The notes beneath the pieces were generated by a model. The model saw only the letters and a list, made by a program, of their open reading frames with translations. It had not been told where the DNA came from and ran no database searches. The translations under genes were made by a program, and so were the position numbers. From Paracyclopina nana (taxonomy: Eukaryota > Arthropoda > Copepoda > Cyclopoida > Cyclopettidae): a stretch of 64,000 nt of DNA. Shown piece by piece: positions 1 through 64,000 of this stretch. Position 1 is the first letter of the stretch, and each line of letters starts with the position of its first letter. Location of the stretch: contig JAGUCH010000008.1 of NCBI GenBank assembly GCA_019096065.1, forward strand, positions 439,001 through 503,000, read 5' to 3'.

Positions 1-1091
1 ATTCCAAAAAAAATCAATCAATATTTCGAAATCTCATTTTTGTTTAAAAGTGAGGGTGAAAATAGCCCACTGTGCAATAGGAAATGTGACCAGTGTCCAG
101 CTGTTGGAATTTTCTCAAAATAGCGCGGATTTAGTTTGTTGACATCCATTTCCCAAAATCGGCATTATTTTCATTTTTAAGAAGAGTGGCGCTACTTTGC
201 AACTTATTGAGCTTGTGTCCGGTCTTTTGTGAGCAAAAATTACAAAGATAAAAGAACCCGTGAAAAAAATGAGGTAATTCCACCTGAATCATGAATAGCT
301 CACAATATTGTGAAAACTAGTTTTTTTTCAAATAATATTAAAAATAACCCACATTTTCAAACTAAGGAGGGCACAGTGGATTTTTTCTTGTTTGCAACGC
401 GCATTAAAAAATTGAAAAACTCTGCATGGAATTTAAAAATTCAGAAAAGTTATTTTTCAAGAGGATTCCAGAGCTGCAAAATAATCCACTGTGGAATAAG
501 CTCAAGTTTTCAAGTTAAGTGAGGCAAATTGTGGAAAGACTGCAAAAACCGGTTGGTTTCCTCCCCATTTAACAGGAAATTAGTGAGAGAGAAAAAATCC
601 GCTTAGCTTTTTCCCGGACAAAATAAGCAACTTTTTACTTCTCTACCCATAACATTTGGGTAGTTTTTGACTTGTTTTTATTGGTCTTTTTGTCTTTTTG
701 TTCAATATAAGTTGCAATTACAAATCGGTACTTTTTTATGTTCATAAGTAGCGGCAGGGGGCGGGGCTTGGTAGTAGTAGTAGCGGTTTGAAATTGACTT
801 AGGGGGGCGGGGCTTCTTCATTTATATATACTAATAAAAGGAGGAACTGAATGAATTTTCTTCAAAAAATCATGCTGATATATAATAATGATGACAGTAG
901 TGTAACATTTGCAAGCTCTGACACTTGTGGTCTGTTAGTACATAATAATAATAAAAAATAATAGTAATAATAAATCAAGCAAAATTCTTCTTTGGTATCT
1001 TGACTTCTTCTTCTTCTTCTTCAGTGTTACACTTTTGGTCCACGAGCCTTTAAAATAGAGGATTTTTGGGAGTTTCTACTCTCACTTTTTG
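1..1091. other. Delta 3' flank, AT-rich, no gene
   Basis: No convincing coding region. It holds simple repeats (an ATAATA-rich stretch at about 940-975 and a CTT run at about 1003-1021, the latter within the likely Delta 3' UTR) and a small inverted-repeat element at 371-495. Short open frames here have no family resemblance. Confidence 0.7.
371..495. mobile_element. Small MITE-like inverted repeat (CACAGTGG family)
   Basis: The left end carries CACAGTGGATTTTTT followed by ACGCGCAT; the right end carries the reverse form AATAATCCACTGTG at about 478-492. The same bipartite motif recurs at about 7.3, 7.6, 7.9, 13.5, 32.0, 32.15, 48.6, 49.05 and 58.5 kb, in several places as convergent pairs. 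No transposase is present, so this would be a non-autonomous element. No target duplication was recognised. Confidence 0.45.
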
Positions 1092-4000
1092 CTACACTTC
1101 AGTGGCAAACAAATCGTCATCATATTTGGCTGTTTTGGACTGTTTCTGGTGATTTTCGTACCGGCTCATGGCCTGAATGGAGGCTGCGGTGGGCAGGTCG
1201 AATTTCTTGCTTTTCACCGAAGAATCACTGCAATAATGGAGAAAAGAGTAGATGAGTAAGTGCTCAACTTTGACCCCTAAATGGGCATCCTGCTACACTT
1301 GAAGCAATTTGTACCCCACCAACCATATTTGAGCTACTGCTAGAGAAATGGAAAAACTTTCATTGCTCCCAAAAAAACTGCATGAAAAAGCCAAATTGTC
1401 TTTTTTTCCCTTTAAAAAAGGTGCTTCAAAACCTCAGTTTCTAAAAAATTTCCATTTTCTAAAAAAATTCCCTTTTTTAAAAAAGTGCCAAAAAAATAAA
1501 CAACAAATTATCTCTATATCTAAATTTTGCCCATATTTTGGTTACATCAGTTTTCCAGTTCTAAAAGTTGAGAGTCACTCAGCAGTAGAGGCAAAGCAAA
1601 TAGCACTTTTCCTGCGCCCGCGGGCACACAAGTGGCTTTTTCCCACCATTATCCCCCTTATTACACCCAAACAACAAGCCGGCTCAATAGTCGTGACACT
1701 TACCTAGAAGAGCACACAGAGGGCGCTCCTGTGCTGGAAGAAGTTGTGCTCGAGCACTCCGAGTTGAACTGGGACAGGGCGGCCTGGTTCAAGTGGAGCA
1801 CCCTTTTGCTGGCGCTGCTCGACTCCAACTTGTCGAGGAGCAGTGCTCTGGCCGAGTTGAGCTTGTGCACCTTGCTGAGCACGGCCTCCGAGTCCTGAGC
1901 ACTGGACAGGTTGGGGTTCTTTTTGCGCACGGAGCTGAGGTCATTGACAATCATGTGGTCATCCAGGATCTTGCTCTTGTTCACACAGCTCACGGCGTTG
2001 AGCTCATTCTCCCTCTGCGCCTCGGCGTTGGCCTTGCGCAGCTCGAGGTGCTGCCGTTTGCGGCGCCACAGCGCCACCATGCAGCCCAGCACCAGCGCCA
2101 GCGAAACGAGTGTGGAGAGCACGACGGCCAGAGTGACGTCGGAGCCGTGCGCCGTCGGTGCGCCGGCGTGCCCTGCCGTCAGCGGCATGACTGTGCCGTC
2201 AGGCAGGATATTGCACGCCTTGCCCGAATAGCCGGGCAGGCAGCGGCACTCGTAGGCATTGAGCTTGTCCACGCAGAAGCCGTTGTTCATGCAGGGGTTG
2301 GAGGCACACTCGTTCACCTCCACCGAGCAGTCCTTGCCGGTGAACCCAGGTGGGCAGGCACAGACGAAATCGTTGACCGAGTCATGGCAGGTGCCGCCGT
2401 TGGCACACGGGTTGACGGCACACTCGTTCACGTTCTCCTCGCAGTGTGTGCCTACGAAGCCGGGGTTGCAGTAGCACTTGTAGTCGGACACAAAGTCAAT
2501 GCAGGTGCCGCCGTTCTGGCACGGGTTGACGGCACAGTCGTCAATGTTGCTCTCGCAGTGCGCACCTGCAAACCCGCTAGGGCACAGGCACTGGTAGGTG
2601 TCCTCAGAGTCCATCAGGCAGGTGCCGCCGTTGAGGCAAGGTGTCGCCATGCGGCAATGGTCGAGTTTCACGTCACAATTCACGCCGGTGAAGCCGTGCT
2701 TGCACCTGCACTCGTAGCCGGAAGGTGTGTCGTGGCACAGGGCACCGTTCTTGCACGGCTTGTCGGAGCACGTTTGTGCCTGAAGCTCACAGTGCACACC
2801 GTGATAGCCCAGTGGGCACACACAAGTGTAATTGTTCACGCCGGTTCCCTGAAAAAATTCATAATTTTACATTTTTTCAACGGAGCTGATTTGGCAAAAA
2901 ATGAATGCAAGAGGCTGGCAAAGCTGCAACACCTAAGTTGCTTTCACCAAAACATAGATGCTAGTAAAGTACATAAAGCAGTACAAGCATCTATCCCCTT
3001 AAAAAGCAACATTGGTGAAGCAGCTTCAAAAGCCACAGAGAATCATTTGTGATGAAAATAGCATCGTCGTTTTTTACCTGACAAGTGCCGCCGTTGACAC
3101 AGAGGTTGTGGGCACACTCGTTGGTGATCCTGGTTTCGCAATTGGTGCCAGTCCACCCAGGTGGGCATGAGCAGGTGTACGATCCTTGACCGGTGTTGAA
3201 GCAGGTGGCTCCATTTTGGCAGGGCCTGTTGTTGGTGCAGTAGTTGAGGTCCTGGTTGCAGAAGAGGCCTCCCCAGCCCTCCTCGCAAATGCAAGTCCAG
3301 GGCTCCTGGTTGCAGGTGCCATGCTGGCACCCAGGATACCTGAGGCACTCGGTGCAAAAGGCACCTGTCCACCCGTCTCTGCACCTAGAAGGTGGAAGGA
3401 AAAAGAATTAAAAATTGTTGTTGTTTCACCAACTTTTGTCTTCTCCCATCATATCTTGTGTCGTGGGAATGACGCCGCTGGGCAGCCAAAAGTCCCCTTT
3501 GAAAAATTTTTGACAACACCTCCCCCCCACTGGTTTTTGGTGGAAAATCACACAGGCCTAAATTCCCAGTGATTTTCCCAAGTGATAAAAAAGGCTGGGT
3601 AATTAATCATAAGACTTACTTGCACTCTCCGGGCCGGTCACAAAAGCCATGCTCGTCGTGGCATCCAGGTGAGCAGACAGCTGAAACAATCAAAGAAACA
3701 TAGGTGTAATTCAGGTGCAAATCCATACCATAGATATGTATGTAAAAATGGCGTTTTCCTATGCTGCATTAGTAGGATATTTACATTGCTCATGGAGGAC
3801 AGATGTTCTGCCCTCTCTCTATGTACCCAGGTCACCCCCGAAGTTGTTGGCGTCGCTTTTCGTCTATGAAACAGCTGCCATCTGCTCAAAGCTGGCGAGC
3901 GCCAGATGACTCTTCCTCTTTTAATGCTTTTCACTAGGCGAACACTATGCCAACTTTGGTCCCGCCAAAAGCAATGGAACAGTAGCATTAGCCACGTGCC

Positions 4001-5520
4001 TGATGCCTCAAGGACACAAGCGATCAAGTTTCCTTCGCATACGCTAATTTGCTTCAAAATTCACTTTTGCTCAACCGGGATGATTTGGAAGAAATGCGCT
4101 TCAAAAGGCTTTTTGTGCAGAGTCGCTAGGTCTGCTGTTCGCCAAAAATAGAGGCTGTCTATGTAGTAAAAGCTATGGGCGACTCTATTTTGGTGGAGAG
4201 CATATTTGGTGTCCCTGCTCAAAAAGCTTTGAGCACCGGATTTTTTCATGCTCAGCCTCGTTGTTTTTTATCGACGCTCCCTTATTTCGCAGTCTAAATG
4301 CAGCTGGCTTTAAATGCGCGTCCCCAAGCCATAATCCATGGCTGTGTATCATCAAAATCTGAGCACACGACATTGACGACACGACAACGAATGGAGAGCA
4401 ACAGCTGAGGATTTCCGCTGCTGGTGATGGTCAAAACAGCAGCAGCTATATCTGACCCTTCTCCCACTTTAACGGAATGGAGCAACAACATCCCGACCGG
4501 AAACGATATTCTGATGATGATTATGATGGTCTTCTTACCTTTTGTGCAGTAGTCTCCCTCTTCGTTGTTGGGGTCTTTTTGCCAGCCATCGAGGCACACT
4601 TTGCTCCCACTGTGGTCACATGTGTAGTGCCCGAATTGGTCATCTCTGGGCCTGCAGAGAGTGTCACAATCCTTGCCATAATATTGGGCAGAGCACACAA
4701 TTCTGTACTCATATTCCAGCCTGGTGTGGCTTTCTTGGTGCACGCCATGAGTCCACTCTTGGCCAGCAGCTAATTCCTGTTGGGTTGCCATTCGGCTGAT
4801 CAGGGCATCAGTATTTTGGCCTATAATAAAAAAAGTTTATCTCTGAGAAGTCCGCGTGGGAACGGCAAACAAGTTGTTGGCCTTATCATTCATTTTGAGG
4901 CCCTGGCTCAATGAAATTTTTTCATTAAACCCAGGGTCAATTATTTCCCACCACAACACCAGCCCCCAACTGAGGGTGTTTTTGTCTTACCTCGCGAACT
5001 TTTGTTGTTCTCATGCCAGGCTTCGATGATGAGGCTGAAGGTGCCCTGAAAAGATCGACTCGGTTCACGCGACTGGTTAAAAATGTAAACATTGAAAAGG
5101 AGCTTACAGGCCACTTGAAGTCCAAGGGGAACTGGATGACTTGGGACTTTGCAAAAATGCTGTTGTTGCCGAGCACAGGGGTGACATACTCGCCAAAAGT
5201 GCACTCGTGCACGGGATCGATGGTGGCCTGGTAATGTTTCAGGCAAATCCGGAACTTGGTCGAGCATGAGCCCGAGCATTTTCCGTTGGAAACGGATCGA
5301 AAGCCGTCGCAGCAATGGCCCTCGGAGTTCTTGCCGTATTTGTTGAGGAACGTTTTCAGCTTGAGCTCAAAAACGCCCTGACTCGAGGCGGAAACCTAAA
5401 CAATTTGAAATTCTTTTAAAAAAGTTCCAACCGCCGAGATCGGGCCAAAAAACGAACCTGTGAGACTGTGCAGGCGATGCAAAGCAGACAAACTGCTAGA
5501 ATTTTCGTCCACTTCATCAT
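1092..5520 (-). CDS. Delta: Delta, transmembrane DSL ligand of Notch
   Basis: This is a membrane ligand that activates Notch on neighbouring cells. Coding exons (minus): 5458-5520, 5108-5395, 4991-5045, 4539-4820, 3620-3680, 3078-3384, 1704-2848, 1092-1227; together 2337 nt, 778 aa. Seen in order: signal peptide (1-20), MNNL domain with [14 protein letters not shown] across a splice, DSL domain (about 176-227, YYGKDC and FGHYTC motifs), nine EGF repeats (about 232-564), one membrane segment (about 590-612) followed by WRRKR, and an intracellular tail ending ATEV, the PDZ-binding end known from Delta proteins. All splice phases agree. The DSL C-terminal part has a short insertion (KDPNNEEG) between GW and the last Cys. 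Start: two adjacent ATGs precede a hydrophobic leader. Nine EGF repeats match arthropod Delta. Confidence 0.97.
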
Positions 5521-5850
5521 GGAAAGATGTGTTCTGGTCTGAGCTCAAAATTTGCCTAAGATTCAAATTTAAATTATTTGCTGTCCAACGTCCGGTGGGG
5601 ATTTGATCGGCTTACCTTAACAGGCTGAAGTAGAATTGTGACTTGAGACAATTAAAAAAGACATTGGAAAATCACTGTAATGTTCACCACTGAGCTTTTT
5701 CACACAATTACCACTCAGCACAAGTTTCATTCACCAACTGAGTTGAGCTTCTGCTGCTGCTGCTGCTGTTCCACTGTGGCGAAATGCGCACGCGCGCTCC
5801 AACGGCGAGTCGCGGCGCGAAACGCCGTTAGCGGATTTTTTGTCGCGCGG
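5521..5850 (-). promoter_or_regulatory. Delta 5' UTR with a 60-nt intron and TATA-like promoter
   Basis: Upstream of the Delta ATG there is a strong donor (TTAAG|gtaagcc, exon end 5616) and an acceptor (cttag|GCAAATT, exon start 5555), giving a 60-nt 5' UTR intron at 5556-5615. Further upstream, GTATAAGAAG at about 5867-5876 on the minus strand is a TATA-like box; a start site near 5840-5848 is inferred from normal TATA spacing. A CTG repeat at about 5752-5768 lies in the leader. The exact start site is not visible from sequence. Confidence 0.5.
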
Positions 5851-5939
5851 CCATAGAAAGTGGCGGCTTCTTATACTCAGCAGTAGCGCTGTGCTACCGT
5901 CAATTTCGGCCCGTTCATCCAAAGCCACCTACACTTGTA

Positions 5940-6478
5940 AAAACGCCAATGCCTAATTAACTCTAAATAGGCCTATTTTTGAGTTTCTCAAATTAATTAT
6001 GAACCCTATAAAGCTTGAAAAGCAAGAAGGCAGCCATTTTTCCTATTATGATAATCAAATTTGGGGAGATTTTTAATTTTGAAAATTCAATTTATTATGG
6101 GGAGGATTTATGCAAGAATGTCGGGAGAAAAGAGATGAAATCCCTTTTCCTGCTATTTATGATGACCCTAGGTATTTATGATTAGCCATCAAATTAATAG
6201 TAGCCACACACAATTGAAATCAACCCGCGCGCCCTTTTGTTTACCCAAAACATTTGCGATTAATTAACGATTTTTCACAGCTTCCTGTTCTCGGCGATGT
6301 TATTTGAGACCTTTTTGCATCTTCTTTCATCTTCATCGCGCGCTCATTCATCCGTTTAACGAGATTTATGCATTTTGGAAAAAATGGACTTGTTCTCAGT
6401 TGTTGCCAAACATGTGTTTGGCTGTCATCCATTTTGCACTTATGACACTTGAAAAAAATAAAATTTGCCCGAAAATAG
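5940..6478. other. Intergenic, nothing recognised
   Basis: AT-rich sequence upstream of the Delta promoter. Open frames are short and lack codon structure or family motifs. It could contain regulatory DNA, but no specific site can be defended. Confidence 0.5.
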
Positions 6479-6790
6479 ATGCAATTTTGGCACATTTGGA
6501 ATTACTCCTACTTTTGCCATGGTGGCTGTAAACTAAATATACCATGGTGGCTCGTAAAGTCCCATGAGTTAAGTATATGTTTTGATTTTGTAAAATGCCT
6601 TAAATACCTCCAATGTTGCCCGAAAGTTGATGCAAATTATTTATCTTTATGCAATTTTGGCTTATAAATCACAATTGAAATTACTCTTACTTAAGCTATG
6701 GCGCCTGTAAACTAAATACACCATGGTGGCTTGTAAAGTCCTTTCCTAAATAAAGTGCATGTTTTGATTTTGTAAAATGCCTTAAATGGG
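6479..6790 (+). repeat. Two-copy direct repeat, about 172-bp period
   Basis: Two diverged copies (about 6479-6607 and 6650-6786) share landmarks in the same order: ATGCAATTTTGGC, TGTAAACTAAATA, CCATGGTGGC and TTTTGTAAAATGCC. They look like an old tandem duplication. No coding potential or target-site duplication was seen. Confidence 0.65.
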
Positions 6791-6989
6791 TCAAAAAAAT
6801 TTAAATTGCATTTAAACTCGTTAAGTTGGGTAAAAAGCAAATTTGCAATGTTGTTATTAAGGGTGAGGGCGGTTTTTGGTTTTACAAGTGTAGGCAGGTT
6901 TGAGGGATGTGCGTTTTCCGGTCGTCGGCACGCGTCTTCTTACATTTAAGCAACAGACGCTAGGTCCGCTGAAGCGGAGCGAAAACCGA

Positions 6990-7935
6990 CGCAGCATTGG
7001 CAGATGTTCACTCTTCCATCATACTACACTCAGTCCGGCTTCATTTCTCAACTCCATCCGCTACCGGACACACTGTACGCTAAAACTAGCCTTAATTGGA
7101 GCAATTGCACTTGAATGCCTCATTCTATCAACAAACTTGACCGGTATGCCCGAAAAAAGTAAACAAAGGCCAAAAATTGTACTTTTCCCGTCCCGTATTG
7201 GCTTATATGGTTTTGCCACGTGAACTTGTAAATTGTGGTCATTAATAATATGTAAGAGCAACAGTTGAACTTCAAGCCTCGCTTCTTTCTGCTTGCACAG
7301 TGGATTATTTGACGCGCATACATTTCTTCAACATCTCACTCTGTCCAGGTTCATTGCTCATTTATCTTTGTCAAATCGATGTAGAGTATGCTAATGCTTA
7401 AAATAATTGGAGCAAAAATGCCCCATTTTCACTACAAACTTGACCGGTATGCCCGAAAAAAGTAAACAAAGGCCAAAAATCGTACTTTTTCCGTCAACAT
7501 TGGCTTATACGGTTTTGCCACGTGATCTTGTAAATTGTGGTCATTAATAATATGTAAGAGCAACAGTTGAACTTCATGCCTCGCTTCTTTCTGCTTGCAC
7601 AGTGGATTATTTGACGCGCATCATCAAAAGTGCAGCCAGAATCTCCATTTCTTCCATATCACACTCAGTCTGGCTTCATTGTTCAATCCATTGTCTATGC
7701 GCTAAAACTTACCATTTTTATATGGCACAATTACACTTGAATGCCTTATTTACACAACAAACTTGACCGGTATGCCCGAAAAACGTAAACAAAGGCCTTG
7801 AATCGCTCTTTTTTCTCCTTTATTGGTTTCTGGCTTTGCCACGCGAACTTGTAAATTGTGGTCATTAGTTTGAGAGCAACAGTTGAACTTCATGCCTCAC
7901 TTCCTTCACTTGCACAGTGGATTATTTGACGCGCA
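6990..7935 (+). repeat. Three-copy tandem repeat, about 310-bp unit
   Basis: Three copies in the same orientation share CTTGACCGGTATGCCCG (about 7137, 7440, 7764), then GTAAACAAAGGCC, a GCCACGTGA- or GCCACGCGA-type site, TTGTAAATTGTGGTCATTA, GCAACAGTTGAACTTCA and GCACAGTGGATTATTTGA followed by CGCGCAT. Spacing is about 303 and 323 bp. Similarity is high in the shared blocks and low between them. Unit ends carry the CACAGTGG/GACGCGCAT motif found elsewhere in the window. Confidence 0.85.
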
Positions 7936-10539
7936 TCATTGGAAATGCTGCCACCAAATTCAGTGCTACACACTTAAAGCCAATTTATAGCTTAGGATTA
8001 CCAAAAAAAGGTAAATTATGGGCGCAAAATTGGCTACTGTGGCAGAAGGTACTATGAAAACTTGAGGTGTGTGGTCATTATTTCCACAGGAAAAAGTGCA
8101 ACACACCCTTTTTCGTTTAGCTGATGATGGGAAAAATGTCACCAAATGAAGATGTATGAGAAGGTGTGCTGACATTATTTTTGGCTGAATATTTTAGCAG
8201 GGATTTCCAGCAGCCCTGTCATTATTATGCCATTTCTCAATTTGGGCTCCATTCAATCAATTTTGTGTAATGCTGCAAATTGTGGGTGATTTTGGCCTGA
8301 TATAATATCATTAGTTGAGATTTCTGAATGAGATTACTGAGGATGGATCATGGTTCAAATCCCTGCTTGTCCCCTGAAGGTTGTAGAATTTGCCAGGAGC
8401 GCAATAACAAGCCTTTCAAAGGCTCTGATTATCATAGCCCATGAAAAATGATCCAAACGTCGATCAGAAAACACGACATGACATCCACACGAGCCAAGAT
8501 CATCATCACCATCATGAGGAGGAAAATTCATGAAAAATCTGAAATCATTAGCCAAATTGTTGGAGCAATGCTAGGTAGGTCATTATTATGTTGATAGCAG
8601 GTCAAAAGCAGCCTCTCAATGTCAATGTTTTCACGGAAAAAAAGCCAATGATTTGATAGCATTCGCTTATAGTACTGTAAGAGTTATCGTGGCTGTTTCG
8701 CGACAAAAGTGCAAGGTCATTTTTGGCACTGATGCATGCCAAATATGGACATGGTGCATAAAATAACTTTGTCTTATAATGACATTTTAAGCACTTTTTA
8801 TTTTATGCAAGTTTGCTGTAAGTCCGGTCCTTCTGTGACTTTTGTGATGGCTCACCGTTTCAATTTGGAACGTATATGCTTTAATTACAAGAGCAAACTA
8901 CTTCTGTAGAAGAAGTTCAGTCTTTTGTTGTTCTATTTTAGCAAAAATTGATGCTTTCCCCTGATAATCAGCCCATTAGATCTTGGTGCTGAGCACGTGC
9001 ATTATTTAAAAATCTGGACCTCAGATCTCCTTTTGTTCGTGTGAAAAGACAATAGTCAACTACAATAGAAAATGACAGCTGGATCTTGTCAAAAAGCTTA
9101 CTCATCACCTTTTTATCAGCAGCCCCAATTTTTCTCACCTCTTTTCAACCACTTCATTTGGTGGAAAATGTGAATTTTGGAGCTGGAGACAAAAGGTAAA
9201 CACACATTCAGTTCTGCTATCTTTGCTGATGCTCCCAAATTTCTGACATATTATTTACTTATGCTAAGGCTTTGTTTTCTTTCATTATCTTGAGGTTTGT
9301 TTTGACTTTTGCCAGCTTTTGGCGCGAGCCAAACTCAATCAAACAATTTTTTGCCCGTTGAAATCATTCAAGTCATGAATTCACTTTGGGAAACTAGACC
9401 AACAAAAAAAGTCAACAATTTTTCTTTCAAACAAAAGTTAAATCTAATCAAAAGCACTAAAAACATGCTCAAATTCAAAGTTTCAAAAAGTAAGCAAGCT
9501 AGAAACTGCTTCAAACTGTTAAAGTTTTTTAGCACAAATTATCTTTTTTAACAATTGCTCAAAAAAGCCAGTTTTCACCCTTTTCTTGCTAAAAAAAGAG
9601 ACATTCAAGTTTTTTTTGCTCTGAAAACCCAACTAAGTCACTTTTTTAAAAAGAAATATTTTTTAAAAGTAGTAAGTAAATAAACTTTGCTGCCAAAAAA
9701 GTCAAAAATGTCAAATTGATATTGCTGTCAATTTGGCAAAATTATGAAACTTATCAAATAATTTTTTTTTTTTAAATTCAATTTTGAACTAGTTTAAATG
9801 AATTCAGGCCATTTTTGCTGCTGAAACAATTTCATTCTTGTTGAGTACACACATCCTCAAGTGCTGTCAAAGTTATCATGGAAATTGGCTCCATATGGCT
9901 GATGCTGCTGCTGTTGTTGTCAAGTGTTTGTGCAAACAAGAATAATTTTGCGCGCCATTTTCGCCTGATCAAATAATTCACTGAGCTTGGCTGAAAAATG
10001 CTTGAAAGTATGAAGTAAATTGCTGGTGGGGCGTGGTCAGGCTTCTCCTATGACAAGCCAAACTTTCAATATGTGGCCACAAATCATTTTTGTTGACACT
10101 CAACTTTGCCACATACTTTCTAGAGTCTGATCCGAAAAAAAGCAAACTTTATTTTCTTTAATTAAATCCCAAGATAAATCAAATTATAATGATAAAAACA
10201 CAGCTGAATTTTTTGGAAAAAAAGACTTTGATTTGAAAAAAAGCAATTTTGAGTAGTTTGGTTTTTTAGGGGGCAGACTCTAATTTTAGTTTTAGCCCAG
10301 CTTGCAAAAATTCCACTTGAGCATGTGTATTTGTGACATGTCATTTTTCATCTCTTCTATGTACAATGTTTTTGTGGCGAAAAAACGGTTAGAGAGCTTT
10401 CCCCACCGAAAAATAATCAATAAAGTAAACTTTGCTGTTTACGCCATGAAAAAAGCTAAAATCGTTAGAGTGTGATTCCTAAAAAGCTGGATTATGTTAA
10501 TACGATTTACTAAGCATCAGACTCTATAATCTTAGTTTT
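7936..10539. other. Intergenic, no gene recognised
   Basis: AT-rich DNA with only short unsupported open frames. A Pol III B-box-like stretch (GGTTCAAATCC at about 8351-8361) has no convincing clover-leaf around it. Poly-T and poly-A runs and a GCTGCTGCTG stretch near 9905 are the only other notable composition features. Confidence 0.5.
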
Positions 10540-10800
10540 TAAGAACTCTTTTTTTTAATTGATTTTTGTAGTTTTTTTAGAGCTTTTCTAATATCTAAGA
10601 AGTTTTTCTCAATTTTTATGAACTTTTCTAATTTTTTTAAAACTTTTAAGAACTTTTTTAATTTTTAAGAACTTTTTCAAATTTGATTACTTTTTCTAAT
10701 TTCTAAGAACTTTTTTCTAAATTTTATGAACTTTTTCTTATCTTGAAGAACTTTTTTTGATTTTTAACAACTTTTTCTAATTTTTTAGGATGTAATTTTC
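10540..10800 (+). repeat. Degenerate AACTTTTTCTAATTTTTAAG array
   Basis: About ten loosely conserved units of roughly 20-25 bp built on AACTTTTTCTAATTTTTAAG. The array is strongly A/T-skewed and noncoding. It resembles the other young-to-old minisatellites in this window. Confidence 0.6.
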
Positions 10801-11865
10801 AAGATTTTAAGGAAAGTAGAGCAAGTTTTTTTCTCCATGCAAATTGGCGACAATTTTATTAAGAGATGGAGCAATTTTTCTCCTGTCAAAAGAAGCTGGC
10901 TTTTAAAAATCTGCTTCCTAGCGCAGCTAGCTGTAAAAATGATGGAGGGTGAGGCAAAAAAAGTCGGAAACTCCTCTCATTTTTGGCGGCAATTTTTAAC
11001 GAGTGTCACGACCTTTGCTTAGCATGCAAAAAGGAAAAAGTGGATCGGATTCCACCACACAAATTTCACTGTAAACAAAGCTGCTGTTGTTGTACTTCAT
11101 GTAAAAAAGTGTACACATTGAAGAACAAGTATTTATGGCCCACAGGAATTCCTATATATAATTATTCGTCAAAGAAAACAGCGCCAGGTGCTGATCGGGT
11201 TGCACTCGGCCATAAAAAGTTGGGCCATGAAAGATCGAATTCAAGAGGATCAAAAAGCAGCTGCCCGGTTCACCTGCTCAGCCTAAACTTGAGACTAAAA
11301 TTGAGATCTCAAGATTTGACCTAGAATTTTGGAGCTAAAATATTCGCATTGGATTGATGGATCGAGGTCCAAGTCGAGCTAGGCTGGCCAAATGATGAAA
11401 ATTGGAAAAATGACTTGAATGTGTGGACTAAGGTTAATTTATTTATTAAATATCATCATTCTTAAAAAAGATATGTGTTTTCTCTTAAAATTTCATTAGT
11501 CTTTTTAAGGAAAAGAACCCTAAAAAACATTTACGGGTTTACCTCATGTTTGGCAAAATTCTAGATTTTGCCAGAATTTGATTATATTAGAAAAAAAAAA
11601 ACATTTACAGTGCAGCCAGATTAGCAGAATCTCTTGTTTTTCTCCATTATTTAAAGAATCATTTGTGTCTAACCAGTTTCAGCGCTACCAGATGCGAAGC
11701 ACAGCAAGTAATCAAAACCGCCAAAAAAGCTCAATTTTCCATTGTTATTAGTTCAAGTTTTTAAGATAAAATCCAATATTCACAGCACTTAGTTTTCCGT
11801 TTCAGAGCTACCAGATTATCAATCCAACAAAAGAAATCATGGCTTTTTTAGCACTTTTCAATGTT

Positions 11866-11928
11866 GGGGGGCGTTAACTGAAAAAGGAACCTCGGTATTA
11901 GATATTCCTTTTTGAAGTAACGCACCCC
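11866..11928. mobile_element. About 63-bp hairpin mini-element, copy 1
   Basis: The left arm GGGGGCGTTAACTGAAAAAG and the right arm CTTTTTGAAGTAACGCACCC are near-perfect inverse copies around a short loop. A second element with the same arms lies at about 20110-20176. It is too small to encode anything. It could be a minimal MITE or a structured RNA element; no target duplication was recognised. Confidence 0.5.
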
Positions 11929-12259
11929 TTTACTGAAAAGACCTCTAAAAGCCACGCTTTGTTCTGTGATTGTTAAAAAGATTGAAAAAGTGCTACCAGA
12001 TATTTAGAATATGGCATTCTTGCGAGGTCAAAAAACGAAGTTGAGACCTGTGGTTGTTCCACTTTGTTGGGGTAATTTCGGAATTCTTCAAGAAGTACAA
12101 CGTAATAAATATTCCGGGTAGAGTGGAACCAACTCGATAATTGAAGGGCTTTTTTGACCAATTAGAAGCCCTTGATACGCCACAACAATTGATTGCTACA
12201 TACCTGTAATGGAACGTCTCAATTTAGAAAATAACCTAAGTAGAGTCTGATCCATAAAA

Positions 12260-12800
12260 AACCCAACTGTCAAGCAATTCATATAACATGAATCAACCAG
12301 ACTCTGCATTGTGGCAAATGTTAGCTTTTTATGAATCAGTCTCAATTTTTGGTACTCAGTTGGGTTTTTCATGAATCAGTCTCAATATTTGGAATTTAGT
12401 TCGGTTTTTAAAGAATCAGACTCAATTTGTGAAACTCAGTTCCGTTTTATGATATTCAGGCTCAATTTTGGAAACACAGTTCGGTTTTTATGAATCAGTC
12501 TCAATAATATAAAATCAGTTCAGTTTTCCATGAATCAGACTCTATTTTTGAAACTCAGTTCAGTTTTCCATGAATCACACTCAGATTTGTTATGCTCGGT
12601 TCAGTTTTTTATGCATCAGACTCTAGCTCAATTTCATACACTTTTGACTTTTAAAGAATCAGACTCTACTTCCAACACTATTCGCTTTTTTAAGAATCAG
12701 ACTCTTCTTTTGGTGCCAATGAGGCACAAATGTGGAAGTCCTCTATTTTAGGGCTCAGACTCTAACAATAAAAAACGCACATTTTGGTTTTTATTGAATC
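12260..12800 (+). repeat. Degenerate TGAATCAGACTC array
   Basis: About twelve units of 35-60 bp share TTTTTATGAATCAGACTC or GTCTC followed by AATTTTTGGAACTCAGTTC. Divergence between units is considerable. Short open frames through it are by-products of the repeat. Confidence 0.75.
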
Positions 12801-15764
12801 AGCGCAGATTTTTTCTCAACTCAATTTTAAGGCTGGATTGGAAAACCGCAGACTTACCGTCTAATGGGTCAATTATTGAACAAAACAGCCATTATGCAAA
12901 TGTGAAGTAGAAATTACAACTGTTGTCATATCATTTCACCATCTGGCAAATGCTACAGTAGCACGATCCCCACCGGAGGGCAAAGCACTCAAATTAGCAC
13001 TCCTTTCTTAAGCAGCGCTATAAAAATTCCTTCAATTGGCATCAACGCTCTTCAATTTCGCGAACAAATCCCAATTTAAAAAATAACATAATGGACTGCA
13101 TTTCCACTAGGACTGGCTTTTTAAAATATTTTAATTTTTTGTAAAAAGTTGCTTGAAAATTGGAAAATTCTTTATTTTGCAGTTTTCAAAAAAAGTTCAA
13201 AATTTTACTATGGGCAAAAATAAATGAACCAGCAAGGTTTTTTTTCTTTTTTTAATATTGTATTTCATGATAAAAAAACAATAGAAAAGACATGTTTGCT
13301 CAATTTTTGAAAAATTGAATGAAAAAACAGAAAAAAGTATTTTTTAGCAAATTCGCCCAATTTTTGAAAAAACTCTTTTTGGCCGAAAAAATAAATGAAC
13401 AAACAAGTTTTTTTAAAGAAAACCTTAAATTCCGTTTGAAAAAACCCATAACAGTAGCTATTTAAAAAAAGAAAATATCTAAAATGTAATTTTGGTGTTG
13501 CGACCTAATTAATCTATGCGCGCGTCAAAAGTGTAAATTATCCACTGTGCGTTGGAGGTGTCATTCATTTGATGGCGTCAAAATCACCGACGACCTTTGA
13601 TGAGAGCATATCGGGTTAAAAATAAAATATTCTAAAGCAGGCTTATAAAAGAGAAGAAGTGTGCTAGGAAAACCTTTGTGTGATCTCAGTTGGGAACCTC
13701 AAATTTGCCCTCATTTAAAATCACCTTTTGATAGCTGACACAATGAAAAAAAGGGATTTTGATCTTGCATTGCCTGCATAAAAAATGGGCAACAGGCCAC
13801 GTGTACAGCTTGCAAAAATACCGAAATTGGCCATACTTAATTTTTGGCGTCAAACTAATTTTTTGGCCAGGAAAAGCCAACAAAATGTGAGTTTTAGTGG
13901 GAAAAGCCGGATTTATCACCTCGTTTTTTCAACACCTGCCTTTCTTTGATTTCCTTTTTCGATGTGGAAAACGAGGGGTCACAATTTCGTTTCCGCCAAA
14001 TTGCTGTTGTTGTTGCCATGTCAAACACGTGCTGGCTTTTTTATGGTGCACCTAGCTTTATTCAGCCAGGGGAAATGGCTTTCATGAATGTTTTCGATAT
14101 GGAATCTGGAAGCAAAAGTCACCTCATTTATGACAGTCACAGTTTTGTTTTAAAAGAAATGCTGCTATACTTTTTTATAACCCAGCTCAAAGTTTATTGA
14201 TATTCAGAGCAGGTTTATTGGACCAGCATTGACTATTTCTTTACTGCATGAGAGGGAAATGGAATTTGTCGCCACCAAAATTGCCTTTTTTTGAATATTG
14301 TCAATATTTGCATAAAATGCATAATAATTTATTTGCAGAAACTTTTCAATCATGATATACTTATGATGTTCTAGGAAAAGAGGCCAAATTGTTCTTTTTT
14401 GTAGCTTTTCAAGATTTGTTTTATTTAAAAAAAAAACTGTCGATGTTTGGAAAAAGTCACAAAATTGTTTATGTTTCCAAACTTGAACAACAAATCTGGC
14501 CATGCCAACAGTTCAATTTGGTATATTGGATTATGGCTTGGCCATCATAAAAAGCCAGCACTTTTTGTCCCTATTATTATGAGTGTGTGACACGTGCTGA
14601 TCTGCTAACAATAATAACAAGTTTTACAAAGCGCGCCAAATCATGAGAGGGCTCAGCAGACACTTTGCTTGTTTTTTTATCTGTATTATTTGCATTTCAG
14701 CAATGGAATATTTACTCACCTGCTTTAGTCTCCCTCGCAAAAAAAGCCGTCATAGCTCATTCTCATATTCTTTCAGCTAAAATAAACAAAGATAAGCAAG
14801 GCACTTTGAAGGCTTTTATAGCTCAGTAACAACTGTCTCAATTGGCGCTAAATTGATTACAAATCACAAAAATAACTTTGGAAATGAGGTTGATTCAATG
14901 CAGTCAATTCTACCTTACTTTAAATAGCTAAGCAAGGCAAAAAAGGCCTTCCAATAGCAACATATAGTCTCAACAAATGGGCTATCAATGAGCCTTGAAA
15001 ACCTTATTTGTTACCAATAACAATTTTAGCTTAGCTAAATACTTCATTAGCCAAACTCATAGTAAGAGAACATGTCATTATGTCTCATTTGTGGAGCTCG
15101 CGTCATCACACCAATCTTGATGAATGGCGACAATTCACATCCATTGTTTGCGACAATTGCGCAAAAAATATGCACAAATGGGCCCTAGAAGATTGGCATC
15201 ATTTTCGCATGTCCCAAAACAAGTCTAGACATGCCTAGTGCGTAATTGCGTTTTTCGTTGCTCCCAGCTGCTTGGCATGCAGGTCATGCCTCCAACTTGA
15301 CCCGTACGCCTCAAAAGTGTAAACAAAAAGTTCCACCTGCCCTTTTTTCGCCATGTTTGTTTTGATAAGAGGTGTGTGCAGATGCTGCAGATATTCTGAG
15401 CAGGTAAAAGTTGTTTTTGCACTGATTTTGGCTGATGCTGCTGAAAAATGAGACTTTTGGGAAAGGAAATAATAATGGCTGCAAATAGCGGTCAAACTGA
15501 GCGTGAGACTCATGAATGAGTTTTAAACCATACTATACTGGACAATAACAAGAAGAAGAATATAATAACAGTCATTCATTGGCCCTCCACCCCCAATCTC
15601 TTTATGGGTTAAGCAAGCAGCTCAAAGTTGTAAACAAATGAAGAAGAAAGGGTTTCTTTTTATGACACCAGGAGCCAAAAAGTTTATAGCTGTAAACCAG
15701 TTCATTTTCCACTTTGTTTTTAGGTTTTTTGACCACCCAAGAAAGCAAAAGGGTTTTTTTTACT
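12801..15764. other. Intergenic, no gene recognised
   Basis: AT-rich DNA with frequent homopolymer runs. At 13516-13551 there is a reverse copy of the dispersed CACAGTGG/GACGCGCAT motif with a longer spacer. CACGTG sites occur near 13799, 14027 and 14591. Open frames up to 99 codons (for example 13946-14200 and 14204-14503) show no domain, splice context or codon bias and are not called as genes. Confidence 0.5.
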
Positions 15765-16280
15765 AAAAGAGGCGGAGTAATTTCAGGAAAATAGTTCCCT
15801 AAAATTAATTGATGTTTCAGCCAAATATTAGATAATTAAAAAAGTGCATTTTTATGATATGATTTCTTTGGTGACATATTTTCTTTGCATTTTATAATTG
15901 AGACAAAAATAATAGCTTTTTTTCGTTAAAAAAGCGGAGTGATATCAAGGAAATAGTTCCCTTAAATGTATTGATATTTTCATTTTAAAATGTAATTTTT
16001 TAAAAAGAGTTTTTTAATGTGAAATCTTTGATGGCTTTGGTTTATTTCTTGAACTTTTTAAATGAGATAAAAGGCGGAGGATTTCAATGAGAATAACAGA
16101 GTAAATAGTTCCTATTAATCTAGGAGATTATGCTTAATTTGAGCCACTTTTTACCTTCTGCGGCTCAAAGTAAATACTATTTCTCTGCTTTATCTTCTAC
16201 TGACAACTCAAAATGGGATAAATGGCGGAAAAATTAAAGAAGACACAAGTCAAATAGTTCCCAAAATTAATCCACGGATT
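15765..16280 (+). repeat. Four-copy repeat with GGCGGAG and AAATAGTTCCC
   Basis: Four diverged units of about 140-165 bp (near 15769, 15932, 16073 and 16223) each contain a GGCGGA-like element, a purine-rich stretch, then AAATAGTTCC and an AATTAAT or ATTGAT run. This is a local tandem duplication series. No protein reading frame spans it. Confidence 0.7.
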
Positions 16281-16689
16281 TGTAAGTAGATTTGTTTGAT
16301 TATTCACATTTTTGCTTGCTTTTGGCCTTGAAATTTATTCCCTAGTATTTTTGGCAGCTGCTGCAAGATTTTTGGTGGAATTTGAGATCTCTTTTGGTTG
16401 ATTAAACCCGGAAAATTCCTCCGCTCTGCTCACACCTAAAAAGACACCGCGCGCGCCAAAGCCAACACAAAAGTTTGACATGAAAAGATCCAATTTCTCA
16501 CTTTTCCTCCTTCTTTTTTACACACTGTCCAATTTGTCAGAAATTGAAAACTACTTAAAAGAACTTTTTCCCTGCTCCTTTGATTTCACTCTGTCCAAAT
16601 GGAAACATCAAATTCTTCAAGGGGGTTCACATTTTTCTTCCTTGGCAAAGAAAAATAATTGTGGGTAAAAAGTCTGTGGAATGGAAGCC

Positions 16690-17398
16690 AAGTATTTAAA
16701 GTGTTTTGTTTACTTTGAGTTTTTTGTGTACTTTAAGTGTTATGTGTACTTTAAGTGTTTTGTGTACTTTAAGTGTCTTGTGTACTTATAGTATTTTGTG
16801 TACTTAAAGTGTTCTGTGAACTTAAAGTGCTTTGCGTTCTTTAAGTACTTCGCGTACTTAAATTGTTGAGTGCGCTATATGTACTTAAAAAGTGCTCTGT
16901 GTAATAATACTGTTTTGTGTACTTAAAGTATATTTTGAACATACAGTGTTTTGTGTACATTAAGTGACTTGAGTACTTTAAGTGAACTGTGTGCTTTAAG
17001 TGTTCTGTGAACTTAAAGTGTTCTGTGAACTTAAAGTGTTCTGTGAACTTAAAGTGTTCTGTGAACTTAAAGTGTTCTGTGAACTTAAAGTGTTCTGTGA
17101 ACTTAAAGTGTTCTGTGAACTTAAAGTGTTCTGTGAACTTAAAGTGTTCTGTGAACTTAAAGTGTTCTGTGAACTTAAAGTGTTCTGTGAACTTAAAGTG
17201 TTCTGTGAACTTAAAGTGTTCTGTGAACTTAAAGTGTTCTGTGAACTTGAAGTAGTCTGTGTACAAAAAGAAGTAAGTACAATAAAAGAAGTAAGTGAAC
17301 TTGAAGTAGTCTGTGTACAAAAAGAAGTAAGTACAATTAAAGAAGTAAGTGAACTTAAAGTAGTCTGTGCTAAAAGCAGTCAGCTTAAAATAATCTGA
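16690..17398 (+). repeat. 18-bp minisatellite with 54-bp higher-order flank
   Basis: From about 17000 to 17247 the unit GTTCTGTGAACTTAAAGT repeats almost perfectly about 14 times. Degenerate relatives (GTGTACTTTAAGTGTTTT) precede it from 16690. After it come two copies of a 54-bp unit (3 x 18) combining GAAGTAGTCTGTGTAC and AAGTAAGTGAACTT. Since 18 is a multiple of three, all frames stay open by chance, which explains repetitive open frames on both strands. Each unit carries the palindrome GTTCTGTGAAC. Confidence 0.95.
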
Positions 17399-18595
17399 GG
17401 ACTACAAATTACAGAAATGACACTCAAAGGTAGTGATAAAATTGTTGCAGTTTTGAGAGAGGCTTTATCAAAAGAGGCGACAAAGAAGAAGTTATCGGGT
17501 TATTCTGTACTAAATGGCCATGCAAAGGGATAGAGTACAAAGAAAAAGTGCATTTTGAAGTGCATCTTTGTTCGGAAATGTGCGCATTTCTTTACCATTC
17601 AGCATGGAATCAAAGTTCTAGTTTGACTTTAGGGCCAAAATCCTCGGCTAGACACTCTGGCGCCGCTGGCAAAAACCGTTAAAAACCGTTGGAGAAAGTG
17701 CAGACTCCTCGGCGCCAAGAGCACATTTTGTGCCCATTTCACCCCACAGTGGCTGAAATAATGTCATTATCAGGGGGGAATTTGCTATGTATATATTTAC
17801 GCGTGGGGTCTGAGCTTGTTACAGCTTTGAAATTCTGCTGAGCTTCTCCTTTTTGTGAATATTGTTTCGGTTGTCTCATAGTAAATTGGCTGAACTAAAG
17901 CTGAACAAGGAATGCACAGATGACCTTGAAGACATGAGAACCAAGGGTGATTTTTTTTTTTCTGCCAAACAGCTGAGTGTTGATCTGTTATGGTCTGTAT
18001 ATTGAGTGGATTTGCACCAGATGGATCATCAAAAGTGTGACTTTTCTTCTATTGTCAATGTTCACCTGCAATTTACCTTTCTTGAAGATGATCCATAGAA
18101 AACCATAGGAAATCGTGGGTGGCAGCTGTTCAATTTCCCCTCAATGGATCACCCAATTTGTTGGCACAAACCTTTGTTTGATTTTCCCAGAAAAAGAAGA
18201 GCCCTGCAAAAATTTGATTACAGACTGTTTTCTGAAAATGTCATCCAAAATGGCTGACTTGTGTGTCATCAGCAATGAAGCATAATGTGTGTAATTTTTT
18301 AGGAGTTTCCTGTCATGAAAACCCCTTCAATTTTCAAATCACCGTGGGAGGTTTTGACCGGTTGGCATTGTTCAAACTCGTGTCATTGCAAAGGGAAACT
18401 CAGCTCAAAAATTGACGAGCATTAAATCTCAATTTCTACGGTTCCCACGTGGGACGACAACGCACTCAGTTTTTATGGGCATTTTCAAAGAGAGGAAGTG
18501 AGCTTACAATCGTCTTGAAATCATTTGTTCGCCTTAACCATTCAATTTGAAGCATTGACGCCATTTAAAATCATAATTGTTGCATATTACTTCAT
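17399..18595. other. Intergenic with one GGCGCC/AACCGTT module
   Basis: No gene recognised. At about 17640-17725 there is a GC-rich island: CTAGACACTCTGGCGCC, then AAAAACCGTT twice, then CTCGGCGCC. The same words occur together at about 33.24 and 37.27-37.33 kb. The remainder is AT-rich. Confidence 0.5.
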
Positions 18596-18985
18596 GTTGT
18601 TATGTTGGCTAATGCCTCAAACTAGGTTTGGGAAGTGTGATGATCTGCGATGATGGTGCTAAAAGCTCGTCAAAGCTTCGACATAGCATATTATGAGCTT
18701 GTCGCTGTTCCACATAACGATAATCATGGTCAGCAGGTGAAAATTGGACCATTATAATTTGGCAAGTAAGCTTCTTCTTCATCAGGGGCGTTGGCTGGAA
18801 ATTTCCAATTATAGCATCATAACCATGCTGCTATGTATAAGAATGGTTTCCCATACCAATTATTATCCACTTCAAGAGCATAGCGCAACAGCCACAGCTC
18901 AGTCTCAAGCTCGACTTGAGCTTTGCTATGCTTGATGAGCCACACTCAAAGATCACTTAACTTTCCAAACCTAGTTTTGAGGCTT
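18596..18985. mobile_element. MITE-like element with diverged terminal inverted repeats
   Basis: The left end (TGCCTCAAACTAGGTTTGG, about 18613-18631) and the right end (CCAAACCTAGTTTTGAGGC, about 18964-18982) are inverse copies. Weaker inverse similarity runs inward (GTGATGATCT against AGATCACTTA, and CATAGCATA against GCTATGC). At about 390 bp with no open frame of note, it fits an old non-autonomous DNA transposon. No target duplication was defined. Confidence 0.55.
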
Positions 18986-20109
18986 ATCCATTAATACAAC
19001 ATGAGCTAATATTTAACAATCGACATTTTTAATTGCAAAAAGTGCGCTAAACGATAATGTTAACGACTGCCTTCGGTTGCTTTGCTAGACTTGGTAAAGG
19101 CGAAGCCTGATGAATGAGAGTGAGCTGTTATTGTTGCTGTGCAGGCTACTTAAAAATGACTATAGACAGCCACACCCTGACTGATTTTGACAATTTTGGG
19201 GACAGGACTCGAACTTCCTGAGGAACAGCCTCATTAAATTGAGAAAAACTTATTGAAGCCAATTTCCAAAAGGCTCCAACGGAAGCTGATGAAGCCTTTT
19301 GAGCAAATGCCATCAGTCACTGCAATAATTCAAAAAGAGCTAATCTTGACAATATTCCTTTGAAAAGGCTGAAAAAGTGGCAGTTTTCAAAATATGATCC
19401 CCTGAATTTATTGGAGTGTGAAAATAAAGAATCCTTTGACAAAAGTCTGCCATTTTGCCCCCAAGGAAATTTTGGGCTGAATTGTGTCAATTAGTGGACC
19501 ATTTATCATAAAAGCTTGTTTCTCACCTCCTTTTATTGTCAAATGGAAGCATTATTAACAGCAGCTGCAATTTTCATTTTTACCCAAAAGGAAACCAAAG
19601 TCAAATTGAAGAAAACTAATTCGGGGTCAGCTGTCGCGCGGCAAAAAAGAAATGGCGGCTTTTTCTTGTTCTGGCTGCAAATGGCGCCGCGCACGAGCGA
19701 AATTGGACTCAAAACCATTCAAATGTGAATGGAAAACAGCCAAAAAGTAAGCTGATTAAATGGGGAAAATGAGCCGCGAAAGAGAGCGAAATATGATCCT
19801 TTTTTTTCATATTCTTTCATTTCTTTAGCTTCAAAAGACTTGAAAACATTCTTCAAAACTTTTTAAATTGGCAAAAATGAATTAATTCAATTTTGACATG
19901 TTACAAAAATTGTTAATTTTTTGCTGAAAAAACTTTTTTTGTGAAAAAAAGCAGTAAAAGTAAATGAAATTCACTACCAGTATGGACTTGTTTTATCATC
20001 TGTTTACATGCATAAATAGATATTAAAAGTTGCTGAAAATAAGCAAGAAAACCAAACTTTAAAAAAGCCACAAAATTATTAGGCAAACATCCCACAACAT
20101 CTTTTTAGA
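18986..20109. other. Intergenic, no gene recognised
   Basis: AT-rich DNA with CAGCTG sites near 19561 and 19628. A tRNA B-box-like word on the minus strand near 19208-19218 (GTTCGAGTCC) lacks a recognisable A box and anticodon arm, so no tRNA is called. Confidence 0.5.
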
Positions 20110-20176
20110 ATGGAGGAGCGTTAACTCAAAAAGCAAGTGATATCAGACAAGTTCCTTTTTCAGTTAACGCCCCCTT
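20110..20176. mobile_element. About 65-bp hairpin mini-element, copy 2
   Basis: GGAGGAGCGTTAACTCAAAA and TCCTTTTTCAGTTAACGCCC are inverse arms around a short loop. They match the arms of the element at 11866-11928 (shared GCGTTAACT and AAAAAGGA words). Two such elements with related arms suggest a small dispersed family. Confidence 0.5.
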
Positions 20177-22544
20177 AAAAATGCCATAATTTGGTTTAGA
20201 GTGAAACCTGCACAACTTGAGATACCACAATAATATCCATGAAAAATTGTCCCTGATTTAGATTAAGATAAACGTTTAGTCTCCCATTGAGAACGGTTTG
20301 TCAGATGCCCACCCATGACCGGCTCAGTGTCAGCTGATGCGACATCGGCTATTTATAAAAACAAAGACTTTGTTTGCTCAAAATACGCCAAAGCAAACAA
20401 AACGTCCCGCGCGCATTCGCGCAGCGGGTTGTCATTGTTTCTGCTAGATTTGCCACCTCTTTTATTTACAACCCACCAATTTTCACAGCAGCACTATTTG
20501 ACCGGCGTGCTGGCCAACAGCTGCCTTGAAAAGACCTCCCACGCTTAAACATTGCTGAATGTGTTTGCATAAAGTTCTTAGGTACCCTAAGAAAGGCATG
20601 TAAAGTAGAAACCCCGCTAATGAGGACTTTACAGTCCTTGTTTACCACGCGCTGTAAAGCACTCTTTTTCAGATCTTAAGAAAAACCTTTTTTATGATGA
20701 AATCCCTTGGTTTTCTCCTTTTTCCACCAATGCAATTTGACCTTTCGTTTTGAGAGTCAACAAAAAGCTGATGGTTGACCGGTGAGCTGACATGGCAACA
20801 GCTGACTGCTCATCAGCCCAAAAATAGCTAGTGAAAATTGAGTCTGGTTTTTGGGCACGTGCGTCACATGGTAAGAGTCATCTGTCAGTAAACAAATGAG
20901 CAGCAGCATGCCGGTCAGCCCACTTGAAAACCATCAACAGCTGACGTAGTCGCGACTGAAATTGCATAATCTTTCCTTTTTTCCGCCAACTGAAGCGAAA
21001 ACTAAAGTGAATTGAAGCAACAAGTTCATGATCTTTTGGACTTGGTTGGCAAGCCAAGCAAATCCAAATAAAGATGAATTCCTTTGTTTTGTTTTCGCTT
21101 ACAGCGCAGGTCAACAAACTTTTCTGCTGACTCATCATCAGCATGCTGACCTCAACAGCTGACCAGTTTTTTGTCTGCTGATGGGAAATGGAGAGAATGA
21201 ATGGAGTTCATTGAAACACATTCCTTGATGGTGACTTCTTGTGAGGTAATTTCGGTGTGTTTGTGTCAGAAATATCTTTTGCTCAGTTTATGCCCCATTC
21301 ATTTAACGAGAGATGGCGGGCAATTAATCACCCATCAAAATACTCCGAGCTATCAATGGGAAGATAACTATTTTGAAACGCTCCAAAGAATACAATTTTG
21401 TGATTTACCACACTGCCAAAATATGATTCATTTTTCTTGGAATTCTTTTATTAAAAATTACTTTGATAAAACGCATTAAGTTTTAAGTTATTAAGAATTT
21501 AGTGTATAAATTGAATTCTAGAGTCAAAAATTATAAGGAATTAGACATTATATGGAGCATTTTCTATGTATTTTGTTTTTAACTGAAGTATTTAAATGAA
21601 TTTTTGCTAAAAATGAAAATACTTGAAAAAAGTCCAAATTATTTTATCATTTTTGTAGGCTTCTTTGTTAAGCAAATGGTTTGAAAAAAATAGCAGGAAT
21701 GTAAAAAATTCCGCCAGGTGGAAAACGCGGCCTTGGTATTATTAGTAGAAGAATTCCTTGTGGGCAAATTCTTGAAAAGTTGGCGAAAAATATTGATCCC
21801 CTTTTTAGCCTATTTTGTGTCCCTTTTGTCAAATGCGTCTTTTGAGCTGAAGCCGCGCGCCATTTTGTCAGCTCCAATAATTTTGGTAAACTGACGCGCG
21901 CATTTATGCAATGAAAATTAATGCTTTTGTGCAGCCAGACAAATTTCAATTTATGTCCAAAAATACACTTGTTCAGCTGATTGCAAAAACCTCTTTGAAT
22001 GGGATTTCCTAAATGAATTTTCACATGGCTGAGTAGCCTCAAACTTTGAGCCAAAAATAGAAAAATTCATTAAATCTGCCTTACTTTCATTCATAGAGAA
22101 AAACTCAATTTTCTTTTTTTAAAATAAATCAGCTATGTAAATGAGCTTTGAGAGTTGGGATCTTTGATTTTTGCCATTCGATCCCCAGGGACAGTTTGAA
22201 AAATGTACCACAAAAAGGCTGAATCTGTTATTACATGGTTTGGTCCTTTGGGGTCTCTTTGATTGCGGTGCAAAAAGTTGCCCGCTTTGAAAAAACAATG
22301 CTCTCAACATCATCTGTCTTTTGGGGTCCCTTGAGTTATCAGCAGCAAGTGTCCCTCAACAATTGTACATCTGCCTCCTTTTCAAACATAAGATGACACA
22401 TTTGATTTCCTACAATCATGAGCAGCTGCAGCAGCTCAGGATAACACACTCCGCTCACTTTTAAGCGTTCTGCAACCAGAGGACAGTAATAAAAGTCAAC
22501 TCAGCCCCGGAGATAAGGGAAAAATCCTGTAATAAAATATGGCT
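20177..22544. other. Intergenic, E-box and CCGGTCA-rich
   Basis: No gene recognised. CAGCTG sites recur (near 20330, 20518, 20802, 20938, 21155, 21975, 22423), often close to GACCGG/CCGGTC words, for example 20498-20522 and 20770-20810. This may be regulatory DNA or relics of a repeat family. Open frames of 80-130 codons here lack domains. Confidence 0.45.
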
Positions 22545-23005
22545 AGAAGGGGCATGTTTCATAATAAAATTTAATTATTGGCAGCCATGTTGATCTCCCA
22601 ACAGAGAAATGGGGAATGTCCTGAAAACAACAACGCTGATTGAAGCGCTATTGAGCCAAAGCTGCAAGTCACATTTGCTGATGAGCTACAAAAAAGTGCA
22701 TTACATGCAATCTGCTCAGAAGGGGCATGTTTCATAAAAAGGTTTAATTTATGCTGTGGTGCTGGCAGCCCTGGTGCCTCATTTGGAATGTCCTGAAAAA
22801 ACTAAACGGTTAACTGAGGCTTGAGTTGTGAGTGAGGAACTGCCATTAGCAGATGACCTAGCAAGACAAGTCATAAAATAAGATTTACTCACAAGGGCCA
22901 TGTTTCCTAATGAAATTAAAATTGTAGGCTTGCCAGTGGAGTGCAAGTGCCATTTCTGGAATGTGGTGGAAAAAAACAACGCTAACTCAGACTCTTTATG
23001 GCTGT
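22545..23005 (+). repeat. Three-copy repeat, about 175-bp unit
   Basis: Diverged units near 22550, 22721 and 22899 share GGGGCATGTTTC (GGGCCATGTTTCC in the third), an AATTAAAATT-like run, a GGCAGCC or GGCTTGCC word, then GGAATGTC with AACAACGCTAA-like ends. This is an old tandem series with no protein support. Confidence 0.65.
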
Positions 23006-24600
23006 TCAGCGCTACCTTGGGGCCATTCATATCTCACTATTTGTGAATGGAGCATGTAATGAGAACAAAGGGGGCTGATCCTTGTTAGGACACCCTTGAG
23101 ACTAGAGTGCCATAAGGCAACATTGGGACAAAAAAGTATATACAAAAAAAGCAGATGCAATTAGCGGTAACTCAGCAAATAATACAGCAATGATAGTGCA
23201 AATCTGATGTCACAACACATATTATCCTACATATGTAGCACAGCAGCCACAAATATTTGGCAATGTCTCAAGTTAGTGTACATTAGCTGATAATTTTCGC
23301 GCACTATCTATGTACTAGTATGACATCTGGTGGTCATGTCAACACAAATGACACCTTGAAAATGACATGAGGATGTGTGGTCATCAATCACACAACATTA
23401 AGAAGCAGTCATTCAATAACAATTGGTCAACAGTCAGACCAAGTTAATGTATCACAATTGAAATCACCCAAAATAGGTGCACAAACCTTTGCGCAACTTC
23501 CTCTTGACCAAAGCCAACATCTGCCATATTTAATGTATAATAAACTTCCCCTCCTGTTAGAGCAGAAGCAGCAGCAGATTTTTTTTGGCTTCAGCAGGAA
23601 ACTTCAAATCACTGCAGCCAAATGCTAATTTTGCATCCTTTTGTGTAGAGTCCTAGACTAGACAGAGACGCGAGGCGGAGACGCGACAACGCTAACTTTG
23701 AGCACTTTTGAGTCGATTTCAAACCCACTTTTGTTGCCAATCTACCCCTAGCCCACTTGAGGTTTCATCAAAATGGCAAAATTGAACAAAAGGAGGCTGA
23801 GCTGATGAAAAAGGGGATTTTGAAAAGCGTTTCCGCACTCTCATGTTCAAGGGCTTTGAGCTAGGTGGAAAACAAAACAGATGCTGATAATTCCCTTTTC
23901 CTCCTGAAGCTGCCAAAGCATCAAAGCATGCAAAGAATGGAAAAAAGGTCAGGCCCCTTTGAAGCCTCTAATTTGCACAAGAGTAGCACTATTCAATTCT
24001 CAATAATTCAAAAAAAGGCCAGGAAAGGTCAATCAAAAATCCAGACCAGACAGAAAATGCACATAAATAATGACTTTTCATGTTTCAACTCAATTTTTAA
24101 ACTGTGACCTCCCCAAGTCAAATAAAGGCAAAATAATTCAAAAAGTCCTTAAAAACATTGTGGTCATCTACCAGCTTTAGTTTTATGATAGGTGACCACA
24201 CTGACTTTTATTGCATTCTTAACAAAGCCCATTGTTTGATTTTTAAAGGCATTTTTCTGATTTTTTTGCAGCACCCTTTTTCTTGTGTGAATATTTTCAA
24301 ATTTTGGCCAACAAAAATATATTCCAAAATGCAAAGTTTGGGGATTTTTTGTATGGGAAAAAGGAGGCTGACCTTGAGTGTTTTTAGGGACTATTTTTGT
24401 GACCAATTATCAGTGACATAGATCGGCTTTTCTGAAAGTGCCCCAAAAATGTGAGGATTTATTTTTGCGCCTAATGGCCATTTAGTACAAAAAACAGCTG
24501 CTTTTTGACTGACAGAGAGAAAAAAATCTTTGTCTGCAACAGCTGTTAAGCAGAGCTAAAAGGTTAATTGGCAATTAAGAAAGTAGCAGAAGCTAAGAAA
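23006..24600. other. Intergenic, no gene recognised
   Basis: Short open frames only. A CTAGACTAGACAGAGACGC stretch at about 23652-23670 resembles part of the GGCGCC/AACCGTT module but lacks the GGCGCC core. Nothing else can be defended. Confidence 0.45.
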
Positions 24601-24624
24601 GGCGTATAGCGCGGCCATTTTGAG

Positions 24625-24758
24625 CAGCTGTCCACGTGCCGGTCAAATGCGCGCGCGCGCGCGCGCGACTCTGCTTTGTTTACAAAGCCGCAAAGCAGAA
24701 AAGACGCCCCGGATTTCCGACAAAAAAAGAGCGCCTGTGACCGGCACGTGGACAGCTG
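24625..24758. repeat. Perfect 21-bp inverted repeat with E-boxes around a (GC)n core
   Basis: The arm running from CAGCTGTCC through CACGTGCCGGTCA (24625-24645) reappears exactly inverted at 24738-24758, 92 bp away. Each arm contains one CAGCTG and one CACGTG E-box. A (GC)n run occupies about 24648-24667. The arms could be MITE ends or a symmetric regulatory cassette; no target duplication was found. Confidence 0.85.
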
Positions 24759-24769
24759 CAACACACTTC

Positions 24770-25690
24770 AAAACTGAAAGATTTCATTGTTTGGGAATTT
24801 CGGGGGCTGCCAACTTTGTTCTACTCATGTTCTACTCGAATTATTTCCTTGTTCTACATAGTTCATAGCTGAATTGTACTCACTAAATTACATAACAATT
24901 GACTGTAATTTTAGTACAATCTGAGAAAAGAGGCTTTTTGACCATTTTTAAAAGCTTTATTTTGATCTACACCAAAAAATTCAATACTTTTTTTAAATTG
25001 TGTTAGAAGCTGATTTTTAAGACTTTTGAAAAATATCTAAATTCTTAGGGCCTGTTCACCTGCTTATTATGGCCGTTATTTTGGCAAAATATTAGAGAGA
25101 AATACTGAGAAACTGAGAATTTTATTTTTGGTGTAGGATGGCTTTTGGTACCAATAGAACGATTCCAAAGTCAAAATCTGAAAAATGATCTTACAAATAC
25201 CGGATATTTGCAAATATGAGCATAATATCGCGCGTTATTTTGCTAATAATAATGCAGGTGAACAGGGCCTTAATGTGTTGAACTTTAAAAAAAGGAATTT
25301 AACTAGTTCAAAAAGGCGGATTTTTTGTAGATGATAATCAGCTGTATATAGATCTTAATCACCCTATAATGGCTATTTATATGAGAGTGGTAGCAGGTGA
25401 ACGTTTATTTACCTGCAACAGCTGCAGCAGGAAACCATGTGACGGCATGCCGGTCAACTCAGCCAGATTTGAGCAGATGTGAGAAAATAACCATTTGTTG
25501 TTGTTGGCAGTGGGAAATGTGTGCACACTCCTATTTTTGTTGCAACCTTTTCTGCACTTGAAAAATCACAACAATGGCCTTGTTTTGATCCTCGGCGATC
25601 AAAACAACAACAACGCCTCGTGCGCGCGCGCGCATGCCCCGAATGTAAACAAACATCAGCTGTCGATGCTCGCGCGTTAATACATGCCCG
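24770..25690. other. Intergenic with CAGCTG sites and a GC run
   Basis: No gene recognised. CAGCTG occurs near 25341, 25421 and 25658, and a (GC)n run lies at about 25621-25633, followed by TGTAAACAAA, a forkhead-like word. AGGGCCTGTTCACCTGC (about 25048) and GCAGGTGAACAGGGCCT (about 25255) are exact inverse copies about 210 bp apart, perhaps ends of another small inverted element. Confidence 0.5.
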
Positions 25691-25699
25691 CTTGAAATA

Positions 25700-26410
25700 G
25701 ATAACAATAATTACAATAAGCCTGTCCAGAAAGTAGCCTTTTCAAGTTTAAGCTTCCTTAAGTACAAGAATTGCAAAATTAACCTGTTCGAAAGCAGGCC
25801 TGCTCGTTTATAAGCCTGCTTGAACATAAGCCCGAACAAATATTTTCCTGATTGAATTTAAGCCTGCTTGAGTTTAAGCCTACTTGAATTCAAGTTTAAT
25901 TTAATTTAAGCCTGCTCGAATTTAAGCCTGTTATAATTTAAGTCTGCTCTAATTTAAGATTGCTTGAATTTAAGCCTGCTTGAATTTAAGCCTACTTAAA
26001 TTCAATATTTAAGCTTGCTCGAATTTAAGCCTGTTATGATTTAAGTCCGCTCGAATTTAAGAATGCTTGAATTTAAGCCTGCTTGAATGTAAGCCTTTTT
26101 GATTGTAAGCCTGCTTGAATGTAAACCTGCTTGAATGTAAGCCTACTTAAATAACGTTTGATTTTAGCTTGCTTGAGTTAAAGCTTAAAAGCTTAAAAAT
26201 TTTAATTTAAGCCTGCTTGAATTTAAGCCTGCTTGAATTTAAGCCTGCTTGAATTTAAGCCTGCTTGAATTTAAGCCTGCTTGAATGTAAGCCTGCTGGA
26301 ATGTAAGTCTGCTTGAATGTAAGTCTGCTAGAATTTAAGTCTGCCTGCGATTAAGCCTCTTAGAACTTAAGTCTGCTCGAATTTAAGTTTTGATCTTTTT
26401 TACAAGCCTG
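25700..26410 (+). repeat. 16-bp tandem array, AATTTAAGCCTGCTTG
   Basis: About forty units of roughly 16 bp (consensus GAATTTAAGCCTGCTT), nearly uniform at about 26205-26285 and increasingly degenerate outward. It is noncoding: 16 bp is not a multiple of three and stops are frequent. Confidence 0.95.
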
Positions 26411-27035
26411 CTAAAAAGTGCAAACTCACTTATTCGAATCAGCTGAGCATGATAAAAAATAAAACAAAAATAGTCATTTTTGCTTATTTTAAGATGAAGC
26501 CGGCTTAAATTCGAGTACAAGCTGCATAATTGTTGTTTTTATTGGGAGGATTTTGCGTTTAATCCGTTTATCTGCGAAAATCAAGCTTGGTGCAAAATTA
26601 AAAGTAGCCACTTCCCAGCTGACATTGCGGTCAAGTGTTGGCTGCTGCTGCTGCTGCTGTCGCGCCGGTCAACTCAGCGCGACAGCTGACGACCTAATTT
26701 TCCAAGACTCTGAACCGTGAGAACTGAGGGCATCTGGAGTTCCCTGATTATTTTGACCATAAGCTTTTTGTTTGGGGTAACTTTACACCTACAGAATAAG
26801 TCGTATTTTTACATGCAATATGATTGGGAAAACTTGAAAAATGATAAATGAACAAGTGGGGAATTATGTATGGTTTTCGGAAGTACAAATCGCAATGAGA
26901 TTTCCAGAAGGGAAACGATAAAGATAGACAACAACAATTGCAAGAGAAAAGTGAGTTGTCATTTCCTTAGAAAAGCACACTGGGAAATCAATGAATGAAA
27001 TGCACACTTCATACATTGATGTTGATGATTCAATG
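26411..27035. other. Intergenic, nothing recognised
   Basis: Contains a CTG run near 26643-26659, followed by a CCGGTCAACTCAGCGCG word and CAGCTGAC (about 26689). No gene supported. Confidence 0.45.
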
Positions 27036-27560
27036 CTGAAAAATGTAATTGAACGCTCAAAAAAGAAATTCAATACTCAAAAATGTTAAAGCATGTAACT
27101 CAATGTTCAATAATGTAATTCAATGTTCAATAATGTAATTCAATGTTAAAAAATGTTATTCAATGTTCATAAATGTTAGTCTATGTTCAAATATTCAATT
27201 CAATGTTTAAAACGCATTTAAACAATTGTTTTTAATGTTTGAACAAATAACTGAGTGACAAAAATGTTATTCCGTACGCAAAGTTCATTTTTGTCAATGA
27301 AGGGTTAAAAATGTAACACATCTTAAATGTAATTCAACACTTATAAAAATATGTTATGCAGCGCACAAAGCGTAAAACAACGCAGAAAAATGTACTAAAA
27401 TGTTCAAAAATATAAAGCTTTGTTCAAAAATGTAAATTTATGATAAAAATGTAAAGCTATGTTCAAAAATGTAAAGCTATGTTCAAAAATGAAAAGCTAT
27501 GTCCAAAAATGTAAAGCCATGATCAAAAATGTAAAGCTATGTTCAAAAATGTTTTGCAAT
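27036..27560 (+). repeat. Degenerate GTTCAAAAATGTAAAGCTAT array
   Basis: Roughly twenty-five units of about 20 bp, variants of CAATGTTCAAAAATGTAATT or AAGCTATGTTCAAAAATGT. The right part (27410-27560) is more regular than the left. Noncoding. Confidence 0.85.
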
Positions 27561-28014
27561 GATCATCAATGTTCGACATGGAGCAAAATTGAATAGAATC
27601 TCACTTTTAAGGCCTATATTTACTCCACTGTGAGCCAAAGGAGATTTCACAAATTGATTTGCTTAGGAAAAGCTGAGGAAATGATTCTTTGATTCTTGAG
27701 GTTTTGGGTTGACAATCGATTATTATTTGCTCTGAGAACAAGCTGTGGATAAAAGGCAGGTGAAGACTGTGTAAAACAAAAACAAAGGCACCCCCCAAAA
27801 AAATAATGCTTTGAAGGTCACGTGACCACTTAGGCTTTGTCACATCATCATCATCCATTCAAAATGGGGATCTGCTGAGCAGCTGCCCATGTTTTAAAGC
27901 AAAGCTTAGATAATACTATTAGCAGCTGGAAATGAGATAAAAAAAAGGTCCACTTATGTCCTCAAAACTGTTTATCAGCCTTTCTTCAACCCATTTTATC
28001 GCTTCAGCTGCTGT
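27561..28014. other. Intergenic, nothing recognised
   Basis: No supported gene. CAGCTG near 27880, 27921 and 28003. An 83-codon frame at 27607-27858 (minus) lacks domain or splice support. Confidence 0.4.
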
Positions 28015-28460
28015 TACACATTTTGTTGCATTTTAGCGCACTTTTGCTCATCGCTTCTCATTTTAGAACATGACCGTACATTTCTAAGCATCAAAAACAT
28101 TTTCGGACATTTAAGGACATTATTAGGCATGAAATTGCAATTAACAGTCAACTTATAAAGCAAGTGCGAGTAGACAGGTACAGTTTTAGCCAATTTATCT
28201 AAGTTTAACATTATGCTGATACGCACATTTCCAAAAGATTTATGTGTATTTTTTGATATTTTAGAATACTTTGTTGATTTTTGAACATTAAATTCAATCA
28301 CATTTGAGCACATTTCATTACATTCAAAAGTATTTTTGAACATTTCATTCATACACATTTTTGAACGCTTTGCTTCATTCAAGGTACAGTTTGTTTCTTT
28401 CAGGAACATTTTTGAACATAGTTTAGCATTTTTGAGCATTTGTAAACATTTTTGCCTTTT
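28015..28460 (+). repeat. Degenerate ACATTTTTGAACATTT array
   Basis: Loosely repeated words of about 12-20 bp (CATTTTTGAACAT, TTTAGCACATTTTT, GGACATTTAAGG). They keep a 141-codon minus frame open by composition bias; its Cys/Asn/Lys-rich translation is not protein-like, so no gene is called. Confidence 0.6.
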
Positions 28461-28989
28461 TCATGACATCACTTTACACCTTCGCACAATTGACTTTAAT
28501 ACATTTTATGGGTAATTTGGCTTCAATGAAACAGCATATTTTTCCTTTCATCCTTGTCATAGGATTTCCCGCCATTTTTGCTGATCCAATAATTTTCAGG
28601 ACATGTGCTCAACGAGGAACAGCCTTCATTTTTTCATTACATGTGATGACATTCTTTGGGTGCAAAAAATGAAGTGGTAGACTGATATTATTGCAAAATA
28701 TGGACCTTCCTTTCCCTAGCTGATAATTTTAGACATGTTTATTAGATGGCTTTGCCCATTTACTACATGCCAATTATATTCGAGTAGCACAATGATAAGG
28801 GAATGATTTATGAACTGTGAAGGATATATCATGTTACAATTATTGCCCCTTTCTTCCATGTAAATGTGCCACTCAATCAAGAAAATTATGTTTTTTGTTA
28901 GCTGCTGAAATTCACAGCAATTCGATTTTGATAGAATTGTGCCATCATTTTTCAAATTAAAATATGGAACAGCGGATTCTGTGCATAGT
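28461..28989. other. Intergenic, nothing recognised
   Basis: AT-rich; short frames only and no recognised motif. Confidence 0.4.
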
Positions 28990-29690
28990 ATAATAAATCT
29001 TCCTTAATGGACCAAAATGGTCCACAATGGTCCAAAATGGACAGTACAAAAATGGACCTAAGTGGTCCAAAATGGACCTAAGTGGTCCAAAATGGACCTA
29101 AGTGGTCCAAAATGGACCTAAGTGGTCATAAATGTACAGAACAAAAATGGACCTAAGTGGTCCAAAATGGACCTAAGTGGTCCAAAATGGACCTAAGTGG
29201 TCCAAAATGGACCAAAATGATCAATACTCACCAAAATGGACCAAAATGGACCCAATTGGAAGTTAATGTTCCTTAAAATCGCCAAATTGACAAAATGGAC
29301 CTATAGTAGACCAGATGAAACTAAATGTTCCAAAATGGGCTTAAAAGGTCCAAAATGGAATTATATGGTCCAAAATGAGCCATAATATTTCACAATGCAA
29401 TGGAGCAAAATGAACAATTGGACTTAAATGGCCTTAAATGGAACTAAATAGTCAAAAATGGAACTTAATGGTCCAAAATGGACCTACATGGTCCAAAATG
29501 GACCTACATGGTCCAAATGGACCTAAATGGACCAACATAGACCTAATGGACAGAAATGAACCATAATTGTCCCAAATGGATCGAAATGAACCATAATTGA
29601 CCAAAATAGAACTAAATGGACCAAAATATGGACCAGTAATGACCAAAATGAACCAATGTCCAGAAATAATGACAAATGTGCCAAACTGAT
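28990..29690 (+). repeat. TGGACC tandem array, block 1
   Basis: Units of about 18-20 bp, AAATGGACCTAAGTGGTCC, nearly perfect at about 29045-29205 and degenerate after that. GGTCC...GGACC makes each unit partly self-complementary, so single strands could fold. The same words reappear at 30300-30760. Confidence 0.95.
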
Positions 29691-30299
29691 GCACCTTTCG
29701 ATCAAAGCTAACTTAAAATGCAAAAACGGAACCAAAATGCAGAAAAATGAGCTAAAACGTACACAACTTTTAATGTACATTTAAATGTGAGATGTGACAG
29801 TGTTTTACTTGTTAGTGAGTTGATAGCCAAAAAATGTAGCTGAAAAATTAAAAAAAAGTCTACTGAAGCAGTTTCTGATAAGCAATTTCCTTTTTCTGTG
29901 AAGAGCAATTCCGGCTTCTTTTTCGTGAAATGTAATCACTTCTTTCTTGGAAAACAGCCTACAATCTTGAATAGGTCTCAAGGGAGCAAATCTGGAGCTT
30001 GTTTTAAAAACGGGAAAAAGGACGCCTACACTAAAACCAGAACATTGAATATCATTCTAACATTTCTTTTTTGGACGCTTTTGGGCAACCAAGGATTTTT
30101 CGGGAAACTTTTCAATATTTTGATTATCAGAAGTAAATTATGGGTATTTAGCAGATTAACGGACACTGGATGCTTAATAATGCTAGTAGACATTTTTCAC
30201 TTTTAAGCATAATTTGAGCACACATGAATTCAGTGCATCATAACGTCAATTTTGCACACTTTAGCACAAAATTGCATTTTTTGGCATTAGTCCACATCA
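29691..30299. other. Spacer between TGGACC arrays
   Basis: No gene supported. A 102-codon plus frame at 29898-30206 has no domain, good start context or splice evidence. Confidence 0.4.
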
Positions 30300-30890
30300 T
30301 TGCCCATTTATGATCAAAATGGATAAAAATGTACGAAAATTAACCTTAAAATGGACCAAAATTGGACCAAAAAGGCCTAAATGGACCTAAATGCCGTAAA
30401 ATCAGCCATTTCGACCACTTTCTGTTGTCACCAATGAAAAATTAAGAAATGCTTGAGAAGTGGATATCTAGGCCGGAGCTGTCAAGTATCCGGCTGCTTT
30501 TTTGGGGCTGAATGGACCAAAATGAACAAAAAATGGACAGAAATGGACCGAAATTGACAAAAATGGACAAAAATGGACCGAAATGGTCAAAAATGGACAA
30601 AAATGGACCGAAATGGTCAAAAATGGACAAAATGGACAAAAATGGACAAAAATGGACAAAAATGGACAGTAATGGACAAAACTGGACAAAAATGGACCAA
30701 TATGGACAAAAATGGACAAAATTAGACCAAATATGGACCAAAAAGGCCTAAATTTGTCCTAAATGGCATAAAATCAGCCATTTCGACCACTTTCTGTTGT
30801 CACCAATGAAAAATTAAGAAATACTTGAAAAGTGGATATCTAGGCGCTGTCAAATGTCCGGCTGCTTTTTTGGGGCTGAAGGCTATCATT
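30300..30890 (+). repeat. TGGAC array block 2 inside a roughly 370-bp duplication
   Basis: AAAATGGACAAAAATGGACC-type units fill about 30515-30735. About 110-bp flanks are duplicated: the segment starting AAATCAGCCATTTCGACCAC occurs at about 30400 and again at 30770, each ending CTGCTTTTTTGGGGCTGAA. The array is therefore part of a larger tandem unit of about 370 bp with about two copies. Confidence 0.9.
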
Positions 30891-32013
30891 CAACACTTGA
30901 AGGCTGTGAAGAATGGCATTTTGGGTGAGCTCGACACGTGTGTGTGTGTGTGCAAAAGATGAAAGTTGATCCTTTATAGAAAAAAGAAGCTCTCCTAAAA
31001 AAAGGAGGAGGGAAAATGTGGTGAATTTGCATATTTCCCTATATGTGGACTGATTTGACACGCATTTCGTCATCAATTTCTGATAGCTGAATGGAAGCGT
31101 TGATTATGTTGGAAAAGAAGATTCCAAAATCAGCATCAATTTCAGGAATGCAAACATCCTCCTCCATTTTGACGAGAAAACACGTGTAAATTCAGCAATG
31201 CACGCATTTTTGCGCTGTAGTGGGCGCTTTTCAATCCCTACCCTTCTTTTTTTAGCTAAAGTAAATATTCCCGATTTGGCGACATTTTCCAGCATTTTTT
31301 GGCCACTTTGAAACTGCCAATTAATTTGTTATACTTGCAGAAATCCACTTTTTAAAAAAAAATCGTTTTCTTTAGATTGGATTTTTTGGGACATTTTTTA
31401 ATAGCTATTTTTTTTTTATTCTTTGAGTATGCTTTTAAAGATGACAAATAATTCAAAAGCATTATTACATTTGCAGAAAAATAAACTTTTTCAAAATGAA
31501 TCCATTAGGATTTTTCTATTATTTTCTTAATAAATTGGGAATTTTTACCATTTTTGAATTGGGCAGAAATTGTTGTCACTTTCTTCATGCTGAAAATACG
31601 CGCGGCCATTTGACGGAACAATTATATTTGCGTGGGAAACACTTACAACAGCAAGACAATAATACAAGAAAAGGGGTCCAAAATGGGGGCGTGGCAGTTT
31701 GGTATTTTTCGGCCGTAAAATGAATTAGTGGGTCGTTACATCACCAATATAGCACACACATATAGGAAATTGCGAAAGCAATCAACTCTCCATTATTGTC
31801 AACTGATTTGAGTCACATTGGAAAAATCGTAAAATATATTATATAGAGCTCGACCGTCATTCCCGCTCCGGCTCGAATGACCCAAGGCGCAACATCAGTG
31901 GATGTCTAAATTTGGATTTTTTTCAGTTCGTTTGATATCGTTTTTTGCCAATTGTATGACAGATAGCGTAACCATGACAGATGTGGAACGTGCCCCAATA
32001 TTCCATTTTTTTC
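30891..32013. other. Intergenic, nothing recognised
   Basis: Contains a GT run near 30937-30951 and AT-rich DNA. No gene supported. Confidence 0.45.
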
Positions 32014-32176
32014 GGTGCACAGTGGATTATTCGGACGCGCATACTTCAAAAAAAATTCACTTTTGACGTCACTTGCTTATTTAAAAAATGTCCTTTTTCG
32101 CATAACTGATAAAATAGGAGAAATTGAAAAATTGACAGAATTTTAATATGCGCGTCGGAATAATCCACTGTGCACC
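32014..32176. mobile_element. 163-bp MITE with GGTGCACAGTGG ends
   Basis: The left end GGTGCACAGTGGATTATTC followed by GGACGCGCAT is the inverse of the right end, ATGCGCGTC followed by GGAATAATCCACTGTGCACC. Arms are about 29 bp and nearly perfect. This is the cleanest copy of the bipartite CACAGTGG/GACGCGCAT family in the window and defines its ends. No target duplication is clear. Confidence 0.75.
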
Positions 32177-33345
32177 ACGCGCAGTAAGCGCGCAGTAATT
32201 TTTTGCCACTTCACAACTCTTTTGAAAGAGCTGCTGTAGCAATTTTTCAAGCACTTTTGACAACTGAGAAATGGAGGGCACAATTAGGAAATCTTCCATT
32301 TTATTTATTTTTAGGTGTAGAGGGTGAGTAAAAAAGGGCTGAAATTGGTCATTTGAGCAGGAGCAGCACAGTTGGCAACTGTTGAGGAAGTTGAGACACA
32401 CCTGCCCCTTTTTCCCACAGTGTTGTCTGCTATCTGTTGACATTTTGACTCTCATTAAAGTTTCACTTAGTCCAATTGCGCCCATTCAAAGCGTAAGCAG
32501 AAATAGTGCCAATTTCATATATTTTAAAAAATAATTTTTACTGCATTATCTAACTAATAAAAATTTAGGAATGATTGAAGTTTGGCTAAATTAGCACATT
32601 TTTACATTTTTACCCTCTTAAATGAAAATATGGGTTTTTGACTTTTTTTTAAAAAAAGTTAAAAAAATGTTGAGAATTTGATTTTGTCATGTAATGATTA
32701 TTAAAAAACTTCCTGAAGTGGATTTTGTCTTTGTTATGATTAAAAACTTTTAGAATTTGATGATTGAAAATCAATTTAAGTTTTTAATTTTAATTATTTT
32801 TTTGCCCAGATTCTAATAATCAATATATTTTAGTTTATTACATTTTGTTTAATGGTTAAAAACTATGCTAAGAATATTAAATGAATCATATGATGATTGA
32901 AAATCAACTGTTAAGTTTTTAGTTATAATTAGTTTTTGTGTTCAAAAATCAAAAGTTTGACAATATAATTGTGATTCAGCCCATATTAAGTTAATTTTGC
33001 ATACTCTAGTATTGATTAATCAATGTAAAAGCCTAATTTTAGTTGGCTCTTCTTCATAAATTGGAAGTATGATTGGAAAACAAATTAATGCCAAAAAGTG
33101 ACATTTACCTAATATGTTTGATAAAAGGCAATTTACAAAGGTATAAAGTTAACTTATACGAGTTTCCCCCGCAAAACGCAACTATAACTTTTCGACTCAC
33201 GCAACCTCAAATCACTCTTTAGCAGCTCAGGCGCCAGCGAGTCTAGACTGGTTCTAACGGTTTTCTGCAGTGGCGCCAGGACGGCGGAGTTTCAAAACAA
33301 ACGCGAGAAACTGACTTTCAATGCTGTTTTTACTAGCTTAAAGCT
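32177..33345. other. Intergenic, 3' flank of the zinc-finger gene
   Basis: AT-rich. At about 33236-33290 lies a GC-richer module: GAGTCTAGACTGG, TAACGGTTTTC and TGGCGCCAGGACGG. It shares words with modules at 17.64 and 37.27 kb. No gene supported. Confidence 0.5.
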
Positions 33346-35671
33346 TCAAACTTTGACATTTAAATACATACTGTCCAGCTCATACATGATTAAGCGCCTT
33401 TTCTTCAGTGGGACATATTCAACATCAGATTCCTTTGAGGATTCTGAGCAGTTGGACTCTAAATCACTTGGCGCCAGATCGCACTTTTTCTCAGCTGATT
33501 CTTCCCATGGCCTAACCAGTCTCAGCTTGGACATTTTGGGCTTCCCCTCCAGAATGGGATCCAGTGGAGGCAAAATTGGCACCAACTGAGGCAAGGCTGA
33601 ATTATTACGGCTGGTTGGTGGGTGAAAAGCTGACTGTGGACTTCTAAATGGAACTACTTGCTTTTCATCATCATGGCCTCTGGCAACCGGCCTTGATTCA
33701 AGGTTGATTGGCCTCGAAATCATGGTGGGAATGGGCACAATTGGAGCTCTGTGAACTTTGTGAGGTTGGTATTCGGAGCTGGCGCCCGAAGGCCCGCCCC
33801 CCACACAACCATCAGCCCCATGGCCCACCTTGTTTTCAAAGGGCTCGAGAATTGTGTCTGGACCGAGGAAAATGGGCTCCCTTTGGACGGCAACAGACTT
33901 TTCATGGGCCAACTTGGGTCTGAACTCCTCCTGGATCCTTTTCAACGATATGGTTGGAGCTGCGCACTTTTTGAGCGACAAATGCGGCCGAAGAATCAGT
34001 TGGTCTTGGAAGGGAGCTGAGCTGTAGGAGTAGACCATTTTGGGCGGAATGGTCCATCTCTTGTACTGCCTCTTCTTCTCTTCCGGAATCCGGATTCGAA
34101 TGAGCTGGTACGCTATTTCCACAGGCTTGTTAGGAGGCTGAGGCTCGACAATGGTAGTGTTGTGCTCAATTTTGGCTCGCTCAAGCTGCCTTTGTCTGAC
34201 AAACTCTTCATATGGCTCCTTGAGCAGGGCACTGATATGGCTTGGAGGTTGAGGCTTGACATGGGCGACTCTGTTACTGACTTTGTTGTTGCTGACGACA
34301 TTTGACGAATGCACCTTGAGATGCTTCTGGAGATGCACTTGATACTCTTCCGGACCCCAAATGGCCACCTTGCAAATGGGGCAGATCACAAGATTGAAGC
34401 AAACTGGTGAAGAAGAAGAAGATGATCCTGTTTTCTGTTTGTTGTTCATGTCAGCTTTGAGGAAATACTGAGAAGCTTTTGCCCCTCGAAGGAGCTCATC
34501 ATAGATGTACTTTGCCCCCGAAGACTTGAATTGTACTTTATGAGGAGATGAAGTTGAGCAAGTTTTCTGCTTGTCACTGCTTGGGGGACTGTCCAAGTTG
34601 ATGATCTCAATGTCTTGCTCAACTTTGACCTTCTCAAGTGGCTTTTCCTCTTGGCCCACTGGTTTCATGCTGAGGCTTGTCAATCCTCCAGGCTTCAAAC
34701 CTGTGTAGGAAAATGATGGCTTCTCAGGCAATGCTTGAATTGGAATGTGCTTTGTTTTGATGTTGTCATCTTGTGCTCCAACAGAAGGCTCAGTTCCACT
34801 TCCTTTGTCTGGAAGAAGTATCGAGGATTTGATGCCTGCAAGTACAAAGTTTGTCGATGATGAAAACATAAAAAAAAGAAATAGGACAGAGACAACATCT
34901 GTGTTATTGTTTAGAGCATCTCAGTCAAAGTAGAGTGCAAGTGCATTATTTTTTTATTAAAAAACAATTACCTTTTTCCTCCAGATGATTGAGAGCTGAT
35001 CCACCTGGATGATTTGCAGCTGAGTCAACTTGTTGAGCACATGAGCCCATTCCGGATTCAAGATCAGAGCTCATGCTCAGAGAATCTGACAGTGCCAATT
35101 CCAATTCACTACTGGTGCTCTTCTCTGATGTCGACTCTGGTTTGTCAATGATGATGAGAGGTGGAGAAGATGAGGAGCTCTCTGCTCTTCGCGACTCATG
35201 GTCTTCAAAAGGCTCAGAGTTGGCCTTGCTCATCAGTTGAGCCAATTTTTTGGCATGCTTGATTCGCAGATGAAATTTCAGAGCTCCTTTGGTCTTGAAT
35301 GTGTCAGGCACTGCCTTGATGGGACACAATGAGCAGTAGTTTCTGGCTTCGATGAATTTGCTGAGCACTTCATTGGATATGGCACATGGTTTGCTTAAGG
35401 CACCAGCATCAGCTGATGACAATGACAAGTGTTGTCGCTTTTGTTCAGTTACGTCAGATCTGATTTCTAATTCAGGTTCCTCAGTTTTGGCCAGGTTTTC
35501 AGCTGAACTTGATGCACTGGTTGGTGTTGCCTGCTGAGCAGCATCATTTTCCGAAAAATTGTTGATTTTTTCATGCTTTAGAGGGGAGCCCGCTCCCATC
35601 TGCTGTTGGCGTGGACAACTCTGCGCGGTTGGCTGTAAACATTGGTAAATTAAGGCAAAACCATCGGCCAT
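33346..35671 (-). CDS. C2H2 zinc-finger protein with SUMO-interaction-like motifs
   Basis: Function unknown; probably nuclear. Two exons (34972-35671 and 33346-34835) joined at LEEK|GIKSS give 2190 nt, 729 aa. The start ATG is preceded by an in-frame TGA two codons upstream. Finger 1: C113-x2-C116, H134-x4-H139. Finger 2: C385-x2-C388, H401-x3-H405. The fingers are far apart and atypical, unlike tandem Kruppel arrays, so specific DNA binding is not assured. SUMO-interaction-like motifs are LIIID (about 172-176) and IEIINLDS (about 309-316), next to Ser/Glu-rich stretches. The C-terminus has LKKRR, a likely nuclear signal. Pro-rich segments in the second half could bind partners. I do not recognise a named orthologue. 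The donor (AAAAG|gtaatt) and acceptor (cttgcag|GCATC) are good. Confidence 0.85.
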
Positions 35672-38246
35672 TTTTCAAAACGAAATTAATATTTAAGGCA
35701 GTTTTTGGCCTACTGGACAAGTTGACATGCAAACTATGACTGAATGGTTGACTTTCTAGGCATAAATGATTGATTTTGATTCTCGCCAACACACTGGGCT
35801 TTCTATTGGGGCTGGCTTGCACCAATAATAACTTTCCAAATCAATTATCAACTTTTGATGGCTTGGTTACACACAACCCAACCAGTTGCATGTGCAAGTA
35901 TCAAGTTTGCAAATAAAGTTGAATTTCCAGTTCACCAACTGACATTCATTCAAAATCAACTTTTTTTTAAAAATAAATTTTTTCAAATTTCCAATTTTGA
36001 TTCTGACATTTTACAAAAAAAGAAGAGAGAGCAATTTCTGAGTAGAATTGCGTTTTAAGCAAAACTAGAAATGAACTATGAAAATATGAGTCTATTTTGA
36101 TTTTTGAAATGTCAGCCTGAAAGTTAATGTTTTTTTTTTTAAATGAAGCTTACATTAATAGGGTAATTTTTATTAAGGCCTTTGTCTGGCTCTGTTGGCT
36201 TCATTTTGGAACTGAAAATTCTGCCTGGTTAAAAAACCTCTTGGAGTGCGTTGAAGCTGCACAGTGTGCCAACTGGTGCGGATATAAATTCAGTTTAAAC
36301 TTGCACAAGTGTTTTTTCTACCACAGATGAAACCTTTTTTTTTTTTGGTTTTTCAACAAAACTCGGCTTAGAAATCAATATTTTCTTCGTGTTTTTACTC
36401 AATTATTTCAATTCTTAAAAAAATATGTTTTTCAGGTTGATTGAAGGTTTTCAAATTATGCTTTTTATGTAATATTTTTTCATATTTTTTGGTTTCACTC
36501 TTGTTGTTTTTTTTTTTTTAAATGAACAAGTGGTTTTGAAAAGCAGAATTGCAAACATTACAAAAATATGGTAGGTGAAAGCAATTTATGGCTTTGCAAA
36601 AAAGGTCAACCTGAATAATAGTAATAATAACTTTGCCAAATCTGAAAATTCATAGTTTCAACAACGCAATTTCATGATTTAGCATCTCAAAACCTAGTTT
36701 AGAAAAATCAAAAAATATTTAAAAATTGCGTCAAAAAAAGCTTTTGTCAAAATCCAAATTTTGACAGAAAAAAATGCATACAAGTGAAATTCATAAAAAG
36801 ATGAGAAGTTCGAAAAAAATGCTTAAAAAATGAGATTTCCAACTCTTTTTCACTTTTTTATTTCGGACAAATTTGAGCACACTGTGCGTGCATGCTTAAT
36901 GGTTTCATAGGTGCACTGTGGAATGCACACTGAGACCATCAGGCTCGAAAAAAGTCCATCAAAATGCAGCTTTAAATCCAATTTTCAGCCACTAAATAAA
37001 ATGGCATTATTTTGAAAAAGTTTAATTTATTTGGCCAAATTTTTCCTCAATGGTGAGTTAGTAGTTGCAAATGCATTGAAGCCAATCCGTGTTTGTCTAC
37101 TTTTAGTACACGTCAGCTTAGCAATTTTTTGCAAAAATCGCATAAAATTCAGCGCGAGACTCTGAAACAGCTCACCTCCATATATTAAATTCACTCTGGG
37201 AATTTCCAAAACTAAAGCACTGCTTGTTTTTATAAAAGTATTAACAATTACTAACAACAGAGATTGAATGGCGTCAGAAAAACCGTTGAGACTCGCGCAG
37301 TCTAGACATCCTGGCGCCATACCACGGCCCGGCTTGAAAAAACCCGTGCAACTTCCGCGAGTCATTGCTTTGATTCTTGTAATAAATTGTGCTGATTTTG
37401 CACTTTGACATGATTAAAGTGCACCATAAATTGAAAATTCAAAGCCCAGCTATTTTTTTCAATATATATTCAAAAAGGAATGCAAGAAAACAGTTTTAAT
37501 TAATTGAGAAATCGAGTTAAACTATGCAGAGGACTTGAGAATTTCTTTATTATGCTTTGTTGCTAAACAAGTTTTGTTGCAGTTTGCACAGCCATAAATG
37601 AGAGTCTGATGTAATGGAATTTTATGGCTAGAAAAGCATGTGATAGACACCTGGGTTTACAAATGAAAATGAAAAAAAATATATATAAATGTCAGTAGCA
37701 ACACAGTTTTATGTTTAATTTACATGGTAGCATAGAACAAATAGCGTAGCATATCTCTAATTATGACACAAGTGTGCAAAGTAACATTTAAGACTTATCA
37801 TCAAAAATGAGGCTTATAATTGCATCACTTACATGTATGATTATTAGCTTCTCTCCTCAATTTCCAAAATTGTATTGTACTCCATTAAAAATCTGAAAAT
37901 GCACTTTTTCCTGCCAAATTGACAACTCAGCAAAATCATCTGATTTTTTTAATAGAAAAAATCCTCAAAATGAAAATTGATGTTTTGACACTTGGCTGTC
38001 AGAGGAAATCATCAAAATGCCATAAAACTAGTTAGTATAACACAAATAAACAAGTGTTACAACAGCAGGTTTCTCCACCCCCCAAATTAAAGCATTTATT
38101 CAGTATTTTATTCACTAGTGAGGAAGGTAGTAGAGTAAATAAGGGGCTTTCTCAAAATTCCCCCTCCCTCCCTCCCATTTTCCCCCCTCTCTCTCACTCT
38201 GCTTGCATCAGCTGAAGTGACAACATCAGAATTTTCTTCATTCACC
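35672..38246. other. Intergenic between divergent zinc-finger and copper-transporter genes
   Basis: No gene supported. At about 37266-37330 is a module with AAAAACCGTTGAGACTCG, AGTCTAGACATC and CTGGCGCCAT. A polypyrimidine tract (CCCCTCCCTCCCTCCC) lies at about 38160-38177, shortly upstream of the copper-transporter start. The zinc-finger and Ctr genes point away from each other, so both promoters should be in this 2.6-kb gap. Confidence 0.5.
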
Positions 38247-41200
38247 ATGTGGACAACTCCATGTTTACTAGTGCTCCTTTTTTCCAACTTTTTTGCCTCA
38301 TCAAATAATTTGCCCAGTGTCACTTTTGCCCAGCTGAGGCTGAGTCAGGCTTCAGACTGGTTAAGACAGGCCAACAATGGCCAATTGGGAGCATTTGTCA
38401 TCACCCATCTGGACCTAGAGTACCAAAAAGCAGTTGGCACACTCCAAAAGGAGGCTCCAGCTTGTCTGGAGACTCATCCAGGGCTACCAGATCTGGAGCT
38501 CAATGATGGCTCTTTTAGAACAACTTTTGCGAGCATGTCTGGTAGCAATGATGGTGATGGTGGCAGCTTGGACTGCTTAACTGGTCCACTCAGTGTGATA
38601 AGTGAGACTTTTGAAGAGGTGGATGATTTGGTGGCTGAAATGATCCAGAGGATCACTGGTCCTCTGTGGATCAAGGATGATGAGGATGTGTTCAAGCTGA
38701 ACAGTGCACCGGTTAAGTCCCACCTACATGTGTACAAAAAAGACAGGTTAATCAAAGGTAAACAAACTTTTTTTGCCTACTACATAGAGAAATTTCTTGA
38801 AGGCCATTGTCATATTTATGAGGTGTCATAAAATGAAAGATTTATATGCTTTAAAGTGTATACATGTTGTTTTTATAGCCTAAAGATTGCAAGGGACATG
38901 AAACAATGAGCTTGTGAGCTTGTTTTTTTTTGTAGACAAGCTCACACAATTGCTCACTTCCTCATTGTTAATCAATATGTCGACAAAGCCTCAGCGAGCC
39001 ACTTTGTAATAATTCCGAACAAACTTTGCTCTCAAGTTCAGAGTCCATGGCTTGATGCGCAGGATGATGCCTATGTTTTGCTTGTTTGCCTGTGCAGTTT
39101 GCAATCTTTGCCAAAGTACGTCAGACTTATCGTTTTCATTTTCAGACCATAAGCGAGCAAAAGAAATGATGGTCCCTTTTCATGTCGACAATGGAATGTA
39201 CTTGATCATCACGCCTTTCCCAGGCCATGGTCTACAAATAGAAAGCAGTTCAGGTGGGATATACTAAAATGCGCGACATGCGCGACAAGCGCGACATGCG
39301 CGACAAACTGCTAAAATGCGCGACATGCGCGACAAACTACTAAAATGCGCGACATGCGCGACTACTAAAATGCGCGACATGCGCGACTACTAAAATGCAT
39401 GGGTGCTGTCACTAAGGCCTAAAATGAGGTGGGTTTTAGGATCTAAAATCAAAGTGGGTTTTACGATCTAACAAATTGGGTTTTAAAGCCTACAGATTTG
39501 GCATCAGGGTACTAAGATCTAAGTAGAAAAATCAAATAAAGTTCATCATGGGTTTTAATATCTAAAGGCCAAGGTTTTATGATCTAACAGCGTGGGTTTT
39601 AAGATCTATTGCATCAGAACAAAAAAAAGTATTCTCAAAACCATGTTGCCAACTAAAACCTGAGCAAGCATTACATGAAAATTAAATGCTAAATGCTGAA
39701 ATGCTATTAGTGAAGTTTTGATAATTGACATTTAATGATCCAACATTTTAGACTTTAAAACCCACGCCTTTAGATAAAAACACCCAGGTACAACAAAATG
39801 ATGCTTTTCCAATGTAGATCTTAAAACCCAGGTGACTAGATCTTAACATCCAGTTGTTAGGCTTTAGCATCCAAATCTTTAGATCTTAAAACCTAGGAGA
39901 AAAAAGCTTAGGCTTTAAAACCTATCTTTATTATAGATCCTAAAACCCACCCCTATTTTAGGCTTTAGTGACTTCTCCCAAATGCGTGACATGCGCGACT
40001 ACTAAATTATGGGACAACAAAAAGTACTTGGATTATTAATCCATTATTAATCTAAGAATTATATGCAGTCTGTCCATTCAAAATTGGACAGTGCTGTAGC
40101 CAAAAGTTTATGTTATGAATTCATGAATTTCAAGGCATAATGGGTATAGGTGGAAAGCTTGAACATTTGGACACCTTTTTTATTTTTTGACGGAATTTAA
40201 AGTATTTTTTTTCTATTTTGGCAAAAAAGACTCAAGCTTTCCAATGAGATTAATTAAGTCCAGTATTTCTTGATTATGTAACCCAAAGTTTAGATTCCCA
40301 CACTGTCCAATATTGAAAGGACAGAGTTCAGACTGTACAATAACAGGCAAAAAAAAAAGAAAAAATGATAATTCTATTTTTAAGTCTAACATTGTATTTT
40401 TTTTCAAGTCTAACATAGTATTTTTTTCAATTCTTACTTTTTTTCAATTCTAACAAATTTTTTTTATTTCATTTCATTGTTGTATCTCCTCTCTGATAAA
40501 AAACAACGCCATAATTTCGGCCGTTACTTTAGGTGAACAGTGCAGAGTGAGCTACATCAACGTAATATTTATGAAAAAGCATGACAAATAATCAGTAATA
40601 GAAAATAGAAAAATATTTCAAGAAGTGGTAACAAAACATTTTTTTTGCATTTTAGTAACCTGTGGTGCTTGTCGCGCATTTTAGTAGTCGCGCATGTCGC
40701 GCATTTTAGTAGTTTGTCGCGCATGTCGCGCTTGTCGCGTATGTCGCGCATGTCGCGCATTTTAGTATATCCCGTTCAGGTCACATCATCAACACCGATG
40801 ATCTGAAGCATGACTCCATAATTGTGCTGATGGGCAGAGGCCTCACTGATTGGCTTCTCATGGATCATCCAGATCAGCACATGTTCCAAGCAGTTCCACA
40901 TGCTGTCGACACATTGATGCCAAGCATGTCACCAAGGGTCATCTATGCTCGAATGAAAGTTGCTCCTTTGGATGCTGAGCCAGAGTCTTCTTCATCGCTT
41001 CCGGATTACAGCATAAAGTTGACATTTGGTGATGTCTTTTACAACCAAGGTTCCATTGAGCCAGATCAACTATGTGCCACAGATCTGGACGGAACAGAAA
41101 AAGTCATTGGTACATCATCATCATCACATGTTACATTTATTTGTAGGCAGATCTAACAGAAACCAAAACACCTGGGAAATGCACATTTTCTGAAAGCTTA

Positions 41201-42582
41201 TGTCCCAAGGGTTCAAATGGTACAAAATTAAAAATCCTGGCCAATCCCTACCCAGTCTTAAAAACCATGTATCTCTGAAATGGGACATTTTACTGGGAAT
41301 ATGAATAGAATTGACCCCTCTAAAACTGTAAGAACTAACTTTTAACTTAATATAAAAATATTTTGGCTGAACAGGAAAGGAGATAAAGGGTTGCAAAAAT
41401 GATTTACGCCAAAGTTTATTCTTCAGTCAAATAGAGTTTCAACAATTTAGAGACTTCGTAAATGATGTCAAAAGTTAGATCTCACTACTTTTGAGGAGAA
41501 ACAACTACAAATATTTTTTAAAAATCAGAAATAAAGGGGCAGGGCCAAGATTTTTATTTTTGTGTCAAATGACCCCTTGGGACATAAGCTTTCAGAAAAT
41601 GAATGTTTCCCAGGTGAGTTTTTTGGTATGGGTAAGATCTTCCTTCAAGCCAATGTGATATGCTAAGAACATGTTTAACAATGATGCATCCATGTTTTTC
41701 CTTGCAGTGAAAAGGGATCATCATGCGAGTGCTGAAGATGAGCTATGTCAAGCTGGAGAATCGTATTGCTGGATGGGATGTCGGCCGCTTCAGAACTGCA
41801 ATTCAACTGATGTTAACGTGTGTTACAGCACAGTGAGTAACATCACATGTGGAACAACTTTCGACAGTCCAATCATGGATCCTGATTGCAAATGGGAATG
41901 TATGGAAAAGCCCGAAGAGCCATTGAACGACTATTGCAACGGTGGCATGGACATGCTGATGCAAGGTTTCGAAACTGCACATGCAGACAAGCAAAAGATG
42001 TGCATCATCCTGTTCATCAAGCCATGGACTCTGAATTCAAGAGCAAAGTTTATCGTTGCTTGCTTGGGAGTGGCTGTCTTAGGCTTTGGCATCGAATTGT
42101 GCATCGCTGTTCGCAGGCTGGTCTCAAGGTAACAGCCGGTTAAATCACATTTCGCTTTGTCGCTAATCGACATTGATTTCAGTCGCAAGGGATACTTCAT
42201 GCGAATAAGACCAATGACCAGGAAGCTTTTAATGACAGCCTTGTTTGCCCTCAACTTGGTCTTGGGATACTTGGCCATGTTGGTGGCAATGACTTATTCG
42301 GTGGAGTTGTTCATTTGTGTCGTGATTGGCATCACAATTGGCCACTTCTTCTTCAACACGAAGACTCCAGTTGGTGAATCGATAGATCCTTGTTGTGCTT
42401 CCCAGAACAATTGTTCATCGAAGGCTGCTGTGATAAATTTGACAAGAACACCCTGTGACATTGAAGGTCATGATGATGGTGATGATTCCGGATCAGAAGA
42501 TGAGCTCAAATCGAATTGCTGCTCTTCGAATCATCATCCGGAGAGCAATGGCATCACCAAACCCATAGTTCATATACAATGA
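38247..42582 (+). CDS. Ctr/SLC31-type copper transporter with long ectodomain
   Basis: This is a membrane protein expected to carry Cu(I) as a trimer. Exons: 38247-38757, 38941-39096, 39146-39253, 40780-41109, 41708-42128, 42183-42582; total 1926 nt, 641 aa. Seen: signal peptide (about 1-25), extracellular region of about 450 residues with a Cys-rich part (SYCWMGC, CKWECM), the Met-rich entry motif GMDMLMQGF (about 446-454), KPWTLNSRAKF before TM1 (about 478-500), TM2 with M541-x3-M545, TM3 with G558-x3-G562, and a cytosolic Cys/His-rich tail (CC, HH). These motifs are diagnostic of Ctr proteins; most are much shorter. The start chosen has CACC before ATG and leads the hydrophobic signal; an ATG 30 nt upstream is in frame. 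The exon 1-2-3 junctions are least certain. Intron 3 is a transposon; intron 4 holds a MITE. It converges on the BET gene. Confidence 0.85.
39393..39987 (+). mobile_element. 579-bp MITE nested in the Ctr-intron transposon
   Basis: The element is 39401-39979. Its left end is GGGTGCTGTCACTAAGGCCT and its right end, reversed, is GGGAGAAGTCACTAAAGCCT; similarity continues through GGTGGGTTTTAGGATCT. It is flanked by AAATGCAT (39393-39400) and AAATGCGT (39980-39987), an 8-bp target duplication with one CpG-type difference. Internally the words GGGTTTTAAGATCT and AGATCTTAAAACCC recur in both orientations. It was inserted after the outer element. Confidence 0.85.
40070..40345 (+). repeat. Internal palindromic region of the Ctr-intron transposon
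   Basis: ATTGGACAGTG...CAAAAGTTTA at about 40083-40110 and the inverse TAAACTTTGGGTTAC...CACTGTCCAAT (its complement on the other side, about 40279-40314), together with GGAAAGCTTGA and TCAAGCTTTCC, form a large imperfect hairpin in the centre of the element. Confidence 0.6.
41147..41645 (+). mobile_element. MITE inside intron 4 of the Ctr gene
   Basis: The left segment with CACCTGGGAAATGCACATTT and TGAAAGCTTATGTCCCAAGG (about 41170-41218) is inverted at about 41570-41617 (CCTTGGGACATAAGCTTTCA, TTTCCCAGGTG). Weaker similarity reaches AGATCT at both outer edges. About 0.5 kb, no open frame. The 598-nt intron 4 (41110-41707) is mostly this element; its splice sites lie outside the inverted repeats, unlike intron 3. 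Confidence 0.75.
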
Positions 42583-42875
42583 GAAATAGCACAAGAAAAA
42601 AATATAATTAGCAGAGTCTAGTTTCGTACTTCAAATTTCAGAGTTGATTTATATTTATTCACAGCACAATGATTTTTCATTTTTTTCTCTTGACAGTTTT
42701 CTTCTTTTTTCACAAAAAATCCACAAACAATCTAACAAAGTTGAACAAAAAAACTGGTTTAAGGAGAAGTGAGGTTGATGACAGAATGAATCCTAACTGA
42801 GTTGTAGTTACAATTACAGTTATTAATGGTGTGTTTATCTCTTATATATAGCAAAATACTGCTTTCTTCCTGCCT
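42583..42875. promoter_or_regulatory. Shared 3' region of convergent Ctr and BET genes
   Basis: Only 293 bp separate the two stop codons. On the minus strand GTGAATAAATATAAATC (about 42645-42661) offers an AATAAA polyadenylation signal for the BET gene. That would place the BET transcript end well into the Ctr 3' UTR, so the two 3' UTRs probably overlap. Confidence 0.4.
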
Positions 42876-45800
42876 CTAGTCAGAGTCAGAATCCGAGTCT
42901 GAGTCAGAACTTGAACTGGAATCCGAATCATCAGACTCAGAACCTCGATTGTCCTTCTCTGCTAAAACAGTCGAAGAAGAGGTCACAGACTTTACGTACT
43001 CCTTCAAGTCATCGATGGACTTTTGGCTGAACTCTCGAAACTCCATTTCGACATTTCCCTCATCATCTTGTTCAAGTACTTCATTGTTTTCCTTGAGGAT
43101 CTCGAGGACTGTCATTTGTTGTTCTCCGGATAGGGAACCGATTTGTGTTTTAAGTCGGTTGCCTTCCTCGAGTGTCAGGTTATTTTTTCGTGTCTTCAAC
43201 ATTCCTTGGACCAAAGGAGTTTGAGGTGGCTGAGGTTTGTCCAATTTGGCTTTTGGCAGCTGGTGGCAGTATTGGTGTTGACGTATTTTGATGTTGTTTC
43301 ACTGGGCTAGTCTTCTTCTTTCGCTTAGTTGTTTCCTTTTCCTTTCGCTTCTTCTCCTTCTTCCGGATGTTCATGTAATCCCTGATCAAGGTAGTCAGGT
43401 CAGATTGATGTTGACCATGAAGTTTTGGGCTGCCAAAAGTTTGCTAATGAACCTGTCATCCTCGCTCAAGCCACTGTAAATTGGCGGCATAATTTCATCC
43501 TCCTGCAATCACAAAGCAAAACATGTTACGCTTATAACGAAACAATGAAATTCACTTGCCAAGAATATTAAACTAGCTGTCCAAAGTGGGACATCGTCAA
43601 TCAGGATAATTTGAGTGGATACGCAGGATAAAGGTGAAATTATGCTTTCAAAATTGGCCATAAATGAGCCAAGTATGAGCTTCAAAATTGGCCATAAATG
43701 AGGTAAGTATGAGCTTCAAAATTGGCCATAAATGAGCTAAGTATGAGCTACAAAATCATAAATGAATCATCTAGAGATCATTTATGTTCACTTGCTTTTA
43801 CGCAAAATAAAAAAATTGAAAGATGATTCCACATTTTACATAATTCTAGTATTAAACATAGTGCATAAAAGCAAATACCTGGAAGTCAATTTTGGCAAAC
43901 ATCATCTCAAATTCACTCTGGAGCCTTCCAGCATGCTCCACAAGTGGATCTTTGGGTGATGTGTATCGATAGGTTTCAGTGATGATCCTTCGAACATCAT
44001 CCGCAAACTCCATGGGATGTCGATACCCATTGCTTTTCAGCCTGGCTTGAACCTTGCTCAAGCTCATGGGGTTGTACAATTCAGATTCCATTTTTCGATG
44101 AATCTCAACAAAAGGCTCAACATATTCCTGTAGGAAAAGAAGCTCAAAAATGAATGAAATGATCAAGACAGGACCCAAACAGAGGTCTTACTCGATGCAT
44201 TTTTTGAGTCATCAAGTTCCTCAGGAGGTTTTCGCAAGCCCTCATCGAGCCTGAAGCATTTCTGATTCTGCTCCAAATGTTGGGGTAGGTGGGTTTCTCC
44301 GGGCAAATCCAGGGATTTTTTACGTGCATCCCTCTTTGAGGTTTCCCTTGGAGGTGGCAATGGAGCCATAGGCCTGGAAATGGAATGTGGACCCTCCTTT
44401 TTTAGCTTCTCCAGCCTCTCATGAGTGAACTTCTCGAGGAAGTCTGCAGCCTCAAATACAAAATGTCCTTTCGGATTAAACTTCTTTGCATTGTTCCACA
44501 CCAGTTGGATGTCAGCAATGAGTTCATCTTTGCTCGTGTAGAAGCCATCATCGATTTGAGTCTTGATTGTGCCCAAGTCCATAGGATGGGTGATAATTTG
44601 GTTGTAAGCAGGGAAAATGCCAAGGGCCACTGGATCCACAGGTTTTCGAAATGACAAGGATCGGGGATGCCTGCAAGAGATAATGAATTTATTTGTGTGT
44701 AAATTCAAGGATTTTGGCAAACTGTTTGGACTTAGAATAACTGGACCAACTGCTATTTATATAGACTTGGACTAACCCAACATATTTCAAGGACATGACC
44801 AACTCATGGCAGCCCATGTCCTTTACCAACCAAATATATCTAGAAATTGACCAAATGGACCCAGATCATCCTGCAACCTACATGCATGACTAGCTTAACC
44901 GTTACAGACTTGAGTTCTAAAAGACGGCTTAACAATGACAGACTTGGATCATATGGGCTAACTAAAGCTAATACTAGCTTGGGTAACCTGGAACAACTTG
45001 AGCAAGACTGACTTGAATAGTCTGGACTGACTTGGGTTGTGAGGACAGACTTGAGCTAGACTGACTTAAGTAGTCTGGACTGACTTGGGTAGGGTTGTGA
45101 GGACCGACTTGAGCAGTCTGGGCTGACTTGGGATGTGAGGATTGACTTAAGTAGTCTGGACTGACTTTGGTTGTAATGACTGACTTGGGTAGTAAGGACT
45201 GACTGGGTTTGGCTAGACTTACTTAGGTAGTCTGGACAGACTTGCATAGTCTGGACTGACTTTAGAAATCTTGGGTTATGAGGACTGTCTTGGTTTGTCA
45301 GCACTGACTTGTGCAGACTGGACTGACTTCTGTAGCTGTTACTGACTTTTGTAGTCAAGTCAGCACTATGAAATAATACGGATCTAGGACAAATGTGTGT
45401 AAGTAGGTCTGACTACGGTAACTTGGGCAACTAAGCATAATTGATTGCAGTAGGTCCAAGTCCAAATCACACTAAAAGTTAGTTACACAGGCTTAAGTAT
45501 CATAAAACTAGTTGGTCATGATCCAGTTACGTAAAAAGTAGGTCATGATTTGGGTTATGTCATCAAAAACTAGTTGGTCAGGATCCTGGTAAACAATAGG
45601 TCCCATCTTGGTAGGTCAGGAGTCAACAGTTGGTCCAAGCAAAGGAGCCCCTGATGTTTTACCTTATAAGGGGAACAACCACGTGCGTTCTTAGTGCATT
45701 GATCCAGGCCCGATTTTCCACTGGATCGACCTCAGCCTTGAGCACATTATTATGGCCTCCATCAAGGCCATTGTCATCGTGGCCTTCGACATCGATGGTC

Positions 45801-45910
45801 AATGAGTCCGCAGAAGTCTCCGCCTCTTCTTTGATGGAAGGCGTGGCCACTTCGGGGTTGTCCATGCTTGTAGTCGAATCGTGGCCACTCCCACCGAGAC
45901 CTACGCCCAT
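42876..45910 (-). CDS. BET-family double-bromodomain protein, divergent
   Basis: This is a chromatin reader of acetyl-lysine, nuclear. Exons (minus): 45663-45910, 44324-44670, 44192-44250, 43879-44127, 43453-43502, 43303-43381, 42876-43259; 1416 nt, 471 aa. Seen: bromodomain 1 (about 70-190; HPMDLGTIK and the Asn in KKFNPKG), bromodomain 2 (about 200-300; NPMSLSKV), Lys-rich linker (KKEKKRKEKE), NET domain (about 372-430; LSGEQQMTVLEI), and an acidic Ser/Asp tail. The order BD-BD-NET-Ser/Asp is that of BRD2/3/4 and fs(1)h. Odd points: neither bromodomain keeps the Trp of the WPF shelf, and bromodomain 2 has Thr (YRYTSP) where family members have the acetyl-lysine-binding Asn. The linker needs two tiny introns (71 and 43 nt) or indels to stay in frame. 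Exon 1 is noncoding, so the start is the first ATG of exon 2. Confidence 0.85.
44690..45640 (-). repeat. GACTGACTTGGGTAGTCTG array within a BET intron
   Basis: The 992-nt intron at 44671-45662, which splits bromodomain 1, is largely filled by degenerate units of about 18-20 bp (GGACTGACTTGGGTAGTCT), densest at about 45000-45360. A short AACTAGTTGGTCATGATCC-type series follows at about 45500-45600. No splice signal or coding frame lies within it. Confidence 0.85.
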
Positions 45911-46559
45911 TCTTGAGGCCAGACTTGGTGAGAAAATGCCAATAGGGGGCGTAACAAGGCTGAAAAAAGAACAATTGAGATAAACTAGTTTTTTCCCACA
46001 ACTTTTATGAAGGCCAACTTGTGTAAATAGCAGGCAACAAAAAAGGAGGCCGAGTTTGTTTACATCAATTTTAACGCCAGCTGTTTTCGCGAGAAAAAAG
46101 ACGTTTGTTTTGCTTCTTTTTTACCCCCTTCTCATTTGACGGAAAATTTAGTACTGTCCTTGACTATAAAAATTAAAAATGCAAAAATATTGTCATGCGT
46201 TGATTTAACATAAAAAGCACGAAATGTTTTGAAAATTTGGAGCAAATTTTTTTACATGGCTGAAAATTGACTTTTAGCGAAAAATTGGCTTACTTTGCGA
46301 AAAACACGAATTATGAGTCAGAATTGCGTCAGACTGCATAACAACTGGGCAAAAAGGAACAAAAACACGTCAAATAACCTCCATTTTGCTCCACGTTTTC
46401 CCAAATGACGACGACACACAAAAATACAACTCCTCGTGTTCAATTTGGCAGCAGTCACTCGAAAGTAGCCAGAAATGACGTGAAAACGCCACAAACTTGA
46501 CCAACTCTCGCCGGAAAACATTCAGTTCTGGTAACGCGCGCGAGTCGCGACAGCTGCAT

Positions 46560-46750
46560 AACAACAACAACAAAGTGCGCGCGCGCGCGCGCGGTTCTTC
46601 ACTCGCTCGCGCGTGCGCCGTGCGTACGGAGCGCGTGCGCGTAAATATGGCGCCAAAATCTACTCTTACCTTGTTTGGAACCGCCGAGCACGAACACCGG
46701 CTGCAAACTGAAGAATTCGCCGGCTGAAGCGCGCAGTCTTATAAGCTGAG
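46560..46750 (-). promoter_or_regulatory. BET promoter and noncoding exon 1
   Basis: On the minus strand CTTATAAG (46738-46745) is a TATA-like box. About 30 bp downstream a start site near 46710 is inferred, and the noncoding first exon ends at 46670 (AACAAG|gtaagag). It splices to 45959 (tttcag|CCTTG), leaving the ATG at 45910 as first start. A GC-rich, CpG-rich stretch with a (GC)n run (about 46577-46594) follows in the first intron. Confidence 0.5.
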
Positions 46751-47391
46751 GGTGACCCAGCACGCCGAAAAAAATGCTGACTCATTTCGCCCGAAGCATC
46801 GACTTTGGACCCGAGCTCAAACTTTTGGCTGCCTTGGCAACAAAAACTTATGTAAGAACTTCTAATTTTTCATCTTTTGTGCCCATAAATAAGATGATTT
46901 TTTATTCATAAAAATGAAATTCTTACTCTTTATTTTGAATGAGGTTTGAATTTTGGGATTTTTGGGTGTTTTGAGAGTGCTCAAATGGGGAAAATGCCTT
47001 AAAAGTGGAATTTCGGATAGCTTTAGGAGTGAGATTTGGGCAAAGCGCCCTCTTTTCTTTTATAAGAGGCTGATGGCGAAAAGCGCCACCTGGCGGACGC
47101 TTTCTACAGTTTTGCCAAACAAAGATTCACTATGGGAGCAAAGTCACATGATGCCACAAAAACCTTTGTTTGATCAGACCAAATAAAGCACCTTTCCACC
47201 TCTTCACTGAAGTTTGTAGCAAGTGAAGCTAATTTACAAAATGTAAATTGTGGCAGATAATTTTGCAAAACCGCAAAAATACATGAAAGGTCACCAAACC
47301 TCAAAACTGTCATATTAAAATCTTTCATGGCATTTAATTCTTCAGGAATCAAGGCTATTATAATAATAAAAAAATATAGTCCATGCATGAG
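46751..47391. other. Intergenic between the BET promoter and the foldback element
   Basis: AT-rich, no gene supported. A short AAAGCGCCACCTGGCGG word lies near 47079. Confidence 0.5.
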
Positions 47392-48169
47392 AAAGGGGAT
47401 GGCCATATAAAAACTAGTAGGATTATTTGGGAGCCCTGTGCATATACTTTAAGCAGGCAACCTGAAATTTGGCACGTGCATTCCTCTTCCCATTGCGCAT
47501 GATCTTTATTAGCGGCATTTTTCAATTTTCCGCCAAATGACAGACTTCCATTTTTCTCCGCTCCCAATTAACAAAATGAGCTGAATTTTTGTGCGTGGCT
47601 CCCATTTTGCCAGGGCTACAACTTTTATTAATGACTTTTTTCCCGATTCGGACTCCCAAGAGCACTTGTTTATAAGCGTTTTTTGTATTTTCGCCATATC
47701 TCCAGTAAGCCTCAACCAAATGAGCTGAATTTTTGTGAACAACTATGATTTAACATTTTCCACAACTTTTATTACTACTATTTTTGCACTAAGTGACTTT
47801 TTTGAGCAGCTGTTTATTACCATTTTTTGTATTTTTGGAATATCTCAGGTAGACCTCAACCAAATGAGCTCAATTGTTGAGAGCACAACTGTTTTTTGTC
47901 ATTTCCTACATCTTTTATTAATGACTCTGCTTCAGAAAAAGACTTTTATAGGTTACTACTATAAAACTCTTTTGCATTTAATAAATCATACAGATTTGAC
48001 CCTCGTTTAATTTCCCTTTTTAGCAGGAATTCTAATCAAGTCATTGAGTGAGGCAGCAATTTTTTTTGCCAATATGTACATGAAAAGCAACTTGTCAGTA
48101 ATCATTAATGTCATTCACATATAGAAACACCCGGGCTCTCCCAATGTTCCTGGTTAGCCTCTATGGTAA

Positions 48170-51100
48170 GACATGGACTCCTACCCTTGGATCGACAACG
48201 GATAGTCCTTGGACCGACTATCAGAACACACAGTCCTTGGATAGACCAGGGCTGACATGTATTTGGTTAGACAAGAAAAACAAAATGTACTTGGATCGAC
48301 AAGACGAATCGTCCTTGGATCTACTATGAGAACATACAGTCCTTGGATCGAATAACGGATCATCCTTGGATAGACGAAAGACGGACAGTACTTGCATCAA
48401 CGTGACTAATCAGCCTTGGATCGACTGGGAAAACAGTCTGTTCTGCTAGTCTATCCAAGGACAGTCTGTTTTAGTCAATCCAGGGACAGTTTGCTTCTGC
48501 TTTCTAACTATGTACAGTACGTTTTAGCTGTCGATCCAAGTATGAAACGTTTTTCGATGCAGGGACAGTCAGTTTTGTCAGTCTATCCTAGCACACACAG
48601 TGGGTTTATTTGCCGAGTTGACGCGCACGGAAAAAAGTCGCGAAATCAACGTAGCACCTCTTTCTTATAGTCCGTAAGCTAAAAATGTTGCATCCTAGCA
48701 CCCTGGAGAGCAAGTAAGAGCAGCCAATTCTGGTGGATTATCAATTTATGCTATAAGCTTGACTTCCCTGACTTGGTCACTCAATTGGAGTCGTTTGGAA
48801 TCAAAAGTTATGGGAGATTTAATTTATGCTTAAATTGTACAAAGTTGCTGTTCTACTAAATTCGCCAAAATCATTTTTTGCCCAAAAATTATGTCTTCTT
48901 CTCCAAATTTGAATCTTTATCTGTCAATAAACATTAATTTGTGCCCTTTTGATAGCCCCAAAGTCATATAAATTAGAAACTGAAAATGGGTGCTAAAATT
49001 GGAAATCTGCAATTTGACGTAATTTCTCGTGTGCGTAAAATCGGCTTTTTGATCCACTGTGGCACAGTTTGTTCTAGTCGACCTAGGTCCTGCTAAGTCA
49101 TAGTAGTCGATCCAAGGACTAACCATCTTGTTGATCCAGGGACTATGAGTTCTGTCTGTCTATCAAAGGATGATCTGTAGCATTCTATTCAGGGATGGGA
49201 CTGACTGTATTTGGTTAGACAAGAAAAATGCACATTGCCTGGATAGAGAAGACAAACCGTCCTAGGATCAACATTGAGAACAAACAGTCCTTGGATCAAC
49301 AACGGATTGTTCTTGGATCCACTGGTGAACTCCAGTCATCCAAGTCTAATATAAAAGATCTTGCTTGTCAGCCGAGACTTGCTGCGCAATTTTTGCTTGG
49401 CAACTTTTATTTAGCAATTTCACTTAAAAGTCTTACTTTGTATCACAAGCAAGTCTTTGCTTAAGATAAAATTCTCTGGTGGACTAGGTTCTTGTCTATC
49501 CAGGGACTTTTTGTTATAAGAGTCAATCCAAGGATGATCTGTTTTTCGATGCAGGTACAGTGCGTTCTGCTAGTCTATCCAAGCACAGTTTGTTCTAGTC
49601 AACCCAGGTCCTTCTCTGTCATGACTGTTGATCCAAGTACAGTCCCGTTTCGTCGATCCATGGACAGTGTGTTCTCTAAGTTGATCCAGGGATGATCTGT
49701 TGCAGTCTATCCAGGGACAGTATGTTCTAGTTGATCCAAGTACAGCCACCCGTTTGTCTTCATAGTTCATCCAAAGACATTCCATCTTGTCGATCCAGAG
49801 ACTAGTTCTGTAAGTCTATCCAAGGACGATCTGTTGCAGTCTATACAGGGACAGTATGTCCTAGTCGATCCAAGTACAGCCTCTGGCAAAGCCAAGAAGG
49901 TGCAACTGATTACCTCACTATCTCAGACTCCTACCCTAGGATCAACAACTGATCGTCGGTGGATCGATTACGACGAACCGGACTTGGATCAACAATACGA
50001 ATCGTCCTTGGATTGACTATGAGAACACTCCTTAGAGACTGTATTAGGTTAGACAATAAAAACAAACATTACCTGTATAGACAAGACAAACCGTATTTGG
50101 ACCAACTGAAAGAAGGCTCAGTCCGTGGATCAACAAAATAAATCATCCATAGACTGACATAGTACTTTTCTAGGTACCAACGGACTCCTACCCTTGAATC
50201 GACAACAGATCGTCCTTGGATAGACTACGACAAACCAGCCTTGCATCGACAAAACGCATCATCCCTGGATCGACTGCTACTACGGACAGTCCCCAGATTG
50301 ACAACGGATCATCTTTGGATCAACTGTTAGAACACACAGTCCTTGGATAGACCAGGACTGACATGTATTTGGTTACACAAGAAAAACTAACTGTGCTTGG
50401 ATCGACTATGAGAACATACAGTCCTTAGATCGACCAATGGATCGTTCTTGGGTAGACAAAAGACGGGCAGTAGGTCTGTTCTGACAGTCAATCCAAGGAT
50501 AGCTTGTTCTAGTCTATCCAGGGACAGTTTGTTGTTGCAGTCTAACATTGTACAGTACGTTCTAGCTGTCGATCCAAATACGATCCGTTTTTCGATGCAG
50601 AGACAGTCTGTTCTGTCAGTCAATCCAAGCACAGTTCATTCTGGTCTACCCAGGTCCTCCTAAGTCATAGTAGTCGATCCAAGGAATATCCGTTTCATTG
50701 ATCCAAGGACTGTTTGTCTTCATAGTCAATCCAAGTACAGTCCCGTCTTGTCGATCCATGGACAGTGGGTTCTCATAGTAGATCCAGGGATGATCTGTTG
50801 CAGTCTATCCAAGGACGGTACGTCCTAGTCAATCCAAGTACGGCTGCCCGTACCAATCTATTTTATGTAGCTGCCTAATAAGGACAATATTATTTAGATT
50901 TTGCTTGGTATGTTTTGCTTGGTGGCCCAAGTTTTGAATTGGCATACAGGTCTTCCAAGAACTGACTGAAAAGGCTACCCTAGACTGTCTTGGTCAAGCT
51001 TGGAAAGTCTTGCTTGGTCATCCAAGTGTACCAATGCCATAAGCCCGGTTCCAACAAGGAAAATCAGCATAGTCTTGACATGTCAGACACCGGGCAATAG

Positions 51101-51410
51101 TCTTGGAATTTATCATAAGAAATTGGTATATTCCCAGTAGTACCAGGTTAGTTTTAGTCTATCCTGGGACTGTTTGTTGTAACAGTCGATCCAAGAACAC
51201 AGGTAAGGTGTGTTCTGCTAGTCTATCCAAGTACTGTCTGTTCTAGTTGACACAGGTCCTTCTCTGTCATGACTGTTGATCCAAGTACTGTCCCATCTTG
51301 TCGATCCAAGGACCATATGTTCTCATAGTCGATCCAGGGATGATATGTAACAGTTTATCCAGGGACAGTATGTTCTAGTCGATCCAAGTACGACCATCCA
51401 CTATCTCTAC
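48170..51410. repeat. CCTTGGATCGAC satellite with alternating orientation
   Basis: Short units around CCTTGGATCGAC (spacing about 25-35 bp) face plus at about 48180-48430, minus (GTCGATCCAAGGACAG) at 48440-48600 and 49060-49150, plus at 49190-49340, minus at 49490-49880, plus at 49920-50460, and minus at 50480-50870 and 51150-51400. A block at about 48176-48600 recurs in the same order at 50183-50640, indicating a higher-order unit near 2.0 kb. Non-satellite stretches interrupt at 48597-49066, 49345-49480 and 50870-51140. Confidence 0.9.
48597..49066. mobile_element. MITE of the CACAGTGG family inserted in the satellite
   Basis: The left edge CACAGTGGGTTTATT...GAGTTGACGCGCAC and right edge GTGCGTAAAATCGG...GATCCACTGTGGCAC form a convergent pair. 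Outside it the satellite resumes exactly where it broke off (CTATCCTAGCAC | AGTTTGTTCTAG). A CAC or GCAC word at both edges may be a short target duplication. The inside is AT-rich and noncoding. Confidence 0.6.
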
Positions 51411-52229
51411 CACTTCAATTTTGGGAGGGATACAGCTGATCTTTGTGGCATTTTTTTAGGTCTAGAACCTATCCATAAGAGTGAAAGGCACTATGTAAAA
51501 TCATGCCCTTTAAATATATGCAAATAACATGCTGAAATAGCCCCATTATGACAAAAAAAGTTTTGCAATCTACTGTTTCAGCCATTGTAACACTTAACAG
51601 TTCATTTGGTTGAGGTCTCCTGTATGTAAATATTGCAAAATTACAAAATTAGCTCATGATCAGATTTTCAAAAAAGTCACTTAGTACAAAAATAGTATTA
51701 ATAAAAGTTGGGGAAAATGTTAAATCAAAGTTGTTTTAAAAAATTCAGATCTTTTGGTTGAGGCTTGCTGGAGAAAAAGCAAAAATACAAAAAGTGCTAA
51801 AAAGCAGACACACTAAAAAGTCATCAAGATCAAAATCATATTAATAAAAGTTGTGAGAAACGCAAAATCGCAGTTGTTCACAAAAATTCAGCTCATTTGG
51901 TTGAGGCTTACTGGAGATATGGCGAAAATACAAAAAACGCTTATAAACAAGTGCTCTTGGGAGTCCGAATCGGGAAAAAAGTCATTAATAAAAGTTGTAG
52001 CCCTGGCAAAATGGGAGCCACGCACAAAAATTCAGCTCATTTTGTTAATTGGGAGCGGAGAAAAATGGAAGTCTGTCATTTGGCGGAAAATTGAAAAATG
52101 CCGCTAATAAAGATCATGCGCAATGGGAAGAGGAATGCACGTGCCAAATTTCAGGTTGCCTGCTTAAAGTATATGCACAGGGCTCCCAAATAATCCTACT
52201 AGTTTTTATATGGCCATCCCCTTTAAAAA

Positions 52230-53110
52230 CATTAAGTTCTGTATGAAAGCTATGAGAGACATTTAAAAACATCAAATCTTAATGGAACATCAATGGCATG
52301 ACACCATATCTTCAAGAAACATTAATGTCGTGGAATCAGGTTATTTAGAAACATCAACGACATGACATCAAATCTTTCACAAACTTAATAAGTCCTTAGA
52401 TCAAATAGCTCGAAAACATTTATTTCATGCAATCAAATCTTTAATCATTAATATCCTGTCATCAAATATGTGAGAAACATTAATGTCCTAACATCAATCT
52501 TTATAAAACATGCATGTTCTGACATGTCTTATGGAACATTAATCTTCACATCAGGAAACATCAATTTCCTGATACCAAAACATTAATGTCCTAACATCAA
52601 ACCTTAAAAAAACAATAATGTCCTGGCATCAAATCTTAAGAAAACATCAATTTCCAGATACCAAATCATCAAAAAACATTAATGTCCCAACATCAAACCT
52701 TAAAGAAGTAATTATGTCCTGATTTGAAAGAAACACTAATTTCCTGATATTAAATATTTACAAAACATTGATGTACTGACATCAAAGCTGTTAGTGATTT
52801 TAATTTCCTGACATAAAATCTTTTTAAAGGATTATTTTCCTAACATCAAAGCTACGAGAAATATCAATTTCCTGACATAAAATCTTTAAGAAACATTAAT
52901 TTTGTGCTATCGAATCTTTATAAACATTAATTTTCTGACACCAAAGCTATTAGTGACATTAATTTCCTGGCATAAAATCTTCATGAAACATTAACTTCCT
53001 GACATCAAATCTTTAAGAAACATTTATGTCCTGACATCAAATCTTTAAGAAACATTAACTTCCTGACATCAAATTTTAGGAAACTTTAATGTCCTGACTA
53101 TAAAGTGTGT
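52230..53110 (+). repeat. About 34-bp array, ACATTAATGTCCTGACATCAAATCTTT
   Basis: About twenty-five degenerate units built on AAGAAACATTAATGTCC and TGACATCAAATCTTT start within a few bases of the right end of the foldback element and run to 50 bp from the AtuA stop codon. Noncoding. Confidence 0.9.
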
Positions 53111-53155
53111 TTCAAAGGCAATGAAAACAAGTGAAATAAATGCTTCTATTAGTGT

Positions 53156-54961
53156 TCAAGATGAGGCAAGCGTAGCAAGGTCTGGCATATTCTTGAACTT
53201 GAAGCTGAGCAGGTTTTGAGCAAAAGCCTTGCCTAGAGGGTCAGGTCTCAGTGAAGCAATCCCACCTCCTCCCAATGAGTGTTCAAGCAGGAAATTGACT
53301 GCATTGATGCCAGGCACATCAAATCTGGTCACTGTTCCACCTTGGCCCATATGCTCCTTGAAATGATCATGCACAGCCTCTGGAGTCAGGTACTTCTTGA
53401 TGTAACTCAAGAATTTGGGATGTCTTGCAATGACTCCAATGTTGCAAGAGTCTCCCTTGTCACCAGACCTGGCATAAGCCAAGTCCTCAAGGCAATAAGT
53501 GCAATCCCCTTGTTCAACTTGAACATCCTGAACATGGATCACCGATGAGGAAGCATCTTGACAATGCTGAGTTTGAGACAAGTACTTGTCTTCTTGATCA
53601 TTCAATTGGATTGTGGCTGGCAACTTTGCCTTGTCGATGAGGAAAGAGTGCAATTTCAAGCATGGGCTTGGCTTTGGTCTTCCACCGACCAATTGGCACA
53701 ATCCTGGAGCCATTCCAGTTCCAGCCGAGGCAATCTCCCTTGACCAAACCTCCAAGGCTTTCTTGTCCTGATGTTGAACAGCCATCCACAAGGCTGACAT
53801 TGATGATCCAGACCCTAGGCAGGTGACAAAGGTGTCATCAAAGTCAGCCAAGTTCAAGTGCTTGAACAGCATCCTGGATCTATCCAGGATTGCTTTTGCC
53901 ACTGCTTGTCCTTTCAGCTCAGTTTGACCACCACCAATGATAGCCACTGAGGTAGCTTTGAACCCATCCAGGTAAGTAGCAGACACTTTGAAGGTGTCCG
54001 TAGGAGGTTTGCCCTTGGCTCCAGACACTTGAACAGCTTGATCTTGCTTGAGCAGCTTTACATTGGTGAAGTCACAAGTGACATCTGGCAAGATGTAGTT
54101 GGCAGGATCTCCAACCTCATAGAGCATTTGCTCAGCCACAGCAGCCTCCTCCAGGATCCCACCTGTCTTGGGAGGCTTGCTCAGCTCAAAGGTACCATTG
54201 GGAGCCATCTGGATGATGGGGAAGCCCAGATTGGCATAGCCAGGGCTCACTTTGTGCCAGTCAGTGAAGAGGCCTCCAGTGGCTTGTCCTCCACACTCAA
54301 TGAGGTGTCCAGCCAAGGATCCAGCTGCCAAGAGGTCAAAATCCTCATCTAGCTTCCAATTGAACTCATGGCAAAATGGCGCCAAAGCAAGAGCTGAGTC
54401 AGCTGTTCTGCCAGTGACAACAATGTCAGCTCCCATTTCAAGAGCCTTGATGATTGGTCCAGCTCCAAAGTAAGCTGTCATGGAGTGCACATTCTTAGGC
54501 AAGGATGTCTTCAAGGATGTCTTCAGGGATGTCTTCATCAAAGGCATCAAATCATCTCCAGTCACTGAGGCAATTTTCAAGTCAATCCCACTTTTTGAGC
54601 AAGCTTGCTTCAGAGCTTGAACACATGCCAGTGTGTTGATTCCTCCAGCATTGGCAATGATCTTGACTCCTTGATCCTTGATCTGCTTCAGGTGAGGACC
54701 TAGAGCAAAGTGGACAAAGTCTGGAGCATAGCCAAGGTCTGGATTCTTAGCTTTGGCAGCTGTCAACAGTGACATGGTCAGCTCGGACAAGTAGTCAAAC
54801 ATTAGGTAGTCCAGGTTGCCCCCATTCAGCAATTGGGGTACAGCTGTCGGGGTGTCGCCCCAAAAGCCTGAAGCACAGCCAATCCTGATCCTGGATTGAC
54901 CAGTTGACAGCTGACATTTGCTAATATGCTGGCTTAACTTGGACCTGAGCATTTTTGCCAT
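53156..54961 (-). CDS. AtuA-family (DUF1446) protein, intronless
   Basis: Related to the bacterial acyclic terpene utilisation protein AtuA; the activity in animals is unknown. Single exon, 601 aa from MAKMLRSK; the same frame is open upstream to 55168, but that part is Phe/Lys-rich and unlike the family. Seen: N-terminal AtuA domain (about 25-450; CASGFWGDTP, IIANAGGINT, DIVVTGRTADSALALAP, ECGGQATGG, CLGSGSSMSALWMAVQ) and the C-terminal ferredoxin-fold AtuA-like domain (about 495-590; YARSGDKGDSCNIGVIAR). The length fits two-domain family members in eukaryotes and some bacteria. The start may form a mitochondrial or peroxisomal leader, but this is unclear. Oddities: no introns in an intron-rich neighbourhood, and a triple in-frame repeat (KTSL x3). 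Patchy animal distribution or transfer is possible. It lies head to head with the K+ channel gene. Confidence 0.9.
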   Translation of the reverse strand: MAKMLRSKLSQHISKCQLSTGQSRIRIGCASGFWGDTPTAVPQLLNGGNLDYLMFDYLSELTMSLLTAAKAKNPDLGYAPDFVHFALGPHLKQIKDQGVKIIANAGGINTLACVQALKQACSKSGIDLKIASVTGDDLMPLMKTSLKTSLKTSLPKNVHSMTAYFGAGPIIKALEMGADIVVTGRTADSALALAPFCHEFNWKLDEDFDLLAAGSLAGHLIECGGQATGGLFTDWHKVSPGYANLGFPIIQMAPNGTFELSKPPKTGGILEEAAVAEQMLYEVGDPANYILPDVTCDFTNVKLLKQDQAVQVSGAKGKPPTDTFKVSATYLDGFKATSVAIIGGGQTELKGQAVAKAILDRSRMLFKHLNLADFDDTFVTCLGSGSSMSALWMAVQHQDKKALEVWSREIASAGTGMAPGLCQLVGGRPKPSPCLKLHSFLIDKAKLPATIQLNDQEDKYLSQTQHCQDASSSVIHVQDVQVEQGDCTYCLEDLAYARSGDKGDSCNIGVIARHPKFLSYIKKYLTPEAVHDHFKEHMGQGGTVTRFDVPGINAVNFLLEHSLGGGGIASLRPDPLGKAFAQNLLSFKFKNMPDLATLASS

Positions 54962-55964
54962 TGATAGCGTTTTTTGTTTATCATCACTTGTTTTAACGGA
55001 ATTTTTAATCACATTAACTCCCAACCTTTCAAAATCCTTAAAAAAGTATTTTGCAAAAAAAAAGTTTTTTGGGCTCGTGAAAATAGAAAATTCTAGGTTT
55101 TTTGAGATTCCTTCATGCAAAATTGAGTTTTGAATGATTTTAAAGAAGAAATTAAAGTATTTTAGCACATTTCAAGTTTTAATTGTAAATATTCTAAAAT
55201 TCTCTAAAGCAAACAACATGTTTCTCTTCAGTTTAGGTCAAAATCAGCTGATTTTTCAGGCAGCAGACAATTTCAGCTGAAATCAGCTTTCCTATTAAAA
55301 ACTACTCTAAAAATGGGAAAATTTAAATTTAGCGTTATTATGCAGTTGTTCAAATAATAAACATTAAGTCAGCTGATTTTCTGGTGATTTCAGCTGACAG
55401 CAGCTGTTTGTTTACTTTTCTCAAAATCAGCTGACATGACCAGCCTTGTTATGACAACCTTTTTTCCAATGGCCTTTTTATGAGGCAAAGTGCTTCCATA
55501 TGGCACACACCACTCTGAAAGTGAAAGCCAAGGTGAAAGCCTCTCTTTACTACAGAGCAAAAAGAGAGAGCTTGAAGCTGATTCAGCCTTCAGTTGTTGT
55601 GCTACTGTTGTAGAGCCAAAGAAGAAACCCAAATGTTGGCATACTTTTGCACCAATCTTTGAAAAAGGTCACTTTGAGGCTGCCTTGGTGGGCTCAGTCT
55701 TCAGCCTTCAGCCAGGTGAATAAAGCCAATATTAAGCCCATTTGGGCAAGAGCCAATTCACAGCTTTTTATGTACTTGTTGATTCTGAGAAAAACATATG
55801 TTGCTCCATTTCAAAGTGGTAATAAAATAAGCCTAGTGCATCTTTTCACGTCCGAGCTTGCGAGGGTGGCAATTTCAAAAGAAGCTGATTTCAATTGCTA
55901 ACCAACTATATTAAAAAAAACTAAGATGATTTAATTTGTTTGTATTTCCAGATGATTCCAATTC
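54962..55964. promoter_or_regulatory. Divergent promoter region of AtuA and K+ channel genes, CAGCTG cluster
   Basis: The 1.0-kb gap between head-to-head starts carries six CAGCTG E-boxes in 189 bp (55245, 55274, 55370, 55391, 55401, 55428), most inside TCAGCTGATTT-like words. The K+ channel 5' UTR is spliced: the acceptor TATTTCCAG at 55943-55951 is followed by an in-frame TGA just before the ATG, so a noncoding exon must lie upstream. TTCAGCCAG|gtgaat near 55716 is one candidate donor. Confidence 0.5.
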
Positions 55965-57911
55965 ATGGCTCGCATGCTCTCAATTGAAGAAGAGGCCATA
56001 AAAAAGGTTGATCAAGAAAACCACACGAGAAATAAAACCATGGCCTCACCAGTTGCTTCCTATACAGCTTCGGCCATGCCATGCAGCTCATCAACCATTA
56101 GGCTGCTCTTGTTAGGTAAGGATTGCATTGTAAAGTCATTTTATCGCACTGCCCATCTCTCAACTTTACAGGCCTCTTTTTCCTCTTTTATTTGGTGCTG
56201 GGAGCCTCAGTGTTCTCAGCCATCGAATCCCCAATTGAAAAGCAGGCCATGGATGACTTGAGGTCGAAAAAGAGCCAATTTCTCAAATTATATCCCTGCA
56301 TAACAGGTACATAAAGTCTAATCTATTGTTTACTTCCAAGCCGAGCCTGCGAGGGCTGAAAACAAAAAACACTCAAGTACAATGTTGTCTTGTTAACATT
56401 TTATGTATATTTTTTTAGAATCTGCTCTGGATGAGTTGATTGGAGACATTGTGGATGCCAATAACAGAGGGGTCAGCCTGGAAAAGAATGGGTCAGCTGT
56501 TCCCTCGTGGAGCTTTGGCCAATCTTTCTTCTTCTCCAGCACTGTGGTGACCACCATTGGTTATGGCCACCAAACCCCACTTTCCCCTGAGGGGAAGCTG
56601 TTTTGCATCCTCTATGCCCTCATTGGCATTCCCATGACCATGCTGCTGATTACAGCTGTCGTGGAAAGGTTAATGCTACCGGTTAATCTCCTACTCATTT
56701 GGATCAACAACACCATGGGCCATGTCTACAGTCCCTTCTGTCTCAGACTGTTCCACCTTTTTCTGGTAATTTTTTAAGCTTACCAACCATTGCAAAAATT
56801 CCATTTTAAGAGGCGCAGAACGGCGGGAAGCCAAGTGAAGCGAAGAAACCGGGACTCGAACGCCCGACCTTTCGCATGAGAGTTGCGTGTGCTATCATTT
56901 TGCGCCACTTTGACTAAACTGACGTTATGGCTAAGCTGACCGCATTGGCACCTAGCTAGTTACATAACAACTACTTTATGATCTTTTTCAGATCTTTTTG
57001 GCCATTCTTATTGCCCTCTTTTTGATTCCTGCTGCCATTTTCACCGGACTTGAGCCATCCTGGGACTATTTGGACTCGATCTATTATTGCTTCATCTCAC
57101 TCACCACTGTGGGACTGGGAGACTTTATCCCTGGAGACACTCCCGGTCAAACGCTGAGGCCACTTTACAAGGCTTGCACAACAAGTACATAAAGTTTTCC
57201 ACTGACATTTTACATTCCTTTCATTCAAATTCAAAGAATGAGCAAGTTTCTTAGCAAAGCCTCAGTTAGTAGACATATTTCATTGACAAACAATTACTTT
57301 ACAGCCCCTGGAGGATGTTACTTTACACTCCTCTTGAATTTACACAACGCTTAAAAATTTTGACAAACTGCTATAGTACAGCTAATTTTTTTATATTCTA
57401 AAATTGCATTGGAAAACTATTATCAATCAGCTTCTTTTTACATCCCTGCTTCTACTTTACAGTCCCACGTACCTCATAAAGTCTCCTTTCTTTCTAGTTT
57501 ATCTACTCATTGGAGTGACAGCCATGATGTTACTGTTGACAGTATTCTACAATATCCCCGAGTTTGACATCTCCACTTTCTTTTTGATGTCATGCTCCAC
57601 TGGCAAGCTGACCGGCATGTCCAACGTGCAGACCCTGGAAAGTGGCCAAAATGCGCCCCAAAACAGCCAGCCCGATCCCGAGAGGATCCGCTTAACCGGT
57701 CCCGGCGCAGCTGGGCCTAAATATTCACAACAGGTTAATGACTCCCTAGAGGTACTTTTTCAAACAAAATTGGCGGGAAAATTTGAAATTTGAACTCATT
57801 ATTTTCCAGCCTTCCAGAACAATAGTTAGAGCTCGATCCCGACCAGATGATGACTCGCCCAGTGATGATGGACCGAATCCAGGCCCATCCGGACGGGCTA
57901 GACTCAACTAG
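55965..57911 (+). CDS. Two-pore-domain K+ channel, TWIK (KCNK1)-like
   Basis: This is a plasma-membrane leak K+ channel subunit acting as a dimer. Exons: 55965-56115, 56172-56306, 56419-56765, 56992-57184, 57498-57751, 57810-57911; 1182 nt, 393 aa, with all phases matching. Seen: TM1 (RLLLLGLFFLFYLVLGASVF, about 46-65), extracellular cap helix region, pore 1 TTIGYGHQTPLS, TM2 GIPMTMLLITAVVERL, TM3 FLAILIALFLIPAAIF, pore 2 TTVGLGDFIPG, TM4 YLLIGVTAMMLLLTVF, and a hydrophilic C-terminal tail. GYGH in pore 1 and GLGD with the PG turn in pore 2 match the TWIK subgroup. The tail has Arg/Asp/Ser-rich segments. An in-frame TGA three codons upstream supports the start. Intron 3 contains a tRNA-like sequence. 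Confidence 0.92.
56812..56925 (-). pseudogene. tRNA-Met-like SINE or tRNA relic in a K+ channel intron
   Basis: On the minus strand TGGCGCAAAATGATAGC (A-box-like), CAACTCTCATGCG (CAT anticodon position) and GGTCGGGCGTTCGAGTCCCG (T arm with B box) occur in tRNA order and spacing. The acceptor stem does not pair and the T stem is imperfect, so it is a relic or the head of a tRNA-derived SINE rather than a working tRNA. Confidence 0.55.
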
Positions 57912-59929
57912 TTTTCTAATAGAGCTAACCAGCCTTAAAAATAGCGGCACAATTTCAAATACTTGAATTTTCAGTTTCTTTTTCTGATATTTTTAAACGG
58001 TTTGAGCGCGAAAATTTCGAAAACAGCGAAAATTACACAACGAAAACAGTTAATGGAAAATTGTTGCATAAATGTGAAATTATCAGTAAATTATAGTTAT
58101 TAAAAAAAGTGTTCTACATGTCATTGATGTGAATTTGGCTGAAGAGAAGTAATAATAAAAAAAATTGGATGAGTTTATTTACATTTTCCCATTTTGAATT
58201 CAGCTGATTTTTTTTTTAATGCTTGGAATAAATAATGAATATAGCCGTTTTTTGTTGCTTAATTTATGCAGCCCCAAAAAAATAATTCCCAGAATAAAAA
58301 CTTTTGGTATCTATTATTTTGAGGAAAAAAGTGGGATTCAATTTGAAAAATAACTACTTTTGTTGTGATTGACAGTTGGAATTTTTTGGGACACAAAAAA
58401 AGATTTTCAGTTCCTTGAAATTATTGGGGGAATGTCAGTTCAAAATTGTGATGTGATGTTTTGACGAGAAAAGCAATATTCAGGTCCCCAATTTATAACC
58501 AACAATTTGGTGCTACACAGTGGATTATTTTGTCACTTTGACGCGCATAAAACTAATTCAGACAATTAAAAGCGAAAAAATTACCTAAAAAAGCTTCGCA
58601 TAATTCACAGTAGAATATTTAAATTTCTAGTCCGCATAAAAATATTCCAGATTTTCAATTTCACACACCTGAAAGGCCTAAATTTGATATTTGAGTAATT
58701 CTTTGAAAATTGAGTAAAAATGAAATTTTGATATGTTTACAAAATGGCAAAAAGTAAATAAACTTTAGTTTGAAATTTGATTTGAAAAATACAGATAAAA
58801 AACAAGGAAAGGAAGATAATGGCGAGCTTTGAGGCTCGATTTGTTATCTTGAATGGGAGATTTTGCGTCAAAACTGTCATCCTGCAGTTAAGTAAATCCC
58901 GATTTTCTGATGTTTCTCAGCAATTTCCCATGGCCTAAAGCTGCGCCGCGCCATGATTTAAAAAGAAGTCCAACCGTCACTCGCGTGTCCCGCCCATAAC
59001 GGCCCAAGTCCCAACACATGTGTCCCACTTCCCAGGACATGTCTCCTCATCATGGGGGACTTTTTTTAAAAATCCCGAATTCAAAATCCTTTTGCAAATT
59101 GCCAATTATTTGGTGTCAAACGTAAAAATTAAAGAACGGAAAATTTGGGTTTTTTAAAAAAAAACTTCCCCAGCGTAACGGACAGTAGCGAACCGTTGCG
59201 ATCACATATGGACGTGTGAATTTCTCGTAACGGAAATATCGACCCCCAAAAAGTCTCACAGTGCTCTTTAAATTCCATCTGCTTCATTATCAACTTGTCC
59301 GTTGAAGTTGAACAACTTTGCTGCTCTCTCCACAGTTCTTCTTTTTTCAGTTGACGCCATGTGCTTTCGCGTACATTTTAAAAACCTCCATTGTCTCTAT
59401 AAAGCCTCAAAACCGTTAAATCCCCAACATCTCAAAACCGAAAAATTACCCTTTAAAATTGAAAAACGGGTCAAATTCAAATTTGAAAAATGTAAAAAAT
59501 TAAAAAAATAACAATTTTTAAAATTTGAAAAATTTAAAAAATAGCAAGCTTTAAAGTTTGAAGATGAAATGTTACGTAACGCGTTCATCCATTAACAAAT
59601 TGAGTGAAATAGATGGCCAGAATTTGGAGCCATCTCAGTGTGAATCCTAGCAGCTGCTTCCTGCCTTTTTGTAGAGGGCCAAAATGTGATTAAAAATGCC
59701 AGCAAAGCGTGACTTTTTGAGTGGTGGTTTTGCCCCGATGATCTTGCAAGAAGACCAATGGGAAAAAGTCGCATTATTAGACCATTTTCTACCACGCGCA
59801 GCCAGAAATTCCCACCCTAAGATTCACACACAAAACCATGCCTATGCATTCCTTTTGTGTGTACCTGAATTCTATTATGCTGTCTATATATTACGTCTAA
59901 ATATCAATTTAAAAAACTTAAGCCATAAA
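57912..59929. other. Intergenic 3' of the K+ channel gene
   Basis: The likely polyadenylation signal of the channel gene is AATAATAAAAAA near 58150 or AATAAATAATG near 58226. A single CACAGTGGATTATTTTGTCA...GACGCGCAT motif lies at about 58515-58548. No gene supported; frames around 59302-59588 are Lys/Phe-rich and low complexity. Confidence 0.5.
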
Positions 59930-60330
59930 AACATTAGTTTTCAATGTTTTTAAGGCAAACCAAAAGAACTTGATTTCTTAGTTTTTAAGGCATTTTTAAG
60001 GCTCTTCAAATACTTAATGTGAAAGTTTGAAAGGCATTTTTCAAAGGTAGTTTTCAATTACAAAGTTTTAAATAGTAGTTTTTAAGGCTCTTCAACAACT
60101 AAATTTCAAAGTTTCAGAGGCTCTTAGAAACCTTAATTTCCCAGTTAAGTTTTAAAATACCTTAGAAACCTTGATTTGAAAGGTAGCAAGGCTCTTTTAA
60201 GCCTTAATTTCCAAGTCTCCTAAAGTCTCAATTTTAATTAGAGTATAATTATTAAGTTCAAAGTTTTTTCTGTCCTGTGAAACTTTATTATATTTTAAGG
60301 CTCAAAAACCTAAGCTCAGAAAACCTTATT
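59930..60330 (+). repeat. Degenerate TTTTTAAGGCTCTTCAAA repeats
   Basis: Loose units of about 35-60 bp containing AAGGCTCTT, AAACCTTAATTT and AAAGTTT words. Weakly ordered, noncoding. Confidence 0.5.
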
Positions 60331-62440
60331 TTATAGCCTTTGAAAACCCCCATTTCTTAATATAGCACTCAAATTTTGTCCTTAATTTTGTCCATGCATC
60401 ACTTAAAGTAATGGACTTTTTTGAATTTTGAATATAAGGACTGACTCAAAAAGAAAAAAAGAATCATTTTTAATACCAGATGTCCTGGAACACAGTGGAT
60501 ACAATTTTTTCTCCCTCCAACCGTCAATATTTCCCATCATCATTATTCCGTGTTCTTTTGTTAAACGGTTGGAAATTTCCCGCGCCCAGTTTGAATTTCG
60601 TTGTCCCGGCCCGCCCCAAATTGCTAGAAAGACTAGAAACAGGTAGACATCAAATCTCGCTTTTCCACCCAAATAAAAGGCCAAAAACTTTGAAGTATAA
60701 TTTGTAAATGGTAGCATAAGGCCAGATAAATCGTGAAAAAGGCCTTAATCCGCATGACAGGCGCGCCAAGCGCGGGGAATTCAAAAGAGCTCGCGGAAAA
60801 ACCGTTGAGAATTCAAATTTTTCTAGTCTTCCCGCTTTTTCCCACGAGTTCCCACACTCAGCGCACAGTGGGCACGCGCCGGACTGGAGCCCGTGAGCAC
60901 AATCGGGAGAACCGGCAAAAAATTCAAATTTCACTACATAAAAGCATCTTTTTAATATCTTTTCACACAGAAACCCTTAAAAACTGACATTATATTGCCA
61001 ACAAAGTCCTTTTTCCCGGCTTTAAAAAATATCCAAATTTTTGTTTACTTGAGTTTTAAGTCATTTTTTGAACCAAATAAAAATAATAAAATGCAGCTGG
61101 ACTTTTTTTAATAAATTCAAAAAGTGGGTTAGGTTGGGTAAGGCTTAAGTATTTTTGGCTTAGTTTTGAGAGTGAGTTGGAGCATTTGTTAACCGCCATC
61201 TTTGGCTGATCTTGGGCCGGTTTTTGGCGTTGGCTCAGGTAGAGAAGATGAATCTTTGGCTGGTGTGGAAGAACCAGGAGAGCCCTTTGATTTGCTGGGA
61301 AGAAAGGTAGCCTTCTGGGAAGATTCCCTGCGCCACGCCACATTCTCCCACCTAGCACAACTCACTACAACCAGCCCAGTCCACCCCAAAAAGTCCCTAC
61401 CACATTTCAACAATATTTTTGAAATTTTTCAAAATTCAAATTGACACCAAATTCATATGTTCTAACTTAGTTCTTGACCAATTTAAGCCAAGCTAGCCTA
61501 AAGACTTGATTAAAAAACAAATATTAGGTTCTCTCATAATGTTATAATATTCTTAAATAAGTAAAGGTTAAGTTCAAAATCTTATTGAGGTTAAAAACAG
61601 TATTTTATCATTTAAATACCTCTTTAAGAAGCAAGAACTACCAAATTTTTATGGTGGGAACATCATTGAAATTAAGACATCTGAAGAATCTTTAAGGTTC
61701 TGTGCTTGAAATCAAAGTTATTAGAAATTTAGCTCTTTTTAAGGAGAGATAGACATCAGGAGAGACTGGTCAGGTTGTATTCCTGTTGTAGCAACGGCAA
61801 ATAGCTCAAAAAGTGAACCAAGTTTTCGGCTGCGTTAGTCGAATTGAGTGAGTTGGGCTCCAGCTGCTTGCTTCGCTAGTAGTTCGCTTACTCCAACTCG
61901 CGTATACAGTGCTGCCAGACGATTTCCACTGAAAACCGCCAACATTTCTGCAAAAAACGCCCCTTAGCAGCAAACGACACCCCAAAATCTGCGAATGTCA
62001 CCTTGAATGCCCGTATACATTTTTGGCATAAAATTGCCTTTTTTAATATGATTTTTAGGCTGCAAAAAATATTTTAAGTATTTTAAAACACTTGATGAAT
62101 TTAATAACAAAACAACCTATTTTTAAATTAAGCCTTACAATCTCTACAAACTTGCACTAAACCGGCAAAAATGACAAAGAAAATTGCAAATTTCAGTTAT
62201 TTTCAGGCTTTTTTTCAAAATTCGCCTTATTTAAATTATATTAAGAAACTAAAAATGGAGGTTTCTTAATTATTTTTATATGAAAATAGCAAATTTCCAA
62301 GTTTTTTGTATTATTATAAAGCCAAGTTAACTTAGATAAAAAAATAAGAGATGAAAGTTTTGCTGAAAAATAAAGCAATTAAAAAAATCGCCAAAAATCA
62401 AAACAAGTAAAATTAAGATTCATTTTGTCTGAAAAAAAAC
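60331..62440. other. Intergenic, no gene defended
   Basis: AT-rich with GC-richer islets near 60755-60915 (contains AAAAACCGTTGAGAATTC) and 61770-61930 (TCGAATTGAGTGAGTTGG, GTGCTGCCAGAC). At 61189-61444 both strands have 75-80-codon frames; neither shows a domain, and I cannot choose between them or call an exon. Confidence 0.4.
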
Positions 62441-62893
62441 GCCACTTCTGGCAACACTGCGCGACGTTCGTTGAGGAAAAACGCGAGTGCTCTGGCCGCA
62501 GGCACGGCTGGGTCATCACACCAGCTGTAGGCATCCACCGATATCTACGCCTGCACTCCACGGCGCTCTACTCTTACGCGGCGAAGCCTAGCGCGAATCG
62601 CCGGCTGTTGTGTTGGTGCTCTCAACTACACAATACGACTTTAGTTCACTCGTGTAGTTCACTGTGGCGGCAGCTAGAGCCGAGCTGTTACTTTTTTTGT
62701 TCCACCAGCAGTTTGTAAACACTGGAAAGCCACGGCCTTCCACATTTGACCGTTGCGGCTTTCCACAATAGAACAGTGCTCCTTCCAAGCCTCAAGCCTG
62801 TGGACAACCGGTTTTTAATTGGCGGAAAAAACATTAGGGTCATGGCGCGTGCCATGGTGATGATGGTAATCAGCTGGCGATAGTGGACATTCA
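62441..62893 (+). promoter_or_regulatory. GC-rich leader of the right-edge gene
   Basis: GC content and CpG frequency rise sharply here compared with the flanks, ending at the ATG at 62894. This is what a promoter plus 5' UTR would look like. No TATA box or start site can be fixed. Confidence 0.4.
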
Positions 62894-63068
62894 ATGCAGG
62901 CCGCGGCGGCGAGCAGCGAGCCGGTCAACGGCTCGGCGTCCCCGGGGTCACCGCCCGACTCGCCAATGGCCTCGGCCTCCTCCTCCTCCGCGGACACCAA
63001 CGACAAACGCATTCAAAACAACAACACTTCTTCTTACACCTCGGGAGGACGCCTCAAATTCTTCAAAG
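62894..63068 (+). CDS. First coding exon of a gene leaving the window (possibly Hairless-like)
   Basis: 58 codons plus one base: an Ala/Ser/Pro-rich start (MQAAAASSEPVNGSASP), then TNDKRIQNNNTSS and YTSGGRLKFFK, ending at a good donor (TTCAAAG|gtaggg, phase 1). Codon choice and GC are gene-like and the donor is clear, so this is probably a real first exon. The end GGRLKFFK recalls the N-terminal conserved box of arthropod Hairless, a Su(H)-binding corepressor in Notch signalling. That is from memory and rests on eight residues. Other nuclear regulators with Ser-rich starts are possible. The next exon lies outside the window. Confidence 0.55.
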
Positions 63069-64000
63069 GTAGGGTCTTAAACTTAAAATTTTAAGACCTA
63101 ATTTAGAACCTATTTTAAGGCCTACTTAACAGTAGCTCTTGCGTAAGACTTACAAGTTCTACTCAGGACAGGATTTGAAAAGGCACAAAATTGTGAAAAC
63201 TTAAACTAAGTTTTTTTAAAGACTCTTAAGAACTTAAAGTTGTGAGGTTAGAAGGCTTAAGTTATCTTAAATTGAATTCGTTGTTCAACTTAGGTAAAGT
63301 CTTGGTTCTTAGTAACTGAAGTCATGTTTTTTAACTTTTAAGTTAATTTGGGAACTTTGACTTAAACTTTTTAAGCTTTTCTTATTGATTTGTCACCTTT
63401 TGTGCATTTTAAGTCTGCTTTAATAACTTTTTTCAAATCCGTTTTTAGGACTTGAATTCTTTGAAAATGGACTTAAAAATGCGTATTTTTTTTTTCAATT
63501 TCACTATTTAGAAAAAGGTATTTTTGACATCCTTCTTAAAGTTGTCATCAGCTGAACTCTGAAGGCGGTTTCTAAAGCGGATTTCCATTCAAAAAATGGT
63601 CAGCTGCTGAGCTCTGCAGGCTTGACAGATGGCAGTTCAATATCCATTCATAGGGAGAATGCTAAAAATAGGTGCAAAAATGGTCGAAAACATGGCTCAA
63701 ACGAAGAACTTTATGGTTTTATTGAACCTTTTTTTCTGCTTTACTTCCCCACTTTATGACCTTTTAAAATGGATGATGGCAAAAAAAAGCTAGATATAGT
63801 TCACATTTTACTGTCAAAGAAAAAAAAGCTTCAAATGTCAAGTGTTCCTTCAAATATATTAGGTGGAAAATATTTTGAATACTTAATTTAGTGTGAAATT
63901 CTTAGCTGAAAGCTCAGCTTATCAATTTGTCTCAGTTAGGGTCAGTTCTAAGCTTTTCTCAGTACTTCTCAGTTTTTCTCAGTATTTCTAAGCATTTTCC
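63069..64000 (+). other. Start of a long first intron
   Basis: From the donor at 63069 to the window end no acceptor plus exon can be recognised. It is AT-rich with AACTTAAGTTTT-like words and ends in TTTCTCAGTACTTCTCAG-type short repeats (about 63950-64000). Confidence 0.5.

Follow-up and report, generated by a model that had tools for sequence, protein, structure and literature searches.

A non-autonomous TIR transposon between CAG|GT-bearing target-site duplications as a probable new intron in a copper-transporter gene of Paracyclopina nana

The interrupted copper-transporter gene

The window (the whole 64,000-nucleotide stretch analyzed, G000:C8:439001-503000, in the 92-Mb genome of 10 contigs) carries a gene for a Ctr-type copper transporter on its forward strand. 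Five coding pieces, the last including the stop, join into a frame that is open from ATG to stop and encodes 589 aa. These are exon 1 (38247-38757; delimited by its open frame, splice sites and alignment to homologues), the left half (39146-39253, ending ...AGTTCAG|GT) and right half (40780-41109) of an interrupted exon (both placed by in-script joining and homologue alignment), the next exon (41708-42128), where the Ctr domain starts (PF04145 at 20.0 bits, under the 25.3 cut-off), and the last exon (42183-42582), which contains the rest of the domain (PF04145 at 46.3 bits, cut-off 25.3) and the TGA stop codon at 42580-42582. The PF04145 match identifies the protein as a member of the Ctr family, with the domain at its C-terminal end, and PF04145 was also assigned to most of the 83 homologues found in a full-length protein search. 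The nearest relatives are 74–76% identical, and copepod-named homologues were detected in Tigriopus californicus (39% identity) and Eurytemora carolleeae (38% identity). If the DNA that interrupts the exon were retained in the transcript, the frame would read GGG ATA TAC TAA and end at this TAA (39265-39267, directly after the third codon), ahead of the Ctr domain, so that the Ctr part of the protein would be lost.

Several other features were observed in and around the gene. The N-terminus encoded by exon 1 is hydrophobic and signal-like (by eye). The first intron holds a 91-bp reverse-complement copy (39021-39111) of part of a downstream exon (41961-42051) with 84.6% identity, and the host pre-mRNA could therefore pair with its own exon 41708-42128. 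The intron at 41110-41707 contains an inverted repeat with arms at 41104-41242 and 41543-41684 (143 bp aligned, 76%) that extend nearly to both splice sites; this inverted-repeat element is probably a later guest, since six of the eight exon-level homologues described below seem to share the intron. Open frames near the host gene encode EGF repeats, a K+ channel-type ion channel domain and a bromodomain, and an array of 18/36/54-bp tandem repeats at 16692-17369 has long open frames on both strands (FKFTEH repeats) and is probably not coding.

The inserted element and its family

The exon is interrupted by an intact inverted-repeat element lying between identical 8-bp target-site duplications that contain AG|GT, GTTCAGGT (39248-39255 and 40774-40781; 8/8 identical). 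The left boundary (39244-39273) reads AGCAGTTCAGGT|GGGATATACTAAAATGCG and the right boundary CGCATTTTAGTATATCCC|GTTCAGGTCACATC, with 40773 as the last base of the element, and the sequence and coordinates given in the sequence-only reading proved correct. The outer, non-autonomous TIR element (GGGATATACTAAAATGCG...CGCATTTTAGTATATCCC; 39256-40773) was delimited by sequence and family comparison, measures 1,518 bp including a nested element, and has no stop-free stretch longer than 76 codons. Its left TIR arm (39256-39399), with subterminal ATGCGCGAC repeats, is 81% complementary to its right TIR arm (40646-40773). The nested element, an inner MITE at about 39401-39979 that the sequence-only reading had missed, is 98.8% identical to copy L007 and 98.6% identical to copy L008. 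Close relatives of the outer element include L064 and L002, with 94.1% identity across 767 bp, and L005, with 96.0% identity across 696 bp. Copies such as L064 do not hold the inner MITE, their alignment passing directly from query base 139 to 725, which indicates that the inner MITE was inserted later, either here or in a lost progenitor. At L008 (G000:C2:15392307 region, ~1487-1508), two inner-MITE ends were found back to back in a tandem arrangement (GGCACCCTTTGTAGGGTGCC).

The element is a member of a dispersed family. An 18-bp element end gave 204 matches at up to two mismatches in the 92-Mb genome, compared to none for a backward-read control. Paired ends were examined at 41 loci (40 further loci and the window copy), with exact duplications of 8–9 bp at 24, duplications with one mismatch at five, and none readable at 12. 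Exact matches to GGGATATACTAAAAT number at least 138 (81 among the listed matches with up to two mismatches plus 57). AGGT was found within the 8 bases adjoining the end in two of these at least 138 cases, compared to ~2.0 expected from the frequency of AGGT in the window (0.00295 per base on each strand), in an exact-pattern scan whose scope is paired and undiverged copies. A narrower AGGT pattern gave no match in the backward control, and a wider pattern returned the same two matches with one in the backward control. The two AGGT-flanked ends belong to the window copy and to L058 (C2:11828451). L058 was rejected as a second intron case because its right duplication has decayed (ATCGCAGGT vs ATCGCGGGA) and its longest frame through the site is 62 codons. 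Counting duplications that carry AG|GT, as the sequence-only reading had proposed, gave no recurrence: among the 41 loci, 29 with a readable duplication, the window copy was the only one with AGGT in it. No AGGT-flanked end was found for the inner MITE with the one pattern tried. AGGT at family ends thus occurs at the rate expected by chance, indicating that the family has no preference for proto-splice sites, and the case for intron gain rests on a single site.

A long plain coding frame (>200 codons, a threshold that passes over shorter exons) runs through the empty site at two of the 41 loci, the window copy and L074. Two loci were set aside before this count, L080, whose very long frames consist, as judged by eye, of low-complexity repeats, and L083, whose 206-codon frame ends four codons beyond the site. 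At L080 (G000:C7:5140662-5148567), two family members flank a long low-complexity array and have mirror-image duplications (CGAACATTG and CAATGTTCG). Frames of 97–129 codons cross the empty site at nine loci (L047, L049, L054, L061, L064, L066, L067, L069, L078; frames <97 codons were left out); none had a Pfam match above cut-off, the two sub-threshold matches scoring 17.0 and 16.7 bits. The L074 copy (C4:8502604; element 1001-2059 of G000:C4:8501604-8504662), of the TACGCAACATGCGC subfamily and with the duplication CTGTAGTTT, interrupts the coding frame of what we take from a motif to be a SWIM-like gene, which gave no Pfam match. No GT-AG pair restoring exact length was found at L074 in the stretch tried, although 15 pairs keep the frame. 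Two uninterrupted copies of this gene, each with 80% identity, are present at C7:3318833 and C8:6339160.

Three superfamilies were considered for the element. Mutator-like (MULE) elements make duplications of ~9 bp, and the window family resembles MULE MITEs in its 8–9 bp duplications (exact at 24 of the 41 loci) and in TIRs that start with GG. The MULE transposase domain PF10551 has five matches in the genome. Between GGGATATAC ends the searches turned up no transposase: none of the PF10551 matches lies, by eye, near the GGGATATAC end places listed (100 of 204 and 57 of 57), and at the one MULE locus of the five that was inspected no GGGATATAC-type end was found within 5 kb. Merlin elements also make duplications of 8–9 bp, and the genome has no match to PF12762 (DDE_Tnp_IS1595), a search whose control was positive in one of 14 genomes, a prokaryote. 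hAT elements make 8-bp duplications; the hAT dimerization domain PF05699 had no match in the genome and likewise none in the control genomes. The longest family copies, L055 (4.1 kb) and L071 (2.4 kb), were rejected as autonomous partners because they contain short frames only, and seven of these frames (71–128 aa) gave no Pfam match above cut-off and a single sub-threshold match of 15.2 bits.

Predicted splicing and the fold of the TIR arms

The CAG|GT of the duplicated site supplies a candidate donor in the left copy (CAG|GTGGGA; intron from 39254) and a candidate acceptor in the right copy (TATCCCGTTCAG|GT; exon resuming at 40780), and the predicted intron (39254-40779) is of GT-AG type, 1,526 nt long and in phase 1. 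Joining 39253|39254 to 40779|40780 in script removes the element together with one duplicate, gives CAG|GTCACATC at the junction and reads AGC AGT TCA G|GT CAC ATC, restoring the coding sequence exactly within the 589-aa frame. The donor, the acceptor (GTTCAG|GT) and the in-frame restoration put forward in the sequence-only reading are therefore all present in the sequence. Among 20 GT-AG pairs around the two edges, four keep the frame open and only one restores the exact length.

Splice sites were scored with consensus weights that are not derived from P. nana. With these weights, which are not species-specific, the donor scored 5.7, among the best-scoring 0.5% of all GTs in the window, higher than the other donors of the host gene (2.6, -2.9 and 2.0), and was the sole GT above 0 among eight in 39150-39420. 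With the same non-specific weights the acceptor GTTCAG|G scored 3.1, compared to 4.7, 6.0 and -1.7 for the other acceptors of the host gene, and was the sole AG above 2 among 21 in 40450-40860. A competing 3'-splice-like site (CATTTTAG) is located 14 nt upstream of the predicted AG and its use would shift the frame, and no plain branch-point motif was seen by eye near the acceptor. Splicing at the sites born from the duplication is likely.

Homologues at exon level indicate that the intron is derived. A search with the joined exon returned eight proteins at E <= 0.001 from 11 candidates, and all eight cross the site in a single frame, seven with unchanged length and one (P0007) with four additional residues. 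In six of the eight, the protein runs across the following exon boundary, reading G-K or G-M there. This read-through suggests that they were called on genomic DNA retaining the following intron, in which case the exon itself would be uninterrupted in their DNA. A paralogue within the same genome (C9:4025845-4026123; ~40% identical) is uninterrupted across query residues 9-105, and the junction is gap-free in all 10 full-length homologues that were aligned, out of the 83 found. Judged from these alignments, with the eight homologues and the paralogue uninterrupted at the site, the intron is derived; none of them showed a sign of the orthologous intron that the sequence-only reading would have counted against the gain. 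The date of the insertion is loose, since the nearest relatives are only 74–76% identical.

The minimum-energy RNA fold of 39231-40800 forms 120 TIR-TIR pairs, with the base of the stem exactly at 39256:40773. In this predicted fold the left duplication is unpaired, but the stem takes in the donor at +3 to +6 (GGGA). Every one of the six AGs in the right arm is paired, and the AG of the duplication (40778) stays free. A TIR-only construct folds at -226.5 kcal/mol compared to -81.9 kcal/mol (s.d. 4.2) for 50 mononucleotide shuffles. From this model the hairpin may aid splicing by burying decoy AGs and drawing the two sites close to each other, or it could hinder U1 through the pairing at +3 to +6 of the donor. 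A more general proposal, which we offer tentatively and on balance doubt, is that long TIRs make an insertion an immediate intron, with the stem base at the element edge burying the right-arm decoys and juxtaposing the duplication-born sites, so that the duplication AG alone would be free. If this were true, AGGT in the duplication would suffice to make any long-TIR element a ready-made intron, and ordinary MITEs could found introner families with no need to evolve splice sites themselves.

Proposed origin of the predicted intron and comparison with known systems

The explanation that we consider likely is that a non-autonomous TIR transposon landed in an uninterrupted exon, that a chance proto-splice site made it an intron in one step, and that a second MITE later lengthened it. 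On this account, the transposon would have inserted at GTTCAGGT in an ancestral, uninterrupted exon of the Ctr-type copper-transporter gene, and a staggered cut of 8 bp would have duplicated GTTCAGGT. With CAG|GT present at the insertion site, the duplication would have yielded a 5' splice site on the left (CAG|GTGGGA) and a 3' splice site on the right (GTTCAG|GT). The spliceosome would then remove the element and one duplicate, restoring the original codons, and the second MITE would later have entered the element and lengthened the intron. We infer actual splicing, its efficiency and the survival of the insertion by splicing from the sequence.

The first alternative is that a recent insertion breaks the gene on this chromosome copy, that the AGGT is coincidental and the RNA truncated or degraded, and that the frame is intact only through youth. 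The chance rate of AGGT beside family ends is consistent with this, as is the L074 copy, which lies in an exon with no exact splice and indicates that tolerated gene-breaking insertions exist in the genome. We nevertheless consider it unlikely. Random 8-bp sites in the host coding sequence hold a sense AGGT at 30 of 1,762 positions, and with only two of the 41 loci in a long frame, the chance that one of the two has a sense AGGT is ~3%. The L074 gene has two uninterrupted copies at 80% identity, but the sole paralogue of the copper-transporter exon is 40% identical; the two insertions, one with AG|GT and a distant paralogue and the other without AG|GT and with closer gene copies, fit a filter on survival, in tiny numbers. 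Furthermore, the nested element with 98.8% identity to another copy suggests that the outer insertion lasted until it was hit again, unless both arrived together.

A second alternative is removal of the element from RNA through its hairpin. In SOS splicing, DNA transposons are removed from RNA in a hairpin-dependent manner that does not need canonical splice sites, and the CAG|GT would then be incidental. The predicted stem of 120 TIR pairs, based exactly at the edges of the element, and its folding energy far below that of the shuffles are in keeping with such a route. Such a route would have no need of the good-scoring canonical sites that give the exact join here, and we regard it as very unlikely; the term was absent from the papers listed by the literature search. 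That the element belongs to a specialized introner family, with AG|GT as its target and numerous introns of its making in the genome, is highly improbable and largely refuted by the AGGT count, on which it was rejected: the TIRs, the 8–9 bp duplications, the one clean intron, the Florenciella introners that take both splice sites from the target (PMC9860276, Fig. 2E legend) and the naming of copepods as an introner-bearing lineage (PMC9860276) speak for it, but AGGT lies beside a family end only twice genome-wide by exact pattern, once at the decayed L058, the other 40 loci have no AGGT in a readable duplication, and the inner MITE has no AGGT-flanked end by the one pattern.

The introner-type gain proposed in the sequence-only reading is therefore supported in part. 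Insertion with both splice sites from the duplication is supported by the eight homologues and the paralogue, all uninterrupted, and by the open joined gene, whereas membership of an introner family is not supported, given the lack of an AGGT excess. The birth of an intron is rarely caught with all of its steps legible. Here they can be read, from the element with both its ends and its duplication to the restored frame and the relatives that have no interruption, and the nested second insertion illustrates the later growth of a new intron. As the family has no preference for AG|GT, the case also separates chance capture followed by selection from a specialized introner, and it allows a possible contribution of TIR hairpins to new-intron splicing to be put to the test.

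Maize Ds and dSpm elements are spliced from host transcripts using sites at or near the target-site duplication, and they resemble the window element as exonic DNA transposons with splice sites in that position, a likeness of arrangement and not of compared sequences. The proto-splice model set out in section 7 of PMC3443670 has insertion into AGGT producing an AG|GT donor and an AG|G acceptor, and the same article tabulates 35 transposon-insertion events in Oryza, Drosophila, Oikopleura and Zea. The window case shares with the model as described there the insertion into AGGT, the AG|GT and AG|G of the duplicated site and a coding sequence unchanged after splicing. Nothing in principle sets it apart from the model; in the window case the complete element with its two TIRs, the full 8-bp duplication and the nested element can still be read. 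Introners as described by Gozashti et al. 2022 (PMC9860276) are recognized by a method that requires groups of similar introns, and those of Florenciella take donor and acceptor alike from the sequence into which they insert. The window element is similarly a non-autonomous DNA element with TIRs, target-site duplications and both sites taken from the target. Introners are families of similar introns, whereas the window family was not seen to recur as introns in the 41 loci and has, by exact pattern, only two AGGT-flanked ends, one of them with an intact duplication; the predicted intron of 1,526 nt also exceeds the median introner family lengths of 30–654 nt reported in PMC9860276. From its sequence, the window case likely acts as an introner insertion would, outside any demonstrated introner family. 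The route of intron birth is one already known, and the window case is an unusually clean and legible example of it.
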